DNA of 64,000 nucleotides, from the NCBI RefSeq assembly GCF_010692725.1, contig NZ_JAAFZB010000089.1:1-64000 (forward strand). The letters are read 5' to 3'. Below the pieces are notes generated by a model. The model worked only from the letters and a program-made list of their open reading frames with translations, searched no databases and was not told the DNA's origin. Shown here one piece after another: positions 1-64,000 of the stretch (positions within the stretch are counted from its first letter, which is position 1; every line of letters starts with the position of its first letter). Source of the DNA: Flavihumibacter soli (GTDB lineage: Bacteria; Bacteroidota; Bacteroidia; Sphingobacteriales; Sphingobacteriaceae). A program made the position numbers and the translations under genes.

Positions 1-960
1 CGGGGAGTATTTTTTTGATCTTCCGGCAAGCATATAGGTCATAGGAACCACGGCAGCTGTACCTAATCCGACAAGCGAGAAACCGATCATTGCGCTCATA
101 AAGGTTGGCAGAATAATGGCAACACCGATACCCAGGATAATACAGGCAGAACTGATTATGTAGGTAGCCTGCAGGCCGATCTTATTAATGACCATATCCG
201 AGAGAAACCGGGATGTGGCCATAAAAACCATAAAAATAAGGTAGCCGTATGTAAAGATCCGGACATTAAGCACTTCTTTAAAATAAATGCCACTCCAGTC
301 GAACATCCCGCCTTCACATAAGGCCGCAAAGAATACTAACAAACCAAGGTATACAATATAAAGATCGGGTTTCCCCAGCTTCAGCTTATTGCCGGTAGTA
401 GAACGGTCATTTCTCAAAAGGAACTGGTAGGAAAGTACAGTGATCGTCAGGCCTGCCATCGCAATTGCCAGTAAGTGCATTTGTATAGAAACGTTCAATG
501 ATAGCAGTAAGGTGGCAACACCCACACCGAATATTCCACCGGTACTCCACAAGCCATGAAATGATCCCATGATAACTGTTCCCATCTTCTTTTGCAGGGT
601 AATAGCCTGGGTATTAACGGATATATTGAAGATTCGCATGCTAAAAGAAAAAAGGCTAATCCCGATCACAAGTCGAAAGATATCCGGCGAAAAGCCGACA
701 AACGCAAGGGATATCGCATTCATTCCACAGGCGACAGCTAGCGGAATACGGCTGTCAAAGCGCGAAACCAGCCAGCCGGAAATGGGAAGGCCGATAAGCG
801 AGCTGACCGGCATTGCCAATAGAAGAGTGCCCAATTCCGCTTCGTTGAAGCCGAAAAAAGTCTTGATAGTAGGTATCCTGGATGCAAGGGAAGAAAAGCT
901 GAATCCAGATATAAAGAAAAATATACTTAGAAAAATCCTTTGTTTATTGAGTGAGATCAT
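1..960 (-). CDS. MFS transporter, C-terminus cut by window edge
   Basis: Reading leftwards from an ATG at 958-960, the frame stays open for 320 codons to the window edge, so the end of the gene lies outside. The translation begins MISLNKQRIFLSIFFFISGF and alternates hydrophobic segments with short charged loops, as in the 12-helix Major Facilitator Superfamily. A loop resembling the MFS motif A position (GLPISGWLVSRFDSRIP, about residues 56-72) follows the second helix. It looks closest to the YbjJ/FucP-like branch of inner-membrane permeases, but the substrate cannot be read from sequence. An open frame on the opposite strand at 569-1102 is its shadow. Confidence 0.85.
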   Translation of the reverse strand, partial: MISLNKQRIFLSIFFFISGFSFSSLASRIPTIKTFFGFNEAELGTLLLAMPVSSLIGLPISGWLVSRFDSRIPLAVACGMNAISLAFVGFSPDIFRLVIGISLFSFSMRIFNISVNTQAITLQKKMGTVIMGSFHGLWSTGGIFGVGVATLLLSLNVSIQMHLLAIAMAGLTITVLSYQFLLRNDRSTTGNKLKLGKPDLYIVYLGLLVFFAALCEGGMFDWSGIYFKEVLNVRIFTYGYLIFMVFMATSRFLSDMVINKIGLQATYIISSACIILGIGVAIILPTFMSAMIGFSLVGLGTAAVVPMTYMLAGRSKKYSP

Positions 961-1098
961 AGGGAGCACCAAAGATAATTTAAAATCTCTACCAGATCGG
1001 CAATTTGTCAGTAGAGCGATTCGATGGGCGGAGTTTTTGAAACCAAACAGAAAAAGCGGTGAAGTGTTATTACCATCAGTACACTATATGTTAAGGTT

Positions 1099-1320
1099 AT
1101 GATACCAGATAATAATTCAAAACACAGCGAGCGGAAGCATGTCCACCAGGACCCTGAGACCCTGCCTCAAGATGTCAATAACATCGGTACAGTCGGGTTT
1201 GTCAGCTACAAGGACAAGGAAGGGAAAGGTAGCTTTAAAAAAATCGGGAAGCTTAAATCTATAGGACCAAATGAAGAGGGGATCGGCGAGAATGAGGAAG
1301 ATCATTCTACCAGATTGTAA
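1099..1320 (+). CDS. Small hydrophilic hypothetical protein (73 aa)
   Basis: A 73-residue, highly charged frame starts at ATG 1099 and stops 2 bp before the stop of the convergent propeller gene. It has no membrane segment or signal peptide and no family I recognise. The composition (rich in Lys, Glu, Gly, Asn, with a repeated lysine-glycine pattern) suggests a soluble, perhaps disordered protein. The opposite-strand frame at 1117-1305 is mostly hydrophobic without sensible topology, so the plus frame is the better candidate. No clear promoter or ribosome site supports it. Confidence 0.45.
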   Translation: MIPDNNSKHSERKHVHQDPETLPQDVNNIGTVGFVSYKDKEGKGSFKKIGKLKSIGPNEEGIGENEEDHSTRL

Positions 1321-1322
1321 CT

Positions 1323-2534
1323 CTACTCTTTGATAAAACTGAAGACCTGCAGGAATTCACCTTCATAGGTGCATACCCAGGCTTCAAGCCGCTGTTCATC
1401 TTCTCTCAGATCGACACCTACAGGCTTGTCCGGACAGACCAACGAGTAGATCCGGGTAAAACTTCCCTTGTTTATCTTAAATACATCCAGGGTATTTCCC
1501 TCGTAACAGGCCACGAACAGGAATTTTTTGTTTTTCGAGATGGCAATCGTTCGCGGATTTGCGGAGGTGGGTGACCTGAATAGGACCCGCCCGTTCTGTG
1601 CGTTAACACAGGCGATCTGAGAGGACGTATTATAGGAGATTAACAAGCGTCCAAGGCTGTCAGCTATTACATGGCGTGGATTCCGAATAGTTCGTATCTG
1701 CCGTTCAATTTTCCAGGACTTATTATTAATAACACTGATCACATCTGAACTCATATTGGTAACATATGATTTAAGGGGACGACCGGTGACTGCTATACCC
1801 CGTGGATATTCGCCCGTTCTGATGTCTTTCACCTTTCTACCATATGGAGCTATCGAATCCTGTATCCTGAGGACGCTTACGGTGTTCGAATGCCAGTTAC
1901 TGACCAATAGATATCGATCATCCGGCGTGACGGTAATAACCTTCGGCGTTTTGCCGGTCTTAATGAATGGGACACGTACTGTGTCGGTAAGCTTTTTTTC
2001 TGCGTCGTAGATATAAAGAACCCGCGAGCTGGTAGTAGTCGGTTTAATAGCAGTTTTTAATGAATCCGATGTCCTGACTGTATCCATAGGAATTGCAACA
2101 ATGCCGCCGGCATTATGAAGGGAAACCCATAAAAGCCTGTCGTCATGACTGAAGCAGCCTTCGACAGGTTTCTCCGCAAACGATGGCATTGGTTTATTAA
2201 GGTCGTAGTCCCAGCCTGTGGCCTGAGTAGGCTCGAAACGAAATTTTCTCACCAGTTTGCGGGTACTGCACTCGAATTCATAAATGCTCATTTCCTCCAG
2301 GTTGAAAGTATAAAGTCTTGTTCCCGCAGAATTGAATAATACGGATTTTGTCCAGCGGGATGAGGGGATGTTTTCAAGGTCGCAGAAGATCAGTTTCCTA
2401 TAAGAACTGTCCCGGGAAATCGATTCTCCCAAAACACTGGCAACACCGGAGATTACGAAGATAAGCAGGCAGCCTGCTATCATGACGACAGCAAACTGAC
2501 AAATAGAACTTGTAACGGGTTGCCTGCCATTCAT
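1323..2534 (-). CDS. YVTN/lactonase-like beta-propeller protein, membrane-anchored
   Basis: A protein of 403 residues. A hydrophobic segment at about residues 12-35 is an uncleaved anchor or signal. The rest is built from beta-propeller blades; at least four copies of the YVTN pattern are visible in the second half (for example VTPDDRYLLVSNWHSNTVSV, then similar stretches ending in ISVINN, IACVNA and LDVFKI). Such propellers are extracytoplasmic binding or scaffold modules, and some are lactonase-like enzymes; no catalytic residues are assignable here. It is monocistronic, with tRNA-Arg divergent upstream. I see no partner gene that would fix its role. Confidence 0.75.
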   Translation of the reverse strand: MNGRQPVTSSICQFAVVMIAGCLLIFVISGVASVLGESISRDSSYRKLIFCDLENIPSSRWTKSVLFNSAGTRLYTFNLEEMSIYEFECSTRKLVRKFRFEPTQATGWDYDLNKPMPSFAEKPVEGCFSHDDRLLWVSLHNAGGIVAIPMDTVRTSDSLKTAIKPTTTSSRVLYIYDAEKKLTDTVRVPFIKTGKTPKVITVTPDDRYLLVSNWHSNTVSVLRIQDSIAPYGRKVKDIRTGEYPRGIAVTGRPLKSYVTNMSSDVISVINNKSWKIERQIRTIRNPRHVIADSLGRLLISYNTSSQIACVNAQNGRVLFRSPTSANPRTIAISKNKKFLFVACYEGNTLDVFKINKGSFTRIYSLVCPDKPVGVDLREDEQRLEAWVCTYEGEFLQVFSFIKE

Positions 2535-2598
2535 TTACTTTCTGATTAGCAAAGGTTACATGAATCTAAAGTTGTTTTCCAGAAAAAACAAGCTTGTG

Positions 2599-2629
2599 TT
2601 TGCTTATTAACGATGTTTTTATACTTTTG
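2599..2629 (+). promoter_or_regulatory. Bacteroidota-type promoter for tRNA-Arg
   Basis: TTTG at 2599-2602, 19 bases, then TACTTTTG at 2622-2629. This matches the primary sigma factor consensus of Bacteroidota (TTTG at -33, TAnnTTTG at -7). The tRNA begins 11 bases downstream, so the transcript would have almost no leader. It is the clearest promoter in the window. Confidence 0.8.
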
Positions 2630-2639
2630 TGCCGTTGAT

Positions 2640-2713
2640 GCGCCCATAGCTCAGCTGGATAGAGCAACGGTTTTCTAAACCGTCGGTCAGGGGTTCGAAT
2701 CCCTTTGGGCGTA
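2640..2713 (+). tRNA. tRNA-Arg (anticodon TCT)
   Basis: A full cloverleaf can be folded: acceptor GCGCCCA with TGGGCGT (first pair G-U), D-arm GCTC/GAGC, anticodon stem ACGGT/ACCGT around loop TTTCTAA (anticodon TCT, reading AGA), T-arm around TTCGAAT, and discriminator A at 2713. The 3' CCA is not encoded and must be added. It lies just downstream of a consensus promoter and upstream of a terminator-like hairpin. Confidence 0.95.
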
Positions 2714-2760
2714 CTGATTATTTGAAATCAAAGTATACCAATTTACGTAAACGATCAAAG

Positions 2761-2793
2761 AGGGGTTCTCATTAACATGAAGCCCCTTTTTTT
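2761..2793 (+). terminator. Rho-independent terminator after tRNA-Arg
   Basis: AGGGGTT pairs with AAGCCCCT (one G-U pair) around a 12-base loop, followed by a run of seven T. It sits between the tRNA and the HAD gene, so it probably ends the tRNA transcript. Confidence 0.65.
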
Positions 2794-2824
2794 ATGTCTA
2801 TTCATCATTTCCTGATTTAAAAGA

Positions 2825-3532
2825 ATGACAACTCAAAAAGTAAATGCGATTAATAACTCCGAAAAAATAGACAGCATTATATTTGATTTAGACGGAACGT
2901 TATGGGACGCTTCAAAAACCTGTACGAGAGCATGGAATAAAGCATTAGGAGAGGTCAGAGAGGGTAGCACCGAACTTAATGAAAGTACCATTCGCTCACT
3001 TTCGGGATTAAAGATTGAAGTAATACTAAAAGAACATTTTGGTTATATCCCGGAACACGACCGCGATAAACTTTTCAAATTATATCAGACGTACGAAAAG
3101 GAGTTGATGAAAGCATCAGGAGGAAATCTTTTTCCGAATGTTAAACAAGTGCTTAATATGCTGAGTGAAAAATACAGACTTTTTATAGTGAGCAACTGTT
3201 TGACTGGCTACATTGAAAATTTTATTGAATTTCACAAACTTCAAAACCTATTTGTTGATTTTGAATCATCCGGAAATACCGGATTACCTAAGAGTGAGAA
3301 TATAAAACTTGTTGTGGCCAGGAATGATCTAAAAAAACCGATTTACGTTGGTGACACAATTTGGGATTATGAAGCTGCGCAAACAGCAAATGTTCCATTT
3401 GTATACGCCATGTACGGGTTTGGAAAGGTAAACAACGCATATCTGGCAATTAAGGACATAGCTGAATTGGACCAATATATCGCAAGTATTAGCATGCCCA
3501 TGGAAATTACAAAAATAGGATCTCAAATTTAG
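2825..3532 (+). CDS. HAD-superfamily phosphatase (subfamily IA)
   Basis: A 235-residue haloacid dehalogenase-fold hydrolase. Motif I DLDGTLWDA starts at residue 21 (nucleophile Asp21, acid/base Asp23). Motif II is the Ser in FIVSNC, motif III the Lys in GLPKSEN, and motif IV the acidic VGDTIWDYEA. The helical cap between motifs I and II places it with phosphoglycolate phosphatase and beta-phosphoglucomutase-like enzymes; the substrate is not predictable. Its base composition looks more AT-rich than its neighbours, and it lies directly after a tRNA gene, so horizontal gain is possible but not shown. Confidence 0.88.
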   Translation: MTTQKVNAINNSEKIDSIIFDLDGTLWDASKTCTRAWNKALGEVREGSTELNESTIRSLSGLKIEVILKEHFGYIPEHDRDKLFKLYQTYEKELMKASGGNLFPNVKQVLNMLSEKYRLFIVSNCLTGYIENFIEFHKLQNLFVDFESSGNTGLPKSENIKLVVARNDLKKPIYVGDTIWDYEAAQTANVPFVYAMYGFGKVNNAYLAIKDIAELDQYIASISMPMEITKIGSQI

Positions 3533-3618
3533 CCGGTTTTTTCTGCTGAGCATTCGGCAGCACCCCATTGGGTTTCTGTCCCTTAATATTATTGTATATT
3601 GAATACCAAAACCAAACT

Positions 3619-4005
3619 ATGAAAAGGATTGTCGTTTTATTGCTGATGATGGTATCCATGACGTTTTCGCTGCATGCTCAAAAACAAGAGGAACCCGGGA
3701 AAGTGCTAAGGCATGTGGTGCTATTCAAGTTTAAGAATGAAAGTTCTGCTGCCGATATCAAGAAAGTAGAAGATGCTTTCCGGACCCTTCCTTCAAAGAT
3801 CAGCCAAATAAAAGGATTTGAATGGGGCAGGAATAACAGTCCCGAAAACCTCAACCAGGGATTTACACATGCTTTTTTTGTAAGCTTCCAAAGCGAAAAA
3901 GACCGTGACATTTATCTCCCTCATCCGGCGCATAAGGAATTTGGAAAAATTCTCGGTCCGCACCTGGACAAGGTATTGGTGGTAGATTATTGGACCGAAA
4001 AATAG
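3619..4005 (+). CDS. Secreted Dabb (stress-responsive alpha-beta barrel) protein
   Basis: I place the start at ATG 3619, where the reading begins with a signal peptide (MKRIVVLLLMMVSMTFSLHA, cut near AQ). The upstream extension to 3568 lacks an ATG and would bury this signal. The mature part carries the Dabb signature: LRHVVLFKFKNE near the start, a KGFEWG strand, and HPAHKEFG near the end. Dabb proteins are small dimeric ferredoxin-like barrels. Most are of unknown function, and the exported form (129 residues with signal) is common in Bacteroidota. Confidence 0.85.
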   Translation: MKRIVVLLLMMVSMTFSLHAQKQEEPGKVLRHVVLFKFKNESSAADIKKVEDAFRTLPSKISQIKGFEWGRNNSPENLNQGFTHAFFVSFQSEKDRDIYLPHPAHKEFGKILGPHLDKVLVVDYWTEK

Positions 4006-4041
4006 TCAGGCAGCTTATTTGTCCCTTAGCACTTTAGCAAA

Positions 4042-4737
4042 ATGCCAACAGCAGCAGATTTCCTTGACGACCTCGATAAACTCAAATCCGAGAAAGAACT
4101 TGAAAAATTAAGCAAGTACTTTAAAGGAGATGACGGCACAACCGTAGCGCTAGGGGTAAAATTTGGTGATATTTTTAAACTTGCAGAGAAGTATTGGGAA
4201 ATGCCTTCGAATGAAATCAATAAGCTACTTGACGACCCTCACTATGAAGTTAGAATGGGTGCGGTGAGTATTATGGATTTTCAGGCAAAAAATAAAAAAA
4301 CTTCGCCAGAGAGGAAGAAAGAATTATTTGACCTGTATCTAAGGAGACATGACCGCCTGAACAATTGGGATTTTGTTGATCGCGGTGCTTACAACATCAT
4401 TGGCGAATACTTGCTTGATGAGCCAAAAGACATCCTTTATGAACTGGCTAAATCCGACGTTCCCTGGAAAAGACGAACAGCCATTGTAGCGACCTATGCT
4501 TTTATCAAAAAAGGGCAGGTGGACGAGACCTTCAAAATTGCAGAGTTGCTTGTAAACGACGATAACGAATATATTAACAAGGCAGTTGGCAGCTGGATCC
4601 GGGAAGCCGGTAAGAAAGACGTAAATAAACTCCTGCTATTCCTTGATAAATACGCCGGAACCATGCCCCGGGTCACTTTAAGATATGCGATCGAAAAGCT
4701 GAATTTAAAACAAAAAGAGAAGTATTTAAGTAAGTGA
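4042..4737 (+). CDS. DNA alkylation repair protein, AlkD-like HEAT-repeat glycosylase
   Basis: 231 residues of helical HEAT-like repeats, close to the length of Bacillus cereus AlkD. The aromatic/acidic pair that flips and positions the damaged base in AlkD is conserved as Trp109 and Asp113 (NNWDFVDRG), and an arginine pair (PWKRRTAIVA, Arg144-Arg145) sits where AlkD has its DNA-contacting Arg. AlkD family members remove positively charged alkylated bases such as 7-methylguanine and 3-methyladenine. The enzyme is cytoplasmic and monocistronic. Activity is inferred from these residues. Confidence 0.85.
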   Translation: MPTAADFLDDLDKLKSEKELEKLSKYFKGDDGTTVALGVKFGDIFKLAEKYWEMPSNEINKLLDDPHYEVRMGAVSIMDFQAKNKKTSPERKKELFDLYLRRHDRLNNWDFVDRGAYNIIGEYLLDEPKDILYELAKSDVPWKRRTAIVATYAFIKKGQVDETFKIAELLVNDDNEYINKAVGSWIREAGKKDVNKLLLFLDKYAGTMPRVTLRYAIEKLNLKQKEKYLSK

Positions 4738-4759
4738 GTGCCGTGCTATTCCGCTCAAT

Positions 4760-5770
4760 TTACCGCATCATCTTGTAAAAGCCCGCTGAGGCCGTATCTG
4801 CAACCGAGCCATCCGGTTTGGAATAAATAAAGTAGGCATGCATGTATTTCTGGCTGCTCACAAACTTCATCGCTTTTCTCAAACCCATATTCATCAGCAC
4901 ATTATCATAAGCGTCAGCGGTGATCGCATCTTCGGCCACAACCGTCACGCTGATCATTTCGTTATCTACTGGGTAACCGGTTTTGGGATCAATTAAATGA
5001 GTGATCTTTTTTGAACCATTCTGGTAAAACTTGCGGTAGTTGCCCGATGTGGTAACGGCTCCATGGTCCATCCGGATCGTCCGGAGTACCGGAAGCGGAT
5101 TATCAGAATCATCCCCCGGACTTTCAATGCCGACTGACATCTTCTCGCCGGAAGGCTGTTTTCGGCCTTTCACCCGAATCTCGCCACCCAGTTCAACGAG
5201 GTAATCAGCAATGCCTTTCTTTTCCAGGTGTGCGGCGACCAGGTCAACGCTATATCCCTGGGCGATGCCGTTCACATCGATGGCCACACAGGGTTTGTCT
5301 TTAATCAGGCGTTTTCCATTTAAGCGGATATGATCCGGGCCCACGCAGTTTAACAACGATCTTATCTCAACTGAATCAGGAAGGGTTGTGACCCGCTTTG
5401 CGCCAAAACCCCAGGCCTGTACCAATGGCTGAATGGTAATATCAAAAGCGCCGTTTGATTTTTTATTGACCGCCATTGATCTCCTGACCACTTCGCATAA
5501 CATCCAGTCTGCCTCGACACCTGTTTGAGACCTGTTAAACTGGCTTATCAGGGAATATGGCTTATAAATGGATAGGGAACTGTCGATCTTTGAAAAGATA
5601 CTATCGGTTTGTTCACGCGTTACCAGGCTGTCGGAAGCATAATAGAGAATATGGTAACCCGTACCCTGTGCGAAACCTGATATTCGGTAGGCCCTAACAT
5701 TTGGTTCCTTACCTGCGAAAGAGAAAAGGGCGAGGATGATAAATACAAATAGGAACCGGGCAAGGATCAT
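4760..5770 (-). CDS. apbE: FAD:protein FMN transferase (ApbE)
   Basis: A 336-residue periplasm-facing flavin transferase with an N-terminal hydrophobic signal (about residues 2-19). ApbE moves FMN from FAD onto a Thr of target proteins such as NqrB/NqrC or RnfG, using Mg. The family blocks are present: GVEADWMLCEVV, AFDITIQPLVQAWGFG, CVAIDVNGIAQGYSVD, LVELGGEIRVKG, AVTTSGNYRKFY and THLIDPKTGYPV. No flavoprotein target lies next to it. It has the same orientation as the oxidoreductase upstream, but a strong hairpin at 5801-5840 lies between them, so it may be transcribed separately. Confidence 0.93.
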   Translation of the reverse strand: MILARFLFVFIILALFSFAGKEPNVRAYRISGFAQGTGYHILYYASDSLVTREQTDSIFSKIDSSLSIYKPYSLISQFNRSQTGVEADWMLCEVVRRSMAVNKKSNGAFDITIQPLVQAWGFGAKRVTTLPDSVEIRSLLNCVGPDHIRLNGKRLIKDKPCVAIDVNGIAQGYSVDLVAAHLEKKGIADYLVELGGEIRVKGRKQPSGEKMSVGIESPGDDSDNPLPVLRTIRMDHGAVTTSGNYRKFYQNGSKKITHLIDPKTGYPVDNEMISVTVVAEDAITADAYDNVLMNMGLRKAMKFVSSQKYMHAYFIYSKPDGSVADTASAGFYKMMR

Positions 5771-5800
5771 TAGATAGAGATATTCTTCACAATATAAAAT

Positions 5801-5840
5801 TGACCTCCTGCCATTCGAAAATTCAGGTGGCAGGAGGTCA
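5801..5840 (-). terminator. Perfect 13-bp inverted repeat, likely terminator
   Basis: TGACCTCCTGCCA at 5801-5813 is repeated in inverse at 5828-5840 around a 14-base loop. On the minus strand it follows the stop of the oxidoreductase gene and leads into an AATTTTA tract, so it probably ends that transcript ahead of apbE. Confidence 0.6.
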
Positions 5841-5856
5841 AAAGGAGGTATTGACT

Positions 5857-7185
5857 TTATATTACCTTTGATTTACCTGGCACTGCGAAAGGATAATTAC
5901 CTTCAGCATCAGGTAATACTTTCGGCATGGCATCCCAGGCAAATGTATCGGGCAGAAGGTTTATTGTGGAATTCAGCGCATCTTCCCACTTCACTTCCTT
6001 GCCGGAATAAGTGGCAAATCGGCCCAAGATGGAGGTCATCGTACTTTTAGCCGCATTTTCAGCGTCGGCAAACTTGTATTTCCCTGCATCGATGGCAGCA
6101 AACAGTTCATCATGCTCCACCTGGTAAGGATTCGGATCGCCCTTTCCTGCGTGATCAAACAACAGATTACCCTTATAGTCCCATAATTTACCGGCATTGT
6201 TGGCGGATAAATAGACCTTGCCTTTTGTGCCCTGGAAACTCTCGTCGACGCGGTTTTGTGTACCCTCAAAATGGCGGCACTGGCTCTGAAGTACGGTGCC
6301 ATCTGCATAAACAAACTCCACGGTATGATTGTCGAAGATCTCACCATAGTCTTTCCCGACACGTACTGCTCTGCTTCCGGTGCCCTGCGCTTTAACCGGG
6401 TAGCTGTTTTTTACCCAGTTGGCCACATCAATATTATGGATATGCTGTTCGGCAATATGGTCGCCGCAAAGCCAGTTGAAATAATACCAGTTGCGCATCT
6501 GGTACTCCATCTCAGTTTGCCCGGTTTTACGGGGGTTCACCCACACACCGCCGCTGTTCCAGTATACCTGGCCGGAAACGATATCACCGATCGTACCGTC
6601 CTGGATACGTTTGATGGTTTCGCGATAGTTTTTCTGATAACGGCGCTGTAAGCCCACAACAACGTTCAGCTTTTTACGCTTTGCTTCTTCGGCGGCAGCC
6701 AGGACCTTGCGTACGCCGACCGCATCGGTTGCAACCGGTTTCTCCATAAAGACATGCTTATTCTGTCTGATGGCTTCCTCGAAATGAATCGGCCTGAAAC
6801 CGGGAGGAGTGGTCAGGATAACTACGTCAGCTTCCGCGATGGCTTGTTTATAGGCATCGAAACCCACAAACTTTTTATCCTCGGGCACGTCTACTTTCTC
6901 TTTACCGAATTTGGTGAACATCGGCTCATAGCTTTTGTCTATGCGGTCGCGAAAGGCATCGGCCATCGCCACCAGTTTTACATTAAAGGTAGTGCTCAGC
7001 GCCTGGAAAGCCGCACCGGTACCCCGGTCGCCGCAGCCTATCAGGGCGATCTTAATAGCTCCGCTGCCGGCAGCGTACACACCATAAAAAGGGAGGTTGC
7101 TTAAAGCGAGGCCACCCGCCAGCATGGCTGAGTTTTTAATAAATGATCTGCGTTCGGAGGATAAGTTGTTGTCTCTTTTGTTCAT
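5857..7185 (-). CDS. Gfo/Idh/MocA-family oxidoreductase with Tat signal
   Basis: 442 residues. A twin-arginine signal (Arg12-Arg13 in ERRSFIKNSAMLAGG) is followed by an NAD-binding Rossmann fold (KIALIGCGDRGTG, about 45-57) and the EKP motif at 148-150 that marks Gfo/Idh/MocA enzymes. The C-terminal half has GDHIAEQHIHNIDVANW, as seen in the exported Bacteroidota members. The NAD(P) cofactor is presumably loaded before Tat export; the substrate is probably a sugar or polyol derivative. It lies 12 bp after the FGE-like gene on the same strand, so the two probably form an operon. Confidence 0.9.
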   Translation of the reverse strand: MNKRDNNLSSERRSFIKNSAMLAGGLALSNLPFYGVYAAGSGAIKIALIGCGDRGTGAAFQALSTTFNVKLVAMADAFRDRIDKSYEPMFTKFGKEKVDVPEDKKFVGFDAYKQAIAEADVVILTTPPGFRPIHFEEAIRQNKHVFMEKPVATDAVGVRKVLAAAEEAKRKKLNVVVGLQRRYQKNYRETIKRIQDGTIGDIVSGQVYWNSGGVWVNPRKTGQTEMEYQMRNWYYFNWLCGDHIAEQHIHNIDVANWVKNSYPVKAQGTGSRAVRVGKDYGEIFDNHTVEFVYADGTVLQSQCRHFEGTQNRVDESFQGTKGKVYLSANNAGKLWDYKGNLLFDHAGKGDPNPYQVEHDELFAAIDAGKYKFADAENAAKSTMTSILGRFATYSGKEVKWEDALNSTINLLPDTFAWDAMPKVLPDAEGNYPFAVPGKSKVI

Positions 7186-7197
7186 TCTGAAGGGGAT

Positions 7198-8163
7198 TTA
7201 ATAATCAGCAATAGGTTTACGGTTGTAATATTTTTCAATTTCTTCTTTTGAGGGCGGTATCAAGGGACGTACTACGCGAATTCCGACGAATGGAGCCTCA
7301 GGAAACCACCAGTTACTTTTTGGGATCTGGGGATCAATACGCTTCCAATCTGGGTCTGAGGCTAACCTGCTTGCTGAGCGAAGATCCTCAGGTTTGTTCT
7401 GAAAAGAACCGCCGCGGATGGTATGGGGATATAGTTTTAGGGGTACGGCAACCGGGTTATCAGCCAGTTTTCCGTTATACTGGTTGTAGACATCAGGAAT
7501 ATATTGGTCTTCGGTCCACTCGGCCGCATTGCCATGCATATCATATAATCCCCAAGCGCTGGGTTTCTTCGTTCCCGCAGGCTGCGTCTTTTCCTTACTG
7601 TTGCCGGCGTACCATGCATACTCATCTAATTTTGAGGCATCATTGCCGAATGAATAAGACCCGGTTGAACCCGCCCGGCAGGCATATTCCCACTCAGCTT
7701 CAGTAGGAAGCCGATAGAAGATACCTGTACGGTCATAAAGCCATTTGCAAAACTGCAAGGCATTATACTGGGTCATCCCAACAGCAGGATATCCCTCTTT
7801 GCCCATTCCGAAGGTCATATCCAGGTAGGGCTTGGTGGGCCTTGTGATGGCATCTACCCCTGCCATTTGAACGGTAACATCATAGTCCTTATATACATAC
7901 AATTCGTAAATGTCCCAGGGCATTTCCTTTTGACCAATCCAGAAAGCATTGATCTTAACTTCATGCAAAGGCCCTTCGTCAGGCTTTCTCCCTGTTTCCT
8001 CTGCAAGACTTCCCATCATGAACTTTCCGTCCGGAATAGCTACCATGTCAAACGTGACGGAAGCCCCCGGAAGTTTTTGCGTATATGTCTTGAAATTTTC
8101 CTGGGATGATGCGAAGAGAGGAATCAGCGAAAGTAAAAAGGTGCCGATCTTGTATTTATTCAT
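7198..8163 (-). CDS. Secreted SUMF1/FGE-like (formylglycine-generating enzyme family) protein
   Basis: The start is placed at ATG 8163, where a signal peptide begins (MNKYKIGTFLLSLIPLFASS); the frame extends upstream to 8259 but that part has no signal-like character. 321 residues with the full FGE-sulfatase fold: GKFMMGS, LPTEAEWEYACRAG, GLYDMHGNAAEWTEDQY, a basic GGSF segment and GIRVVRP. The fold hosts formylglycine-generating enzymes and many nonenzymatic carbohydrate- or partner-binding proteins. No sulfatase is nearby, and I do not see the paired active-site cysteines of true FGE, so sulfatase activation is unlikely. Confidence 0.88.
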   Translation of the reverse strand: MNKYKIGTFLLSLIPLFASSQENFKTYTQKLPGASVTFDMVAIPDGKFMMGSLAEETGRKPDEGPLHEVKINAFWIGQKEMPWDIYELYVYKDYDVTVQMAGVDAITRPTKPYLDMTFGMGKEGYPAVGMTQYNALQFCKWLYDRTGIFYRLPTEAEWEYACRAGSTGSYSFGNDASKLDEYAWYAGNSKEKTQPAGTKKPSAWGLYDMHGNAAEWTEDQYIPDVYNQYNGKLADNPVAVPLKLYPHTIRGGSFQNKPEDLRSASRLASDPDWKRIDPQIPKSNWWFPEAPFVGIRVVRPLIPPSKEEIEKYYNRKPIADY

Positions 8164-8321
8164 ATGATCTTTACTCGTATTGATATGGCTGTACTGAATA
8201 ATATTATCGGAAAGTAGAAATAATTTACCTATTGCCGCAATCGGATGTGAAAATGGCATCAGGAATCACAACTAATTGCCTTTTATAATATTGTCTGTGC
8301 CAGAGTAAAAACCTGGTTGCA

Positions 8322-8356
8322 TAAAAAAAGCCACATCACGTGAGGTGAAATGGCTT
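8322..8356 (-). terminator. Terminator of the DinB-like gene
   Basis: On the minus strand, AAGCCA...CAC pairs with GTG...TGGCTT (an internal TTT/ATG mismatch), followed by a run of seven T. It lies just past the stop of the gene at 8379-8918. Confidence 0.6.
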
Positions 8357-8378
8357 GCAGCTTCTTGCTTCTTTTATT

Positions 8379-8918
8379 CTATCCCGCCAGCTCATCCATC
8401 TGGGTCTGCAGGCGCGGCATGCTGATAATATTATCCTGATTGATCCCGAATGACCAGAAACTGCCGGCCGTTTTAAAGATCTTAAACAGCTGGTTAGATT
8501 CATGCAGCAGGAAAAACTCCACCCATTGCGAAAGACTCATCTGGCCGAGAATGGCATGGGTGCCAATCCTTGAAGCATGGTTCTCACTGAGCCTTTCCAG
8601 TTGATCTGTCAGATCCTGCCTTACACGATATATTTCATGAAGCAGGGAGCCCGTTGTTCTTGCTGCCGTAAACGAGAACTCAGCGTCTTCATCCGGCTTA
8701 TACATTTCAAAGAAAGGATTGAACTCAGTAGTGATCGCTTTAATACGATTCAGGAATACATACTGGTAGCGGCACATATACGCAATAATCTCGTGGATCG
8801 ACCATTTGTCAGGGTTCAATCGTTTATATATGGCTTCGGGTGGCAGGCCGTCGATGTAATACTTAATTATCTTGTGTTGCGTGGCAAACCTGTTTAAAGT
8901 CTGAACTGGGATTTCCAT
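8379..8918 (-). CDS. DinB-superfamily protein
   Basis: 179 residues of predicted four-helix-bundle protein. The pattern PDKWSIHEIIAYMCRYQYVFLNRI near residues 37-60 is the DinB/YfiT entry helix with a metal-ligand His, and GQMSLSQWVEFFLLHESNQLFKI near 125-147 supplies the later His. DinB-like proteins are metal-dependent hydrolases or thiol transferases, mostly of unknown role. A second member lies at 14940-15437. Monocistronic. Confidence 0.8.
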   Translation of the reverse strand: MEIPVQTLNRFATQHKIIKYYIDGLPPEAIYKRLNPDKWSIHEIIAYMCRYQYVFLNRIKAITTEFNPFFEMYKPDEDAEFSFTAARTTGSLLHEIYRVRQDLTDQLERLSENHASRIGTHAILGQMSLSQWVEFFLLHESNQLFKIFKTAGSFWSFGINQDNIISMPRLQTQMDELAG

Positions 8919-9285
8919 GATGTTGCTATCGGTTAGGTAGTACTATAACGTCAGGACATTTGCAATGTTTGATTGCCCATTTAAACTTTTTTTCCACTTA
9001 ACCTGGCAACATCTTAGGTCTGAGTAGTCCCATCGGAGCTGGAGAATAAAAGGGATTATCGCCAGCTACTTACTATTTATTAACAAGGTGTTGACTATAT
9101 CGGGATATGGTCATGATATAGTTAGCATATAGTTAGCATATAGTGAGTTCGGTGTGAAAGCAGCAAATTTTTACGATGTCCTATACAGGCATTTCTTAAC
9201 CGTTGCGAATAAATCTGGCAATGATTGCATGGTATTTAAAGGGAAGCTGACAGCAATTTGCCGCTTTCCTGGTTCTCCTAAAAAA
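8919..9285. other. Intergenic stretch of 367 bp with short tandem repeats
   Basis: No credible gene. The only long frame (9154-9510) runs antisense through mgsA. The stretch holds three head-to-tail 11-bp repeats at 9115-9147, listed separately, and a TTTAAACTTTTTTT tract near 8980. It lies between the start of the DinB-like gene and the stop of mgsA, so it must carry the DinB promoter, although I find no clear -33/-7 pair. Confidence 0.5.
9115..9147. repeat. Three tandem 11-bp repeats
   Basis: GATATAGTTAG, CATATAGTTAG and CATATAGTGAG follow one another without spacers. One helical turn per copy would place the same face of the DNA three times. A cluster of protein-binding sites is possible; nothing in the flanks shows what would bind. 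Confidence 0.7.
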
Positions 9286-9666
9286 TCAGATCCGGGTCAT
9301 TTCCTCATCCATACCGAGCAGCAGGTAGCTCGCGGTAGCATGATTGGTTGCAAGGGGAACATTATGCACATCGCAGATCCTCAGCAGCATTTGTACATCG
9401 GGTTCATGGGGGTGTTTACCCAGGGGGTCACGGAAGAAGAAGATCCCGTCCAGCTTACCTTCGGCAGCCATTGCAGCTATCTGCGCATCACCGCCCAGCG
9501 GACCGCTTAATTTGCATTCAACCTCAAGCCCGGCGTCTTTTATCCGCCGGCCGGTTGTGCCGGTAGCAACAAGCCTCATTTTCTTAAGTATCCCGAAATT
9601 GTCCTTTACAAATGATACCATATCATCTTTTCGGGCATCGTGGGCTATGAGAGCGATGGTCTTCAT
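9286..9666 (-). CDS. mgsA: Methylglyoxal synthase
   Basis: 126 residues, a little shorter than the E. coli enzyme (152) at the N-terminus. MgsA converts dihydroxyacetone phosphate to methylglyoxal and phosphate, a bypass that relieves sugar-phosphate stress. The active-site residues of the E. coli enzyme map to His9, Asp60 (in PLGGDAQ), Asp80 (FFFRDPL), His87 and Asp90 (HPHEPD), and the phosphate-binding ATGTTGR is at 34-40. No glyoxalase gene is adjacent. The 150 bp upstream on the coding strand are filled by purine-rich repeats, so promoter placement is unclear. Confidence 0.93.
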   Translation of the reverse strand: MKTIALIAHDARKDDMVSFVKDNFGILKKMRLVATGTTGRRIKDAGLEVECKLSGPLGGDAQIAAMAAEGKLDGIFFFRDPLGKHPHEPDVQMLLRICDVHNVPLATNHATASYLLLGMDEEMTRI

Positions 9667-9668
9667 TT

Positions 9669-9811
9669 ACTAGATTTTAGATATGAGATTATAGATGTTA
9701 GATAGAGCTATTTCACCTTTCTGCCTTCACTTACAGCCTTCCAACCTTCCGCCTTTCTGCTTTCTGCTTTCACCTTTAAGCTTTCACCTTCCAGCCTTCC
9801 ACCTTCCAACC
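9669..9811. repeat. Composite degenerate intergenic repeat
   Basis: Two parts. At 9669-9705 an AT-rich run repeats TAGAT/GAGAT/TTAGAT words. At 9713-9811 a pyrimidine-rich run consists of degenerate heptamers of the form CTTTCNN and CTTCCNN (CTTTCTG, CTTTCTG, CTTTCAC, CTTTAAG, CTTTCAC, CTTCCAG and so on). It fills the space between the SpmA/B-type gene and mgsA, both on the minus strand, where it reads as a purine-rich transcript segment. Confidence 0.75.
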
Positions 9812-9818
9812 TACACTC

Positions 9819-11063
9819 TTACTTAATCGTGTGCCCGAAGAACATATAAGCCAGTATAATCGCAGCGATTAAGCCAACAAGGTCAGCAATCAGGCCGCAG
9901 ACAAGTGCATAGCGAGGTTTTTTAATATCAACCGAACCGAAGTAAACGGCCAGTACATAGAACGTGGTTTCGGTGGAGCCTTGTATAATACTTGCCAGCC
10001 TGCCCTGGAATGAGTCAGCGCCATAAGTTTTCATTACATCAACCATCAGACCACGTGCACCGCCGCCGCTTAAGGTCTTCATTAAGCCAACCGGAAGGGC
10101 GGGGACAAAGGAGGTATCTAATCCGCAGGCTGCTGCAAGTGCACCGATAGCATTCACCACATAATCCATACAGCCAGTCGTTCTGAATGCGCTGATGGCA
10201 ACCAGGATAGCGATCAGGAAAGGGATGATCATGATTGAGGTTTGAAATCCTTCCTTAGCTCCGTCGATAAAGGCTTCATAAACATTTATCTTCTTGGCAG
10301 CACCATAAGCGATAAAAAGGGCGATTATTGAAAAGATAATGATGCCGCCAAGGAGGCCTGCAAAAACCTGTATCTGGTCTGGTGGCAGATTTCCGAGCCA
10401 GAAGTACAAGCCTGCCATCAAGGCTAGAAAGCCACCAAAGAAGATCAGGATAGGTAACTTGAATAAATTGATCTTCTGAAAAAAGGCTACGGCTATCATG
10501 CCGGATATAAATGAGATGAATGTGCCAATCAGCGAGGGAATAAAAATGTCGGCAGGGTTAGCGGCCCCGTTTGCCATACGCAGAGCGATGACGGAAGTGG
10601 GGATAAGCGTCAGACCGGCAGTATTCAGCACCAGGAACATGATCTGTGCATTAGTGGCGGTGTCCTTAACGGGATTCAGTTCCTGTAATTCTTTCATAGC
10701 CTTTAAGCCGACTGGTGTAGCCGCGTTATCAAGACCAAGCATATTCGCCGAAAAGTTCATGATGATGGAACCGTTAGCCGGGTGATTTTTCGGAACGCCG
10801 GGAAACAATTTACTGAAGAAGGGGGCAACTCCGCGGGCAAACACACCGATCATGCCGGCCCGCTCACCGATCTTCATAATCCCGAGCCAAAAGGTCATAA
10901 TACCTATGAGTCCTAATGAAATTTCGGCGCCCGTCTTTGCGCTGTCAAACATTCCGTTAACAACGCCGGTAAAGATCGTCGTATCGCCAAAAAATATTAG
11001 TTTGATTAATGCTACAATGAAAGCGATCAGAAAGAATGCGATCCAGACGTAATTAAGGGCCAT
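9819..11063 (-). CDS. Fused SpmA/SpmB-type nucleoside-recognition membrane protein
   Basis: 414 residues with about ten hydrophobic segments in two homologous halves. The first half has the nucleoside-recognition (Gate) domain segment ANGSIIMNFSANMLGLDNAATP, typical of SpmA; the second has MKTLSGGGARGLMVD and QGSTETTFYVLAVYFG, typical of SpmB. In Bacillus these are two spore-maturation proteins; in Bacteroidota, which do not sporulate, the fused form is an inner-membrane protein of unknown transport role. It is flanked on both sides by short degenerate repeats. Confidence 0.85.
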   Translation of the reverse strand: MALNYVWIAFFLIAFIVALIKLIFFGDTTIFTGVVNGMFDSAKTGAEISLGLIGIMTFWLGIMKIGERAGMIGVFARGVAPFFSKLFPGVPKNHPANGSIIMNFSANMLGLDNAATPVGLKAMKELQELNPVKDTATNAQIMFLVLNTAGLTLIPTSVIALRMANGAANPADIFIPSLIGTFISFISGMIAVAFFQKINLFKLPILIFFGGFLALMAGLYFWLGNLPPDQIQVFAGLLGGIIIFSIIALFIAYGAAKKINVYEAFIDGAKEGFQTSIMIIPFLIAILVAISAFRTTGCMDYVVNAIGALAAACGLDTSFVPALPVGLMKTLSGGGARGLMVDVMKTYGADSFQGRLASIIQGSTETTFYVLAVYFGSVDIKKPRYALVCGLIADLVGLIAAIILAYMFFGHTIK

Positions 11064-11076
11064 GCGGGGGGTGAGG

Positions 11077-11110
11077 AATTATGAATTAAGAATTATGAAT
11101 TAAGAATTAC
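11077..11110. repeat. AT-rich 14-bp tandem repeat
   Basis: AATTATGAATTAAG occurs twice in direct succession (11077-11090, 11091-11104), followed by a partial third copy. Just downstream CTACTAAG occurs twice around TACTTGGTAC. The run lies between the stop of the M14 peptidase gene and the start of the SpmA/B-type gene and holds no gene. Confidence 0.75.
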
Positions 11111-11160
11111 GATTCTATCTAACTACTAAGTACTTGGTACTATCTACTAAGCCGGTGAAT

Positions 11161-12354
11161 TTATAAGTTTTTGTTTGTAATACGACCATTCTCTACACAT
11201 AAAACGGTACTTAGCTGATCCTGAAGAATAAAATCAGCACCTTCACCGACAATGAGCGGCCTTGTTAAGATGAGATTATAGTTTGATGCTTCTATTTCTT
11301 CGTAACCGTGATAGCCGGTCAGATCGCCAACATCTTCTATGAGATAGGTGTAGGTAACAGATCGATGATCAGGATTTAACTTTTCGTCGGCAACCAGTCC
11401 TATATCAACCTTATAAGTGGCAACAGGAGTGCTCACTTTGCAGTTACGCAGCACCAGATGGTAATGCCGTTTATCATTTTCCGGAATATCAAAGTAGTTG
11501 GCAAGGCTTACATTCGCATAGCTTTTGCTGGCTATACTTTTAAGCGCAGTTAACAAAGCAGTATAGGTTAGCTGGCGGATAAATTGCTTTTCTGGATCAT
11601 CCTTAAAACCACCTGCTTCGATTAGTATCGTACTTGTTCCGGCGGCCTGGAAATTATCGCCAAAGGCCCGGGGTTCATATTCGTCATCAAACCTGGCAAC
11701 GAAACCTGGGATATGCCGTTGCAGTTCGGTATTGATTATCGAGATGACCTGCATTGCCCGTTCACGCACCGCGTTAACGGATAATGCAGCATCATAGGCA
11801 GGGGCAAGTAGCGAAATGGTTGCGGGCTTGCCTGTGTTGCCTGTCGACCACATGGTACTTTGATCATGCATATTAAAACCAAAGTGCGGTTTTATCTCAT
11901 CCCGCAAGCGCCTTAATACTCTTCCTTCGGGCGTCTGCTGCCTGTGAAAATCGCGGTTGATATCGATACCCTGGGCATTCCTCCTGTTAAATACTTCCGC
12001 GCCGTCAGGGCTTACCATGGGAAGTATGAATAAGGTGCAGTTTTCCAGGATATATTTCCCGCTACTCTCTCCTTCAGAACTGGCTGCAAGGAAGTTTATG
12101 AGATCGCAGATAGCCATAGTAGCCGTTGCTTCATCGCCGTGCATCTGGCTCCAGATGAATACCCTTGTTTCTCCGGTACCGGCTTTAATGAGGTTTAACG
12201 ACCGGCCTTCAAAAGAATAGCCTGCTACCTCAGTTGTAAAAATCGGGTTATTGGTAAGCGAAGGAAGTATCTCAAGGAGATCGGCATGCTTTATAAAACG
12301 ATTGCTTATGCGCGTTTCTTTATAGGGAGTGTAGTGATCTGCATTGCTGTCCAC
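11161..12354 (-). CDS. M14-family zinc carboxypeptidase-like protein
   Basis: 397 residues. The zinc ligands of the M14 fold are visible: His72 and Glu75 in MHGDEAT and His163 in FNMHDQ. The general base is Glu246 (LIEAGGF), and Asn133-Arg134 (INRDFH) supply substrate contacts. The peptidase domain covers about residues 20-270; the C-terminal 120 residues are a separate beta-rich extension. No signal peptide is visible, so it may act in the cytoplasm on peptides or be exported by another route. Monocistronic. Confidence 0.88.
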   Translation of the reverse strand: MDSNADHYTPYKETRISNRFIKHADLLEILPSLTNNPIFTTEVAGYSFEGRSLNLIKAGTGETRVFIWSQMHGDEATATMAICDLINFLAASSEGESSGKYILENCTLFILPMVSPDGAEVFNRRNAQGIDINRDFHRQQTPEGRVLRRLRDEIKPHFGFNMHDQSTMWSTGNTGKPATISLLAPAYDAALSVNAVRERAMQVISIINTELQRHIPGFVARFDDEYEPRAFGDNFQAAGTSTILIEAGGFKDDPEKQFIRQLTYTALLTALKSIASKSYANVSLANYFDIPENDKRHYHLVLRNCKVSTPVATYKVDIGLVADEKLNPDHRSVTYTYLIEDVGDLTGYHGYEEIEASNYNLILTRPLIVGEGADFILQDQLSTVLCVENGRITNKNL

Positions 12355-12432
12355 GGTGCCAGTTTTTTTTTGCTAAAGTAAATAAGTACAAGCAGATGGG
12401 CACTATGGAAGGAAGATTGAATCCATTAGATT

Positions 12433-12479
12433 ATAAAAAAATGTTCCCGTTTGTCTGGAATCAGGCAAACGGGAACATT
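12433..12479 (-). terminator. Strong terminator of the PhnB-like gene
   Basis: AATGTTCCCGTTTG (12440-12453) pairs perfectly with CAAACGGGAACATT (12466-12479), and the stem continues with a G-U pair and CTG/CAG around a GAAT loop. The minus-strand transcript then runs into a T tract. Confidence 0.8.
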
Positions 12480-12506
12480 AATGCGGAAATGCCATTTTCA
12501 GGAGGG

Positions 12507-12941
12507 CTAACTATCTCCCTGTCCGTAATTTACCATCCATTGAATTCCGAACTTATCGGTTAGCATACCGAATAACTCGGCCCAGGAGGTTTTGTCAAGA
12601 TCCATTACAACCGTGCCGCCAGCTGCCAGGCCGTCAAAGAGTCGTCTTGCGTCTTCCGGCGAGTCGGGATTTAGAGCGATTGAGAAATCACTCCCATGAG
12701 CGAAACCTGGTCCCATTCCTTCTACATAGTCACTTGCCATTAACAGATCGTTCGGCCCTATGGGCAAGGCAACATGCATAACTTTATTTTTATCCGCTTC
12801 CGACATTTGCTCACACCCGGGTTGATCTTTGAAGCGATTAATGCCCGGGCCCACAAACTCTCCGCCGAATACAGATTTATAGAAATTGAAAGCCTCCTCG
12901 GCATTGCCGTTAAAGGTTAAATAGGGATTAATAGATGCCAT
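12507..12941 (-). CDS. PhnB-like VOC-family protein
   Basis: 144 residues with the PhnB/3-demethylubiquinone-methyltransferase-like variant of the glyoxalase/VOC fold: INPYLTFNGNAEEAFNFYKSVFGGEF at the start and FGIQWMVNY at the end. These small dimeric proteins have mostly unknown roles and usually lack full VOC metal ligands. It shares its domain type with the two N-terminal domains of the gene 73 bp upstream on the same strand, so a local duplication is likely. Confidence 0.88.
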   Translation of the reverse strand: MASINPYLTFNGNAEEAFNFYKSVFGGEFVGPGINRFKDQPGCEQMSEADKNKVMHVALPIGPNDLLMASDYVEGMGPGFAHGSDFSIALNPDSPEDARRLFDGLAAGGTVVMDLDKTSWAELFGMLTDKFGIQWMVNYGQGDS

Positions 12942-13014
12942 GATTGGTTAAAATTAATGATTGTTTATTTTGATTTCCTGAAGCGCGATCCAGAGGAACC
13001 TAAACTACATTACT

Positions 13015-14418
13015 TTAGATTCTTTCCAGCTTGTCAAACGATTGCTGCCATCCCGTTTTACAATCTTCCAGTATTTCGGCAGGTAGTCCTTCATGTCTTA
13101 AATTCATGACTGTTTTGCCATCGCTTTCTTCGAAGTTGACAGTTATGGTAAGATCCAATGGCCAGTCCCCCGGCATATTCAGGTCGGCAGCAGCTACAAT
13201 ATTGCCATGTTCGTCTGAGAAGCTATCGGTCATGGACAGTTTTTTGTTGGGCACAATCTCCTTATACTCGCCTGTTGACCAGAACTTATGGCCCTCAGGG
13301 GAAAGCATACTGCTGAGGTATTTACCACCAACCCTCAAATCAATAAAAGCATCCGGGCAGGTATAATCTTTAGGACCAGACCATTTTTTCAGGGTTTCTG
13401 GATCTGTCCAGGCCTGCCAGACTGTACGGACTGGTAAATTGAAGGTTCGTGTGATGAGCAGATCTTCGCCTGGATGAGATTGATCGTCAGAGGAATCACC
13501 ACTGAAGGCTCGCTCGAGATCTTTAATAATGATCTTGTCCATTTTCAGCATGGCATCCATCACCCGGTTAGCTCTCTTGCGATCAGGATCGTCAAGCATT
13601 TCGCCTAATACCGGAGGGACTATCTGCCAGGATACACCGTACCTGTCCTGTACCCAGCCGCATCTTTGTTCTTCTCCTCCTAATGAAAGTTTTTCCCAGT
13701 ATTCATCTATTTGTTCCTGTGTCCTGCATTTTATGAAAAACGAAATTGCGGCGCTAAAGGTAAACTGGTGATCCAGGCTGCTGTCCATGGCAATAAAATT
13801 CTGGCCATTTAGGTAAAAGGATGCATACTTTACCGTTCCGGTCGGGTCCTTATCCTTTTCGTCATAACGCTCAATTTGGACAATATGGGAGTTAGGCAAT
13901 ATGGAAGTATAAAATTTCATTGCTTCCTCAGCTTTACCATGCTGCTTACCTACAAACAGCAGCGATGGGGAAATTTGCTGACTCGAATCGGAGAGCATGA
14001 GCTGCCAGGAAATCCCGAATTTATCTCCCAGCCAGCCATATCTCTTACTGAAAGGGTACTCGTCAAGCGCCATAAAGACACTTCCGTCTGCAGAAAGTTT
14101 AGCCCAGAGCTGGTCGATCTCATCCTTAGAATCACATGTGACGAAGAAAGAGATCGCCGGGGTAAAAGTGAACATCGGGCCCGCATTAAAAGCTATGAAT
14201 TCCTGGCCGTTAAGTTCGAAGGTTCCCGACATGATTGACCCGTCTGGGCCGGGCATCGTACTAACTATTCTGGAGTTTTTGAAGACATCAATATAAAATT
14301 TCATTGCCTCTTCGGCTTTCCCGTCAAACCAGAGAAAGGGTGTGATCAACTGATCCCGGTTAACTGGCTCAGATCTGCCCTCCTGTGGAGCACGGTTAGT
14401 TTGATAAGCAGTTTCCAT
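13015..14418 (-). CDS. Three-domain fusion: PhnB-like + PhnB-like + SRPBCC (AHSA1)
   Basis: 467 residues. Domain 1 (about 22-142) and domain 2 (about 148-290) are both PhnB-like VOC folds; each opens with a KAEEAMKFY helix and closes with a GWLGDKFGISWQ- or GWVQDRYGVSWQ-type strand. Domain 3 (about 322-467) is an AHSA1-type START/SRPBCC domain (ITRTFNLPVRTVWQAWTDPE near its start, GWQQSFDKLE at its end). Elsewhere these are usually separate small proteins encoded side by side. The linker at 291-320 is charged. Single-domain relatives lie on both sides (12507-12941 and 14433-14882), so this looks like fusion within a cluster. Ligands are unknown. Confidence 0.88.
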   Translation of the reverse strand: METAYQTNRAPQEGRSEPVNRDQLITPFLWFDGKAEEAMKFYIDVFKNSRIVSTMPGPDGSIMSGTFELNGQEFIAFNAGPMFTFTPAISFFVTCDSKDEIDQLWAKLSADGSVFMALDEYPFSKRYGWLGDKFGISWQLMLSDSSQQISPSLLFVGKQHGKAEEAMKFYTSILPNSHIVQIERYDEKDKDPTGTVKYASFYLNGQNFIAMDSSLDHQFTFSAAISFFIKCRTQEQIDEYWEKLSLGGEEQRCGWVQDRYGVSWQIVPPVLGEMLDDPDRKRANRVMDAMLKMDKIIIKDLERAFSGDSSDDQSHPGEDLLITRTFNLPVRTVWQAWTDPETLKKWSGPKDYTCPDAFIDLRVGGKYLSSMLSPEGHKFWSTGEYKEIVPNKKLSMTDSFSDEHGNIVAAADLNMPGDWPLDLTITVNFEESDGKTVMNLRHEGLPAEILEDCKTGWQQSFDKLERI

Positions 14419-14432
14419 GACTTAGGTTTTTA

Positions 14433-14882
14433 TTATTTTTCAGATAATGTTTTTACCCTATCCAGGGCTTTCGGCCATGTTTTATCGAAGTATTCCTTAA
14501 ATTCTTCCGTGGTATCCATATCTACTTTTAAAGAAACAATCCCATCTTTTTCTTCAAGAGAATAGTTTTCCGTCGCACCTCCCCACTGTTTTACTTCATC
14601 ACTCTCCGTATCTTCCACTCCGCCTTTTATTACCCCCAGATGCCTGAAGGACATAAATTCATTTGGGCGGTTCGCGGCAACCTCGCTGATCATGCCATCC
14701 CTGCCGTCAGCGGAAAGGAATTTCACTTTACTACCTTCCTTCCAGTTATCGGTTTCGGCGTAAGAGCCTTCATTGAAAACTCTTGTCCATTCCCTATAAG
14801 AGGAATCATCCCAAAGAACTTTCCAGACCTTTTCCTTTGGGGCGTTGATACTTACTGAAAATTTCGACTTTTCCATGCCCAT
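14433..14882 (-). CDS. SRPBCC-family (AHSA1/START-like) protein
   Basis: I start at ATG 14882 (149 residues); ATG 14876 is equally possible, and the longer frame to 14918 adds only a hydrophobic leader-like stretch. The sequence begins KFSVSINAPKEKVWKVLWDDSSYREWT, the standard SRPBCC opening, and ends with a long helix (FDKTWPKALDRVKTL). The fold forms a hydrophobic pocket for small ligands. The gene lies 14 bp upstream of the three-domain fusion on the same strand, so the two are probably co-transcribed. Confidence 0.85.
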   Translation of the reverse strand: MGMEKSKFSVSINAPKEKVWKVLWDDSSYREWTRVFNEGSYAETDNWKEGSKVKFLSADGRDGMISEVAANRPNEFMSFRHLGVIKGGVEDTESDEVKQWGGATENYSLEEKDGIVSLKVDMDTTEEFKEYFDKTWPKALDRVKTLSEK

Positions 14883-14939
14883 GATTTTGGTGGTTAATAA
14901 TAGAACGGAGGTAAGCAATTCTGCTTAGAACTATATTGG

Positions 14940-15437
14940 TTACATGTATTTCATAGCATCATAACCCAGGAGCCTTCGATACAAGGCTATCTGGCCAATG
15001 CAGTTAGCCTCCCGGTAAGTCATGAACGTGATCAGATCGTAGTGGCTCATTTTCTCTCCGGGCATCATTTCAAAATCAGAGTTCAATTTCTCTTCCGTTA
15101 CGTTCAGTAAGGCCTTTCTTAGTTCGGGACTGATTGATTTCCAGTCTTTTTCGAATTCGGATAACGATGGGTAAGTGACGTTGTCCTGGATACCCTGGTG
15201 GTTCTTGAAAAGCTCATGAGCGCTCTGGGTTCGGGAGATGCCGAACAATCCTGCCAGTTCGAAACGCTCTTCCACGAGGCTGCCGGCAAGCCAGGCAACA
15301 TGGTTGGCCTTTGTATTGAGGCGATTGCGTGAATCTTCATCCGAAATACCATCAATTGCACTGGAAAAGAACTTTGTGTGCATATCGAAGAGAACGATTA
15401 GCGAATACATTCTTGAGTCAACTGGGTTGGTTTCCAT
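14940..15437 (-). CDS. DinB-superfamily protein
   Basis: 165 residues, helical. HVAWLAGSLVEERFELAGLFG (from about residue 47) and SHYDLITFMTYREANCIGQIALYRRLLGY (near the end) give the DinB/YfiT-like His-bearing helices. It is the first gene of a same-strand run (DinB, SRPBCC, triple fusion, PhnB-like) with short gaps, which suggests a shared transcript. The biochemical role is unknown. Confidence 0.82.
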   Translation of the reverse strand: METNPVDSRMYSLIVLFDMHTKFFSSAIDGISDEDSRNRLNTKANHVAWLAGSLVEERFELAGLFGISRTQSAHELFKNHQGIQDNVTYPSLSEFEKDWKSISPELRKALLNVTEEKLNSDFEMMPGEKMSHYDLITFMTYREANCIGQIALYRRLLGYDAMKYM

Positions 15438-15473
15438 AATTTATTTTTTAAGGTACATATAAGAAGGCGACTC

Positions 15474-15692
15474 TTATTCAAGAATCCGGCATTTGAAACC
15501 ATTGTCCTGCAACAGCCTCATCACGCTGTCTGCTAAAATATAAAGCCCCTCTATCCTTAGGATCCTGTCACAATCATCCAGGTCAAAATTTATTTTAGCG
15601 TCCGGGAAATGCTGATGAAGCTCGATGATCAGGGTGTCTGCCTGCTGTCCTTTTTGAACATTAGTTTTAAATACTTCAACCATGTTATTCAT
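15474..15692 (-). CDS. Small HMA-like (heavy-metal-associated fold) protein without CxxC
   Basis: 72 residues from ATG 15692 (alternative ATG 15683; a longer frame to 15761 is unlikely). The order strand-helix-strand-strand-helix-strand (VEVFKTNV, ADTLIIELHQHFP, AKINFDLDDCDRILRIEG, LADSVMRLLQDNGFKCRIL) fits the ferredoxin-like HMA fold, but the metal-binding CxxC is absent. Such proteins are frequent in Bacteroidota and have no known function. It lies divergent from the GlxA-type regulator. Confidence 0.7.
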   Translation of the reverse strand: MNNMVEVFKTNVQKGQQADTLIIELHQHFPDAKINFDLDDCDRILRIEGLYILADSVMRLLQDNGFKCRILE

Positions 15693-15770
15693 CCTGAAAA
15701 GGTTTAATGACATAACAAATTTATTGTATTTGATTAAGAATTTCAGGTGTAATTGCGGCAATATAAGGGG

Positions 15771-15801
15771 TTGATTACGACAAGACTAAGGCTTAAATTT
15801 G
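15771..15801 (+). promoter_or_regulatory. Promoter of the GlxA-type regulator
   Basis: TTG at 15771-15773, 20 bases, then TAAATTTG at 15794-15801 (perfect TAnnTTTG). The ATG of the gene starts only 3 bases after the -7 box, so transcription would begin at or inside the start codon, which implies a leaderless mRNA or a later start. Confidence 0.6.
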
Positions 15802-15804
15802 AGT

Positions 15805-16788
15805 ATGAAACACATCACGATCATTGTTGCAGAGGGCGATGTAAGCCTCAGCAATATCGAAGCTTCATACAAAATGTTCACTAAGGTCAATGAAGCCATG
15901 CAAAGGGCGGGTAAACCAGATCTATTTAAAGTTCAGACTTTAGGGCTTAGCAGGGAATCCGTATTAAAAAACGGGCTCTTTACGATAAAACCAGAGTTGA
16001 CTGTGGGGGACGATTTCAAGACAGATTTGATCATTATCCCGGCAGTTCATGGAGATATGAAGGATGTGGTGGAAAACAACAAAGGCTTTTTCCCCTGGAT
16101 AAGCAAACAGTATGCGGCAGGAGCGGAGGTTGTTTCGCTTTGTATAGGCGCATTTATTCTTGCAGGCACAGGCTTACTCAAAGGAAAAAGCTGTACAACA
16201 CACTGGCTTGCAGCTGAGGAATTCAGAAGGATGTATCCGGATGTAAACCTTGTTCCACATAAGATCATTACTGACGAGGGAGGACTTTATTCCAGCGGAG
16301 GGGCTTATTCCTCCCTGAATCTCATTTTATACCTGGTTGAGAAATATGCCGGCCGGCATATGGCATTGCTTTCTTCGAAGATATTTGAAATTGAAATCGA
16401 CAGAAACAGTCAGGCTCCCTTTGTCATCTTCCACGGTCAGAAGGAACATACAGACCACCCGATAAAGAAAGCACAGGAGTTTATTGAACAAAACTTCCAG
16501 GAAAAGATAACGGTTGACCAACTGGCCCTGATGTTCTCTATTGGCAGAAGGAATCTTGAAAGAAGGTTTAAGAAGGCCACTGCCAACACGGTGATTGAAT
16601 ATATTCAGCGGGTGAAAATGGAAGTTGCGAAAATGAGTCTCGAATCAACCCGTGAGAATGTAAATGAGGTTATGTTTAAAGTAGGCTACACGGATACAAA
16701 AGCCTTCAGGACAGTGTTTAAGAGGATAACGGGACTCTCGCCGGTTCAGTACAGGAATAAATACAGCCAGCAGCTTGTAGCCAGCTAA
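15805..16788 (+). CDS. GlxA-family transcriptional regulator (DJ-1/PfpI + AraC)
   Basis: 327 residues from ATG 15805. The N-terminal half (about 1-185) is a DJ-1/PfpI-like domain with the nucleophile-elbow-like VVSLCIGAFILAGTGLL and TTHWLAAEEF; in GlxA regulators it senses ligands and is usually not an enzyme. The C-terminal part (about 225-327) is an AraC double helix-turn-helix: FQEKITVDQLALMFSIGRRNLERRFKK and VMFKVGYTDTKAFRTVFKRITGLSPVQYR. Targets are unknown; the divergent small HMA-like gene is one candidate. Confidence 0.92.
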   Translation: MKHITIIVAEGDVSLSNIEASYKMFTKVNEAMQRAGKPDLFKVQTLGLSRESVLKNGLFTIKPELTVGDDFKTDLIIIPAVHGDMKDVVENNKGFFPWISKQYAAGAEVVSLCIGAFILAGTGLLKGKSCTTHWLAAEEFRRMYPDVNLVPHKIITDEGGLYSSGGAYSSLNLILYLVEKYAGRHMALLSSKIFEIEIDRNSQAPFVIFHGQKEHTDHPIKKAQEFIEQNFQEKITVDQLALMFSIGRRNLERRFKKATANTVIEYIQRVKMEVAKMSLESTRENVNEVMFKVGYTDTKAFRTVFKRITGLSPVQYRNKYSQQLVAS

Positions 16789-16807
16789 CACGAATCCGCT
16801 TTAAATA

Positions 16808-16834
16808 AAAAAGCCACCTGTTGGGTGGCTTTTT
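16808..16834. terminator. Bidirectional terminator
   Basis: AAAAAGCCACC and GGTGGCTTTTT form an 11-bp stem around a 5-base loop between convergent genes (regulator and yidC). It carries T runs on both strands. Confidence 0.85.
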
Positions 16835-16844
16835 GTTTAAACGG

Positions 16845-18704
16845 CTATTTTTTCTTGCCCGGTGTTTTTGCCGGTGTAATATCTTTGGTTTTTGCAGCCT
16901 GTTGCTGATTTCTCATATAATCCTCCATCCGTTTCTGGAAACCACTTTGTTTCTTTTCAGATGCAGGCTTCTTTTTATTCTCCTGGATCTTCGCATGGAT
17001 CTTCTCGTCATTCACAAATTGACGGATAAGATACTGCTGTGCAAAGGTCAGCATGTTTGCGAGGAAGTAATAGTAGTTCAATCCGGAAGGATAACTGTTC
17101 AGGACCCCGAAGAATATAATAGGAGTGATGTAACCTATATATTTCATTTGACCGGTTGCCCCCGATACCTGGTTGTTGAAATAGGTATAAATCAGGGTTG
17201 ATATAGTCATCAGGATACACATCAAACTGATATGATTACCCAGAAACGGCAGGGTGATCGGAAGTTTGAAAAATGCATCATAGGTAGAAAGGTCACTCAT
17301 CCACAGAAAACTTTCCTGGCGCAGCTCAAAGAGGTTCGGAAAGAAGAAGAAGAAGGCCATAATAATAGGCAACTGCAGCAGCATTGGTAAACAGCCGCCA
17401 AGAGGATTAACCCCTGCCTTTTTATATAGCTTAAGATACTCCTGCTGTAATAGGGTAGGATTATCATCACCGACTTTCGCCTTAATTTCATCCATCTCAG
17501 GCTTTAAGATTCTCATCTTCGCCATAGAGAGATATGACTTGTAGGTAAGCGGTAATAAAACAGTCTTCAGTAGGATGGTTAATACCAGGATGATGAGCCC
17601 GTAGCCCCAGTTAAAGCCTTCCAGGAAGTTAAATACCGGTAATACAACCCACCTGTTAATATATTTTAGTGGCCAGTATCCCAGGTCGACCTGTTTAGAG
17701 ATGTCGTAGCCAGCTTCTTCTAAGGTGCTGATCTTGTTCGGTCCGAAGTAAAATTCCATCGGGTAGCTAACATCCTGACCTGTGAAAGGCAGTTTCATAT
17801 TAGCTTTAAAGTCTTTGACTACGTTCGGCTGGGTAGATGTACCAACAGCAAGCGAACCGCCACTGAATCCATTTTTAGCAATCAGTACATTTGAGAAGAA
17901 ATGCTGCTTGAAAGAGATCCATTGGATCTTTCCTTCAGAAACTTCCTTGGTTTCACTTTCTGTCAGACTCAAGTGATCTACGGCATCATCAACAGGCTTA
18001 AAATAAGCGGTTGAATAACGGGTCTCATTGACGATATCGATTTCCTTCTTTTTCAGGGTAGCTTCCCAGTTTAGCACAAGGTGCTGGTGCTGGGTGCTGA
18101 TCACATCCTGCATGCCCTTTGTAGCGATGGTAAAGCCAACTTTATAGTTGTCACCCTTTAGCGAATAGATATAGTCTATGTATTTACCTTCGCCATAATT
18201 CAAACGCATGGTAAGTGAGCTTGAATCCTGCTTCGTCACATTGAGGCCAGAAGCGGTGGGAGTGAAGTAAAGGTTATTCGTATTGATGTTTTTGCCAGCC
18301 GCCCCGAATAAAAGACCAAATTTATTGGAGTCTCCCTCAAACAGGATCAGTTGCTTTTTATCAAAGGTTTTGAATTTCTTTAACTCAACAGATGAAATTC
18401 TACCACCCTTGGGACTGATGTTTATTTTCATCAGGTCATTTTCCAGAATGACAGGCTGGCTGCTGCCGGTACTTGAGGCTCCAAAAGGACCGCTTAGTAT
18501 AGCAGAATCAATAACGGGGATAACCGCTGCCCTGGCAGTGTCGGCGGTTTTAGATTTTAGAGGCGTTTTTTTGTTTACTGCTGCGATGGAGTCCTGAACT
18601 TGTTGCTCTCTTTTCATTTCCTGCTCGGAAGGCCTGAGAAGATAAGTTGAACCCACTAAAATGATCAGGATCAAGAAGAGTCCTGTAAAAGTATTTCTAT
18701 CCAT
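16845..18704 (-). CDS. yidC: Membrane protein insertase YidC
   Basis: 619 residues, the usual length in Bacteroidota. An N-terminal helix (about 5-24) anchors the large periplasmic beta domain (about 60-340). The conserved insertase core follows: FNWGYGLIILVLTILLKTVLLPLTYKS, then LYKKAGVNPLGGCLPMLLQLPIIMAFF, and further helices. The basic tail (KKKPASEKKQSGFQKR to the end, Lys-rich) can bind ribosomes. YidC inserts and folds inner-membrane proteins alone or with SecYEG. It lies 29 bp downstream of pyrG on the same strand, so co-transcription is likely; this pairing is common in the phylum. Confidence 0.97.
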   Translation of the reverse strand: MDRNTFTGLFLILIILVGSTYLLRPSEQEMKREQQVQDSIAAVNKKTPLKSKTADTARAAVIPVIDSAILSGPFGASSTGSSQPVILENDLMKINISPKGGRISSVELKKFKTFDKKQLILFEGDSNKFGLLFGAAGKNINTNNLYFTPTASGLNVTKQDSSSLTMRLNYGEGKYIDYIYSLKGDNYKVGFTIATKGMQDVISTQHQHLVLNWEATLKKKEIDIVNETRYSTAYFKPVDDAVDHLSLTESETKEVSEGKIQWISFKQHFFSNVLIAKNGFSGGSLAVGTSTQPNVVKDFKANMKLPFTGQDVSYPMEFYFGPNKISTLEEAGYDISKQVDLGYWPLKYINRWVVLPVFNFLEGFNWGYGLIILVLTILLKTVLLPLTYKSYLSMAKMRILKPEMDEIKAKVGDDNPTLLQQEYLKLYKKAGVNPLGGCLPMLLQLPIIMAFFFFFPNLFELRQESFLWMSDLSTYDAFFKLPITLPFLGNHISLMCILMTISTLIYTYFNNQVSGATGQMKYIGYITPIIFFGVLNSYPSGLNYYYFLANMLTFAQQYLIRQFVNDEKIHAKIQENKKKPASEKKQSGFQKRMEDYMRNQQQAAKTKDITPAKTPGKKK

Positions 18705-18733
18705 TTTTATTTATTCCTATTGCTAAAATGCAA

Positions 18734-20344
18734 CTACTTCTTTTTTGAGTGGCTTAAAGAAGCGGCGACAAAGTTAACAAAAAGTGGGTGCGGATTATCA
18801 ACAGTTGATTTTAATTCAGGATGAAACTGAGCACCCAGAAAAAACGGGTGATTTTTTAACTCTATAATCTCCACAAGATTATTCTCAGGGTTTATCCCGG
18901 AGGCTGTCATTCCCGCCTTTTCATATTGATCAAGGAATTGGTTATTGAACTCATACCGGTGACGGTGACGTTCGTTGATCCTGTTTTTACCGTATATGGC
19001 AGCGGCTTTGCTACCTTTCTTTAGGTCGCAGGCATAAGATCCAAGACGCATAGTGCCGCCCTTGTTCTTGATTTTTTTCTGCTCTTCCATCATTGATATC
19101 ACCGGAAACTTCGCATCTTCATTCATTTCGGTACTCTGCGCGTCAGGCAGTCCAAGTACATTACGGCCATACTCTACAACTGCACACTGCATACCCAGGC
19201 AGATTCCGAAAAATGGAATATCATTTTCGCGAACGTACCTGATCGCGTCGATCTTTCCGTCTATACCACGACTTCCGAAGCCAGGGGCTACCAGCACACC
19301 ATCTAAACCTCTTAGCTTTTCAACGGCATTCTCAGGCGTAAGACTCTCCGAATGGATGTATTTAACATTAACCTTGCATTCATTCTTTGCGCCCGCATGT
19401 ATGAAGGCCTCACTGATCGATTTATATGCGTCTGGTAATTCAACGTATTTTCCCACCACGCCGATGTGAACCTCATTGGTAGGATTTTTCAGCCTTCCCA
19501 GGAAATCTTTCCAGCTTTCCAGATCAGGTTCGCTCTTATGCGGAAGTTTAAGTTTCGTCAGGACTGTTCTGTCAAGCTGCTCTTTCAGCATCAGCAAAGG
19601 CACATCATATATAGTGGATGCGTCGATAGACTCAACAACTGCGTTTATGTTAACGTTACAAAACTGTGCGATCTTCCTCCTGATGTCCTGTGAAATATGG
19701 TGTTCGGTACGGCAAACAAGTATGTCGGGTTGAATACCGTATTCCAGAAGCATTTTTACAGAGTGCTGGGTAGGCTTTGTCTTTAATTCACCTGCAGCTG
19801 CAAGATAAGGCACCAGCGTTAGATGAATAACTAATGAATTGGCTGAACCTAACTCCCAGCGGAGCTGCCTTACGGATTCAATATATGGCAATGATTCAAT
19901 ATCGCCGACAGTGCCGCCGAGTTCAGTGATCACTATGTCAAACTCGCCGCTCTCACCGAGAATCAGCATATTTCTTTTGATCTCGTCAGTAATATGGGGA
20001 ACAACCTGAACAGTTTTACCCAAATACGCACCTTCCCGCTCCTTATTGATCACATTCTGATAAATGCGGCCGGTTGTAATATTATTAGCTTGTGACGTTG
20101 GAACATTTAAGAAACGCTCATAGTGACCTAGGTCAAGGTCAGTTTCAGCACCGTCCTCAGTTACATAGCATTCCCCATGCTCATACGGATTCAGCGTTCC
20201 GGGATCGATATTGATATAAGGGTCGAACTTTTGAATTGTAACCCGGTAACCGCGGGCCTGAAGGAGTTTAGCTAAGGAGGCAGAAATAATACCTTTTCCC
20301 AACGACGAAGTAACGCCGCCCGTAACAAAAATGTATTTGGTCAT
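18734..20344 (-). CDS. pyrG: CTP synthase
   Basis: 536 residues. The amidoligase domain (about 1-265) starts [18 protein letters not shown] with the ATP loop and contains [20 protein letters not shown]. The glutaminase domain (about 290-530) has the Cys nucleophile in [11 protein letters not shown] and the catalytic His and Glu in QFHPELKS. It aminates UTP to CTP with glutamine and ATP. A TAnnTTTG promoter element lies 88 bp upstream. It is followed by yidC. Confidence 0.98.
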
Positions 20345-20431
20345 GATATAATAAGGATTTGCTGAGAAGCTCTATTGAAAACTGGTTTTGAAGCCCAATC
20401 AGCAATAAAAAACATCGTTTTGTACGGGATT

Positions 20432-20439
20432 CAAAAGTA
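20432..20439 (-). promoter_or_regulatory. -7 element of the pyrG promoter
   Basis: On the minus strand TACTTTTG, a perfect TAnnTTTG match, lies 88 bp ahead of the pyrG ATG. A convincing -33 TTTG is not visible (TTTC lies at about the right spacing). Confidence 0.5.
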
Positions 20440-20519
20440 AGGTTTTTTTCTGAAATAGACCTTCTTGTTGAGAAAATTTCGAATGTGGGAAAGTTCCGTA
20501 GGGGAGGCTTTAAAAATTT

Positions 20520-20543
20520 AAAGAGCCCTGGAGGGGGCTCTTT
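20520..20543 (-). terminator. Terminator hairpin upstream of pyrG
   Basis: AAAGAGCCC and GGGCTCTTT form a 9-bp stem around a 6-base loop. The minus-strand transcript continues into TAAATTTTTAAA, so it would end a minus-strand transcript coming from the right, such as that of the small frame at 20625-20756. Confidence 0.6.
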
Positions 20544-20624
20544 AAACATTACACAATTAATAACATCCGCTTTTTAGCCTGAGGGCAGGCTTGAAGAGAA
20601 TGGTATCTTCAGTACTTTCCCCGA

Positions 20625-20756
20625 TCAGCTGAGTAATTGCATAATCAGTGTTACCAGGAAAATAATTGCAATGAACGTATCGGCATACTTAAAAACATTT
20701 TTTCTTGCAGGTAATTTGTAATGCTTGATGGCGGAATAATTCAGGATCTTATTCAT
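20625..20756 (-). CDS. Candidate 43-aa single-helix membrane protein
   Basis: A short frame from ATG 20756 to TGA 20625 encodes a basic, polar first half (MNKILNYSAIKHYKLPARKN) and one strong transmembrane helix near residues 27-43 (ADTFIAIIFLVTLIMQLLS) that runs to the C-terminus. Such tail-anchored microproteins are plausible and easily missed. Support comes from the matching terminator 80 bp downstream at 20520-20543. I know no family for it, and coding potential cannot be tested by eye. Confidence 0.45.
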   Translation of the reverse strand: MNKILNYSAIKHYKLPARKNVFKYADTFIAIIFLVTLIMQLLS

Positions 20757-20874
20757 AGCATGCAGGTTAAGGTTGATTAATGATCCTTATGCAAAGCAGA
20801 TGCCAACGATATTTCATTTTAAAAATTTCGTTTTAAAAGTTTTAAACATCGATAGCTAGTCCGACAAGCGAGTA

Positions 20875-21156
20875 CTAAGTCCGCTTAACGAATTTGTGGA
20901 AAGTACTTACTTCGCCATCAGCTTTTTTCTCCTGATAGATCAGATCCAAATTATTTTCTTCAAAATTTTCAAAAAATTCATCCCATTCGATCTGTTCAAA
21001 ATCTTCGTTATTCTGGCTTTTTTGAGGGAAGTGAATTCTTAATACGCCTTCATCGTCGTCGTTTCCGGTTCCTTTGATTTTTGCAGGAACTGCATCTCTC
21101 TTAGTTGCCCAGTCCTTTATCTTCTGGTGATCATGGGTCTGTGTTGTCGTGCTCAT
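20875..21156 (-). CDS. Conserved acidic hypothetical protein (93 aa)
   Basis: 93 residues, soluble and acidic. The pattern IKDWATKRDAVPAKIKGTG, then EGVLRIHFP, then IEWDEFFENFEENNLDLIYQEKKADGE and a final FHKFVKR corresponds to a small conserved protein I recall from many Bacteroidota and Proteobacteria, always annotated as hypothetical. The strand-turn-helix arrangement suggests one compact domain. It is divergent from the DEAD-box helicase gene. No function can be given. Confidence 0.75.
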   Translation of the reverse strand: MSTTTQTHDHQKIKDWATKRDAVPAKIKGTGNDDDEGVLRIHFPQKSQNNEDFEQIEWDEFFENFEENNLDLIYQEKKADGEVSTFHKFVKRT

Positions 21157-21301
21157 GGCTGCTTCTTTTTTGGATAAAAACGCTGCTTTTTGATATTTTG
21201 TTTACAGAATAATCCCTCATAACGGAACCTTTTCGGAGCCAAAACGTACTGAAAAAGAAGCATCTGCATGAGCGTCTGACCAAATTGCCGAACAATTTAC
21301 C

Positions 21302-21309
21302 TACTTTTG
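21302..21309 (+). promoter_or_regulatory. -7 element of the helicase promoter
   Basis: TACTTTTG is a perfect TAnnTTTG match 31 bp before the helicase start. TTG at 21285-21287 lies upstream at shorter spacing (14 bases) than usual, so the -33 box is uncertain. Confidence 0.5.
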
Positions 21310-21340
21310 CAGCTAACACTATAAACTAGTAAAATACATT

Positions 21341-22552
21341 TTGACATTTAACGATTTTAACTTCGACGCTCAGCTTTTCGAAGGTTTGCAAAGCATGGGC
21401 TATGTAAAACCAACCCCAATACAAGAGCAAGCCATCCCATTAATTCTAGATCGCAAAGACCTGATTGCATGTGCCCAGACCGGTACAGGCAAGACAGCCT
21501 CTTATTTATTGCCTGTCCTGCAACATATCAGTACGACGGATAAAAAACATACAAAAGCACTAATACTGGCGCCAACCCGGGAACTTGCACAACAGATAGA
21601 TCAGCAGGTTGAGGGTCTCGCTTACTTTGCAGGCATAAGCTCTATTGCAGTTTATGGAGGCGGTGACGGCATGATCTACGAGCAGCAACGCCGGGCGATG
21701 GTTGACGGAGTGGATATTATTATCGCTACTCCGGGTCGCCTGATCGCTCATTTAGCATCCGGAGTTATCAAATTGGAACACGTTGAATACCTTGTTCTGG
21801 ATGAGGCAGACCGCATGCTCGACATGGGGTTTTATGAGGATTTAATTCGCATAATCGGTTTCCTGCCTGCCAAAAGGCAAACGATGCTGTTTTCAGCGAC
21901 AATGCCGGGTAAGATCCGGAAACTTGCCAATACCATTCTTAAAGATCCGGAGCAGATCAACATCGCTTTATCACAGCCGGCGGTAGGGATCCTTCAGCAG
22001 GTTTATATGGTTCATGACCACCAGAAGATCAAACTCATTACGAGCCTTTTAAAGGATGATAGCCACAATAGTGTCTTAATATTTGCATCCCGTAAGGAGA
22101 CGGTTAAAGAACTGAACAGGACGTTGAGGAAAGCCGGCGTCAAGGCCGAGGCATTTCACTCCGACCTGGAGCAGGAGCAGCGGGAGACTATTCTCCGGAG
22201 CTTTAAAGCCAGGCAACTGCCTGTTATCATCGGGACCGATGTTTTGAGCAGGGGGATCGATGTAGAGGGAATTAGTCTGGTAATTAACTTCGATGTTCCA
22301 CCAGATCCTGAAGATTATATTCACAGGATTGGCCGTACTGCCAGAGCGGAGACCACCGGTACTGCTATCACTTTTGTGAATGAGAGAGATCAGCGCCGCT
22401 TTTCTACTATCGAAAGCCTGATAGGCCGGGAAATTGACAGGGTTACGCTGCCGGAAGAACTTGGTGAAGCCCCCTTGTATCAACCTGAAGTTAAAAGGAA
22501 GAGCCCGTTTAAAAAGAAAAAGCCCTTCGTTAGAAGACAGAAGAGCGCTTGA
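21341..22552 (+). CDS. DEAD-box ATP-dependent RNA helicase
   Basis: 403 residues read from a TTG start at 21341; no ATG exists before conserved sequence begins. Two RecA-like domains carry the Q motif (PTPIQEQAIP, 25-34), Walker A AQTGTGKT (45-52), PTRELAQQ (79-86), the DEAD box at 154-157, SAT, and the C-terminal HRIGRTAR. The basic tail (KRKSPFKKKKPFVRRQKSA) fits RNA binding. RhlE/CsdA-like helicases remodel ribosome precursors and structured mRNA, often under cold stress. Which subfamily applies is not certain. Confidence 0.95.
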   Translation: MTFNDFNFDAQLFEGLQSMGYVKPTPIQEQAIPLILDRKDLIACAQTGTGKTASYLLPVLQHISTTDKKHTKALILAPTRELAQQIDQQVEGLAYFAGISSIAVYGGGDGMIYEQQRRAMVDGVDIIIATPGRLIAHLASGVIKLEHVEYLVLDEADRMLDMGFYEDLIRIIGFLPAKRQTMLFSATMPGKIRKLANTILKDPEQINIALSQPAVGILQQVYMVHDHQKIKLITSLLKDDSHNSVLIFASRKETVKELNRTLRKAGVKAEAFHSDLEQEQRETILRSFKARQLPVIIGTDVLSRGIDVEGISLVINFDVPPDPEDYIHRIGRTARAETTGTAITFVNERDQRRFSTIESLIGREIDRVTLPEELGEAPLYQPEVKRKSPFKKKKPFVRRQKSA

Positions 22553-22911
22553 GATATCAGGCTGTTCTCACCTTCAAACTGATCATTAATATAGCAGATC
22601 TGCGTTTTGCCAAGACGCAGACTTGCTTCAGTCAATAAGATTCGCAAATTGAATTATATTGATAGTCAGCATACTTCTGCTTTTATCTTATTTTTTACTT
22701 CATGTGGTAATAATGGTTGCCAGAGCTGTACTACTGAACCAATAGCTACGTCCTCGTTTTATCCAATAGCGGAGTTTATCCTGGACAAGACCCATTTGGT
22801 TTTATATCCAGGCTCGATAATTAAACCCCAGCCGCATTTACACCAAGTCGCAATTGTAAAATTGTAAACAATCTTTCCTATTATAGCATTTCTTGAATAA
22901 TAAGCCTGATC
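22553..22911. other. 359-bp intergenic region with a doubtful lipoprotein-like frame
   Basis: A 7-bp hairpin (TCTGCGT/ACGCAGA, 22599-22621) lies 47 bp after the helicase stop, without a T run; it may be a weak terminator. A plus-strand frame from TTG 22607 to 22867 contains FILFFTSCGNNGCQSCTTEP, which resembles a lipoprotein signal with its Cys, but it lacks an ATG and a normal signal start. It may be a remnant of a broken gene or chance. No other feature is visible. Confidence 0.4.
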
Positions 22912-23781
22912 ATGACTAAACTGGAAAATGACTATCTAAGCGTGTTAATCCGGCCTCAGGGAGCTGAACTAACGTCTTTATACAACAAGGAAACTGATGT
23001 TGAACATCTTTGGCAGGCTGATGAAAGCATTTGGGGATGGCATGCTCCAAACTTGTTTCCTGTTGTCGGCGGCTGTATCCACAACCAGATCCTGGTAGAT
23101 GGGGTAGAATATCCGATGGAGAGGCATGGCTTTGCCCGCCATTCAGTATTTAACCTGATAGAATCGAGTGAGACGTTTGCAAAATTCTCTCTGAACGAGG
23201 ATGAGAGATTCATCAAAATATACCCTTTCAAATTTTCCTTCCAGGTTCTGTATGAACTCATCGAACGCGATCTGAAGGTCACATATAAGGTGATCAATTA
23301 CGATGACCGTGAAATTTATTTTGCCGTGGGAGGCCATCCTGCTTTTAACGTTCCTTTTAAATCGGGAGAAAACGCGGAAGATTATTTCCTGGAATTTGAA
23401 ATCGACGAACCGCTCAGAACCCATAACTTGTCCGCTGCCGGCTTTTTTACCGGTGAGACCGCGGAGATTGCGAGGGTCAATAACTGCCTTCCCCTGACAC
23501 CCGGCCTGTTTGCGAAAGACGCTCTTGTCTTCAAAGACCTCGTTTCACGCAAGCTGAGCCTTAAGAGTAAAAATCATCCTCACGGCGTGTCCATATCATA
23601 CCCGCACTTCCCGTACCTTGGAATCTGGGCTAAGAACGGGGCGCCGTTTGTTTGCCTGGAGCCCTGGATAGGGTGCGCTGACAGGGAAGGAGACGCGGTT
23701 GACCTCAGTAAAAAGGAGGGTGTTCATTCCTTAGATAAAGGCCATGTGTTCGAAGCTGATTATGTTATCGGTGTTAGATAA
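22912..23781 (+). CDS. Aldose 1-epimerase-family protein (LacX-like)
   Basis: 289 residues of galactose-mutarotase-like beta-sandwich. Conserved points include GCIHNQILVDGVEYPMERHGFAR, with its His and Arg, and VGGHPAFNVPF, carrying the second active-site His. The C-terminal strands (PYLGIWAKNGAPFVCLEPWIG) hold the catalytic Glu position. Members close to this (the LacX branch) bind and epimerise aldoses or hexose phosphates; the exact sugar is not known. No signal peptide. Its stop overlaps the stop of the convergent methyltransferase gene by 8 bp. Confidence 0.9.
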   Translation: MTKLENDYLSVLIRPQGAELTSLYNKETDVEHLWQADESIWGWHAPNLFPVVGGCIHNQILVDGVEYPMERHGFARHSVFNLIESSETFAKFSLNEDERFIKIYPFKFSFQVLYELIERDLKVTYKVINYDDREIYFAVGGHPAFNVPFKSGENAEDYFLEFEIDEPLRTHNLSAAGFFTGETAEIARVNNCLPLTPGLFAKDALVFKDLVSRKLSLKSKNHPHGVSISYPHFPYLGIWAKNGAPFVCLEPWIGCADREGDAVDLSKKEGVHSLDKGHVFEADYVIGVR

Positions 23782-24469
23782 ACGGTGTTAACCTGACAAG
23801 GAACTGGTCCATTTCATCTTCCATCAAGAGCTCCATTCTCCAGCCTTCTTCGGCAGCTATGGTACTTATACTGTTGGCATCCACATATAGCCAGTCGAAC
23901 CATTCACTGAATTCTGATTTGTACTCATACCGGTAAGAGATCTCGCCGTAATAACTGTCTGCTGGCATCGGGAGATCTTCGTATAGATAGGCGATATCGG
24001 ATGAATCAAAGATCAGCTGACCACCCGGACTCAGAAGCTTTGAAGACCTTTTTAAAAAGTCCCGAAGGCCCTGTAAGCTCCCGGTGAGTCCTATGCCATT
24101 CATTAATAACAGCAAAGTGTCGAATTTCTCTCCTTCAAATTTCCGGACGTCTTCATTGATCACGCTTTTGACACCCCTTGACTGCATGATCTTGCAGGCA
24201 GTCGCAGATATCTCAAGTGCTGTTACTTCTTTACCCCGATTTTGCAATACGAGAGCATGACTTCCTACGCCAGCTCCGATATCCAGTATCCGCCCCCGGC
24301 AAAGGTCTAACGCTAATAATTCAAGTTCCGGCATCTCACTTTCGTCCCTGAAGAAAACGTCAACCGGCATTTCTTCCGGAGACCCGTAATTGTTATATAA
24401 CCAAAGCTTAGAGTCCTGAATTCCCTGGTAATGGTCCATCAGGACTTTGCCAAACAGATCATTTGCCAT
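23774..24469 (-). CDS. Class I SAM-dependent methyltransferase
   Basis: 231 residues. The SAM-binding motif I ILDIGAGVGSHAL lies at 61-73, the acidic residue ending strand 2 is in TALEIS, and LLLMNGIGLTGSLQGL provides motif IV. The N-terminal 50 residues are an extra helical segment with WLYNNYGSPEEMPVDVFFR. The substrate is unknown. The gene lies 3 bp after the GH92 gene on the same strand, so it is probably co-transcribed, although no functional link is evident. Confidence 0.88.
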   Translation of the reverse strand: MANDLFGKVLMDHYQGIQDSKLWLYNNYGSPEEMPVDVFFRDESEMPELELLALDLCRGRILDIGAGVGSHALVLQNRGKEVTALEISATACKIMQSRGVKSVINEDVRKFEGEKFDTLLLLMNGIGLTGSLQGLRDFLKRSSKLLSPGGQLIFDSSDIAYLYEDLPMPADSYYGEISYRYEYKSEFSEWFDWLYVDANSISTIAAEEGWRMELLMEDEMDQFLVRLTPFI

Positions 24470-24472
24470 TGA

Positions 24473-26761
24473 TCAGGGATGTGTTGAGGCCATATAGAAT
24501 ACCAGCTTACCGCCTTGCATAATGTCAGCATGGTTAAGAACGCTTTTAGTATATGGCTTACCATTCAGTTCCATTCTTTTTACATATACGTTCTTTTCGC
24601 TTTGATCACGAGCCTCAATTTCAAAGGTCTTCCCGTTTCCGACGTTAATCCGGGCAGAATTCATTGACGGACTACCAATAGCATAATCCGTTGAGCCGGG
24701 AGCGACAGGGTAAAATCCCAGGTAGCTGAATATATACCAGGCGCTCATCTGTCCGCAATCATCATTTCCGCCCAGACCATCAGGAGTAGGGTGATACATT
24801 TTTTTTAAGATCATACGAACCCTTTCCTGGGTTTTCCAGGCTTTGCCCGAATAATTATAAAGATATGCCGCGTGATGCGCAGGCTCATTGCCATGGACAT
24901 AATTACCAATGATCCCTTCCCGTGTTATGTCTTCAGTTTCAGCAAAGAATTCATCAGGTAAATGCATGGTAAATAATGAATCAAGATGCGTGTTGAAACG
25001 GTCATCACCGCCCATCATGCTGATCATAGCCTTTGGGTCATGCGGCACATACAGGCTGTAATTCCAGGCATTGCCTTCAATATAGCCCTGGTCATGCGTT
25101 TGCAGAACATCAAAGCGCTCCCGGAATTTCCCGTCACTCATTTTCGGCCTCATATAACCGGTGGTGCGGTCATAAACGTTTTTCCAGTTCTCAGAACGTT
25201 TTATAAACTCATTGTAAATATCTTCCTGCTTCAACTTTTTGGCCACCTGGGCAATACACCAGTCGTCATAGGCATATTCAAGGGTTTTCGAAACCGAAGA
25301 CCCGTTCTTATCCTCCGGAACATAGCCAAGTGACATATAGTATTCCAAACCATCGTACTTTTTATAACGTGCCGTGGCCACACAGGCTTCCAACGCTTTT
25401 CCGGCGTCGCCTTTGTAAGTCCCCTTCATGATCGCGTCAGCAATAACGGAGACGCTGTGATAGCCTATCATACACCAGTTTTCGTTCGCATAATGTGACC
25501 ATACAGGAAGCATCTTATGAACACTCTGCTCGTAGTGTGCCAGCATAGATTCCACCATGTCTGAATTACGTTCGGGTTGCAGAATATTAAAAAGCGGATG
25601 CAGCGCCCTGTAGGTATCCCAAAGAGAAAAAGTAGTATAATTTGTGAAATTCGTAGCCTGGTGAACTTCCTGGTCAAGCCCCCGGTATTTTCCATCAGCA
25701 TCAGTATACAAGGTTGGCCCCAGGAAGGTGTGATACATAGCAGTGTAAAAGTTCTGTTTATCAGCCAGGTTCTTCGTTTCAATGACCACTTTACTTAGCT
25801 GCTTGTTCCATTCCGCCTGTCCTTCTGTCTTAACGCGGTTAAAATCCCAGTGAGGAATTTCAGCCCGCATATTATTTACTGCATTCTCCTGGCTGACAGG
25901 CGATAGCGCAAACTTCACGAGGACACTTTCCTCTTGTTCGGTATCAAAGTCAAAATGCATTTTCAGTTTCTTACCGGCAAGGTCAGGGAAATTCTTTTCC
26001 TGGTTAAATTTACGCCAGAAACCCTTGTACACCTGTTGGGCGGAATAGTCTTTAGACCCATAACTTTTAAATGGTTTGGAAAAAGACATCGCAAAATAGA
26101 CTGTCCTTGTTCTGGCCCAGCCATTCGTTTGGCGGTAACCTGTTACAAGCGTATCATTTACCACTCTTATAAAGGTCCACACGTTCTTATCTTCATAATT
26201 GTAGATTCCCGACGTCAGGTCAAGAATAATATGCGCATTATTCGACTTTTGAAAAGTATACTTATGTAATCCTGTCCGGTTGCTGGTAGTCATTTCGGCC
26301 AGAATATTATCATCATCCAGCTTCACTTTATAATAATTGGGCTCGGCCTTTTCATTCTTATGGGAAAAAGCTGACCGGTAACCGCTCTCAGGTTTATCCT
26401 CTGTACCGGGATTTAGCTGCAGTTTGCCGCTTGTCGGCATGATCAGAAAATCGCCCAGGTCGGAATGACCGGTTCCACTGAAATGCGTATGGCTGAAACC
26501 TACGATGGTCTTATCATCATACTGGTAACCTGCGCAATACTTGTAAACATCCTTATTGTATTTGCCATTCATGGCGTAGGGAATAGTATCTGTATCCGGA
26601 CTTAACTGAACGGCGCCGAAGGGTACGGTTGCGCCTGGATAAGTATGCCCCATTTTTTCGGTACCTATGAGCGGGTTGACGTATTGGATAAGATTGGGCG
26701 TTGTTTGCCCCTTGGAATCAAAGGCCGCCAGAATTAAAATAAGGATAAAATAACGCTTCAT
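24473..26761 (-). CDS. GH92-family alpha-mannosidase, secreted
   Basis: The start is set at ATG 26761, where a signal peptide begins (MKRYFILILILAAFDSKGQ); a minus-strand -7 element (TATATTTG) lies 24 bp upstream, within the longer frame to 26914, which supports this choice. 762 residues. GH92 enzymes are calcium-dependent exo-alpha-mannosidases. The typical opening VNPLIGTEKMGHTYPGATVPFGAVQLSPDT and the catalytic-region signature GLGGNDDCGQMSAWYIFSYLGFYPV are present. It would trim mannose from N-glycans or mannans in the periplasm or at the surface. No SusCD pair or other glycosidase lies beside it. Confidence 0.95.
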   Translation of the reverse strand: MKRYFILILILAAFDSKGQTTPNLIQYVNPLIGTEKMGHTYPGATVPFGAVQLSPDTDTIPYAMNGKYNKDVYKYCAGYQYDDKTIVGFSHTHFSGTGHSDLGDFLIMPTSGKLQLNPGTEDKPESGYRSAFSHKNEKAEPNYYKVKLDDDNILAEMTTSNRTGLHKYTFQKSNNAHIILDLTSGIYNYEDKNVWTFIRVVNDTLVTGYRQTNGWARTRTVYFAMSFSKPFKSYGSKDYSAQQVYKGFWRKFNQEKNFPDLAGKKLKMHFDFDTEQEESVLVKFALSPVSQENAVNNMRAEIPHWDFNRVKTEGQAEWNKQLSKVVIETKNLADKQNFYTAMYHTFLGPTLYTDADGKYRGLDQEVHQATNFTNYTTFSLWDTYRALHPLFNILQPERNSDMVESMLAHYEQSVHKMLPVWSHYANENWCMIGYHSVSVIADAIMKGTYKGDAGKALEACVATARYKKYDGLEYYMSLGYVPEDKNGSSVSKTLEYAYDDWCIAQVAKKLKQEDIYNEFIKRSENWKNVYDRTTGYMRPKMSDGKFRERFDVLQTHDQGYIEGNAWNYSLYVPHDPKAMISMMGGDDRFNTHLDSLFTMHLPDEFFAETEDITREGIIGNYVHGNEPAHHAAYLYNYSGKAWKTQERVRMILKKMYHPTPDGLGGNDDCGQMSAWYIFSYLGFYPVAPGSTDYAIGSPSMNSARINVGNGKTFEIEARDQSEKNVYVKRMELNGKPYTKSVLNHADIMQGGKLVFYMASTHP

Positions 26762-26784
26762 ATTGAATGAGAATTGGATGCGGG

Positions 26785-26792
26785 CAAATATA
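26785..26792 (-). promoter_or_regulatory. -7 element of the GH92 promoter
   Basis: TATATTTG on the minus strand matches TAnnTTTG and lies 24 bp ahead of the chosen GH92 start. No clear -33 box. Confidence 0.5.
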
Positions 26793-26908
26793 TAAGATAT
26801 TTTATCATGTGATTTTTCGGTCCTGAAAATATCTGTAACCTTCTGGCGCTGAATTACGAATTCATACTTGTATGCCTCAAGTTCAGGCAATATTAAAACG
26901 TTAAAAAG

Positions 26909-27256
26909 ATGCATTTCGGTAAAATTGTAAAAAGGGCTGCTTATTCGTCAGGGTATTCTGCTGATGAATTTGCTTATATGATGGGAATCACGGAAGTGGA
27001 ACTGCTGCATTTATACGAACAAACAGACTGGAAGTCGGGAGACATCAGACTTGCTTCCCAAATCCTGAAATACGATTTTGGCAAATATTTTAATCAGATC
27101 TATCTTTTCGATTTTATGCCTGAGGGTCATAAGGCGGATACTGAGGAACTTAATATTACTATCAAATACCCGAAAGGGAAAGAATTTCTGCTCAAAAGCT
27201 GGTTACAAAAAATGGTTTTGGTCGCCAGGGCAATCGGGCTCCAAATGGGAAACTAA
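26909..27256 (+). CDS. Hypothetical protein with a helix-turn-helix-like N-terminus
   Basis: 115 residues. The first 70 residues are helical and resemble a Cro/CI-type helix-turn-helix (YSADEFAYMMGITEVELLHLYEQTDW followed by DIRLASQILKYDF), in the style of Bacteroidota proteins that look like XRE regulators. The C-terminal part (TIKYPKGKEFLLKSWLQKM) is short and basic. It is divergent from the GH92 gene; the two 5' regions are close, so it could regulate its neighbour, but that is only a possibility. A terminator follows at 27283. Confidence 0.7.
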   Translation: MHFGKIVKRAAYSSGYSADEFAYMMGITEVELLHLYEQTDWKSGDIRLASQILKYDFGKYFNQIYLFDFMPEGHKADTEELNITIKYPKGKEFLLKSWLQKMVLVARAIGLQMGN

Positions 27257-27282
27257 ATGCCCCAATAATATTTCTTAGCTCT

Positions 27283-27313
27283 AAAAAGGTGCCTCAGAGC
27301 ACCTTTTTCTTTT
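27283..27313 (+). terminator. Rho-independent terminator
   Basis: AAAAAGGTGC (27283-27292) pairs with GCACCTTTTT (27299-27308) around a 6-base loop, with further T residues. It follows the HTH-like gene. Confidence 0.85.
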
Positions 27314-27378
27314 TTACAGATTGGGTATATTTATATAGCCAATCGGCTATTGAAGTTTAACCATTAAATTTTTGAACT

Positions 27379-27960
27379 ATGAAAACGTTAGTGAAAATTA
27401 TTATGGGTTCGTTTTGTTTGCTGGTATTTAGTCCGGCATATTCACAAAGCGATAAGCAGGCTGCAGAACAAAAGGCCTGGATGGATTACATGACACCGGG
27501 ACCAACTCATCAGCTTCTTGCTAAATCAAACGGGGAATGGAATGAAGAACTCACTATGTGGATGGCACCCGGTGCGCAACCTGAGAAAAGTACAGCCACT
27601 GCGTCTAATAAAATGATCTTAGGAGGGCGATACCAGCATTCAACGCATACGGGTAATGTTATGGGGATGCCATTTGAAGGCATAGGGATTACCGGGTATG
27701 ACAATATCAAAAAAGTGTTTGTAAGCACCTGGATTGACAACATGGGTACAGGTATCATGTACTCTGAAGGAAAATGGAATGAGGCTACCAAAACCGTGGA
27801 ATTCAAAGGTATGGGTGTTGATCCTGTGAGCGGCAAGGAACTGAAGATAAGGCAGGTGATGAAGATAGTGGACGACAATACAGAGACAATGGAAATGTTC
27901 ACCACCAGGGATGGGAAAGAATTTAAATCCATGGAGATTAAGATGACCCGTAAGATGTAA
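27379..27960 (+). CDS. Secreted DUF1579-family protein
   Basis: 193 residues with a signal peptide (MKTLVKIIMGSFCLLVFSPAYS, cleaved near SQS). The body fits DUF1579: GEWNEELTMWMAPG, then a repeating strand pattern with GGRYQHSTHTGNVMGMPFEGIGITGYDN and WIDNMGTGIMYSEGKWN. This is a lipocalin-like beta-barrel of unknown ligand. Monocistronic, with its own terminator at 27989. Confidence 0.85.
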   Translation: MKTLVKIIMGSFCLLVFSPAYSQSDKQAAEQKAWMDYMTPGPTHQLLAKSNGEWNEELTMWMAPGAQPEKSTATASNKMILGGRYQHSTHTGNVMGMPFEGIGITGYDNIKKVFVSTWIDNMGTGIMYSEGKWNEATKTVEFKGMGVDPVSGKELKIRQVMKIVDDNTETMEMFTTRDGKEFKSMEIKMTRKM

Positions 27961-27988
27961 TAAGCCATCCAGATTTAGTAATATTACC

Positions 27989-28014
27989 GGGCCGGATCAA
28001 CCGGCCCTTTTTTT
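27989..28014 (+). terminator. Rho-independent terminator
   Basis: GGGCCGG and CCGGCCC form a 7-bp GC-rich stem around ATCAA, followed by seven T. It ends the DUF1579 transcript. Confidence 0.9.
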
Positions 28015-28031
28015 GCAATTAAGATCGTTAA

Positions 28032-28244
28032 ATGAATCCTGAGATATTAGTGGAACTAGTGAAAATGCGTATGCCTTACGGGAAGTACAAGGGGTATCTG
28101 CTATGTGATCTTCCCGAATTTTACCTTTCCTGGTATCACTCCAAAGGTTTCCCGGCGGGGAAAATGGGTATGCTGTTAGCCACTATTTATGAAATCAAAT
28201 TAAACGGCCTGGAGGCCTTACTTCAGCCAATAAAGAAATTGTAA
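28032..28244 (+). CDS. DUF3820-family small protein
   Basis: 70 residues. MRMPYGKYKGYLLCDLPEFYLSWYHSKGFPAGKMGMLL is the whole DUF3820 pattern (also described as putative quorum-sensing-regulated virulence factor). The glycine- and aromatic-rich GKYKG...LPEFYL motif also occurs in exonuclease-associated small domains. Cytoplasmic; function unknown. It lies 17 bp after the upstream terminator, so its own promoter must be inside or overlapping the hairpin region. Confidence 0.85.
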   Translation: MNPEILVELVKMRMPYGKYKGYLLCDLPEFYLSWYHSKGFPAGKMGMLLATIYEIKLNGLEALLQPIKKL

Positions 28245-28304
28245 AACAAAAAACAATTTAATTGTCAGGGCATTATATAAAACAACTACCTGGAACATAA
28301 TGCC

Positions 28305-28547
28305 ATGAAAAGCCAGTATCCTCTTTTATCTGCTTCCTGTCTTTATACTGAACCACTAGACTACCTCGAGAATTTTTGCGGAATACGCCAGGTTACCAAA
28401 GAATTTGTTCAATTTCTGAAGTCCGAATCAGGGAAAATAATGGAGGAGGATTCCGACGATGCAGGTCAGGCTCTCAATACAGAAGAAGGTGATAATCCGG
28501 CATCGTTTTTTTATACGCAAACCTTTACTCCTTCAAGCGAAGATTAA
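28305..28547 (+). CDS. Small hypothetical protein (80 aa)
   Basis: 80 residues, starting MKSQYPLLSASCLYTEPLDY, with a helical middle (ITKEFVQFLK-like) and a very acidic tail. No signal peptide, membrane helix or known domain. It is in the same direction as its neighbours (61 bp after DUF3820, 75 bp before the nuclease fusion). It may be real, but only the open frame and the A-rich stretch before its ATG support it. Confidence 0.45.
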   Translation: MKSQYPLLSASCLYTEPLDYLENFCGIRQVTKEFVQFLKSESGKIMEEDSDDAGQALNTEEGDNPASFFYTQTFTPSSED

Positions 28548-28622
28548 TTCCTCAAAATCGGAAATACTAATTAAATTAGCTTAATATCTTCTACCTTTGG
28601 AAGGTAATTGAGTGTATGAGGT

Positions 28623-29984
28623 ATGTATGCTATTGTAGATATTGAAACGACCGGCGGGCATGCCAATGCTAATGGAATAACTGAGGTTGCCATCAGAATC
28701 CACAACGGTACGGAGATAACCGAACGCTTTGAGACATTGATTAACCCGGGTATCAATATCCCGGTTTATATCAGGGCGCTTACTGGTATAAGTAATGAAA
28801 TGGTTCAGGAAGCTCCCTCATTCAATGAAGTGGCTCACAAGATATTTGCCCTACTCCATGACAAAATCTTTGTTGCTCATAACGTTAACTTCGACTATTC
28901 CTTTCTTCGCCACCATCTAAATGCAGCAGGGTTTGAACTTCAAACAAAAAAGCTTTGCACTGTCCGGTTAGGACGGAAGATCCTGCCAGGACTTCCTTCA
29001 TATAGCCTCGGTAAATTCTGTAATCATCTTGGTATCGTGAATTCCGCCCGGCACCGCGCAGCAGGGGATGCTGAAGCCACGGCTATCCTGTTTTCCTTAT
29101 TGCTACAGAGTGATAAGGAAGGGCACATTAAACAATCATTAAACAGCAGATCAAGAGAGCAATCTCTGCCTCCAAACCTTGCCAAAAGTGATTTCGACAA
29201 GCTTCCTTATACTCCCGGCATTTACTATTTTCACAATTGCAAGGGTAAGGTCATCTATGTCGGCAAAGCTAAAAACATCAAGCAGCGCGTTTTTAGCCAT
29301 TTTTCGAATAATAATGCTGGTCGACAGAAGCAAGAATTTCTAAGGAATATTTATTCTATCACTTTCAAAGAATGCGGAACCGAGCTTATGGCACTGATTC
29401 ATGAGGCTGTTGAGATCAAACGCTTATGGCCCTCGAATAATCGATCCCTTAAGAGATATGAACACGCCTACGGCCTGTATCTTTTTGAAGATCAGAATGG
29501 GTATAAGAGGCTTGCAATTGATAAGTGCCGCAAATCATTATCTCCACTGTATACGTTTAATTATATCCTGGAAGGACATAACCTGCTGAAGCGACTGATC
29601 AATGAGTTTAACTTGTGTGCGAGGCTATGCTTTATTCAGAGTGGTCCTTCATGTCACGCAAATGATGGCCCGGAATGCCGTGTGTGTTCGGGTAAGGAAA
29701 CTTCTGCTCTTTATAATCAGCGCGTTGATAATGCCCTGGCAGAATTAAAAAATTCATTGCCGAGCTTTCTTTTGGTCGACGAAGGAAGATCGGTACAGGA
29801 AAGGAGCTGTGTATTAATGGTGAACGGCAAATTTTATGGAACCGGCTTCCTTGAAACTCTTCCGGCTGATAATAGTCTCGACTGGTTCAAAACACAACTT
29901 ACACCTTACCCTGCAAATGATTATATACGGAACCTGGTGTATAGCCATGCCCAGAAATTTCCGGATAAAATTGTGATGTTGTAA
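28623..29984 (+). CDS. DnaQ-like exonuclease fused to a UvrC-type GIY-YIG nuclease, with Cys cluster
   Basis: 453 residues. Residues 1-165 are a DEDDh 3'-5' exonuclease: Asp6 and Glu8 in VDIETTGG, Asp91 in HNVNFDYSFL, His144 and Asp149 in RHRAAGDAEA. Residues 194-275 are a GIY-YIG nuclease as in the N-terminus of UvrC: GIYYF at 199-203, VIYVGKAKNIKQRVFSHF with Arg222, and a Glu near 261-264. Then comes Cys332-x3-Cys336-x7-Cys344-x7-Cys352-x2-Cys355, possibly a metal or Fe-S site. The helix-hairpin-helix and second nuclease of UvrC are absent. Such fusions are known in actinobacteria and Bacteroidota; a repair role is inferred. Monocistronic. Confidence 0.92.
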   Translation: MYAIVDIETTGGHANANGITEVAIRIHNGTEITERFETLINPGINIPVYIRALTGISNEMVQEAPSFNEVAHKIFALLHDKIFVAHNVNFDYSFLRHHLNAAGFELQTKKLCTVRLGRKILPGLPSYSLGKFCNHLGIVNSARHRAAGDAEATAILFSLLLQSDKEGHIKQSLNSRSREQSLPPNLAKSDFDKLPYTPGIYYFHNCKGKVIYVGKAKNIKQRVFSHFSNNNAGRQKQEFLRNIYSITFKECGTELMALIHEAVEIKRLWPSNNRSLKRYEHAYGLYLFEDQNGYKRLAIDKCRKSLSPLYTFNYILEGHNLLKRLINEFNLCARLCFIQSGPSCHANDGPECRVCSGKETSALYNQRVDNALAELKNSLPSFLLVDEGRSVQERSCVLMVNGKFYGTGFLETLPADNSLDWFKTQLTPYPANDYIRNLVYSHAQKFPDKIVML

Positions 29985-30167
29985 TCCATCAGCAGACTAT
30001 TTCAGCCGACTACTTAGCCGAAATGATTTTTTCCTTTAATATGAATACAACGGTAGCGGACAGGTTTTTAATAATTTCGGGTAATACATGCTGATTGTCA
30101 ATGATTTGGAAACTTTTATGTCTTCCAGATTAAATGATTTGATGAAGTTTGACTTTACGGAACAATA

Positions 30168-30200
30168 TTTGTTATTGTCACGAACATTACCCTACTTTAG
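30168..30200 (+). promoter_or_regulatory. Probable promoter of the 103-aa signal-peptide protein
   Basis: TTTG at 30168-30171, 21 bases, then TACTTTAG at 30193-30200 (one mismatch to TAnnTTTG). It lies inside the longer open frame and 34 bp ahead of ATG 30235, which supports the shorter start. Confidence 0.5.
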
Positions 30201-30234
30201 GATAATTTATTATCAGCGTAAACTTAGATTTCAA

Positions 30235-30546
30235 ATGAAAAAGAAAATTTACTTCCTTGCTACAGCGATTTTATTAAGCGTAGCCTCTCCATCAGTAATG
30301 GCTAAAGATTCCAGGCCGGCTAAAACACCATTAACTGAACAACAGCAAGTTCGCCTTAATAATATTGAGCAGAGAGTTCTGGAAATCAAGGAAATGGATA
30401 GAAGCTCACTTTCCCGTCAGGAGCGAAAAGATCTTCGCAAAGAATTACAGGAGATGAAAAAAGAGGCCAACGCCATGTCAGGCGGCGTTTATCTTTCGGT
30501 AGGAGCAATTATCATTATCATTTTATTATTGATCCTGATCCTTTAA
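30235..30546 (+). CDS. Small exported protein with coiled segment and C-terminal membrane helix
   Basis: 103 residues from ATG 30235, which begins a signal peptide (MKKKIYFLATAILLSVASPSVMA); the frame continues upstream to 30088, but that part is non-signal-like and contains a promoter. The mature part has a charged helix (LTEQQQVRLNNIEQRVLEIKEMDRSSLSRQERKDLRKELQEM in outline), then a Gly-linked, very hydrophobic tail ending in LLLILIL that should span the inner membrane. This layout is common in Sphingobacteriaceae, with function unknown. Confidence 0.75.
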   Translation: MKKKIYFLATAILLSVASPSVMAKDSRPAKTPLTEQQQVRLNNIEQRVLEIKEMDRSSLSRQERKDLRKELQEMKKEANAMSGGVYLSVGAIIIIILLLILIL

Positions 30547-30563
30547 GGGCACAGGTATATCCC

Positions 30564-30601
30564 AAAAAGCTTATCTCGTCTATGAGGTAAGCTTTTTTTT
30601 T
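30564..30601 (+). terminator. Rho-independent terminator
   Basis: AAAAAGCTTATCTC pairs with GAGGTAAGCTTTTT (one G-U) around a 6-base loop and ends in nine T. It follows the small exported protein gene. Confidence 0.9.
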
Positions 30602-30796
30602 GATCAAGCATTAAATTCGTTGAACTATTTCGTTGACCGCGTGGTGAGCAAGCATCAGCGCATCTGTTAATCCGGTTATCCACGGCTTGCTTCGATTATT
30701 TCACTCCTTAATAAACATCCACCGGATGTAACAGTTTAAAATTACAGTCTTGCAACAAAAAAAAGTCAATTGCGTTTTTCATTTAGGACAAAGGTT

Positions 30797-31924
30797 ATGA
30801 TCAGGATGATCTGGGGACGAATATTAAAGTCGGTGCTTTTATTTCTGGCCTGGCTTTTCTGCTTTCCAGCCACTGTGGGAGCACAACAAGCAAACTTTTC
30901 CGTTCAACTGAAAGCACAAAAGTTTCCATTTGAACCGACAGAGTTTTATATTAATAAAGTGCTCGATAGCCGGGATGATCGAACGTCAATAGGACTTTTT
31001 GTAGTCCCCGGACCCTCGGGGCAACTTCCCAAACAGCCTGGCAATTTTAATGAGACCGCTGATTATGCGATTGAGAAATTTCTCAAAGAAAGTCTTCGCC
31101 GGCAAACTAATCTCAGGCCCGTCAATATTCGCCTGCAAAAACTGAAAGTTCTGGAAAAAGTTCTGACGGGAGCGCTCGTGAGTGGTTCGGTTGAAATTTC
31201 TTTATCATTTGAGTCTGACGGGGAAGTACCGGTAAGGTTATTAGAATACAGTGGCGGTACAGAGTATACCAGGCCTGCTAATCAGATTTCAGTCATAGAC
31301 CAGGCATTAGGCGCGACTATCATTCATTCAATTAACTACTTTAATAACTGGATAAATAAGGAAGCAGGATCAAATGAAAATTTTGCGAAAGAAGTTGTGC
31401 TAGTGTTCGAGGACTATGAGCCCCGGGACCCGAGTGACACGGTGTTTTATTCGGTGCAACGGAGACTAACGTGGATGGATTTTAAGAGTCCTCCAAATAA
31501 CAATAGCCCGTTCGTAGCGGAGATCTTTCCTTTCCTATCATTCGATCAGAGTTCCGATATTGTGAATGGGGTTATAAATATCCGGATCATCCCTAAAGTA
31601 TATTTCATAAAGAGCTTTTCATGGGTAAAGGGATCTTCCCGTAATCCATATACCTTAAATCATGAGCAGAGGCACTTCGATATTGTGAAGATTGCTGAGC
31701 AACGCTTCAAGAAAAAACTCATTGCTGAAAAATTGACGGTGGAGAACTACCAGGGTATTTTATCAGTTGAATACCTTCAGATATTAAGAGAAATGAATGC
31801 AATGCAAAAGGAGTATGATCTTGATACGAAGCATGGAACCGACACCGCAATGCAGGATAAATGGAATAAAAGAATTGATACCGAGCTAAAATCGTACTTT
31901 ATATCGGGAGCGCATTCTCAGTAG
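30797..31924 (+). CDS. Secreted protein with C-terminal DUF922-like (putative Zn protease) domain
   Basis: I start at ATG 30797 (AGGACAAAGG just upstream), giving 375 residues; a TTG at 30770 would add nine. The hydrophobic signal ends near VGAQQ. The N-terminal half (about 30-205) is a beta-rich domain I do not recognise. The C-terminal half shows the DUF922 pattern: RLTWMDFKSPP, then a helix with the zinc-protease motif HEQRH (His289, Glu290, His293) followed by FDIVKIAE. DUF922 is described as a predicted secreted Zn-dependent protease family. The third zinc ligand is not obvious. It converges on the small gene at 31918 with a 7-bp stop overlap. Confidence 0.75.
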   Translation: MIRMIWGRILKSVLLFLAWLFCFPATVGAQQANFSVQLKAQKFPFEPTEFYINKVLDSRDDRTSIGLFVVPGPSGQLPKQPGNFNETADYAIEKFLKESLRRQTNLRPVNIRLQKLKVLEKVLTGALVSGSVEISLSFESDGEVPVRLLEYSGGTEYTRPANQISVIDQALGATIIHSINYFNNWINKEAGSNENFAKEVVLVFEDYEPRDPSDTVFYSVQRRLTWMDFKSPPNNNSPFVAEIFPFLSFDQSSDIVNGVINIRIIPKVYFIKSFSWVKGSSRNPYTLNHEQRHFDIVKIAEQRFKKKLIAEKLTVENYQGILSVEYLQILREMNAMQKEYDLDTKHGTDTAMQDKWNKRIDTELKSYFISGAHSQ

Positions 31925-32151
31925 CGTCTCTGCCTGAGCTCTATTGCATCTCCAATTTTCGTAATTAATCCAAAATCCAGATCGTTCCCGTCGATTTGAT
32001 CCCATATCCCATGCTGATTTAATCCGATAAGGGCGCTCCTGCCGTCGGTGAAAGTTAGTCGCCAGACCGGTTGACCCTCATGCTGTTCAGCGTTGATTTC
32101 AGTCTGAATGCTCTCATTTGTATGAGGATGCACTAATGTAATTGTTTCCAT
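31918..32151 (-). CDS. Small conserved hypothetical protein (77 aa)
   Basis: 77 residues, soluble, beta-rich (METITLVHPHTNESIQTEI, then WRLTFTDGRSALIGLNQHGIW and an Asp-rich turn). No family is recognised with confidence. It starts 2 bp after the stop of the DUF4142 gene on the same strand, so the two are almost certainly co-transcribed. Its stop overlaps the convergent DUF922 gene. Confidence 0.65.
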   Translation of the reverse strand: METITLVHPHTNESIQTEINAEQHEGQPVWRLTFTDGRSALIGLNQHGIWDQIDGNDLDFGLITKIGDAIELRQRRY

Positions 32152-32153
32152 GA

Positions 32154-32714
32154 TTAACGCCCTTTGATTACTACGTTATTAAACAATGACTTGGCTGTAT
32201 TAAGGTGTTCTTTAAGGGTTTCTATTTTTTCTCCGGCGAATTTATTTACATCCCGATCACGGTTATTGGCGCCCTTCTCAAAATCCACAACAGTTTCTTC
32301 ATGACTTGTAACCATCAGTCTCAAATAGCCCTCATCAAATTCCTGACCTGACAACTTTTGCAATTGATTAACATGGTCCTTTTGTTCCTGCTCAAGATCG
32401 ATCGGTAAAAGTATGTGCTTGTCCGTAGCAAGCTTTTTCAGTTCATTAAAAATGCGGGTATGGTCAGCTATCATCATGTCGGCAAATTTCCTGACATCAG
32501 CTGACCTAGCTTGTTTTTGGGCAAGTTCTGCCAGTTCTACCTCCATAATACCTCCTAAGGATGCGGCTTTCATGAAATCCTTCCCATCTTCATCTATGTC
32601 AGACTGATTGGCAAGCAACGTTGATTTTTCTGTTTTCTTATTGTCCTGATTATTACAAGCATGGTATAAAAAAGCCTGCACAAGGATAATAATTAAGATA
32701 AGCACTTTTTTCAT
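32154..32714 (-). CDS. DUF4142-family lipoprotein
   Basis: 186 residues. The signal ends in a lipobox (FLYHAC, Cys20), so it is likely lipid-anchored. The mature domain matches DUF4142, a ferritin-like four-helix bundle: KAASLGGIMEVELAELAQKQARSADVRKFADMMIADHTRIFNELKKLA in outline, then HEETVVDFEKGA and the final EHLNTAK. These proteins are common in soil Bacteroidota and Proteobacteria, often stress-associated, with no defined reaction. Confidence 0.88.
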   Translation of the reverse strand: MKKVLILIIILVQAFLYHACNNQDNKKTEKSTLLANQSDIDEDGKDFMKAASLGGIMEVELAELAQKQARSADVRKFADMMIADHTRIFNELKKLATDKHILLPIDLEQEQKDHVNQLQKLSGQEFDEGYLRLMVTSHEETVVDFEKGANNRDRDVNKFAGEKIETLKEHLNTAKSLFNNVVIKGR

Positions 32715-32861
32715 TGAATCATTACGTTTAGTTCAGGATTGAGTCGGGTTAACGGCTTGATTCCAATAGGATCTATTTTACCGGCTTTCTTATGAACAGT
32801 AAAACAGACTCCGTGTTTTAAAAACGTGGATGATAAGTGGATGATAATCAGCTTTGAACAA

Positions 32862-33614
32862 TTACTTGAACAGGGCCAGATCAATTTGCGAAAGAGCTTT
32901 ACTAAGATCGGAGGGGGTATCAATTGCAATGCTCTCTATGGTGGTAACAGCTACTTTGATCGTATAGCCATTTTCAATCCAGCGAAGCTGCTCTAATGCC
33001 TCAGCCGATTCCAGGCTGGAAACCCGGAGTTTGGTTATGGCATTTAAGGCTTCCCTGCGATAGCCGTAAATTCCGATGTGTTTATAATAGGACTGATACT
33101 GCAACCAGGTATCCTGTTTATGATCCCGTAAAAAAGGTATGGGTGTGCGACTAAAATAAATAGCTTCGTCTTTATTATTAATAATCACTTTAGGGGAATT
33201 CGGACTCCTCAGCTCTTCTATATCGGTGATTTTTTTTATCAGAGTCGCCAGATCAACCTGGGGTTCTGAAAAGCATGAACAAAGGAGGTCAATTTGCTTA
33301 GGATCAATGAACGGCTCATCACCCTGGATATTCACAAACACATCGGAATCTTCATAATATAGGGCTGTTTCGGCACATCTATCTGTGCCGCTCTGGTGGG
33401 TTGCCGATGTCATTTGAACTGATCCGCCGAACCCGGAGACATGATCATAGATTCGCTGATCATCTGTTGAGACAACAACCTCAGACAGTAATTTGCTTTT
33501 CAGGGCTTGCTCATAAACCCGTCTTATCATGCTTTTGCCGCCAATATCAATTAAAGGTTTTCCTGGGAATCTTGTGGAAGCATAGCGGGCCGGAATTATA
33601 CCAGTTATTTTCAT
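32862..33614 (-). CDS. kdsB: 3-deoxy-manno-octulosonate cytidylyltransferase (CMP-KDO synthetase)
   Basis: 250 residues. It activates KDO with CTP for lipopolysaccharide core synthesis in the cytoplasm. The nucleotide-binding start IPARYASTRFPGKPL (5-19), the QGDEPFIDP motif with the metal-binding Asp, and HIGIYGYR are all present. The length is usual for KdsB. Other envelope genes in the window (rfaE1) lie 9 kb away. The next same-strand gene downstream is 147 bp distant. Confidence 0.96.
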   Translation of the reverse strand: MKITGIIPARYASTRFPGKPLIDIGGKSMIRRVYEQALKSKLLSEVVVSTDDQRIYDHVSGFGGSVQMTSATHQSGTDRCAETALYYEDSDVFVNIQGDEPFIDPKQIDLLCSCFSEPQVDLATLIKKITDIEELRSPNSPKVIINNKDEAIYFSRTPIPFLRDHKQDTWLQYQSYYKHIGIYGYRREALNAITKLRVSSLESAEALEQLRWIENGYTIKVAVTTIESIAIDTPSDLSKALSQIDLALFK

Positions 33615-33786
33615 AGCTATTTAATTTATCGATCAGGATAATAAAGTGCACCTGACTTACTCCGCAGCTAATCGAATTTATGAGCCCATCAGAAGGGCTT
33701 CATCCTCTTATTAAAAGCAAAAGCTGTCATTTATTAATATACAAGATTCCACATTTCATGACCGGCATCTCTATGCAACCACTGTC

Positions 33787-34401
33787 TTAAAAAAGGCCGT
33801 GAATGTCCCGTTCAATGCTTTGGATTACAAAACCAAGATCTTCAGGGTTATTCGCAAAATCCAAATTGTCTTTATCCAATACCAGCAATTTGCCGACGGT
33901 GTAGTTATCAATCCAATTTTTGTATTTCTCATTGAGTTTTGAGAGATAATCCAGACGGATACCAGCCTCATATTCGCGGCCGCGTCGCTGAATGTTATTT
34001 ACCAGGGTAGGCACAGAGGCTTTAAGGTAGATCAGGAGGTCGGGAGGTTTAATAAAAGAGGTGATATTATCAAAGATAGACCGGTAGTTTTCATAATCGC
34101 GGGTGGTCATAAGTCCCATATCGTGCAGGTTTTCCGCAAAAATATAGGCATCTTCATAAATGGTCCGGTCTTGAATGATGTTCTTATTGCTATTCTGAAT
34201 CTCCATGATCTGTTGAAACCTGCTGTTCAGAAAGTAGATCTGAAGATTAAAACTCCACCGCTTCATATCTCCATAGAAATCTTCCAGGTATGGATTATGG
34301 TCTACTGCTTCAAACTGCGGCTCGTAGTTTAAATGCTTGGCCAATAGTTCAGTTAGGGTGGTCTTGCCGGCTCCAATGTTGCCTACGATAGCAATATGCA
34401 T
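33787..34401 (-). CDS. Deoxynucleoside kinase
   Basis: 204 residues. P-loop GNIGAGKT at 7-14, the QDRTIYEDAYIFAENL segment with the conserved D-R pair, and the LID-type arginines (NIQRRGREYE) identify a deoxynucleoside kinase of the dGK/dAK type, which phosphorylates salvaged deoxynucleosides. Specificity (dA, dG or dC) is not readable with confidence. It lies 61 bp after trpS on the same strand; a shared transcript is possible. Confidence 0.9.
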   Translation of the reverse strand: MHIAIVGNIGAGKTTLTELLAKHLNYEPQFEAVDHNPYLEDFYGDMKRWSFNLQIYFLNSRFQQIMEIQNSNKNIIQDRTIYEDAYIFAENLHDMGLMTTRDYENYRSIFDNITSFIKPPDLLIYLKASVPTLVNNIQRRGREYEAGIRLDYLSKLNEKYKNWIDNYTVGKLLVLDKDNLDFANNPEDLGFVIQSIERDIHGLF

Positions 34402-34462
34402 GTTATTTATTTTGTAAATTTGGGTTTAGTTAAGTATCAGGATAATTCCGGGTAAAGTCTGA

Positions 34463-35458
34463 TTAAAATTCTTTAAATCCAATGATTTCCCGAACTTCTT
34501 TAATCGTCTTTGATGCGCTTTCGCGGGCTTTGAGAGCTCCATGAAGGGCAACTTGTCTTAAGTAAGAAGTGTCATTCGAAATTGCATGTATTTTTTCACG
34601 CATTGGTGCAGTAACAGTGATGATGTCGTCAGCAAGCTGTTTTTTCAGATCTCCATAACGGATCTGGCAGTTATTATATAATCCGTCAAAATGGGCTAAA
34701 GTATCCGGAGCTGAGACCACTTTCATCAAATCGAAAAGGTGTTGAATAGCTTCAGGTTTTGGCTGATTTTCCTCGGTCGGACCGGAATCGCTTACTGCCC
34801 GCATCACCTTTTTTCGGATCACTTCCGGCTCATCTGATAAGTAAACGGCATTCGCTTCGCCCTCCGATTTTCCCATTTTGCCTTTCCCGTCCAGGCCCGG
34901 GACTTTTACTAACTGATTACTAAAGCTGAAAGCATAAGGTTCGGGGAAGTAGTCAGTTTTATAAAGCCGGTTAAAGCGGTTGCCGAATGTTCGTGCCATT
35001 TCAAGGTGCTGTTCCTGGTCTTTTCCAACCGGAACTTTTGTTGCCCGGTGAATGAGTATATCAGCTGCCATTAACACGGGGTAGGTAAGAAGACCGGCGT
35101 TAATATTATCCGGATTTGCACGGACTTTATCTTTGAATGAAGCACTTCTTTCCAGTTCGCCCATGTATGCGTTCATGTTCAGATATAAATACAGTTCAAC
35201 AATCTCAGGGAGATCAGACTGGACATAGATCGTTGCCTTTTCTGGATCAATTCCGGCTGCAAGATATTCGACCAGAACCTGTTTGACATTTCCATGCTGA
35301 TCCTGGGGAGTTGGATGGGTGGTTAAAGAGTGATAATCAGCAATAAAGAAAAAGCAGTTATACTCATGCTGCATTTGAACGAAGTTTTTAACCGCTCCGT
35401 AATAATTTCCTAAGTGCAATTTACCCGTGCTCCGGATACCACTGACAACAGTTTCCAT
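34463..35458 (-). CDS. trpS: Tryptophan-tRNA ligase
   Basis: 331 residues, normal for bacterial TrpRS. The class I signatures are present: the HIGH-type HLGN at 15-18 (STGKLHLGNYYG) and the KMSKS-type KMGKS at 194-198. GKDQEQHLEMAR is the typical substrate-pocket segment. It charges tRNA-Trp. A -7-like element (TACTTTCG) lies 7 bp ahead of the ATG, so the 5' leader would be very short. Confidence 0.97.
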   Translation of the reverse strand: METVVSGIRSTGKLHLGNYYGAVKNFVQMQHEYNCFFFIADYHSLTTHPTPQDQHGNVKQVLVEYLAAGIDPEKATIYVQSDLPEIVELYLYLNMNAYMGELERSASFKDKVRANPDNINAGLLTYPVLMAADILIHRATKVPVGKDQEQHLEMARTFGNRFNRLYKTDYFPEPYAFSFSNQLVKVPGLDGKGKMGKSEGEANAVYLSDEPEVIRKKVMRAVSDSGPTEENQPKPEAIQHLFDLMKVVSAPDTLAHFDGLYNNCQIRYGDLKKQLADDIITVTAPMREKIHAISNDTSYLRQVALHGALKARESASKTIKEVREIIGFKEF

Positions 35459-35464
35459 AGGGGG

Positions 35465-35472
35465 CGAAAGTA
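35465..35472 (-). promoter_or_regulatory. Possible -7 element of trpS
   Basis: TACTTTCG on the minus strand (one mismatch to TAnnTTTG), only 6 bp from the trpS ATG. It implies a leaderless or nearly leaderless transcript if used. Confidence 0.35.
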
Positions 35473-35597
35473 AGTATTTTTTATTAATATGGGTCGATAA
35501 GATGCCTGTCTTATACCCGGAAATAGGGTCAAGCTATCAAGGGAGCACAGACGGCTATTAGTTGCACATAAACCTTATTTTTCTATTTTTGATTGAT

Positions 35598-36392
35598 ATG
35601 AAGAAACATTTAAAAAAGGCCCATCATTTTTACTACAAATGCGTAATCGGTCTCGTCTTTCTCTTCATTTATCCCTTCGTATATGTCTATTCGAGAAAGC
35701 CAGTAAACTTCAGCGGCATGAACAGGATGCGAGGGATCTTAAGCCGGATTACTTCTTCCTTAGCAGGCATTTCCTTCAGATTTAATTATGAGACACCGAT
35801 AGACTGGTCAAAAACGTTTATTATTTGCGCAAATCATACATCAAATCTCGATATCTCAACTATTATACTTCTTGTCAGGCATAACTTTGTATTTTTAGGT
35901 AAAGAGGAATTACTGGATAATATGGTCACAAAAATATATTTCGAAACGATCGATATTCCCATTAACCGTAAAAGCAAGATATCGTCTTATCGTGGCTTCA
36001 AAAAAGCTGAAGAATATTTAAAAAAAGGCACGCATGTGATCATTTTTCCGGAAGGTTTAATCGGGAATGATTATCCGCCTGTTTTACACCCGTTTAAGCT
36101 TGGACCATTTCGTCTGGCAATAGAGCACAATGTGCCTATTCTTCCAGTAACGATTGCGGACAATTGGAGACTGCTTTGGGATGACGGTTCAAGAACAGGC
36201 AGCCGTCCGGGCACAAGTAATGTTTATGTACATGAACCCGTAGAAACCGCTGATATGAAGATTTCAGATGCCGAAGAGTTAAGAGACCATGTCTATCAAC
36301 TAATCCATTCAAAATTGAATGGGAAAATAGTAAAGCAAGATAATCCTTCGATTGCAGCTGTCGGGGAAAGAGTAGTTAATCCTGGCGCTTGA
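35598..36392 (+). CDS. PlsC-like lysophospholipid acyltransferase
   Basis: 264 residues from ATG 35598; the frame extends upstream to 35562 without an ATG. A membrane helix (about 15-34) precedes the acyltransferase domain with NHTSNLD (His80, Asp85: the H-x4-D catalytic pair) and FPEG (150-153). Enzymes of this family acylate lysophosphatidate or related lipids at the inner membrane. It may be the 1-acyl-glycerol-3-phosphate acyltransferase, but other lipid acceptors cannot be excluded. It is followed 68 bp later by an ABC ATPase gene. Confidence 0.88.
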   Translation: MKKHLKKAHHFYYKCVIGLVFLFIYPFVYVYSRKPVNFSGMNRMRGILSRITSSLAGISFRFNYETPIDWSKTFIICANHTSNLDISTIILLVRHNFVFLGKEELLDNMVTKIYFETIDIPINRKSKISSYRGFKKAEEYLKKGTHVIIFPEGLIGNDYPPVLHPFKLGPFRLAIEHNVPILPVTIADNWRLLWDDGSRTGSRPGTSNVYVHEPVETADMKISDAEELRDHVYQLIHSKLNGKIVKQDNPSIAAVGERVVNPGA

Positions 36393-36460
36393 TAAAAGAT
36401 TGTGCCGGTGGAACACCGGCTGTAACAAACTACTTCTGCTGGTAGTCTAAAAATAAAGTT

Positions 36461-37225
36461 ATGACCGAACAAAAGCCCCTAATCATTATAAAAGACATAG
36501 GCCGTAAATATGTTATTGGCGCTGAAGTAATTCATGCGCTTAAATCAGTGTCCCTTAATATTAATAAGGGAGAATTCGTTGCCTTAATGGGCCCTTCCGG
36601 CTCAGGGAAATCTACGCTGATGAATATCCTGGGTTGTCTGGATACACCCACTAAAGGGGATTACATCCTGAATAGTATTCATGTTAGTGAGATGACCGAT
36701 AACGAACTGGCAGAGGTAAGAAATAAGGAGATAGGATTTGTTTTCCAAACTTTCAATCTTCTTCCAAGATCTTCTTCACTGGACAATGTCGCTCTTCCGC
36801 TCGTATATGCCGGGATAGGTCGGGAGGAGCGGGAAGAAAGAGCCCGCCATACTCTGGAAAATGTGGGACTGGGGAATAGGGTAGGTCATAAACCAAATGA
36901 GCTTTCCGGCGGCCAGCGGCAACGTGTGGCTGTGGCGCGAGCTCTGATAAATAATCCGTCCATAATTCTCGCCGATGAACCCACCGGTAACCTGGATACC
37001 AAAACCTCTGTTGAGATCATGGGGCTTCTGGAGGATATCCACGCAAAAGGAAATACGATTATTCTTGTAACACATGAAGAGGACATCGCCCAGCATGCGC
37101 ATCGTATAGTACGGATGAGAGATGGCCTTATTGAAAAGGACTATCTTAATGAGACTATTAAGACTGTCTCTCCACGCCTTGCCACGATGGAGGAGAAGGG
37201 TGCCGATTTCGAAAACATCAGATAG
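36461..37225 (+). CDS. ABC transporter ATP-binding protein (MacB/LolD type)
   Basis: 254 residues. Walker [10 protein letters not shown] (44-52), Q-loop [10 protein letters not shown], signature LSGGQRQR (148-155), Walker [13 protein letters not shown] and switch His in THEED. The sequence type matches the MacB/LolD/FtsE group, which pairs with MacB-FtsX permeases in mechanotransmission rather than classical transport. A matching permease (40411-41661) lies 3 kb downstream in the same orientation, though not adjacent. Their pairing is an inference. Confidence 0.95.
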
Positions 37226-37293
37226 GTTCGATAACAGCATTTTTTAAACATCCTGTTGTATTTTAATAGCCAGATTTTTTGTTATTTGCTCCT

Positions 37294-37845
37294 ATGAAGA
37301 TATACACTAAAACTGGTGACAAGGGATTTACTTCGTTAATTGGCGGAACACGCGTTCACAAATATCACCTGCGAATCGAATGTTACGGAACGATTGACGA
37401 ATTGAACAGTTATGTCGGGATGATCAGGGACATGGAGGATATTTCAGAACATCAGAAAAATATATTGAAAGAGATTCAAGACCGGCTGTTCACGATTGGT
37501 TCTTCACTGGCCTCGGATCCTGAAAAGTCAAAAATGAAGATTCCGGATTTGCATGATACAGATATACAGTTCCTGGAGAAGGAAATGGACCTTATGAATG
37601 ATCAAATTCCTGAACTCAGGCATTTCGTTTTGCCAGGTGGAAGTATGGCTGTATCTTTCTGCCACATTGCGAGATGTGTGTGCCGCCGTTCGGAGAGGCT
37701 GACAGTTCACTTGTCAGAAGAAAGTTACGTAGACGATAAAATTATCGTATATCTGAACCGTTTAAGTGATTTTCTGTTCGTATTGGCCAGGAAGATTTGC
37801 AGTGATAATAATCTGCCGGAAAATCAATGGATCCCGCGGATGTAA
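37294..37845 (+). CDS. PduO-type ATP:cob(I)alamin adenosyltransferase
   Basis: 183 residues from ATG 37294 (the extension to 37279 has an inferior start). KIYTKTGDKGFTSLIGGTRVHK at the start is the ATP-binding signature, CYGTIDELNSYVGM contains the acidic residue, and ARCVCRRSERLTVHL is the conserved basic helix. The enzyme makes coenzyme B12 (adenosylcobalamin). No B12-dependent mutase or riboswitch is visible nearby, so it probably serves a distant gene. Confidence 0.95.
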   Translation: MKIYTKTGDKGFTSLIGGTRVHKYHLRIECYGTIDELNSYVGMIRDMEDISEHQKNILKEIQDRLFTIGSSLASDPEKSKMKIPDLHDTDIQFLEKEMDLMNDQIPELRHFVLPGGSMAVSFCHIARCVCRRSERLTVHLSEESYVDDKIIVYLNRLSDFLFVLARKICSDNNLPENQWIPRM

Positions 37846-37883
37846 ATGTTAAAAAGTTTTTTATATTCTTATTTATTTTATTA

Positions 37884-37891
37884 TACTTTTG
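37884..37891 (+). promoter_or_regulatory. -7 element of the DUF2795 gene
   Basis: TACTTTTG, perfect TAnnTTTG, 30 bp ahead of the ATG at 37922, within a very AT-rich stretch. No clear -33. Confidence 0.55.
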
Positions 37892-37921
37892 CCAAAATTT
37901 AATTTATAAATTCTAAGAAAT

Positions 37922-38143
37922 ATGTATTGGACATTAGAATTAGCGTCGCATTTGGAAGACGCACCCTGGCCAGCAACCAAAGACGAATTAATTGATTACG
38001 CAATAAGGTCGGGTGCTCCGGTGGAAGTTATAGAAAACCTGCAGGCGCTTGAGGACGACGGCGAGCCATATGAAAATATCGAAGAGATATGGCCAGACTA
38101 CCCCACGAAAGACGATTTCTTCTTTAATGAAGATGAATATTAA
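37922..38143 (+). CDS. DUF2795-family protein
   Basis: 73 residues, acidic. WPATKDELIDYAIRSGAPVEVIENLQAL is the DUF2795 helical core, and the tail (EEIWPDYPTKDDFFFNEDEY) is a feature of the short Bacteroidota form. It is thought to be a small DNA- or nucleotide-related domain, but no function is established. It has its own promoter and terminator, so it is transcribed alone. Confidence 0.88.
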   Translation: MYWTLELASHLEDAPWPATKDELIDYAIRSGAPVEVIENLQALEDDGEPYENIEEIWPDYPTKDDFFFNEDEY

Positions 38144-38150
38144 GAAAAAG

Positions 38151-38176
38151 AACCCGGCTCCACCGGGTTTTTTTTT
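38151..38176 (+). terminator. Rho-independent terminator
   Basis: AACCCGG and CCGGGTT around a five-base loop, followed by a T run of nine. It ends the DUF2795 transcript. Confidence 0.88.
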
Positions 38177-38287
38177 GGCTCGTAATGTGAACTTTAATTG
38201 ATTTTTTACAATTTTTAAACAAATGGAATGATTTTAGCATTTAGAAGTTAATAAATCATATCTCATTTAAACTTAAAAACTAAAATC

Positions 38288-38443
38288 ATGGGAAATTTAC
38301 TTTATGTAATCGCTGTAATTCTAATCATTGTCTGGATTTTCGGAGCTTTCGTTTCTCCGTTTGGTGGAAACCTGATCCACATTCTTTTGGTAATTGCAAT
38401 CATAGCAGTTCTGCTGAGAGTGATCAGGGGCGGCACCGTTTAA
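38288..38443 (+). CDS. Lmo0937-family small membrane protein (51 aa)
   Basis: A 52-codon frame from ATG 38288 to TAA 38443. The product starts MGNLLYVIAVILIIVWIFGA, continues with a Gly-rich turn (PFGGNLIH) and a second helix (ILLVIAIIAVLLRVIRG). This two-helix hairpin with a terminal RVIRG is the lmo0937 family, which is widespread in Bacteroidota and often stress-linked. Its role is unknown. It lies between two terminators (38151-38176 and 38455-38489), so it forms a single-gene unit. Confidence 0.85.
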   Translation: MGNLLYVIAVILIIVWIFGAFVSPFGGNLIHILLVIAIIAVLLRVIRGGTV

Positions 38444-38454
38444 CTAGATATATA

Positions 38455-38489
38455 AAAAATCCGTACTGGACAAACCAGTACGGATTTTT
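38455..38489. terminator. Bidirectional terminator between convergent genes
   Basis: AAAAATCCGTACTGG pairs perfectly with CCAGTACGGATTTTT (15 bp) around ACAAA. It serves the lmo0937-type gene on the plus strand and overlaps the last bases of ispD on the minus strand. Confidence 0.9.
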
Positions 38490-39159
38490 ATTGCCGTTTC
38501 TGTAGAAAAAGTTCAGCAATAGGGACATCTTCAGGAAATGTGATTTTCAAATTTCTCTTTTCCCCGGGAATCATATTTATTTTAACCCCTGATGCCTCTA
38601 CAACAGATGCATCATCAGTAAAAAGTACCCGGTAAGGTTGTTTATATGCCTTTTTGATAATTCCGATTTCAAATGTTTGGGGGGTTTGAACCAAGAAGAT
38701 CTCGTCACGATTTATAGTTTCTGTCGATTCACCCAGCTGCCTTCTTACAGAGTCGCTTGGCTGTACACTGCAGACAGCATTTCCTTTCAATTCCGCTTCC
38801 CGAAAGCATTCGGTTATCAGTGAATCGCTCACAAGAGGTCTTACAGCATCATGAATCGCAACAATCGCCTGGCCCTTGATATATGTTAAACCATTTTTTA
38901 CAGAGTAAAAACGTTGCCGCCCAGCTTTCACCAGTGTATGAGGAATGTTAAAGTTATGTTCGGCACAGAGCTTTTCCCAATATTGATGATAGTCAATATT
39001 CAGAACCACAATTATTTCCGGTTTATAAGCGGATAAATAGAAAGCCTGTATCGTGTGCATTAATACAGGCTTTTCATTTAACATCAAAAATTGTTTCGGG
39101 ATATCAGTGCCCATACGGGTACCTGCACCGCCACCAACAATCAATGCATAATATTTCAT
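38488..39159 (-). CDS. ispD: 2-C-methyl-D-erythritol 4-phosphate cytidylyltransferase
   Basis: 223 residues. GGGAGTRMGTDIPKQFL (9-25) is the CTP-binding signature, AIHDAVRPLVS carries the metal-binding Asp region, and FLVQTPQTFE plus TDDASVVE are the substrate-binding motifs. It makes CDP-methylerythritol in the non-mevalonate isoprenoid pathway. The gene lies 44 bp after queA on the same strand, so they may share a transcript. Confidence 0.95.
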   Translation of the reverse strand: MKYYALIVGGGAGTRMGTDIPKQFLMLNEKPVLMHTIQAFYLSAYKPEIIVVLNIDYHQYWEKLCAEHNFNIPHTLVKAGRQRFYSVKNGLTYIKGQAIVAIHDAVRPLVSDSLITECFREAELKGNAVCSVQPSDSVRRQLGESTETINRDEIFLVQTPQTFEIGIIKKAYKQPYRVLFTDDASVVEASGVKINMIPGEKRNLKITFPEDVPIAELFLQKRQ

Positions 39160-39203
39160 TTATTTATTCTTAGAGGCAAGCATTAAATCTTTGGAAGAGC
39201 TTC

Positions 39204-40253
39204 TTAGATGATTAGCATGGCATCTCCATAGCTATAAAATCTATACTTTTCTTTCACTGCCACCTCATAAGCATTCATCACATTTTCATACCCGCCAAAT
39301 GCAGCGACCATCATCAACAAAGTTGATTCAGGCGTATGGAAGTTTGTGATCATGGAATTAGCAATACTAAAGTCGTAAGGCGGGAAAATAAATTTACTGG
39401 TCCAGTCATTTGCCGGCTTTAAAATACGTCCGGCGGAAACTGCCGATTCGATTGCCCGCATAGATGTCGTGCCTACAGCACAAACTCTACGCTTTTCTTC
39501 GATAGCTTTATTGACAATATCAACGGCTTTCTGCTCAATGATAAATTGCTCAGAGTCCATCTTATGTTTGGTAAGATCCTCAACTTCAACTGCACGGAAA
39601 GTTCCTAAGCCCACGTGTAATGTCACTTCTGCAAAATTAATTCCCTTTAACTCCAGGCGCTTCATTAACTCACGACTAAAATGCAGACCTGCAGTTGGCG
39701 CGGCCACCGCACCTTCATTTTTTGCAAAAATAGTCTGGTAGCGATCCTTGTCTTCAGCAGTTGCTTTGCGTTTGATATATTTAGGAAGCGGCGTTTCACC
39801 CAGGATTTCGATATTACGACGAAATTCCTCATCAGTACCATCGAATAAAAAGCGTATCGTACGACCACGGGATGTTGTATTATCAACAACTTCAGCAACC
39901 AGCAGGTCGTCGTCACCGAAGTATAACTTATTACCTACACGGATTTTACGAGCCGGATCCACAAGCACATCCCATAAGCGGAGTTCTTTGTTTAGTTCGC
40001 GAAGTAAAAAAACTTCAATTGTGGCACCGGTTTTTTCTTTATTACCATATAATCTGGCTGGAAAGACCTTTGTGTCATTTAAGATCATCACATCTTTCTC
40101 GTCAAAATAACCTAGTATATCTTTAAAAATCTTATGCTCAATAGCACCTGTTTTCTTATCTAAGACCATCAAACGGGCTTCATCCCGGTTTTCCGACGGG
40201 TTATGTGCTATTAAAGATTCGGGTAAATTGAACTTGAATTGTGATAATTTCAT
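39204..40253 (-). CDS. queA: tRNA preQ1(34) S-adenosylmethionine ribosyltransferase-isomerase
   Basis: 349 residues. QueA transfers and rearranges the ribosyl part of SAM onto preQ1 in tRNA, giving epoxyqueuosine. Hallmarks include [23 protein letters not shown] at the start, [26 protein letters not shown] and [18 protein letters not shown]. The length is standard. A minus-strand -7 element (TAAATTTG) lies 29 bp ahead of the ATG. Confidence 0.97.
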
Positions 40254-40281
40254 AATTATACTAAGTAAGAATTTTAGGGCG

Positions 40282-40289
40282 CAAATTTA
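40282..40289 (-). promoter_or_regulatory. -7 element of queA
   Basis: TAAATTTG on the minus strand is a perfect TAnnTTTG match 29 bp upstream of the queA start. No clear -33. Confidence 0.5.
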
Positions 40290-40410
40290 CAAAATATTAT
40301 TTAAGTATTTAAAGTTCAATTCCCTGATTTTGTTTAATTTTCATGACCCTAATCGTCCGGTTAAGCAAAACTGCTGTAACGTTTGAGCTCGGTAAGGGTC
40401 TAATCAATAT

Positions 40411-41661
40411 ATGATAATTTTAAAACTCATAAGGGAGAGTTTCAACTTCGCATTTGAAGCTCTTCATCAGAATAAACTTCGGACACTATTGTCTCTTTTG
40501 GGAATCACGATAGGGATCATGACAATAGTTGGAGTTTTTTCAGCAGTTGACACCTTAAGAAATAATATCCAGAGCAGTGTTGAAAAGCTCGGCAGCAACA
40601 CGGTTTATGTTCAAAAATGGCCCTGGGTTGGCGGTCCCGATTTTCCATGGTGGAAGTATATTAGCCGCCCGGTGCCCACAATTAAAGATTACACCAAATT
40701 GTCCGAGCGTATGGAAGAAACCACCGAGGGTATTGCGTACGAAATTTGGATAGGAAACAGAACTATCAAGCATAAAAATAATAGTATTGAGGGTGCGCAA
40801 ATAGCAGCGGCATCGCATGACTATTTCCGGGTATGGAAATTTGATTTTGAAGCCGGCCGGTATTTTACTGATTCGGAGTCAAAAGCAGGACGACCGCTGG
40901 CTATAATTGGTTACACTGTGGCCGACGGATTGTTCCCTAATCAGGATCCGGTAGGAAAGGTTATTAGCGTGCTAGGCAGGAAGGTGACCATAATAGGAGT
41001 GTTTAAGGAGGAAGGTGAAGATATGCTGGGAATATCAGCAGATAAGACCGTGCTACTGCCCTTGAATTTTGCAAAGGGTGTCATCGATGTGGAAGATGAG
41101 CGCTACAACCCTCAAATTACTGTAAAGGGGGTTGAAGGATTAGCGGTGACGGAAGTAGAAAGCCAGATTAGAGGGAATATTCGATCGATTCACCGCCTGA
41201 GCCCGAGAGAGGATGACGATTTTTCCTTAAACAAAACTACTATGCTCACCGGCCAGTTGGACCAGTTATTTGGAATAATCGATTTCGCGGGAGCTTTTAT
41301 TGGTGGGTTTTCTATCCTGGTTGGCGGATTTGGAATAGCTAATATTATGTTCGTGTCTGTTAAGGAAAGAACCAATATCATTGGCATTCAAAAATCGCTT
41401 GGTGCAAAGAACTATTTTATCATGCTTCAGTTCCTGATCGAATCTGTTTTATTATGCCTGATGGGTGGTGCTGTAGGGCTGGCTATTGTTTATCTGCTTG
41501 CGTATATCTCCAAAACAGTCTTCGATCTGAATATTGTCGTGGATATAGGAAAAGTTGTTCTGACCATTATACTTTCGTCGATGATCGGTTTGATATCAGG
41601 CTTTATTCCTGCTTTCATGGCAGCAAGGCTGGATCCGGTGGAAGCGATAAGAAGCAAATAG
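40411..41661 (+). CDS. MacB-like ABC transporter permease
   Basis: 416 residues with the MacB/FtsX topology: one helix near 22-45 (LRTLLSLLGITIGIMTIVGVFS), a large periplasmic MacB_PCD domain (about 50-280), then three helices in the C-terminal FtsX domain (IDFAGAFIGGFSILVGGFGIANIMFVSV, and the last at SSMIGLISGFIPAFMAARLDPVEAIRSK). The final ARLDPVEAIR is diagnostic. Its likely ATPase is the gene at 36461-37225. Possible roles include efflux or lipoprotein handling. No membrane-fusion protein lies next to it. Confidence 0.93.
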   Translation: MIILKLIRESFNFAFEALHQNKLRTLLSLLGITIGIMTIVGVFSAVDTLRNNIQSSVEKLGSNTVYVQKWPWVGGPDFPWWKYISRPVPTIKDYTKLSERMEETTEGIAYEIWIGNRTIKHKNNSIEGAQIAAASHDYFRVWKFDFEAGRYFTDSESKAGRPLAIIGYTVADGLFPNQDPVGKVISVLGRKVTIIGVFKEEGEDMLGISADKTVLLPLNFAKGVIDVEDERYNPQITVKGVEGLAVTEVESQIRGNIRSIHRLSPREDDDFSLNKTTMLTGQLDQLFGIIDFAGAFIGGFSILVGGFGIANIMFVSVKERTNIIGIQKSLGAKNYFIMLQFLIESVLLCLMGGAVGLAIVYLLAYISKTVFDLNIVVDIGKVVLTIILSSMIGLISGFIPAFMAARLDPVEAIRSK

Positions 41662-41686
41662 TTTGTTGCCTCCAGAAGGTTGGCGA

Positions 41687-42664
41687 TTATTGTAAATTCA
41701 TTGTTTCGGACAGCAGCAGATCAAAGCTGATCGGTACTACGCCTACTTGTTCGCAAACCAGGCCACCAGCGAGATTAGCAATTTCTGCTGTCTTAAACTC
41801 ATCGAGCCCCGCGGCCAGGCATAATGTAGCTGTCGCGATAACTGTATCACCGGCGCCCGAGACATCTGCTATGTTACGGATATGCGCAGGGAGTATTTTT
41901 TCTCCTTTCGAAGAGCTTATGTAAACACCTAATTCAGAAAGGGTGACCATGATGATTTGTGCATTGAGTTTTTCCTGCAAGGATAGGACAGCATCATTTA
42001 TATTCTCAATATTCCGGGGCTCAATCTCCATCTTTAATCCCTCTCTTAATTCTTTCAAATTAGGTTTAAACAGAGAGACATTTCTATAGCTTAAAAAATT
42101 TCTTTTTTTAGGATCCACGATCGTTAAAATCTGACGCTCATTAGCCAGGTTGACCGTTTTGGTAATCAGATCTTCACTTAGCAGCCCTTTGTCGTAATCT
42201 TCAAAAATTATAGCGTGAATAGTTTCCCTGTTGATTATCTCTGCAACTTTTACGAAAATGGCGTCGCTTATTGCTTGCGAAATCTGCTGATCCGTTTCTG
42301 CATCAACACGAACGATCTGTTGATTATGCCCGATCACCCGGGTTTTTACGGTTGTCGGTCGCCCGTTTACTTTTATTATTCCTTCGGCTGAGAGTTTTTG
42401 TTGGTCCAGAAGACTTAGGAATTCATTGCCCTCCTGATCATCACCAATTACCGCGCAAATGATAGGCTGTGCTCCTAAAGATTGAATATTTAAGGCCACA
42501 TTGGCTGCTCCGCCCAGACGATTTTCCTTTTTCATTACTGAAACGACCGGGACGGGAGCTTCGGGCGATATTCGATCCACGCGCCCCCATAAATACGTAT
42601 CCATCATCACATCACCAATAATCAGAACTTGTAAATCGCTGAATTTTTTAAAAATATGATGCAT
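41687..42664 (-). CDS. rfaE1: D-glycero-beta-D-manno-heptose-7-phosphate kinase
   Basis: 325 residues, PfkB/ribokinase fold: LIIGDVMMDTYLWGRVDRISPEAPVPVV at the start is typical of the kinase half of HldE, and DVSGAGDTVIATATL near the end holds the catalytic Asp and anion hole. It phosphorylates heptose 7-phosphate on the way to the heptose of lipopolysaccharide. The adenylyltransferase half (rfaE2) is not present here. It lies 34 bp after the aminotransferase gene on the same strand. Confidence 0.9.
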   Translation of the reverse strand: MHHIFKKFSDLQVLIIGDVMMDTYLWGRVDRISPEAPVPVVSVMKKENRLGGAANVALNIQSLGAQPIICAVIGDDQEGNEFLSLLDQQKLSAEGIIKVNGRPTTVKTRVIGHNQQIVRVDAETDQQISQAISDAIFVKVAEIINRETIHAIIFEDYDKGLLSEDLITKTVNLANERQILTIVDPKKRNFLSYRNVSLFKPNLKELREGLKMEIEPRNIENINDAVLSLQEKLNAQIIMVTLSELGVYISSSKGEKILPAHIRNIADVSGAGDTVIATATLCLAAGLDEFKTAEIANLAGGLVCEQVGVVPISFDLLLSETMNLQ

Positions 42665-42697
42665 CGATGAATATCGGATTATGAGAATGCGTTATTG

Positions 42698-43885
42698 TTA
42701 ATTGAGGTCGTTGAGTGCCTTAGCGATTCGTTTGATTGCTTCCCTTAACATTGGTTCTGAAGCGGCATACGAAATACGAATGGAACTCTCATCTCCGAAC
42801 GCCTCGCCAGTAACCACAGCAACATGTGCCGTTTTTAATAAGTACAAACAGAGGTCAGTTGCGGTCTCGATTACTTCTCCATCAACGGATTTACCCAGGT
42901 AAGAACTTATATCCGGAAAGAAATAGAATGCACCCTGCGGTAGATTTGTTTTAAGACCCGGAATCTCTTTCAATAATTCATAGACGATATCTCTTCTCTT
43001 GTGAAAAGCATTGCGCATTTCAAGAACACTTTCAAGCCCGCCTTCATATGCAGCAATCCCGGCGCGCTGGGTAATAGAGCACGTTCCAGATGTTACCTGT
43101 CCCTGCATCTTGTCACATGCCTGCGCAATCTCCTTGTTGGCTGCCAGATAGCCAATTCTCCAGCCGGTCATCGCATATGCCTTTGAAAGGCCATTAATGA
43201 TAATAACCCGATCCTTTATCGCTTCAAACTGAGCAATTGATTCATGCTTCTCAATAAAATTTATATGCTCGTATATCTCGTCTGAAAGAATATAAATGTT
43301 TGGGTATTTTTCAAAAACCGCAGCAAGGCTTTCCAGTTCTTCTTTGCTGTAAACACTACCGGTAGGATTGCAGGGAGTTGAAAACATAAAAAGCTTAGTT
43401 CTCGGAGTAATTGCGGCTTCCAGTTGTTCTGCAGTGATCTTGAATTCCTGCTCAACTGTACTTTTGATGAAAACCGATGTGCCCTCTGCGAGTTTAATCA
43501 CCTCAGAATAAGAGACCCAGTAGGGTGTAGGCACAATAACTTCGTCTCCGGGATCGACTAAACACATCACTGCGTTGGCAATGGATTGTTTTGCCCCTGT
43601 TCCAACTACGATCTGATCGACACTATAGTCGAGGTTATTTTCACGCTTCAGCTTTGCGCAGATCGCTTTTCTTAGTTCCGGATAGCCGGAGACAGGCGTA
43701 TAATAAGTATAATTTTCATCTAATGCCTGTTTTGCGGCATTCTTAATGAAATCAGGGGTATGAAAGTCAGGCTCACCAAAACTGAGATTTATGACATCGA
43801 CTCCTTGGGCAGACAGTTCCCTGCCCATCTTTGCCATTTTAATAGTCTGAGATTCAGAAAGCTGGTTTATGCGATTAGATAACAT
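42698..43885 (-). CDS. Class I/II PLP-dependent aminotransferase (aspartate aminotransferase-like)
   Basis: 395 residues from ATG 43885 (the frame begins at a TTG two codons earlier). The fold-type I markers are visible: YTYYTPVSGYPELRKAI in the N-terminal arm, the Asn and Asp contacting PLP (CNPTGSVY and LSDEIYEHI), the PLP lysine in GLSKAYAMTGWRIGYLAA, and the C-terminal Arg (IRISYAAS). It is closest to the I-gamma aspartate/prephenate aminotransferases; the exact substrate cannot be fixed. Confidence 0.93.
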   Translation of the reverse strand: MLSNRINQLSESQTIKMAKMGRELSAQGVDVINLSFGEPDFHTPDFIKNAAKQALDENYTYYTPVSGYPELRKAICAKLKRENNLDYSVDQIVVGTGAKQSIANAVMCLVDPGDEVIVPTPYWVSYSEVIKLAEGTSVFIKSTVEQEFKITAEQLEAAITPRTKLFMFSTPCNPTGSVYSKEELESLAAVFEKYPNIYILSDEIYEHINFIEKHESIAQFEAIKDRVIIINGLSKAYAMTGWRIGYLAANKEIAQACDKMQGQVTSGTCSITQRAGIAAYEGGLESVLEMRNAFHKRRDIVYELLKEIPGLKTNLPQGAFYFFPDISSYLGKSVDGEVIETATDLCLYLLKTAHVAVVTGEAFGDESSIRISYAASEPMLREAIKRIAKALNDLN

Positions 43886-43903
43886 GTGCAACGGTTTTTA
43901 CCG

Positions 43904-43911
43904 CAAATATA
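43904..43911 (-). promoter_or_regulatory. -7 element of the aminotransferase gene
   Basis: TATATTTG on the minus strand, perfect TAnnTTTG, 18 bp ahead of the chosen ATG. Confidence 0.5.
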
Positions 43912-43993
43912 TAAACCTGAGGTAAAAGGTCATGTATTATTTAGAAATAGGTATAAAACTGCCGTTCTATAACAAATGCTGTACGGTAATATA

Positions 43994-44001
43994 TAAATTT
44001 G
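43994..44001 (+). promoter_or_regulatory. -7 element of the CDF transporter gene
   Basis: TAAATTTG, perfect TAnnTTTG, ending 7 bp before the TTG that opens the reading frame. Transcription would start at or near the first codon. No -33 TTTG is evident. Confidence 0.5.
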
Positions 44002-44008
44002 CGGTTCG

Positions 44009-44995
44009 TTGAAATTGCACGTGCAAAAACAGAAAAAAATCATCCTGCTTTCACTGGGCATTGGCACCATTTTGATGCTGGCCAAGTTCGTAGCCTACTT
44101 CGTGACGTCCTCTAATGCAATTCTTACCGATGCGGCGGAAAGTATAGTGAATGTCCTGGCCAGTTCATTTGCTTTTTACAGTATTTACCTGGCAGCACGG
44201 CCACGAGATTTGAACCATCCATATGGCCACGGGAAGGTTGAATTTTTCTCTGCATTTGTTGAAGGTAGTTTGATTCTACTTGCCGGCATTATAATTATTT
44301 TCAAGTCTTCATACAACTTGTTCATACCGAACGAGATACATATGATCGTTGATGGTGTAATCATTATCGCTATAACCGGTATCATCAATTTTTGGCTCGG
44401 ACATTATCTCATCCGCCAAAGCCAGAAATTTAATTCACTCACTTTGTTTGCTGACGGTAAACATCTGCAATCTGATGCCTATACGAGCGCAGGACTGGTT
44501 GCAGGCCTTTTATTAATTCATTTTACTGGTATTGGCTACCTGGACAGTCTGCTTTCCATAATACTGGGTTTGTATATTGTTTTTAATGGGTATAAGCTTA
44601 TTCGCAAGTCGGTTGGTGGCCTGATGGACGAGTCCGATTTCGAGGTCGTTGAGGAAGTCATCACCATTCTTAACAATAACCGCCATAAATCATGGATAGA
44701 TGTACATAACCTGCGTACACAGCGCTATGGTACGGATTTACATATTGATTGTCACCTTACCCTGCCTTACTATTTTGATCTGACGAGAGTTCACGAGGAG
44801 GTTTCAGGGCTTGATAAACTAGTTAATCAGAGCGCAAAAATTCAAACTGAATTCTTTATTCATGCAGATCCCTGCTTACCACAATGTTGCCATTATTGCC
44901 GGATGTCTGACTGTCCGGTAAGAAGTGAGCCTAAGCGGAAGGATATCGTCTGGAATACAATTAATGTTACCCGCAACCATAAGCATTTTATATAA
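44009..44995 (+). CDS. Cation diffusion facilitator (CDF) transporter with Cys-rich tail
   Basis: 328 residues, six helices. The start is TTG 44009 or GTG 44021; no early ATG exists. HPYGHGKVEFFSAFVEG (70-86) is the CDF signature; metal-site candidates are Asp41 and Glu44 in helix 2 (TDAAES) and His152 and Asp156 in helix 5 (KHLQSDAY). The C-terminal cytoplasmic domain (about 205-285) is followed by a tail with Cys289, Cys293, Cys294, Cys297 and Cys302. CDF proteins export Zn, Fe, Mn or related ions; the metal here is unknown. The next gene overlaps its stop by one base (TAATG). Confidence 0.92.
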   Translation: MKLHVQKQKKIILLSLGIGTILMLAKFVAYFVTSSNAILTDAAESIVNVLASSFAFYSIYLAARPRDLNHPYGHGKVEFFSAFVEGSLILLAGIIIIFKSSYNLFIPNEIHMIVDGVIIIAITGIINFWLGHYLIRQSQKFNSLTLFADGKHLQSDAYTSAGLVAGLLLIHFTGIGYLDSLLSIILGLYIVFNGYKLIRKSVGGLMDESDFEVVEEVITILNNNRHKSWIDVHNLRTQRYGTDLHIDCHLTLPYYFDLTRVHEEVSGLDKLVNQSAKIQTEFFIHADPCLPQCCHYCRMSDCPVRSEPKRKDIVWNTINVTRNHKHFI

Positions 44996-45447
44996 TGTAT
45001 CCCTTTAACGTTCGTGTATATGGCATATTGATAAATGCCGAAAGTCAGGTACTCCTGAGTGATGAGGAAGAATACGGGTTTCGCTTCAGTAAATTTCCGG
45101 GCGGAGGACTTGAATACGGTGAAGGCCTGATTGATGCTCTTAAGCGAGAGTTCATTGAAGAGTGCAACGCAGAAATAGATGTTGTTGAACATTTCTACAC
45201 CACGGACTTTTTTATAAAATCAGCCTTTAATGACAGCCAGGTAATCAGCGTCTATTATATTGTAAAAGCCAGGGCAGAGTTATTTCTGAATTTCAAGGAA
45301 ACGGTATTTGATTTTGATTCTGAAGGCGACATTCTTCAGGCATTCAGATGGAAAAATATTAAGGAATTAAATCCGTCTGATGTTACATTTCCTACGGATC
45401 AAAAGGTTGTAGAACTTTTAAAGAGTAAATGGGGATACACGGTCTAA
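44995..45447 (+). CDS. NUDIX hydrolase
   Basis: 150 residues. The Nudix box occurs as GGLEYGEGLIDALKREFIEEC, matching GX5EX7REUXEE; the final Gly of the usual box is replaced (CNAEI), a common variation. It hydrolyses nucleoside diphosphate-linked compounds; the substrate is unknown. Its ATG overlaps the stop of the CDF gene (TAATG), so translation is coupled. Why a metal transporter and a Nudix protein are coupled is not clear. Confidence 0.9.
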   Translation: MYPFNVRVYGILINAESQVLLSDEEEYGFRFSKFPGGGLEYGEGLIDALKREFIEECNAEIDVVEHFYTTDFFIKSAFNDSQVISVYYIVKARAELFLNFKETVFDFDSEGDILQAFRWKNIKELNPSDVTFPTDQKVVELLKSKWGYTV

Positions 45448-45469
45448 AATGATTGTTTCGCGACTTTGT

Positions 45470-47335
45470 TTAATAATTCAAGAAGGTCTGAAACACCTCT
45501 TGCATATAAGCTTTACCTATCCTTAAAGAAGTACTGTCTGATTCGTTATTCTTTATCTTTTTATGGTAAATGATCTGTTGGGAAGGATTATCAAAAGAGA
45601 TTGTCTGATCCTGTGTTGCAAAGCCGAAACCATTATCCCAGCTAAAGAAACTAAATCCGGCAGCATTCTGGTTTAAAAGATTCCTGCTCCATTTAAACTC
45701 GTCATGTGGAACCTTTAGTTGACTTAGAAGAGTTGCAGCCAGGTCGGTTTGATTTCCGATTGTACTTACCACCATACCTTTATATTTATTTTTCAAAACA
45801 TTTCCATAAAACAAAAGTGGTATTCTGAAACGCCCGGGATCATAGATTTCATAAGTATTTTTTGGAAGCCGATGACCATGGTCGGCAACAATAATAAAGA
45901 GCGTATTCTTATACCAGTCCTGGCTAGAGGCTTGCTTTAAGTATTCGCCCAAACTAGCATCTGTATAGTATGCAGTACTCCGGAATTTATCCTCAACCCT
46001 GTCACCAGGAAACCGCGGTGGGGAAGGAAGCTGGAAGGGCTCATGATTTGATAACGTCAGGATCGTTGAAAAAAATGGTTCCTTTGATACATTCAGGTCA
46101 ATGAGGTTCTGTTGAAAAACTTTATGATCGAAAGCTCCCCATGAACTCATGTCTTCATTGTTAAATGCAGATTTATCAACCAGTTTGTTGAAATCATGAC
46201 TCAACAAGTACGATTTGATATTAAAGAACTCACTTTGTCCGCCGTAGTAAAAAGAAGTTACGTATCCATTCTTCTTAAATAACTGGCTTATTGCCGGCAA
46301 TTTTTCCTGTTTATCATTCAGTCGTATTATACTTCTTGTGGCCTGCGATGGAAACGCACTTAAAACAGCAATTAGTCCTTTATCAGTTCGATCGCCCGAT
46401 GCATAGATATGATCGAAAAAGAGGCCCTGAGAGATAAGTTTATCGATGTTGGGCGTTATGCCTTTTTCTCCGCCGAGTTTTTCAATCAGGTCTGCCGTAA
46501 AACTTTCTAGAATCACCAGAACGACATTTGGTTTGGAGTGGTTCAGAATAGACATTGAGGTATCATTCGGGTTTTCCTTATACAGGTTCCGGACGATCGA
46601 AATAGCCTCGTCATTTTTATAATATCTGTAAGGATTTTTATTGTTAAAATCCTGTTTTAGCAAATCATGTACAAGGTTCCATTCCGTATTGATAGCCGCA
46701 TGATTAAGCAGGGGGCGGTTAGAGAAATATGCCATGCTTTGGTTTATCGGAGATGCATCTAAGCCACCTCGGATTGCTAAAAATAAAGCCAATAGAAAAA
46801 CTATTCCCGCTCCCAGTTTCGTCCCCACGCCCAGTTTGTTTTCAGGCGACTGATACCTGATCATGAATCGCGATAAGGCAATAGCGGATATACCAAGCGT
46901 TAAAAATACTACAGTTGAAAGGAGGAGGGGAGATGATGCGCCGGATGCAAGTGCCTCGCGTGGTGAATTAAAAAACAGCTCTAAAGCCTTTGAGTTTAGT
47001 TTCGACCCCCATTCCCTGTAAATATTGAAATTTATGACTGTAATTAGGGAGAATAACACGATCAGAATGACAATATATGCCCGGAGTATGTATTCCTTAA
47101 AGGGTATTCGTGGTACAATCCAAATGATTAGGAAGAAGATTAACGGAACTATTGAAATGTAGCCCGCCATGGAAGCATCCATCCTAACTCCAAACACGAA
47201 AGTCTGTAGAATTTCACTAAACGGAATATCCCGAAGCTTGTGATAAAAGTAGGCCAGAAAAATAAAGCGCTCGAGAAAGAAAAAAAGGAGCCAGAAAAGG
47301 TAGAACCTGAATAAAAGTAAAAAGCTTTTTAACAT
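45470..47335 (-). CDS. LTA synthase-family (sulfatase-fold) membrane phosphoglycerol transferase
   Basis: 621 residues. Five N-terminal helices (about 1-185) precede an extracytoplasmic sulfatase-fold domain. KPNVVLVILESFTADLIEKLGG carries the first metal-binding Glu, SGDRTDKGLIAVL the catalytic Thr, and ADHGHRLPKNTYEI the Asp-His metal site. In Firmicutes the family polymerises glycerol phosphate; in Gram-negatives relatives add phosphoglycerol or phosphoethanolamine to glycans or lipids. No teichoic acid pathway is visible, so I infer envelope modification. The gene downstream of the 57-bp gap is a small exported protein's neighbour on the same strand. Confidence 0.88.
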   Translation of the reverse strand: MLKSFLLLFRFYLFWLLFFFLERFIFLAYFYHKLRDIPFSEILQTFVFGVRMDASMAGYISIVPLIFFLIIWIVPRIPFKEYILRAYIVILIVLFSLITVINFNIYREWGSKLNSKALELFFNSPREALASGASSPLLLSTVVFLTLGISAIALSRFMIRYQSPENKLGVGTKLGAGIVFLLALFLAIRGGLDASPINQSMAYFSNRPLLNHAAINTEWNLVHDLLKQDFNNKNPYRYYKNDEAISIVRNLYKENPNDTSMSILNHSKPNVVLVILESFTADLIEKLGGEKGITPNIDKLISQGLFFDHIYASGDRTDKGLIAVLSAFPSQATRSIIRLNDKQEKLPAISQLFKKNGYVTSFYYGGQSEFFNIKSYLLSHDFNKLVDKSAFNNEDMSSWGAFDHKVFQQNLIDLNVSKEPFFSTILTLSNHEPFQLPSPPRFPGDRVEDKFRSTAYYTDASLGEYLKQASSQDWYKNTLFIIVADHGHRLPKNTYEIYDPGRFRIPLLFYGNVLKNKYKGMVVSTIGNQTDLAATLLSQLKVPHDEFKWSRNLLNQNAAGFSFFSWDNGFGFATQDQTISFDNPSQQIIYHKKIKNNESDSTSLRIGKAYMQEVFQTFLNY

Positions 47336-47392
47336 TGCTGCAAGTTAATTAAAACAGCTAATGTTAAAAAGCCTAAAATGTGTTAGTGTGTA

Positions 47393-48064
47393 TTAGCGCC
47401 CGCCGTTCATCTGCATTAACTGATCCATGGTGATCTCTTCGAAATCAGGAGTTGCCGAAAAAGAGCCGGCAGGTACAGGGCCGGCAGTGACCTCTTTTAC
47501 CTTAGCTTTTATCGTAATACCATTCATAAATGAACTGAATTCAAGCGGAAATCCATATGATTTATCATAGTAACGTGTTAACGTGTTCGGGATAACTTCA
47601 ATGTCTTTTGTAAACCAGGCCTCAAAATTCTGATTGGCTTTTTTTTCGGTTACTAAATATTTTTGAGCTTTATATCCCGAAAGTACTTTCGATTCATTAG
47701 TCTCCTTAAACGTCAATTCGGGTAATTTATCCAGCATCTTCTCCTGATCCGCGGGTGTAAAGATTACAGAAAGTTTCTTACCCATCATAGGTATATCTAA
47801 TAGTAATCGTTCATACTCTTTTTTGCTATTTAATATAGATATAGAGGTGTACATGGATGATTCTGTTTTTAAACTGGCTGAATCGCCTTTAAACAGGACA
47901 ATAAGCTCAGTAGGAAAGTTAGCCGCCATCGGTTTCAGTTGCTCAGGCAACTGCCATTCAACATCATAAACTACTTTTCCTTCGACGATGTTCTTAGCGG
48001 ATGTTTGTGCAATTAACGCGTTCACGCTGATGAGCATGGCAAGCGTAAAAATAAGTCGTTTCAT
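47393..48064 (-). CDS. Exported GLPGLI/DUF4412-like protein
   Basis: About 223 residues from ATG 48064 (ATG 48070 is two codons longer). Signal peptide MKRLIFTLAMLISVNALIA, cut near QTS. The body resembles the GLPGLI/DUF4412 group of Bacteroidota exported proteins: GKVVYDVEW opening, a series of beta-strands, YKAQKYLVTEKKANQNFEAWFTKDIEV and YDKSYGFPLEFSSFMNGITIKAKVKEV. Function unknown, likely periplasmic. The family call is by pattern only and moderately sure. Confidence 0.7.
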   Translation of the reverse strand: MKRLIFTLAMLISVNALIAQTSAKNIVEGKVVYDVEWQLPEQLKPMAANFPTELIVLFKGDSASLKTESSMYTSISILNSKKEYERLLLDIPMMGKKLSVIFTPADQEKMLDKLPELTFKETNESKVLSGYKAQKYLVTEKKANQNFEAWFTKDIEVIPNTLTRYYDKSYGFPLEFSSFMNGITIKAKVKEVTAGPVPAGSFSATPDFEEITMDQLMQMNGGR

Positions 48065-48161
48065 GATCATTGGTTTCTAATAAAGACGGATATGTTATCA
48101 ATTTGTTACCAGGACGTCTAAAAATATTTTTTGAAAAATATATATTTTCATATATTGAAAT

Positions 48162-48959
48162 ATGAAATATTTATACGGTATAATATTTCTAGTAAGTTTC
48201 AAAGTGAACGCTCAGGTTAATACTGGCGCCCGGTTCACAGGCATGGCATCAACCGGAGTTTCTATCAGTGATATCTGGTCAATTCAAGAAAATCAGGCAG
48301 GAATCGCTTCTGTTCGCAAGTTCTGCATTGCTCTTGGGTTTGCGAGACCATTCACAGGCTATGATCTGCGTTCGCATTCGGCTGCTTTTATTCTACCTGT
48401 TGACAATAACGTCCTGGGAGTATCCCTCCAAAAATATGGTACTACAGCATTCGAATATCAACGATTAGGGTTGACATATGCGAAGAGTTTTGGGACACAG
48501 TTTTTCGCTGCGATGACCATTAATTATCATCATCTCGCAATTGAAAATTATGGAAGAACGCAGGCATATTCAATTGAAACAGGGGTTCAATATAAAAAAG
48601 GGAACAATCTCTCATTAGGAGCCCATTTGTCAAATCCAGGTTTTAGCAGCTTTCAAAATGATTGGAATTCAGTGGGGCCTACAAGATTTTTGCTGGGTGC
48701 CTCTTACAATGTTTCCCGGAAACTACTGTTGGCTATGTCCCTTGATAAGGTTATTAATGAAAAGGCTGATATCAAAACAGGACTTGAGTATAAAATCATC
48801 GAATTACTCGCCCTGCGTGGCGGCTTTTCTGCAAATCCATTTAAACAATATGCAGGATTCGGCGTGAATCACAAGGCACTTAACATGGACGTGTCCATTT
48901 CTTCACAACCGATCGTAGGCTACTCACCCCAGATATCACTTAGTTATGAGCTATGGTAA
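48162..48959 (+). CDS. Predicted outer-membrane beta-barrel protein (PorV/PorQ-like layout)
   Basis: 265 residues with a signal peptide (MKYLYGIIFLVSFKVNA, cut near QVN). The mature protein begins ARFTGMASTGVSISDIWSIQENQAGIA, a pattern of Bacteroidota PorV/PorQ-like barrels, and then alternates short amphipathic strands to a C-terminal aromatic strand (ISLSYELW), the usual outer-membrane assembly signal. It overlaps the next gene by 14 bp, and that one overlaps comEC, so three genes form one translationally coupled unit. The role is inferred only from this context. Confidence 0.78.
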   Translation: MKYLYGIIFLVSFKVNAQVNTGARFTGMASTGVSISDIWSIQENQAGIASVRKFCIALGFARPFTGYDLRSHSAAFILPVDNNVLGVSLQKYGTTAFEYQRLGLTYAKSFGTQFFAAMTINYHHLAIENYGRTQAYSIETGVQYKKGNNLSLGAHLSNPGFSSFQNDWNSVGPTRFLLGASYNVSRKLLLAMSLDKVINEKADIKTGLEYKIIELLALRGGFSANPFKQYAGFGVNHKALNMDVSISSQPIVGYSPQISLSYELW

Positions 48960-50997
48960 GCTATGCGTCGCATGGTTATTTCTGGTTGTCTTGCTCGGAA
49001 AGATTGCAGTCTGCCAGGTAACACATGATGAACTAATTGACCAGATCCTTCAGGAAATTGCTGCAGACCTTCCGGAGGACTATGATTTTTCAGACCTCAC
49101 GGAGCGTCTGATGCATTATCACAGAAAACCGTTAAATATCAATACTACCAGCCGGGAACAACTTCAGGAATTTGTTTTTCTTTCGCCTTTGCAAATCAAC
49201 GCTTTCTTACAACACAGAGAGCAGAATGGAAATCTTGTTGACTTGATGGAATTACAAAGCATCAGCGCATTTGATACGGTGACCATTCGAAGGCTGCTGC
49301 CCTTTGTCTGTATCGGTCCTCAAAATTCCCTGGAAGGTCTTTCTATTAAAACTTTGTTTAAGAAAGGTTCGAACGATCTGATGATACGGTATGGCCAGTA
49401 TCTTCAGCCACAGCAGGGCTATATTCCAGACACAGGGAAGGATCAAGCTGCCTATTCGGGAGGGCCGGGCCGCCTGAACTTGCGTTATCGGTATCGCTAT
49501 GGTGAAAATGTGTCAGCATCAATCAATCTCGAAAAGGATCCGGGAGAAAAGCTGTTTCCTTCTGCCAGATCTGTCGGGCTGGATTTTAGTTCTGCAAATG
49601 TATTTGTTCGGGATATTGGCCGGATAAAAAAACTTACGATTGGGGATTATTCGCTTCAGTTTGGTCAGGGACTGGCCATGTGGACAGGTTTGACATTCGG
49701 AAAGGGTTCCATGGTCACCAATATTGCAAAACCAGAGATCGGCCTGCAGCCCTATCAATCAACTAATGAGCATTTATTTTTAAGAGGGATAGCTGCGACC
49801 GTACGGCTCAGGAATATTGAGATTACTCCCTTTTTATCCTTTAGAAAGGTGGATGGCGCAGTTGATACGACAAACGGTATTTTCCAGGTGACTTCCCTGC
49901 AACAAACCGGCCTGCACCGTACAAGAACCGAGATGGATAACAAACACGCCATCCCCCAAAATCTCGTCGGTGCTAATATCAAATACATAAGACCCAACTT
50001 TAATGCAGGGATAACAGGCTACCACTTGAATCTTGGTTACCCTGTACAAGCGGGCCAGCATCTCTATGATATGTTTGATTTTAGTGGAAGTTCCTTATAT
50101 AATCTTGCTTTTAATTACGGACTGACTGTTAAAAATTCCTATGTCTTCGGTGAAGCTGCCTATAGTGGCAATGGTAAAGCCGCATTTGTCAATGGCTTAT
50201 TGAGCAGTCTTTCCAACGAGGTATCAACGGTTTTGCTGCATCGGCACTATCCCAAAGAATACCATTCGTTTTTTAATCAGGCACTTGCCGAATCCAGTAA
50301 TTCTGTCAACGAAAGCGGATTTTATTCTGGATTAATAATCAGGCCGTCTCAGTGGGAGATATCGGTATTCGCTGACTACTTCCGGTTCCCCTGGTTGAAA
50401 TTCGGTATTGACGGGCCATCCGAGGGGCATGAGATTCTTGCGCATTTAAACTACACCCCGAATAAAAGAACCAACTGGCGGTTTCGCTATAAAACCGAGT
50501 TAAAACAGGATAATGACGCTATTGAGAACCAGGCTAACATTCTTGAAAATGTCAGGATAGCCGGCTATCGCTTTGACTTCAGTTCGAAGATAAGCAGGGC
50601 AGTGACGCTGAGGAACCGGTTAGAAATTTCTACATATAAAAGAGAGTCATTCGCTGCAGAGCACGGATTATTAGTTTACCAGGATCTGATCTATGATGCA
50701 TTGTCGCTGCCATACTCTGCAAACATGCGCATTGCCATTTTTAAAACCTCTGGATTTAATTCAAGGATATACGCTTATGAGAATGATGTTCTCTATAGTT
50801 ACTCTATTCCCGCTTATCAAAATAGCGGACTTCGCTTATATCTGAATACCCGCTATTCATTGAGCCGGAAAATGGATATATGGATGCGCTACAGTATAAC
50901 CAAATATAAAGACCTCGAGACTATTGGTAACGGCAATGATCAAATTACTGGCGATCATCGATCGGAGATCAAAGTTCAGCTAAGATATCAGTATTAA
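48946..50997 (+). CDS. Helix-hairpin-helix (ComEA-like) protein fused to a large outer-membrane barrel
   Basis: 683 residues. A signal peptide (about 1-23) is followed by a helical region with a ComEA-like HhH pair at about 62-121: PLNINTTSREQLQEFVFLSPLQINAFLQHREQNG, then LVDLMELQSISAF. The hairpin glycines of DNA-binding HhH (GIG/GVG) are replaced in both copies, so DNA binding may be weakened or lost. From about residue 125 to the end, many amphipathic strands, aromatic girdles and a C-terminal IKVQLRYQY strand indicate a barrel of perhaps 20 or more strands. ComEC follows immediately (1-bp TAATG overlap). This combination is recurrent in Bacteroidota genomes as far as I recall, without a defined function. 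Confidence 0.82.
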   Translation: MSYGKLCVAWLFLVVLLGKIAVCQVTHDELIDQILQEIAADLPEDYDFSDLTERLMHYHRKPLNINTTSREQLQEFVFLSPLQINAFLQHREQNGNLVDLMELQSISAFDTVTIRRLLPFVCIGPQNSLEGLSIKTLFKKGSNDLMIRYGQYLQPQQGYIPDTGKDQAAYSGGPGRLNLRYRYRYGENVSASINLEKDPGEKLFPSARSVGLDFSSANVFVRDIGRIKKLTIGDYSLQFGQGLAMWTGLTFGKGSMVTNIAKPEIGLQPYQSTNEHLFLRGIAATVRLRNIEITPFLSFRKVDGAVDTTNGIFQVTSLQQTGLHRTRTEMDNKHAIPQNLVGANIKYIRPNFNAGITGYHLNLGYPVQAGQHLYDMFDFSGSSLYNLAFNYGLTVKNSYVFGEAAYSGNGKAAFVNGLLSSLSNEVSTVLLHRHYPKEYHSFFNQALAESSNSVNESGFYSGLIIRPSQWEISVFADYFRFPWLKFGIDGPSEGHEILAHLNYTPNKRTNWRFRYKTELKQDNDAIENQANILENVRIAGYRFDFSSKISRAVTLRNRLEISTYKRESFAAEHGLLVYQDLIYDALSLPYSANMRIAIFKTSGFNSRIYAYENDVLYSYSIPAYQNSGLRLYLNTRYSLSRKMDIWMRYSITKYKDLETIGNGNDQITGDHRSEIKVQLRYQY

Positions 50998-53099
50998 TGT
51001 TGTTCAAAGGTGAAATACCGTTTGTGCGTTTATTGATACCGCTTATAGCAGGAATTGGGCTGGGTATAAACTGGCCGGAGGAAACCGATGCTTTCGCAAT
51101 ATGGATAATTCCCATGATGGTTGCACTCTTTTTAACCTTCATGGTATTTTACAGCAGATATAGTTTTTACCGCAATAACTGGGTGCTTGGTATCGTGGCT
51201 CAGCTTGTAGTGTTATCCAGCGGCTGTATGTTGACCTTACAGGCAGCAGAGAAGTATGGATCGATGTATTTCGCAAAATTTCCCGAAAAAGCCATTATAG
51301 TAACAGTGATTACTGAGCCTCAATTATCCGATGCAGTCCTGAAGTTCGAAGCACGGGTTGATCAAAGCATTTCAAAAAATAAAGCGATAGGGGTGACAGG
51401 AAAACTGCGGGTATCTACCAGGATTATTTCTGGAAAGCCAAACCAAATAAGATATGGATCAAGATTAATGTTACTGTCAAATTATCGCACAGTAGATCCG
51501 CCTTTTAATCCCGGCGAGTTTAACTTTAAGGGATATTTAGAAGGAAAACAGATCTATTATCAAACATTCAGCGATATTCAACACGTTGAGATCCTATCTC
51601 AGGATAATGGGAATCAACTCATGTCTGCTGCTATGGAACTAAGACGAGGCCTTGTTAAAAAATTCTACGGTTATCTTGATAGCGATGCAGCTGCTTTAGC
51701 TTCGACGTTGATTCTAGGTTACCGTTCAAGCCTGAGTGAGGATATTATCCAGGCATATTCTAAAACAGGCACAATGCACGTGTTGTCGGTTTCCGGAATG
51801 CACGTAGGAATCGTTTTTATTGTCCTGACCTTTCTTTTTAACCCTTTTCATAGGTTCCCTCATTCGAGACTGCTTACTGCACTTATTATTATCGTTGCAA
51901 TCTGGTGCTATTCCCTCGTTACCGGATTTTCACCCGCCGTCTGCCGTGCGGCAACCATGATGACATTTATAGTATTCGGAAAAGCACTGAACAGAAATTT
52001 CAATAATTATAATCTGCTCGCAGTTTCTGCCTTTTTCCTACTTATATATAACCCCTTTTTTTTAGTAGACATTGGTTTTCAATTATCTTATCTCGCGGTA
52101 ATTGGATTATTGTTTCTGCAGCCGAAAATCTACAAATTGATCTCTCCCTCAAATAAGTGGCTGGATCACGCCTGGAATTATGCAGCCTTATCAATTGCCG
52201 CCCAGTTAGCTACATTTCCCATTAGCCTGTTCTACTTTCATCAGTTTCCGGTATACTTCCTGCTTAGCAATCTGATCGTTGTACTACCTGTTGCGCTTAT
52301 CATGTATACTGGTATTCTCTTTCTTTTCATACCATGGCCCTTCTTGCTGAATTTAATTGGAGCCTTCTTAAGTGCATTGATTGAATCAACGAACAGGATG
52401 TTATTTTGGATTGAAGCTCTTCCATTTTCAAGCATAGGTGGAATCTGGCTTGAAAGCTATCAATACATACTGATTTACCTGATTATTGGCACTCTGATCT
52501 GGGCATATTTAGCCCGGCGAAAATCACCATTCTATATCAGCTTATTATGTTCACTATTGTTCGCCTCGAGCATTACTTTGGATAAGGTAAATGGTTTCCG
52601 ACAAGGTGAAGTAATTTTCTATAGTCTGCGACAAAGATCCGCAGTGGCTTATATTTCCAGGCGCGAGGCCTACCTGATCAGTAACGTTTCAAATTCAGAT
52701 CCCGCGTATTCTTATTCAATCAAACCGGCATTGGAGAGCAGGGGGGTTAAAAAGATTATTTCTATTGATCCCGACAGTTCAATGGCCAATCGGGCAATCA
52801 GAATTTCCAGCAATTATTGGCAATTTGGAAGCTACAAAGTTCTTCGATGGGATAATCGAATGAAGTATCTTAGTTTCAGGAATAGAATTAAGACTGATGC
52901 GCTTTTAATAAGTGGAAATCCATCAATAACAATTGAGCAATTAGTCCGGGCTGTTAATTTTTCAGTATTGATTGTTGACGGATCTAATGCCTTTAGTCGG
53001 ATAAAAAAGTGGCAGGAGCAGGCAACAGTTCTGAAAATTCCCATAAAAATTCTGAAGCGATCACCTGCTTACGTTGTACGCGTTTCGTCTCAGAATTGA
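50997..53099 (+). CDS. comEC: ComEC/Rec2 family DNA-uptake channel protein, lacking a canonical MBL domain
   Basis: 700 residues. An N-terminal membrane segment and DUF4131 domain (about 1-200) precede the competence domain: LILGYRSSLSEDIIQAYSKTGTMHVLSVSGMHVGIVF and SPAVCRAATMMTFIVFGKALNR, with further helices to about 500. In many bacteria ComEC ends in a metallo-beta-lactamase domain. Here the last 180 residues keep a beta/alpha pattern (EVIFYSLRQRSAVAYISRREAYLI) but lack the HxHxDH metal motif. ComEC passes single-stranded DNA across the inner membrane. Its start overlaps the stop of the HhH-barrel gene. Confidence 0.9.
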   Translation: MLFKGEIPFVRLLIPLIAGIGLGINWPEETDAFAIWIIPMMVALFLTFMVFYSRYSFYRNNWVLGIVAQLVVLSSGCMLTLQAAEKYGSMYFAKFPEKAIIVTVITEPQLSDAVLKFEARVDQSISKNKAIGVTGKLRVSTRIISGKPNQIRYGSRLMLLSNYRTVDPPFNPGEFNFKGYLEGKQIYYQTFSDIQHVEILSQDNGNQLMSAAMELRRGLVKKFYGYLDSDAAALASTLILGYRSSLSEDIIQAYSKTGTMHVLSVSGMHVGIVFIVLTFLFNPFHRFPHSRLLTALIIIVAIWCYSLVTGFSPAVCRAATMMTFIVFGKALNRNFNNYNLLAVSAFFLLIYNPFFLVDIGFQLSYLAVIGLLFLQPKIYKLISPSNKWLDHAWNYAALSIAAQLATFPISLFYFHQFPVYFLLSNLIVVLPVALIMYTGILFLFIPWPFLLNLIGAFLSALIESTNRMLFWIEALPFSSIGGIWLESYQYILIYLIIGTLIWAYLARRKSPFYISLLCSLLFASSITLDKVNGFRQGEVIFYSLRQRSAVAYISRREAYLISNVSNSDPAYSYSIKPALESRGVKKIISIDPDSSMANRAIRISSNYWQFGSYKVLRWDNRMKYLSFRNRIKTDALLISGNPSITIEQLVRAVNFSVLIVDGSNAFSRIKKWQEQATVLKIPIKILKRSPAYVVRVSSQN

Positions 53100-53114
53100 T
53101 TGCTCCCGATCATC

Positions 53115-53879
53115 CTAAATAATAGTCATCAGGATACCCATGCTTTCCAGGGTGTCTACTATATGCTTTGAAATACCGGAATCTGTAATGATATGATCGA
53201 TCTCTTCAAGTTTGCAAATCTTGCCAAAGCCGCGCTTTCCAAATTTAGTTGAGTCTGCCAGTATGATTGTTTTCTGAGATACTGCCATCATCTCGCGATT
53301 TAAGCGGGCCTCAAACACATTTGTTGTCGTCAATCCAAACTCAAGGTCGATTCCGTCCACGCCTAAGAACAGTTTACTGCAGAAAAAATCGCCAAGTATG
53401 TTTTCAGCATACGGCCCCATGACGGATGAAGAACTTTTACGTACAATTCCGCCCAACTGTATTATCTCTATATCGTTATGTTTTATCAATTCGAAGGCAA
53501 CATTTAAGGCCGATGTGATTACTGTAAGATTTTCTATCGGTTGAATACTTTTAGCAAGTGCAAGGACAGACGTTCCTGACCCGATAATTATTGAATCGTT
53601 TGGTTGGATTAGTTTGGCCGCAGCTTCACCGATCTTTATTTTTTCAACTGACTGAAGCTTCTCTTTTTCATTGACTGGTCGGTCGGCGGTATATGGATTG
53701 TTTAGTGTTGCTCCGCCATGGGTTTTAAAAAGTAGGTTTTTGTCTTCAAGAAGTTTCAAGTCCTTTCGGATAGTTACCGTCGAAACGTTTAGCTCCCTGC
53801 ACAAATCAACGACTGAAATATGACCTTCCTTATTGATTTTCTTTAATATGAACTGATGTCGTTCTGCAATATTTATCAT
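53115..53879 (-). CDS. DeoR/GlpR-family transcriptional repressor
   Basis: 254 residues. The DeoR winged helix (1-57) includes HISVVDLCRELNVSTVTIRKDLKLLEDKNLLFKTHGGA. The C-terminal sugar-phosphate-sensing domain has GSGTSVLALAKSI and the LFLGVDGIDLEFGLTT segment. It is divergent from glpD across a 356-bp region rich in TTTCG/CGAAA half-sites, so I infer that it is the glycerol-3-phosphate-responsive repressor of the glp genes (GlpR-like). The inducer is not provable from sequence. Confidence 0.9.
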   Translation of the reverse strand: MINIAERHQFILKKINKEGHISVVDLCRELNVSTVTIRKDLKLLEDKNLLFKTHGGATLNNPYTADRPVNEKEKLQSVEKIKIGEAAAKLIQPNDSIIIGSGTSVLALAKSIQPIENLTVITSALNVAFELIKHNDIEIIQLGGIVRKSSSSVMGPYAENILGDFFCSKLFLGVDGIDLEFGLTTTNVFEARLNREMMAVSQKTIILADSTKFGKRGFGKICKLEEIDHIITDSGISKHIVDTLESMGILMTII

Positions 53880-54235
53880 CTGGTTGGCTTTTCTAAAAAT
53901 GCTAATTTACAATAGAAACCGAATTTTTTGTATTATATTTTCGTAATATTTCTAATCCTTTCCAATATGATTATTTTAATCATCTATCAAGCCTGGGTGA
54001 CGCCATTTCTGGCTTCAAAGGCTTGATACGCAGAATAAAAGAAAAATAAAAGCACCTTTCGGCATTTGGTATTATCGAAGAGTAAATAAAAAACTTGCTT
54101 GAATACCAATGAGGCTTTCGAATAACGAAATTAATACTTACTGAATTGTGGAAAAGTTTTTCTGTTTTAAACTTTCGTATTTTCTTTTATTTCTTTTTGT
54201 TTTCTATATACTTGCCTATGCTTTCACTTTAATTG
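53880..54235. promoter_or_regulatory. Divergent regulatory region between the GlpR-like gene and glpD
   Basis: A 356-bp AT-rich region without a gene. TTTCG half-sites occur at 53939-53943, 54057-54061, 54116-54120 and 54173-54177, and CGAA(A) at 53920-53923, 54076-54079 and 54126-54130. The pair at 54116-54130 forms a palindrome. A TATACTTG sequence at 54207-54214 is one mismatch from the -7 consensus and could serve glpD. The dense half-sites suggest repressor control in both directions. Confidence 0.6.
54116..54130. promoter_or_regulatory. Candidate GlpR operator palindrome
   Basis: TTTCGAATAACGAAA: five-base arms TTTCG and CGAAA around AATAA. It closely resembles the core of E. coli GlpR operators (TTCGATAACGAA). 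It lies 106 bp before the glpD start. Confidence 0.6.
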
Positions 54236-55876
54236 ATGGCAGTACCAAACGAAATGAAAGACAATAATATTTTATTTACCAGGAAGCAATTTCTAACAAA
54301 GCTGGATGAAGTCGCAATTTGGGATGTGATTGTTATCGGTGGCGGGGCAACAGGTTTAGGGACCGCGCTGGATGCGGCTTCCCGCGGATATAAAACCTTG
54401 TTGTTAGAACAATCCGACTTTGCAAAAGGCACTTCAAGTCGCAGCACCAAATTAGTTCATGGAGGAGTGCGCTATTTAGCGCAGGGAGATATTTCATTGG
54501 TTTATGAAGCTTTGAAAGAACGTGGTCTCTTACTGATGAACGCACCTCACATTGTTAAAAAGCAGGCATTTGTAATTCCGTGTTACGGATGGTGGTCACA
54601 ATTACAATATATAGTCGGCTTAAAGGCTTACGACTGGCTTGCCGGGAATTACCGGTTTGGGAGGTCAACGTATCTTAACAGGGAAAAGGTTCTGCAATCG
54701 CTGCCGGGTATAAATCAAAAGAATCTGAGGGGGGGCATCGAGTATTTCGACGGACAGTTCGATGACGCCAGGCTGGCCATTAATATTGCTCAGACCTGTG
54801 CCGAAGAAGGCGGGACCCTTTTGAATTATGTGCGGGTGAAGAATCTGTTAAAAGACGATAACGGCAATATTAACGGAGTTATTGCGGTTGACGCAGAGGC
54901 TAATCGAGAGTACAAACTGAAAACAAGATCGGTGATCAACGCTACCGGTGTATTTGTGGATGAAATCTTAAATATGGACACACCCGCCCGCAAGCCGTTA
55001 GTCAAACCAAGTCAGGGTGTACATCTTGTATTAAGTCGCTCTTTTCTTAAAGGTGATCAGGCCTTAATGATCCCGAAAACGACAGATGGCAGGGTACTAT
55101 TCGCAGTGCCGTGGCATGATCACATCCTGCTGGGGACAACGGATACCCCTTTAAACTATCACAGCCTTGAGCCGGTTGCATTGAACGAAGAAATCGATTT
55201 TATCCTGGATACGGTTAAAATGTACCTGACTTCTCCGCCCACCCGGAAAGACGTATTAAGTGTATTTGCTGGATTGCGACCATTGGCCGCCACTGATAAG
55301 GATACATCCAATACGAAAGAGATTTCCAGGAGTCATAAGTTATTTGTTTCAGCATCAGGCCTGGTTACAATAACCGGTGGAAAATGGACAACCTACCGTA
55401 AAATGGCTGAAGAAACAATCGACAAAGTTATTCAGGTGGCCGGGCTGCCAAATTCAGCATGCAAAACCGCGACGATAAAGATTCATGGTTTTCTAAACAA
55501 GAATGACGATGACTCGCTCACCTTATATGGTGCAGACAAAGTATTTATTAAATCGTTAGCCGAATTTAATGTAGAATTGTCTGAAAAGTTACATCCTGGG
55601 ATGCCGAATATTAAAGCGGAGGTGATATGGGCCGTGCGAAATGAAATGGCCAGGACTGTGGAGGATGTATTAGCGAGGCGGCTTCGGATTTTATTCCTGA
55701 ATGCCAAGATTGCGATAGACACAGCCCCCATAGTGGCTTCTTTAATGGCTGTCGAGTTAAAGATGGACAAAGAGTGGGAGAAGGATCAGGTGCTGGCGTT
55801 TACAGAATTAGCCAGACAATACTTGTTGGATCCATATTCCGAAAAAACAATCAGCCCTAATCCCGTAACTATATAA
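54236..55876 (+). CDS. glpD: Aerobic-type glycerol-3-phosphate dehydrogenase/oxidase
   Basis: 546 residues from ATG 54236 (ATG 54254 is an alternative). The FAD-binding GGGATG (35-40) is in VIVIGGGATGLGTALDAASRG; GTSSRSTKLVHGGVRYLAQGD is the DAO-family signature of GlpD; GGKWTTYRKMAEETID lies near the end of the catalytic domain; a C-terminal helical domain follows (about 400-520). It oxidises glycerol 3-phosphate to dihydroxyacetone phosphate at the inner membrane, passing electrons to quinone. It is the first gene of glpD-glpK-glpF, 3 bp before glpK. Confidence 0.96.
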   Translation: MAVPNEMKDNNILFTRKQFLTKLDEVAIWDVIVIGGGATGLGTALDAASRGYKTLLLEQSDFAKGTSSRSTKLVHGGVRYLAQGDISLVYEALKERGLLLMNAPHIVKKQAFVIPCYGWWSQLQYIVGLKAYDWLAGNYRFGRSTYLNREKVLQSLPGINQKNLRGGIEYFDGQFDDARLAINIAQTCAEEGGTLLNYVRVKNLLKDDNGNINGVIAVDAEANREYKLKTRSVINATGVFVDEILNMDTPARKPLVKPSQGVHLVLSRSFLKGDQALMIPKTTDGRVLFAVPWHDHILLGTTDTPLNYHSLEPVALNEEIDFILDTVKMYLTSPPTRKDVLSVFAGLRPLAATDKDTSNTKEISRSHKLFVSASGLVTITGGKWTTYRKMAEETIDKVIQVAGLPNSACKTATIKIHGFLNKNDDDSLTLYGADKVFIKSLAEFNVELSEKLHPGMPNIKAEVIWAVRNEMARTVEDVLARRLRILFLNAKIAIDTAPIVASLMAVELKMDKEWEKDQVLAFTELARQYLLDPYSEKTISPNPVTI

Positions 55877-55879
55877 GAA

Positions 55880-57376
55880 ATGAATAAGGAAAAATTTATT
55901 CTGGCTTTTGATCAGGGTACCACCAGTTCGAGAGCTATTATTTTTAACAAGAAAGGTGAGCAAGTATCGGTAGCTCAAAAAGAATTCAAACAGATATATC
56001 CGAAATCAGGCTGGGTCGAGCATGATGCCCGGGAGATCTGGTCCAGCCAGGTTTCTGTAGCGGCTGAGGTAATTTTAAAAGCAAACCTGCATGCTGCTGA
56101 CATCGCGGCGATAGGGATAACTAATCAGCGGGAAACTACGATTGTTTGGGATCGTGAAACCGGAGAACCACTTCATAATGCTATTGTATGGCAGGATCGC
56201 AGAACAGCAGAATATTGTGACAGTCTGAAGGAGCGGGGGCTCGACAAGATGATAAAAGAAAAGACTGGCCTCGTCATCGATGCCTATTTCTCCGCAACGA
56301 AGATTAGATGGATTCTGGAAAATACTCCAGGTGCAAAGGAGAAAGCGGCGGCCGGAAAGCTGGCATTCGGAACTGTCGATTCCTGGCTGATATGGAACCT
56401 GACCGGGGGTAAAGCCCATGTTACTGATGTAAGTAATGCCTCCAGAACATTACTTTATAATATAAATACCCTTAGCTGGGATAGGGAACTCTTAGAGTTG
56501 TTTGAAATCCCTTCCAGTATGCTTCCTGAGGTAAGGTCATCAAGTGAGGTTTTCGGAGAGACATCCTCCAATCTCTTTGCTGTAAAAATTCCTATCAGCG
56601 GCGTAGCCGGTGACCAGCAGGCAGCATTGTTCGGGCAACTTTGTACTCAGCCGGGAATGGTTAAAAATACGTACGGTACTGGTTGTTTCATGCTCATGAA
56701 TATTGGTGAAAAGCCCATTCTGTCAAAAAATAATCTCGTAACTACAATAGCATGGAAAATAGGCGAAACCACACAGTATGCACTTGAAGGCAGTATTTTT
56801 ATTGCCGGAGCGGTAGTACAGTGGCTTCGTGATGAACTAAAAATCATCACTTCCTCGTCAGATATTGAAGGGTTGGCTGGCAAGGTTGAAAGCAGCGAAG
56901 GTGTCTATCTCGTACCTGCTTTTGCTGGCCTGGGTGCACCGCATTGGAATCAGTATGCCAGGGGCACAATTTTCGGAATAACCCGCGGCACAAATGACTC
57001 TCACATCGCAAGGGCAGCTCTTGAAAGCATTGCCTTTCAAACGATGGAAGTCCTTAAGGCAATGGAAGCAGATTCCGGAATTACCATACAGGAATTACGG
57101 GTCGACGGGGGTGCAACTGCGAATAACCTGCTAATGCAGTTTCAGGCGAATATCTTGAATGCCAGGGTGGTTAGACCTAAAATGGTCGAGGTGACTGCAA
57201 TCGGTGCAGCATATCTTGCTGGACTTGGAATCGGCTACTGGAAAAGTGTAGAGGATATTCAGCAACAGTGGGAGATTGACAGCACTTTCGAGCCGGAAGT
57301 GCAATTTAGTGCCGGCGAACTGATCAATGGATGGCACAAAGCTGTTAAAGGGGTTAAAGCATGGACTGAATCTTAA
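55880..57376 (+). CDS. glpK: Glycerol kinase
   Basis: 498 residues. FGGY-family kinase: DQGTTSSRA (11-19) binds phosphate, [19 protein letters not shown] and IVWQDRR form the glycerol pocket, [15 protein letters not shown] lies in the first domain, and [22 protein letters not shown] marks the second domain. It phosphorylates glycerol to glycerol 3-phosphate, the substrate of GlpD. It starts 3 bp after glpD and is followed by glpF at 34 bp. Confidence 0.98.
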
Positions 57377-57410
57377 AAATAATAATCACTTAACCTGTAA
57401 TTAATCTTAT

Positions 57411-58142
57411 ATGAGCCAATTTGCAGCCGAAATGATCGGCACCTTCTTTTTAATACTTCTCGGAAATGGCGTAGTCGCCAACGTAGTTTTAAGCGGCACG
57501 AAAGGACATGGCAGTGGCTGGATCGTAATAACGACAGGGTGGGCCCTGGCAGTTTTTATCGGAGTTGTTATTGCGGCACCATTCAGCGGCGCACACTTAA
57601 ATCCGGCGGTAACCTTAGCGCTCGCTATTGCACAGAAATTCAGCTGGGCACAGGTACCCTTATTTATCCTTGCTCAATTTCTTGGCGCTATGCTGGGGAC
57701 TTCAGTGGTATGGTTGCTATACAAAGATCACTTTAATCAAACAGCTGATCAGGGTCTTAAATCAGCAGTATTCTGTACAGCGCCGGCGATAGAGGGCACA
57801 TGGTCAAATTTCTTTAATGAACTTGTCGGAACATTCGTTCTTATCTTCGTCATCTTCTATTTCACGAATGCAGAACTGGGGAGCGATAAAACGCCAATAG
57901 GGTTAGGTTCTCTGGGCGCAATACCTGTAGCATTTCTTGTATGGGCGATAGGACTTTCGTTGGGAGGTACTACCGGATACGCAATTAACCCTGCACGCGA
58001 CCTGGGACCGCGTATTATGCACTCGTTGTTGCCGATCCAGGGAAAAGGAAGCAGTAACTGGGGGTATTCGTGGATCCCTGTCGTCGGGCCGCTTACCGGA
58101 GCAGCCTTGGCAGCGTTGTTATACTTAGGGCTTAAAATATAA
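57411..58142 (+). CDS. glpF: Glycerol facilitator (MIP/aquaglyceroporin)
   Basis: 243 residues, six helices, with two NPA half-helix motifs: NPA at 64-66 (SGAHLNPAVTLA) and NPA at 193-195 (GYAINPARDLGPR). The Asp after NPAR is a hallmark of glycerol-conducting channels as opposed to water-only aquaporins. It moves glycerol across the inner membrane, where GlpK traps it. It sits between glpK and the phosphodiesterase gene (8 bp to its ATG). Confidence 0.95.
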   Translation: MSQFAAEMIGTFFLILLGNGVVANVVLSGTKGHGSGWIVITTGWALAVFIGVVIAAPFSGAHLNPAVTLALAIAQKFSWAQVPLFILAQFLGAMLGTSVVWLLYKDHFNQTADQGLKSAVFCTAPAIEGTWSNFFNELVGTFVLIFVIFYFTNAELGSDKTPIGLGSLGAIPVAFLVWAIGLSLGGTTGYAINPARDLGPRIMHSLLPIQGKGSSNWGYSWIPVVGPLTGAALAALLYLGLKI

Positions 58143-58150
58143 TTGTGCTG

Positions 58151-59068
58151 ATGAAACACCGTTCATTTTATTCAGCTCTTCTCCTTTTTTCCTGCATTCT
58201 CCTTTTTTCCTGCAAATCCTCGCATTTGGCAAGACTCCCGCGAAGTTTCCCAGAATTCTATAAGGAAGGACACCGCGGCGCACGCGGATTGATGCCGGAA
58301 AATACCATCCAGGCGATGATTCGCGGTATTGAAGCCGGTGCAAACGTAATAGAGGTCGACGTTTATACAACTAAAGATAGTAAGCTTGTTGTAACGCATG
58401 ATCCCTATATAAACAGAGATTTTTCGTTGCTTCCTAACGGCGAGGTAATTCCCAAAGGCGATGAAAAACGTTATATTATTCATCAGATGACCTATGCAGA
58501 GGTTAGAAAATTTGATGTAGGGATGAAACCTTACAGTGCCTTTCCCGCGCAGGCGAAGATACCGGCCTATATCCCGCTTCTATCTGATCTGATTGACTCT
58601 GTCGAGACTTTTACTACGACCAGGGGCCTTCCCTCGGTGATCTACAATATTGAGCTAAAATCTTCTGTTAGCTACGATAGCGTTTATAACGCAAAGCCTG
58701 CGGCATTGGTCGATGCTGTAATGAAAGTAGTCAATAGTAAGAAGATCGGCGACAGGTTTTACATCCAGTCTTTCGATTACCGGCCGTTGAAATACATTCA
58801 CAAAGAATATCCCGAAGTCCCTATCGGGTTCCTTACAGGGAGCAAGACGCCCTTCGCCAAAAATTTATCCGAGCTCGGCTTTAAACCCAATATCTACAGT
58901 CCGCATTACAGTCTTGTTACCAAAGAATTAGTCGATAGCTGCAGGCAGATGAAGATTAAGATTGTACCCTGGACTGTCAACACGAAGGATGAAATGAAAG
59001 CGCTGAAAGGTTTAGGAGTAGATGGCATTATAACCGATTTCCCAAATTATTTAAAAGAGATCAAATAG
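58151..59068 (+). CDS. Glycerophosphodiester phosphodiesterase lipoprotein (GlpQ-like)
   Basis: 305 residues from ATG 58151. The signal is MKHRSFYSALLLFSCILLFS with two candidate lipobox cysteines, Cys15 and Cys21, produced by an 18-bp tandem duplication. The GDPD TIM barrel has HRGARGLMPENT (catalytic His41, Arg42), metal residues Glu68 and Asp70 (NVIEVDVYTTKD), and the second catalytic His83 (VTHDP). It hydrolyses glycerophosphodiesters to glycerol 3-phosphate and an alcohol. Lipid anchoring places it at an envelope face, upstream of GlpF/K/D in the pathway. Confidence 0.93.
   Translation: MKHRSFYSALLLFSCILLFSCKSSHLARLPRSFPEFYKEGHRGARGLMPENTIQAMIRGIEAGANVIEVDVYTTKDSKLVVTHDPYINRDFSLLPNGEVIPKGDEKRYIIHQMTYAEVRKFDVGMKPYSAFPAQAKIPAYIPLLSDLIDSVETFTTTRGLPSVIYNIELKSSVSYDSVYNAKPAALVDAVMKVVNSKKIGDRFYIQSFDYRPLKYIHKEYPEVPIGFLTGSKTPFAKNLSELGFKPNIYSPHYSLVTKELVDSCRQMKIKIVPWTVNTKDEMKALKGLGVDGIITDFPNYLKEIK
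58179..58214 (+). repeat. Perfect 18-bp tandem duplication in a signal peptide
   Basis: TTCTCCTTTTTTCCTGCA occurs twice head to tail (58179-58196 and 58197-58214), in frame. Each copy encodes a hydrophobic stretch ending in Phe-Ser-Cys, so the lipoprotein signal region is lengthened and carries two lipobox-like cysteines. Confidence 0.9.
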
Positions 59069-59227
59069 ACGAACAATTAACCAACCAACGATAAAAACTA
59101 GATTATGAACCAAGATTACTTTTCTATTCCAGAGGCCCAGCCCAGACAGCCCGAAGGGAATCACCATTCTTCAAAAAGGTTGGGCACAGTAAACATTACT
59201 GATGCCGCTGTGAAAAACAAGCACATT

Positions 59228-62200
59228 ATGTCTCAATTCAGGCCTGCTAGCAAATATTCCATAGCAATATTTTTCTTGCTTTTTGTTTGCAGTACTGTTT
59301 TAGCACAAACACCGGTTACTGGTATCGTTAGAGATGCAGCGGGGGAGTCAATTCCGGGAGTCACTGTTGTATTAAAGGGATCGGCTAAAGGAACAACCAC
59401 GAATGCAGAAGGCCGATACAGCCTGTCTGCGGGCAGAGAGCTAACCAATGCTGATGTAATTGAATTCCGCAGCCTCGGATATATTACATCCTCCGTGGCG
59501 TTTAAAGGTAACCACACGATAAATATTGTATTGAACGATGATACAAAATCGCTTAATGAAGTAGTGGTTACCGCTTTAGGCATCACACGCGAAGAAAAGG
59601 CCCTGGGATACGCTACTCAGAATCTAAAAGCTGAGCAGATTAATGATGCCCGTTCAAATAATTGGGTAGGCGCCTTGTCTGGAAAAGTTGCCGGATTAAA
59701 TCTGTCTTCAACAGGTTCGGGACCAATCAACTCCGTTAAGGTGACACTAAGGGGTAATAATTCAATGGATCCTAACGGAAACAACGCCTTGATCGTCTTA
59801 GACGGCGTGCCTATGGGCAGTAATATGACGAGTTCAGGAGTAAGCAGTGCTTATGGTGCCGGAGCTGGCAATGATGTACCTGTGGATTTTGGAAACGGCG
59901 TTGGTGATATAAATCCTGATGACATAGCCAGTGTTACTGTCCTTAAAGGTGCAAGCGCAACCGCCCTTTACGGAAGCAGAGCGGCTAATGGAGCGCTTAT
60001 CATCACTACCAAGACTGGATCGAAGAAAGGAAAGGGTCTGGGTGTTACCGTAAATTCAAGCTACAGCTTAAATGATATTCTCAAATGGCCTGAGTACCAG
60101 TACGAATATGGTCAGGGTACCGGCAGAAGCTTTAACGCCCAGGGTGAGATGTTTTATTCTTATTTAGCATCGGCCGATGGTGCAAACACGGGAGGAACCA
60201 GTAGTGCCTTTGGCCCTAAATTTAATGGTCAGTCATATTTCCAATATGATCCGGTGACACAAACGCAATCAGCGGTACGCCTTCCATGGGTGCCTTATGA
60301 AAATAACATTAAAGATTTTTGGCAAACCGGTTCAACACTCACTAATAGTGTGTCAGTTGAGGGTGGAAACGAAAAAGGTTCAGCACGAGCTTCGGTAACT
60401 CACTCCGCTAATGAGTGGATCATGCCCAATACAGGTTATGAAAGAGTAACTGCCGCGTTAAGTTTAAATTATCAGTTAGCTGACAAACTAAAACTCGCCT
60501 CGAAGATCAACTATACCAGCAAATCAAGTGACAACCTTCCTGCAACAGGCTATAACAACCAGTCACTTTCATATTTTATGATCTTTCAAAATCCAAACGT
60601 TGATTTAAACTGGTACAAACCAATGTGGAAAAATGAACAGGATCAGATTGATCAGATTCACCCCTTCAGCTCATTTATAGACAATCCTTACGTTATCGCT
60701 AACGAAATGACCAACTCTATAAGCAGCTATTCCACTGTAGGAAACTTATCGGCAACTTATGACTTCACAAAGAACTTAAGTTTTATGGTACGTTCAGGTA
60801 TTGATATGAGGCAGGAAGATCGTGAGCAGCGCCGTCCATTCAGCACCGCGAATTTTCAACGGGGATATCTGAAACAGCAGGATGTTTTCAATTACGAGAT
60901 CAATACGGATGCATTGCTAACATATAAGCAGAACCTCAGTTCTAAAATTGAGATGACTACATCTGTTGGAGCCAATTCTATGAACCGGAAATACGACGCA
61001 ATAAACGGATCAGTAGAAGGTCTGGTCGTTCCTGGTGTTTATAAGCTTACTAACGGAATAAATTCGCCATTATTGACAAAGACCGCAGCCAATAAAAAGG
61101 TAAACAGTGTCTATGGACTCGCGAGTTTCTCATATGATAACAAGATTTTTGTTGATGTGACAGGAAGAAATGACTGGTCGAGCACCTTGCCGGTTCAGAA
61201 TAACTCATTCTTCTATCCATCAGTAAGTTCGAGCTTTGTATTGAACGAGATATTCCAATTGCCAAGCCAGATTTCCTTTGCGAAGCTGAGATTATCTGCT
61301 GCTCAGGTAGGTAATGACACTGATCCTTACAAAACCAGTAAGTACTACGGACAAAGCGATTTTCCTGCTTCAGGATCTGTTCCTACAACCTTACACAACG
61401 TCGATTTTAAACCAGAGATCACAACAAGTTATGAAGGTGGTATTGAGTATAATATGTATAATGGACGTATCGGACTGGATCTGACACTTTACAGCAATGT
61501 CACAAAAAATCAGATTCTTGACGTGCCCCTGGATCCAACTACCGGTTATTCTCGCGCGGTATTAAACTCAGGCGCAGTTCGCAATCAGGGAGTCGAAGTA
61601 TTGTTAAGCGGAAGGCCAGTAGATCATGGTAATTTCAAGTGGAATACAACATTAACATGGTCGAAGAACAACAACAAAGTTCTTGAACTGGCTGAAGGAA
61701 TGGATGGCAAACAGGATATCGGCTATGGTGGTAATGCTACCATTTCAGCTGTAGTAGGTGGCACGACCGGAGATATTTACGGATTCGGATTTTTGAGGTC
61801 TCCAGATGGTCAGATCATTTACAATGCAAGCGGATTGCCTGCGCGTCCTGCTCAAATTCAATTTATCGGTCACGCTTTTGCTGATTGGAGAGGCGGCCTT
61901 TCAAATGAGTTCTCTTACAAGAACTTAAAATTCAGTTTCCTTGTAGATGGCCAGTACGGGGGTATGATCTATTCCCAGACACACCACAAGATGATGGAGC
62001 AGGGAAAACTAAAAAGTACACTTCCGGGACGTGAAACAAATTCTATAATCGGCGCTGGTGTTGTACAAAATGCAGATGGTACTTTCTCACCGAATACAAA
62101 GTCAGTACTTCCTGCCGATTATTATGCTGACTACTATCGCCGCGCCAATGTTGAGTCCAACTCCTTTGATGCCTCTTATCTGAAGCTTAGAGAAATGCGT

Positions 62201-62416
62201 TTTGAGGTACAGATTCCACAAAGATTCGTACGGAAAGCTTCGATTAATCAAGCTAGTATCGCGTTCTTCGGACGTGACCTGGCGATGATCACCAAGTTCC
62301 CTATGTTCGATCCTGAGACTGCTGCCCTTAATGGTTCAACCATCCTTCCGGGAGTTGAGATTGGCCAGCTGCCAACACCAAGAACGTTCGGAATGAACCT
62401 GACCTTGAAATTTTAA
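59228..62416 (+). CDS. SusC/RagA-family TonB-dependent outer-membrane transporter
   Basis: 1062 residues from ATG 59228, where a signal peptide starts (SQFRPASKYSIAIFFLLFVCSTVLA, cut near QTP). An in-frame ATG at 59105 would add 41 polar residues ahead of the signal. The mature protein has a carboxypeptidase-like repeat domain (TGIVRDAAGESIPGVTVVLKG), the plug (SLNEVVVTALGITREEKALGYATQ, VLKGASATALYGSRAANGALIITTK) and a long TonB barrel ending in GMNLTLKF. It imports a substrate bound by the SusD partner. It begins 36 bp (from 59105) or 159 bp after the phosphodiesterase gene. Confidence 0.96.
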   Translation: MSQFRPASKYSIAIFFLLFVCSTVLAQTPVTGIVRDAAGESIPGVTVVLKGSAKGTTTNAEGRYSLSAGRELTNADVIEFRSLGYITSSVAFKGNHTINIVLNDDTKSLNEVVVTALGITREEKALGYATQNLKAEQINDARSNNWVGALSGKVAGLNLSSTGSGPINSVKVTLRGNNSMDPNGNNALIVLDGVPMGSNMTSSGVSSAYGAGAGNDVPVDFGNGVGDINPDDIASVTVLKGASATALYGSRAANGALIITTKTGSKKGKGLGVTVNSSYSLNDILKWPEYQYEYGQGTGRSFNAQGEMFYSYLASADGANTGGTSSAFGPKFNGQSYFQYDPVTQTQSAVRLPWVPYENNIKDFWQTGSTLTNSVSVEGGNEKGSARASVTHSANEWIMPNTGYERVTAALSLNYQLADKLKLASKINYTSKSSDNLPATGYNNQSLSYFMIFQNPNVDLNWYKPMWKNEQDQIDQIHPFSSFIDNPYVIANEMTNSISSYSTVGNLSATYDFTKNLSFMVRSGIDMRQEDREQRRPFSTANFQRGYLKQQDVFNYEINTDALLTYKQNLSSKIEMTTSVGANSMNRKYDAINGSVEGLVVPGVYKLTNGINSPLLTKTAANKKVNSVYGLASFSYDNKIFVDVTGRNDWSSTLPVQNNSFFYPSVSSSFVLNEIFQLPSQISFAKLRLSAAQVGNDTDPYKTSKYYGQSDFPASGSVPTTLHNVDFKPEITTSYEGGIEYNMYNGRIGLDLTLYSNVTKNQILDVPLDPTTGYSRAVLNSGAVRNQGVEVLLSGRPVDHGNFKWNTTLTWSKNNNKVLELAEGMDGKQDIGYGGNATISAVVGGTTGDIYGFGFLRSPDGQIIYNASGLPARPAQIQFIGHAFADWRGGLSNEFSYKNLKFSFLVDGQYGGMIYSQTHHKMMEQGKLKSTLPGRETNSIIGAGVVQNADGTFSPNTKSVLPADYYADYYRRANVESNSFDASYLKLREMRFEVQIPQRFVRKASINQASIAFFGRDLAMITKFPMFDPETAALNGSTILPGVEIGQLPTPRTFGMNLTLKF

Positions 62417-62466
62417 TAAGCACAGAACATTTATCAGGATGCCGAAAGGCACCTCAAATAGAAAAG

Positions 62467-63912
62467 ATGATGACAATATTTAAGAAAAGTTCAGCTGCAA
62501 TAATATGTCTATTGAGCTGCCTAAGTTTTTCATGTACCAAGGATTTCGAAGAAGTAAATACAGATCCTAACCGTATAGAAAGTATCAGCCCGGGAACTCT
62601 CCTGAATCCGATTATTTATAATATGGCAAGCTTTAACGCGACCAGGGCCGACGATTTTACATTTCATATAATGCAGGTATCCCTGCCATTTCCCAGTGCA
62701 TCCGGTGGTGTACACCGTTATGATATTTCAGAGAGTGCCGGTAATTCAACCTGGAATACTTATTACCGTTGGATCACCAATATTAAGGAAATGAAAGCCG
62801 CAGCTGATAAGGCAAGCGATCCAAATTACCAGGCTATTGCTTTAACATTGAATGCCTGGACTTACTCACTCTTAAGTGATGCTTTTGGTGATGTTCCTAT
62901 GGAAGAAGCCGCACGCGGTGATGAAGGGATCTTCAGGCCCGCATTCAATACACAGCAGCAGGTTTACACAAAGATCCTCGCTGACCTGGAAACAGCTAAC
63001 AGCTTGTTTAATGCGACCAAGCCGATGATCTACGGAACTGAAATTTTATACGGTAATAACGTTACTAACTGGAAACGATTCTGCAATTCACTTCATTTAA
63101 GATTGCTGCTCCGTGTTTCCAAACGTACAGAGATGGATGCTTTCACAAAAATGGCGGCCATTGTAAACGACCCGGTTAAATACCCAGTATTTACTAAAAA
63201 CACTGAGTCCGCTATTCTCCAGGTTACCAATGTTGTACCAAACGTATCTCCCTGGGGACGGGCTGTTGACTTTACGACCTTCCGTGCTGCAGGTGCTTTT
63301 TTCATCGATAACCTGAATGCTTTCAATGACCCGCGGAGAGCCTTATTCAACACCGTAGCAAGATCAAGTGATGGTAAAACAACCATCGGGTACCGTGGAA
63401 TTCCAAGCGGTTTTTCCGGTAGCGATACTCAATTTAGTTTTCTGCCTTCGAACTTAAACATCGCGTTGGTAACTGCACCGATGAAAATAGTGATCATGCC
63501 CTATGCAGAAGTGGAATTTATCAAGGCTGAACTTGCTCAGAAAGGAAAAATTGCAGCAAATCCGCAGACACACTATGAGCTTGGTGTTAAAGCTGCTATT
63601 GAGCAGTGGGGTGGAGTTATGCCTGCCAATTATTTTACTACGGCAGCGGCAGCTTACGATGGCACCCTGGAGCGCATCATGCTACAGAAATACTACGCGC
63701 TTTATTTCACCGACTATCAGCAATGGTTTGAATACCGCCGTACTGGTTTCCCGGTTTTGCCAAAGAATGATGGAATGCTTAATAATAAAGTAGTACCCGT
63801 TCGTTTCAGATATCCGACAACGACGGTAACGAACAACAATGAAAACTATCAGAAAGCAGTGGCCTCTTTAGGTGGTGATGATATCAATACCAAAGTGTGG
63901 TGGGAAAAATAG
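62467..63912 (+). CDS. SusD/RagB-family outer-membrane lipoprotein
   Basis: 481 residues. The signal ends in the lipobox LSFSC (Cys at about 23) followed by TKDFEEVNTDPNRI, a typical SusD start. The fold shows helical tetratricopeptide-like segments (AIALTLNAWTYSLLSDAFGDVPMEEA) and the C-terminal YYALYFTDYQQWFEYRRTGFPVL. It belongs to the SusD-like branch that pairs with SusC proteins for oligomeric or conjugated substrates. It caps the SusC channel and captures ligand. A hairpin 32 bp past the stop may end the transcript. Confidence 0.95.
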   Translation: MMTIFKKSSAAIICLLSCLSFSCTKDFEEVNTDPNRIESISPGTLLNPIIYNMASFNATRADDFTFHIMQVSLPFPSASGGVHRYDISESAGNSTWNTYYRWITNIKEMKAAADKASDPNYQAIALTLNAWTYSLLSDAFGDVPMEEAARGDEGIFRPAFNTQQQVYTKILADLETANSLFNATKPMIYGTEILYGNNVTNWKRFCNSLHLRLLLRVSKRTEMDAFTKMAAIVNDPVKYPVFTKNTESAILQVTNVVPNVSPWGRAVDFTTFRAAGAFFIDNLNAFNDPRRALFNTVARSSDGKTTIGYRGIPSGFSGSDTQFSFLPSNLNIALVTAPMKIVIMPYAEVEFIKAELAQKGKIAANPQTHYELGVKAAIEQWGGVMPANYFTTAAAAYDGTLERIMLQKYYALYFTDYQQWFEYRRTGFPVLPKNDGMLNNKVVPVRFRYPTTTVTNNNENYQKAVASLGGDDINTKVWWEK

Positions 63913-63943
63913 GTCAATAATAAAGTAATACACTATGATTTCA

Positions 63944-63975
63944 GGCCTTCGATAGCAGCTCAGCTGTCGGAGGCC
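63944..63975 (+). terminator. Hairpin after susD-like gene, probable terminator
   Basis: GGCCTTCGATAGC pairs with GCTGTCGGAGGCC (two G-U pairs) around AGCTCA. Only a weak T-containing tail follows (TTAATCCCCCTT), so termination is probable but not certain. Confidence 0.5.
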
Positions 63976-64000
63976 TTAATCCCCCTTCAAGAAATTTAAA

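Follow-up and report, generated by a model that had tools for sequence, protein, structure and literature searches.

ComEA is a proven competence protein, small and either periplasmic or anchored in the inner membrane, and its GxG hairpins contact the DNA backbone. In the absence of a type IV pilus, the way in which DNA passes the outer membrane is described as unclear for Porphyromonas gingivalis (PMC11532111), and for Riemerella it has been modelled only speculatively (PMC8459023). Two Riemerella genes, RA0C_RS04915 and RA0C_RS04920, which encode a barrel and a DUF5689 protein, respectively, are essential for transformation (PMC8459023).

In the 64,000-nucleotide stretch of DNA analysed here (the window), which belongs to a 4.4 Mb genome of Sphingobacteriaceae type with Sphingobacteriales/Pedobacter as its closest named relatives, comEC is preceded by the genes for two predicted outer-membrane barrels, the larger of which carries an HhH domain (the HhH-barrel). 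We propose this barrel pair as a specific, widespread candidate for the outer-membrane DNA step in Bacteroidota. If this is true, gene flow, resistance genes included, in a phylum that ranks among the commonest in gut, soil and water would pass through a family for which the literature searched yielded no paper and no described function.

The comEC locus in the window

The ORF coordinates confirm the arrangement given in the preliminary description, that is, three plus-strand genes with overlaps of 14 bp and, between the HhH-barrel gene and comEC, of 1 bp (Table 1). Translation of the two barrel genes is likely to be coupled through the 14-bp overlap. The third gene certainly encodes ComEC, given its matches to the Pfam families Competence (E = 3.6 × 10−60; 204 bits against a cut-off of 23) and DUF4131 (E = 3 × 10−20). 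The HxHxD[HG] metallo-beta-lactamase motif is absent from this ComEC and from all 34 of the 34 full-length related ComECs. A C-terminal metallo-beta-lactamase nuclease is not universal among ComECs; with a C-terminal region that lacks HxHxD[HG], another factor would have to degrade the second DNA strand, unless this strand is left undegraded. Further downstream, positions 53115-63912 of the window hold a glycerol/glycerophosphodiester cluster, which consists of a DeoR regulator, a glycerol-3-phosphate dehydrogenase-like oxidoreductase, an FGGY (glycerol-type) kinase and a GDPD phosphodiesterase, and ends in a SusC/SusD pair.

Table 1. Features of the comEC locus and their positions in the window
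Feature	Position	Strand	Basis
Small outer-membrane barrel, 265 aa, PorV/FadL-like, 14 predicted strands	48162..48959	+	ORF, NCBIfam, AF2, Foldseek
Overlap of small-barrel gene and HhH-barrel gene, 14 bp	48946..48959	+	ORF coordinates
HhH-barrel protein, 683 aa: signal peptide, acidic segment, HhH domain, predicted 24-strand barrel, terminal Tyr	48946..50997	+	
HhH domain, residues 49-121, without GxG hairpins, acidic	49090..49308	+	profile, alignment, hhalign
Predicted 24-strand barrel, residues 142-683, with turns short on the periplasmic side and outer loops long and conserved	49369..50994	+	AF2, conservation
Conserved outer loop, strands 5-6, residues 239-278	49660..49779	+	mean conservation 2.70 bits
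Outer loop with highest conservation, residues 482-491, PWLKFGIDGP	50389..50418	+	3.34 bits
Conserved outer loop, residues 602-626, SGFNSRIYAYENDVLYSYSIPAYQN	50749..50823	+	3.06 bits
ComEC, 700 aa, Competence and DUF4131, without metallo-beta-lactamase motif	50997..53099	+	Pfam, motif scan

The AlphaFold model of the large protein, built from an alignment of 14 homologues (pLDDT 81, pTM 0.80), places the HhH helices before 24 long strands. The predicted barrel has turns of 2-5 residues on one side and loops of up to 40 residues on the other, as in outer-membrane proteins with a periplasmic N-terminus, so that the HhH domain is predicted to lie in the periplasm. The two barrels, and the HhH segment joined to the larger one, that the preliminary description had read from the sequence are thus borne out by the models, which show 14 and 24 strands, respectively, and the structure prediction that it had proposed as a check returned a 24-strand barrel with the HhH N-terminal to it and on the periplasmic side. 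The protein has the properties of an outer-membrane beta-barrel, namely an even number of predicted strands, the asymmetry of loops and turns, a signal peptide (judged by eye) and an aromatic C-terminal residue (Tyr here, and aromatic in most homologues). Conservation in the outer loops (2.35 bits) is about the same as in the strands (2.33 bits), and is 1.79 bits in the turns. Surface loops that are conserved as strongly as strands are unusual, and this level of conservation suggests gating or contact with a partner. Strand periodicity, rather than coordinates, gives an inferred lumen face with a net charge of +10.5 in the large barrel vs. −1.6 in the small one. The only Pfam matches of the large protein are HHH_3 and T2SSK; neither Pfam profiles nor Foldseek matched it to a transporter family, and the secretin domain PF00263 gave no match. 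Foldseek against the PDB returned generic barrels only, with MtrB (6r2q_B) as the top match (E = 4 × 10−12), and we rejected a role as an electron conduit because this likeness is that of generic barrels (TM only 0.39). A sequence search for a solved structure of the HhH-barrel family gave only ComEA-type and other HhH domains.

For the small barrel, the AlphaFold model (pLDDT 83.6, pTM 0.78) has the PorV/FadL 14-strand fold, with PorV (8gl6_F) as the best Foldseek match (TM 0.77). Its score against the NCBIfam PorV/PorQ family (NF033709) is 53.5 bits, under the 90-bit cut-off, and it is not assigned to that family.

The HhH domain was recognised by PF12836 (HHH_3) at residues 62-121 with E = 4 × 10−5 and 24 bits, short of the 27-bit cut-off, and the comE profile gave 19.7 bits against a cut-off of 152. 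Among 109 HhH-barrel homologues, the first hairpin mostly reads F-L-S in place of the G-I-G of ComEA and the second mostly G-F-D, with N66, G95 and E102 invariant; the replacement of the hairpin glycines, recorded earlier for this one protein, is therefore family-wide. The mean net charge in the homologues is −3.3 for the HhH domain and −7.0 for the segment that precedes it, vs. means of +1 to +4 in the HhH domains of the ComEA proteins from eight relatives. The nearest profile to this domain is the C-terminal HhH of the ComEA of the same genome (hhalign probability 96%, E = 1 × 10−9), which likewise has no GxG. This separate ComEA (308 aa; L111:2985-3908) has a hydrophobic N-terminal segment, and its middle HhH carries the canonical GIG hairpin. 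The barrel protein is therefore no substitute for ComEA, contrary to what had been supposed; nor does it have the size and anchoring of a ComEA, as it carries a 24-strand barrel. The preliminary description had further placed the pore and the periplasmic handling of DNA in one protein. The fusion of HhH and barrel stands, whereas DNA handling is weakened by the hairpins and the charge. The same description had cautioned that the HhH might be structural rather than DNA-binding, and both observations agree with this. Given the missing hairpin glycines and the net negative charge, the HhH of the barrel protein is, as far as its sequence indicates, more likely a docking module than a DNA-handling domain, and on the same grounds we rejected it as a DNA binder.

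Gene order, co-occurrence and co-loss in Bacteroidota

The barrel pair is distributed across Bacteroidota. In 90 of the 90 loci that have both genes, the small-barrel gene precedes the large-barrel gene on the same strand, and in relatives the two often overlap by 8 bp or 1 bp, so the arrangement is not due to chance. In Sphingobacteriales, almost every locus has comEC no more than about 170 bp behind the pair, with a gap that is mostly −10 to +11 bp. It is found in this position in 38 Sphingobacteriales loci vs. 0 of 38 other named loci, where purE-, adk-, hpt- and obgE-like housekeeping genes (named by eye) recur as neighbours and competence genes are not among the recurrent ones. The suggested operon with comEC thus agrees with the small overlaps in the window and with the proximity of comEC in Sphingobacteriales; the survey of adjacency that accompanied this suggestion gave a mixed answer, adjacency being kept in that order and absent from the 38 other loci, and we rejected it as a general property. 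What is conserved as a unit is thus the two barrel genes rather than the three-gene cluster, the operon being a local arrangement. What is general is the pair together with its co-occurrence and co-loss with ComEC.

We identified the full barrel (E < 1 × 10−30) in 161 genomes of a phylum sample of 218 genomes with a completeness of at least 95%, and all 161 have comEC. This gene was found in 215 of the 218 genomes; the 3 genomes without it, all of one family, are also without the barrel. In a second sample of 89 Chitinophagaceae-like genomes (family f18, named by its nearest named homologues), comEC is absent in 6, none of which has the barrel, and 5 of these 6 have no outer-membrane candidate (p = 4 × 10−4, uncorrected for relatedness). 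Among the f18 genomes without DUF5689, the barrel is present in 0 of 5 without comEC vs. 31 of 41 with it (p = 0.002, uncorrected for phylogeny). The small barrel (E < 1 × 10−12) was identified in 30 of the 89 genomes, all of which carry the large barrel, and its strong matches are located only beside the latter; several loci of Pedobacter and Sphingobacterium have the large barrel without the small one beside it. The small barrel is thus a facultative partner of the large one, dispensable in some lineages.

On an rpoB tree, 5 of the 6 comEC losses stand beside a relative that has comEC and an outer-membrane system that is missing in the loser. The barrel is missing together with comEC in G314 (beside G331), G288 (beside G325) and G303 (beside G262), and DUF5689 is missing together with comEC in G270 (beside G294) and G272 (beside G316); the sixth genome, G337 (89% complete), carries DUF5689. 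Independent pairs for comEC and the outer-membrane system number 5 in the same direction and 0 in the opposite one (p = 0.06), or 7 and 0 with two decayed cases added (p = 0.016). For the barrel alone, there are 3 and 0 such pairs (p = 0.25), and for ComEA, the positive control, the same 5 and 0. General shrinkage of the genome is ruled out as the cause by G272, G288 and G314, which measure 4.9-6.5 Mb and are almost complete; for G303, completeness is just 86%. In G289 (L227, L228), comEC and the HhH-barrel gene are both decayed and interrupted by stops, which likely represents the loss of both genes in progress. Hence comEC was lost several times in f18, and in nearly every case the outer-membrane system went with it, as did ComEA. 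The functional tie to ComEC that had been suspected from the window is upheld by the co-occurrence in 161 of 161 genomes and by this repeated co-loss.

A sister genus in the family of the window genome (G248, L237) has an intact comEC with neither barrel, no DUF5689 and no secretin. Its comEC is flanked as in the window by DUF4412-like, NUDIX-like and cation-efflux neighbours, and a ComEA-like HhH match is the sole HhH match in the genome. In the phylum sample, 12 of the 218 genomes have comEC with no full HhH-barrel, strong DUF5689 match or secretin, namely G137 and G248 (family f1, genus g25), eight genomes of family f38, G168 and G242. Such genomes perhaps have a further, unrecognised route.

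A strong DUF5689 match was found in 27 of 27 barrel-negative genomes of the same class vs. 4 of 19 barrel-positive ones. The exclusion between barrel and DUF5689 is significant by Fisher's test (p = 3 × 10−9 in one family, p = 3 × 10−16 in the phylum sample), whereas the rpoB tree yields only about 2 independent pairs in the opposite direction and 0.2 in the same one, which is not significant; strict mutual exclusion was therefore rejected, the complementarity being clade-structured. Both systems go missing with ComEC. The barrel and the DUF5689 protein of this second locus are homologues of RA0C_RS04915/RS04920. In eight sampled DUF5689 loci, a large barrel, in several cases with CarboxypepD_reg or TonB-type domains, precedes the DUF5689 gene, and in most of the eight a PF19580-type nuclease is encoded close by. 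An apparently secreted endonuclease/exonuclease/phosphatase (PF19580) is encoded divergently beside the barrel gene in L229, L232, L234 and L236. This protein, of which no mention was found in the excerpts of PMC8459023, is a possible candidate for the nuclease of the DUF5689/TonB-type uptake system. The secretin is absent in 76 barrel genomes, that of the window included, and present in 85, so there is no exclusion between barrel and secretin. The HhH-barrel was found in all 49 SprA-negative genomes, and in family f20 (Flavobacteriaceae-like) SprA occurs where the HhH-barrel is absent; on this distribution we rejected a role in type IX secretion.

A candidate outer-membrane module for DNA uptake

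In the Bacteroidota genomes sampled, the barrel pair occurs only with ComEC and is missing where ComEC was lost, which makes it a good candidate for an outer-membrane door for DNA. We lean, by a modest degree, towards the barrel pair being the outer-membrane module of ComEC-dependent DNA uptake, and probably the pore. From the genes, the predicted folds, their conservation, and the co-occurrence and co-loss with ComEC, we infer a module that would serve those Bacteroidota in which the type IV pilus secretin is absent or not used. DNA would cross the outer membrane through the 24-strand barrel, which the conserved outer loops may gate, and the acidic N-terminal HhH would dock periplasmic partners, most likely ComEA with its basic C-terminal HhH. 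ComEA would next bind the DNA and ComEC would take one strand inward, with the small PorV-like barrel as a putative assembly or side-seal partner. A broader proposal, which we put forward only tentatively, is that this single-chain 24-strand channel, docked to ComEA/ComEC via a repurposed HhH, is the default secretin-independent route of most non-flavobacterial Bacteroidota and was repeatedly replaced by an unrelated TonB-type barrel plus a DUF5689 protein.

The same co-loss would be seen if the HhH-barrel were linked to competence without being a pore, but an outer-membrane anchor or receptor for the docking of ComEA, or for keeping DNA at the surface, with DNA crossing elsewhere, and an acidic HhH without GxG fits such a docking module. 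We nevertheless consider this unlikely, since 24 strands go far beyond the needs of an anchor, the inferred lumen is positive, and no DUF5689 locus, secretin or other outer-membrane route was found in the window genome. It is likewise unlikely that the large barrel is an ordinary nutrient porin or transporter with an incidental position before comEC in Sphingobacteriales: although it is never beside comEC in the 38 loci outside this order, and the sister genus keeps comEC without it, such a role is at odds with the strict co-occurrence and the repeated co-loss in genomes of 4.9-6.5 Mb, and with the lack of matches to transporter families.

Were the pair a translocon for protein secretion, akin to type IX secretion, this would explain why a large barrel neighbours a small one that is nearest to PorV in fold (TM 0.77), as in the SprA-PorV complex. 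However, the 49 SprA-negative genomes with the barrel and the f20 genomes with SprA and no barrel contradict this, SprA is not among the best 50 Foldseek matches of the large barrel, and no secretion genes lie nearby, which leaves a translocon very improbable. Nutritional DNA uptake through ComEC, not serving transformation, would fit the presence of comEC in more genomes (215 of 218) than documented competence, as well as the missing nuclease motif in the ComEC of the window. We give it hardly any credence, because transformation in P. gingivalis and in Riemerella requires ComEC and ComEA-type proteins (PMC11532111, PMC8459023); the channel role of the barrel would be mechanically the same.

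Comparison with described systems

Each of the systems closest to the barrel pair shares one aspect with it. The MtrB-type barrel of the Shewanella Mtr complex, although the top Foldseek match of the large barrel, differs by its low TM score, and cytochrome genes are absent from the recurrent neighbours of HhH-barrel loci. PorV, a FadL-family protein of type IX secretion, has the 14-strand fold and the large-barrel neighbour in common with the small barrel; the latter is shorter (265 aa vs. about 345-367 aa), is tied to the HhH-barrel and not to SprA, and scores below the NCBIfam cut-off. ComEA shares the HhH_3 domain, its C-terminal HhH in the same genome being the nearest profile, whereas the barrel protein is acidic in this domain, lacks GxG hairpins and is fused to a predicted 24-strand barrel, with a true ComEA encoded elsewhere. 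The PilQ secretin would fill the same outer-membrane step; it is multi-subunit and the HhH-barrel single-chain, without a PF00263 match and in a secretin-free genome. In Riemerella anatipestifer, RA0C_RS04915/RS04920 likewise include a Bacteroidota barrel that is proposed to pass DNA together with ComEC and an HhH protein, and they are a CarboxypepD_reg TonB-type barrel and a DUF5689/DUF5017 protein (PMC8459023). That barrel belongs to another family than the HhH-barrel, which has no CarboxypepD_reg or TonB domains and whose genome has no DUF5689. The barrels of DUF5689 loci have a TonB-type N-terminal domain and no HhH, often with an EEP nuclease divergent beside them, comEC is not in the eight loci inspected, and the distribution of this type is largely complementary to that of the HhH-barrel.
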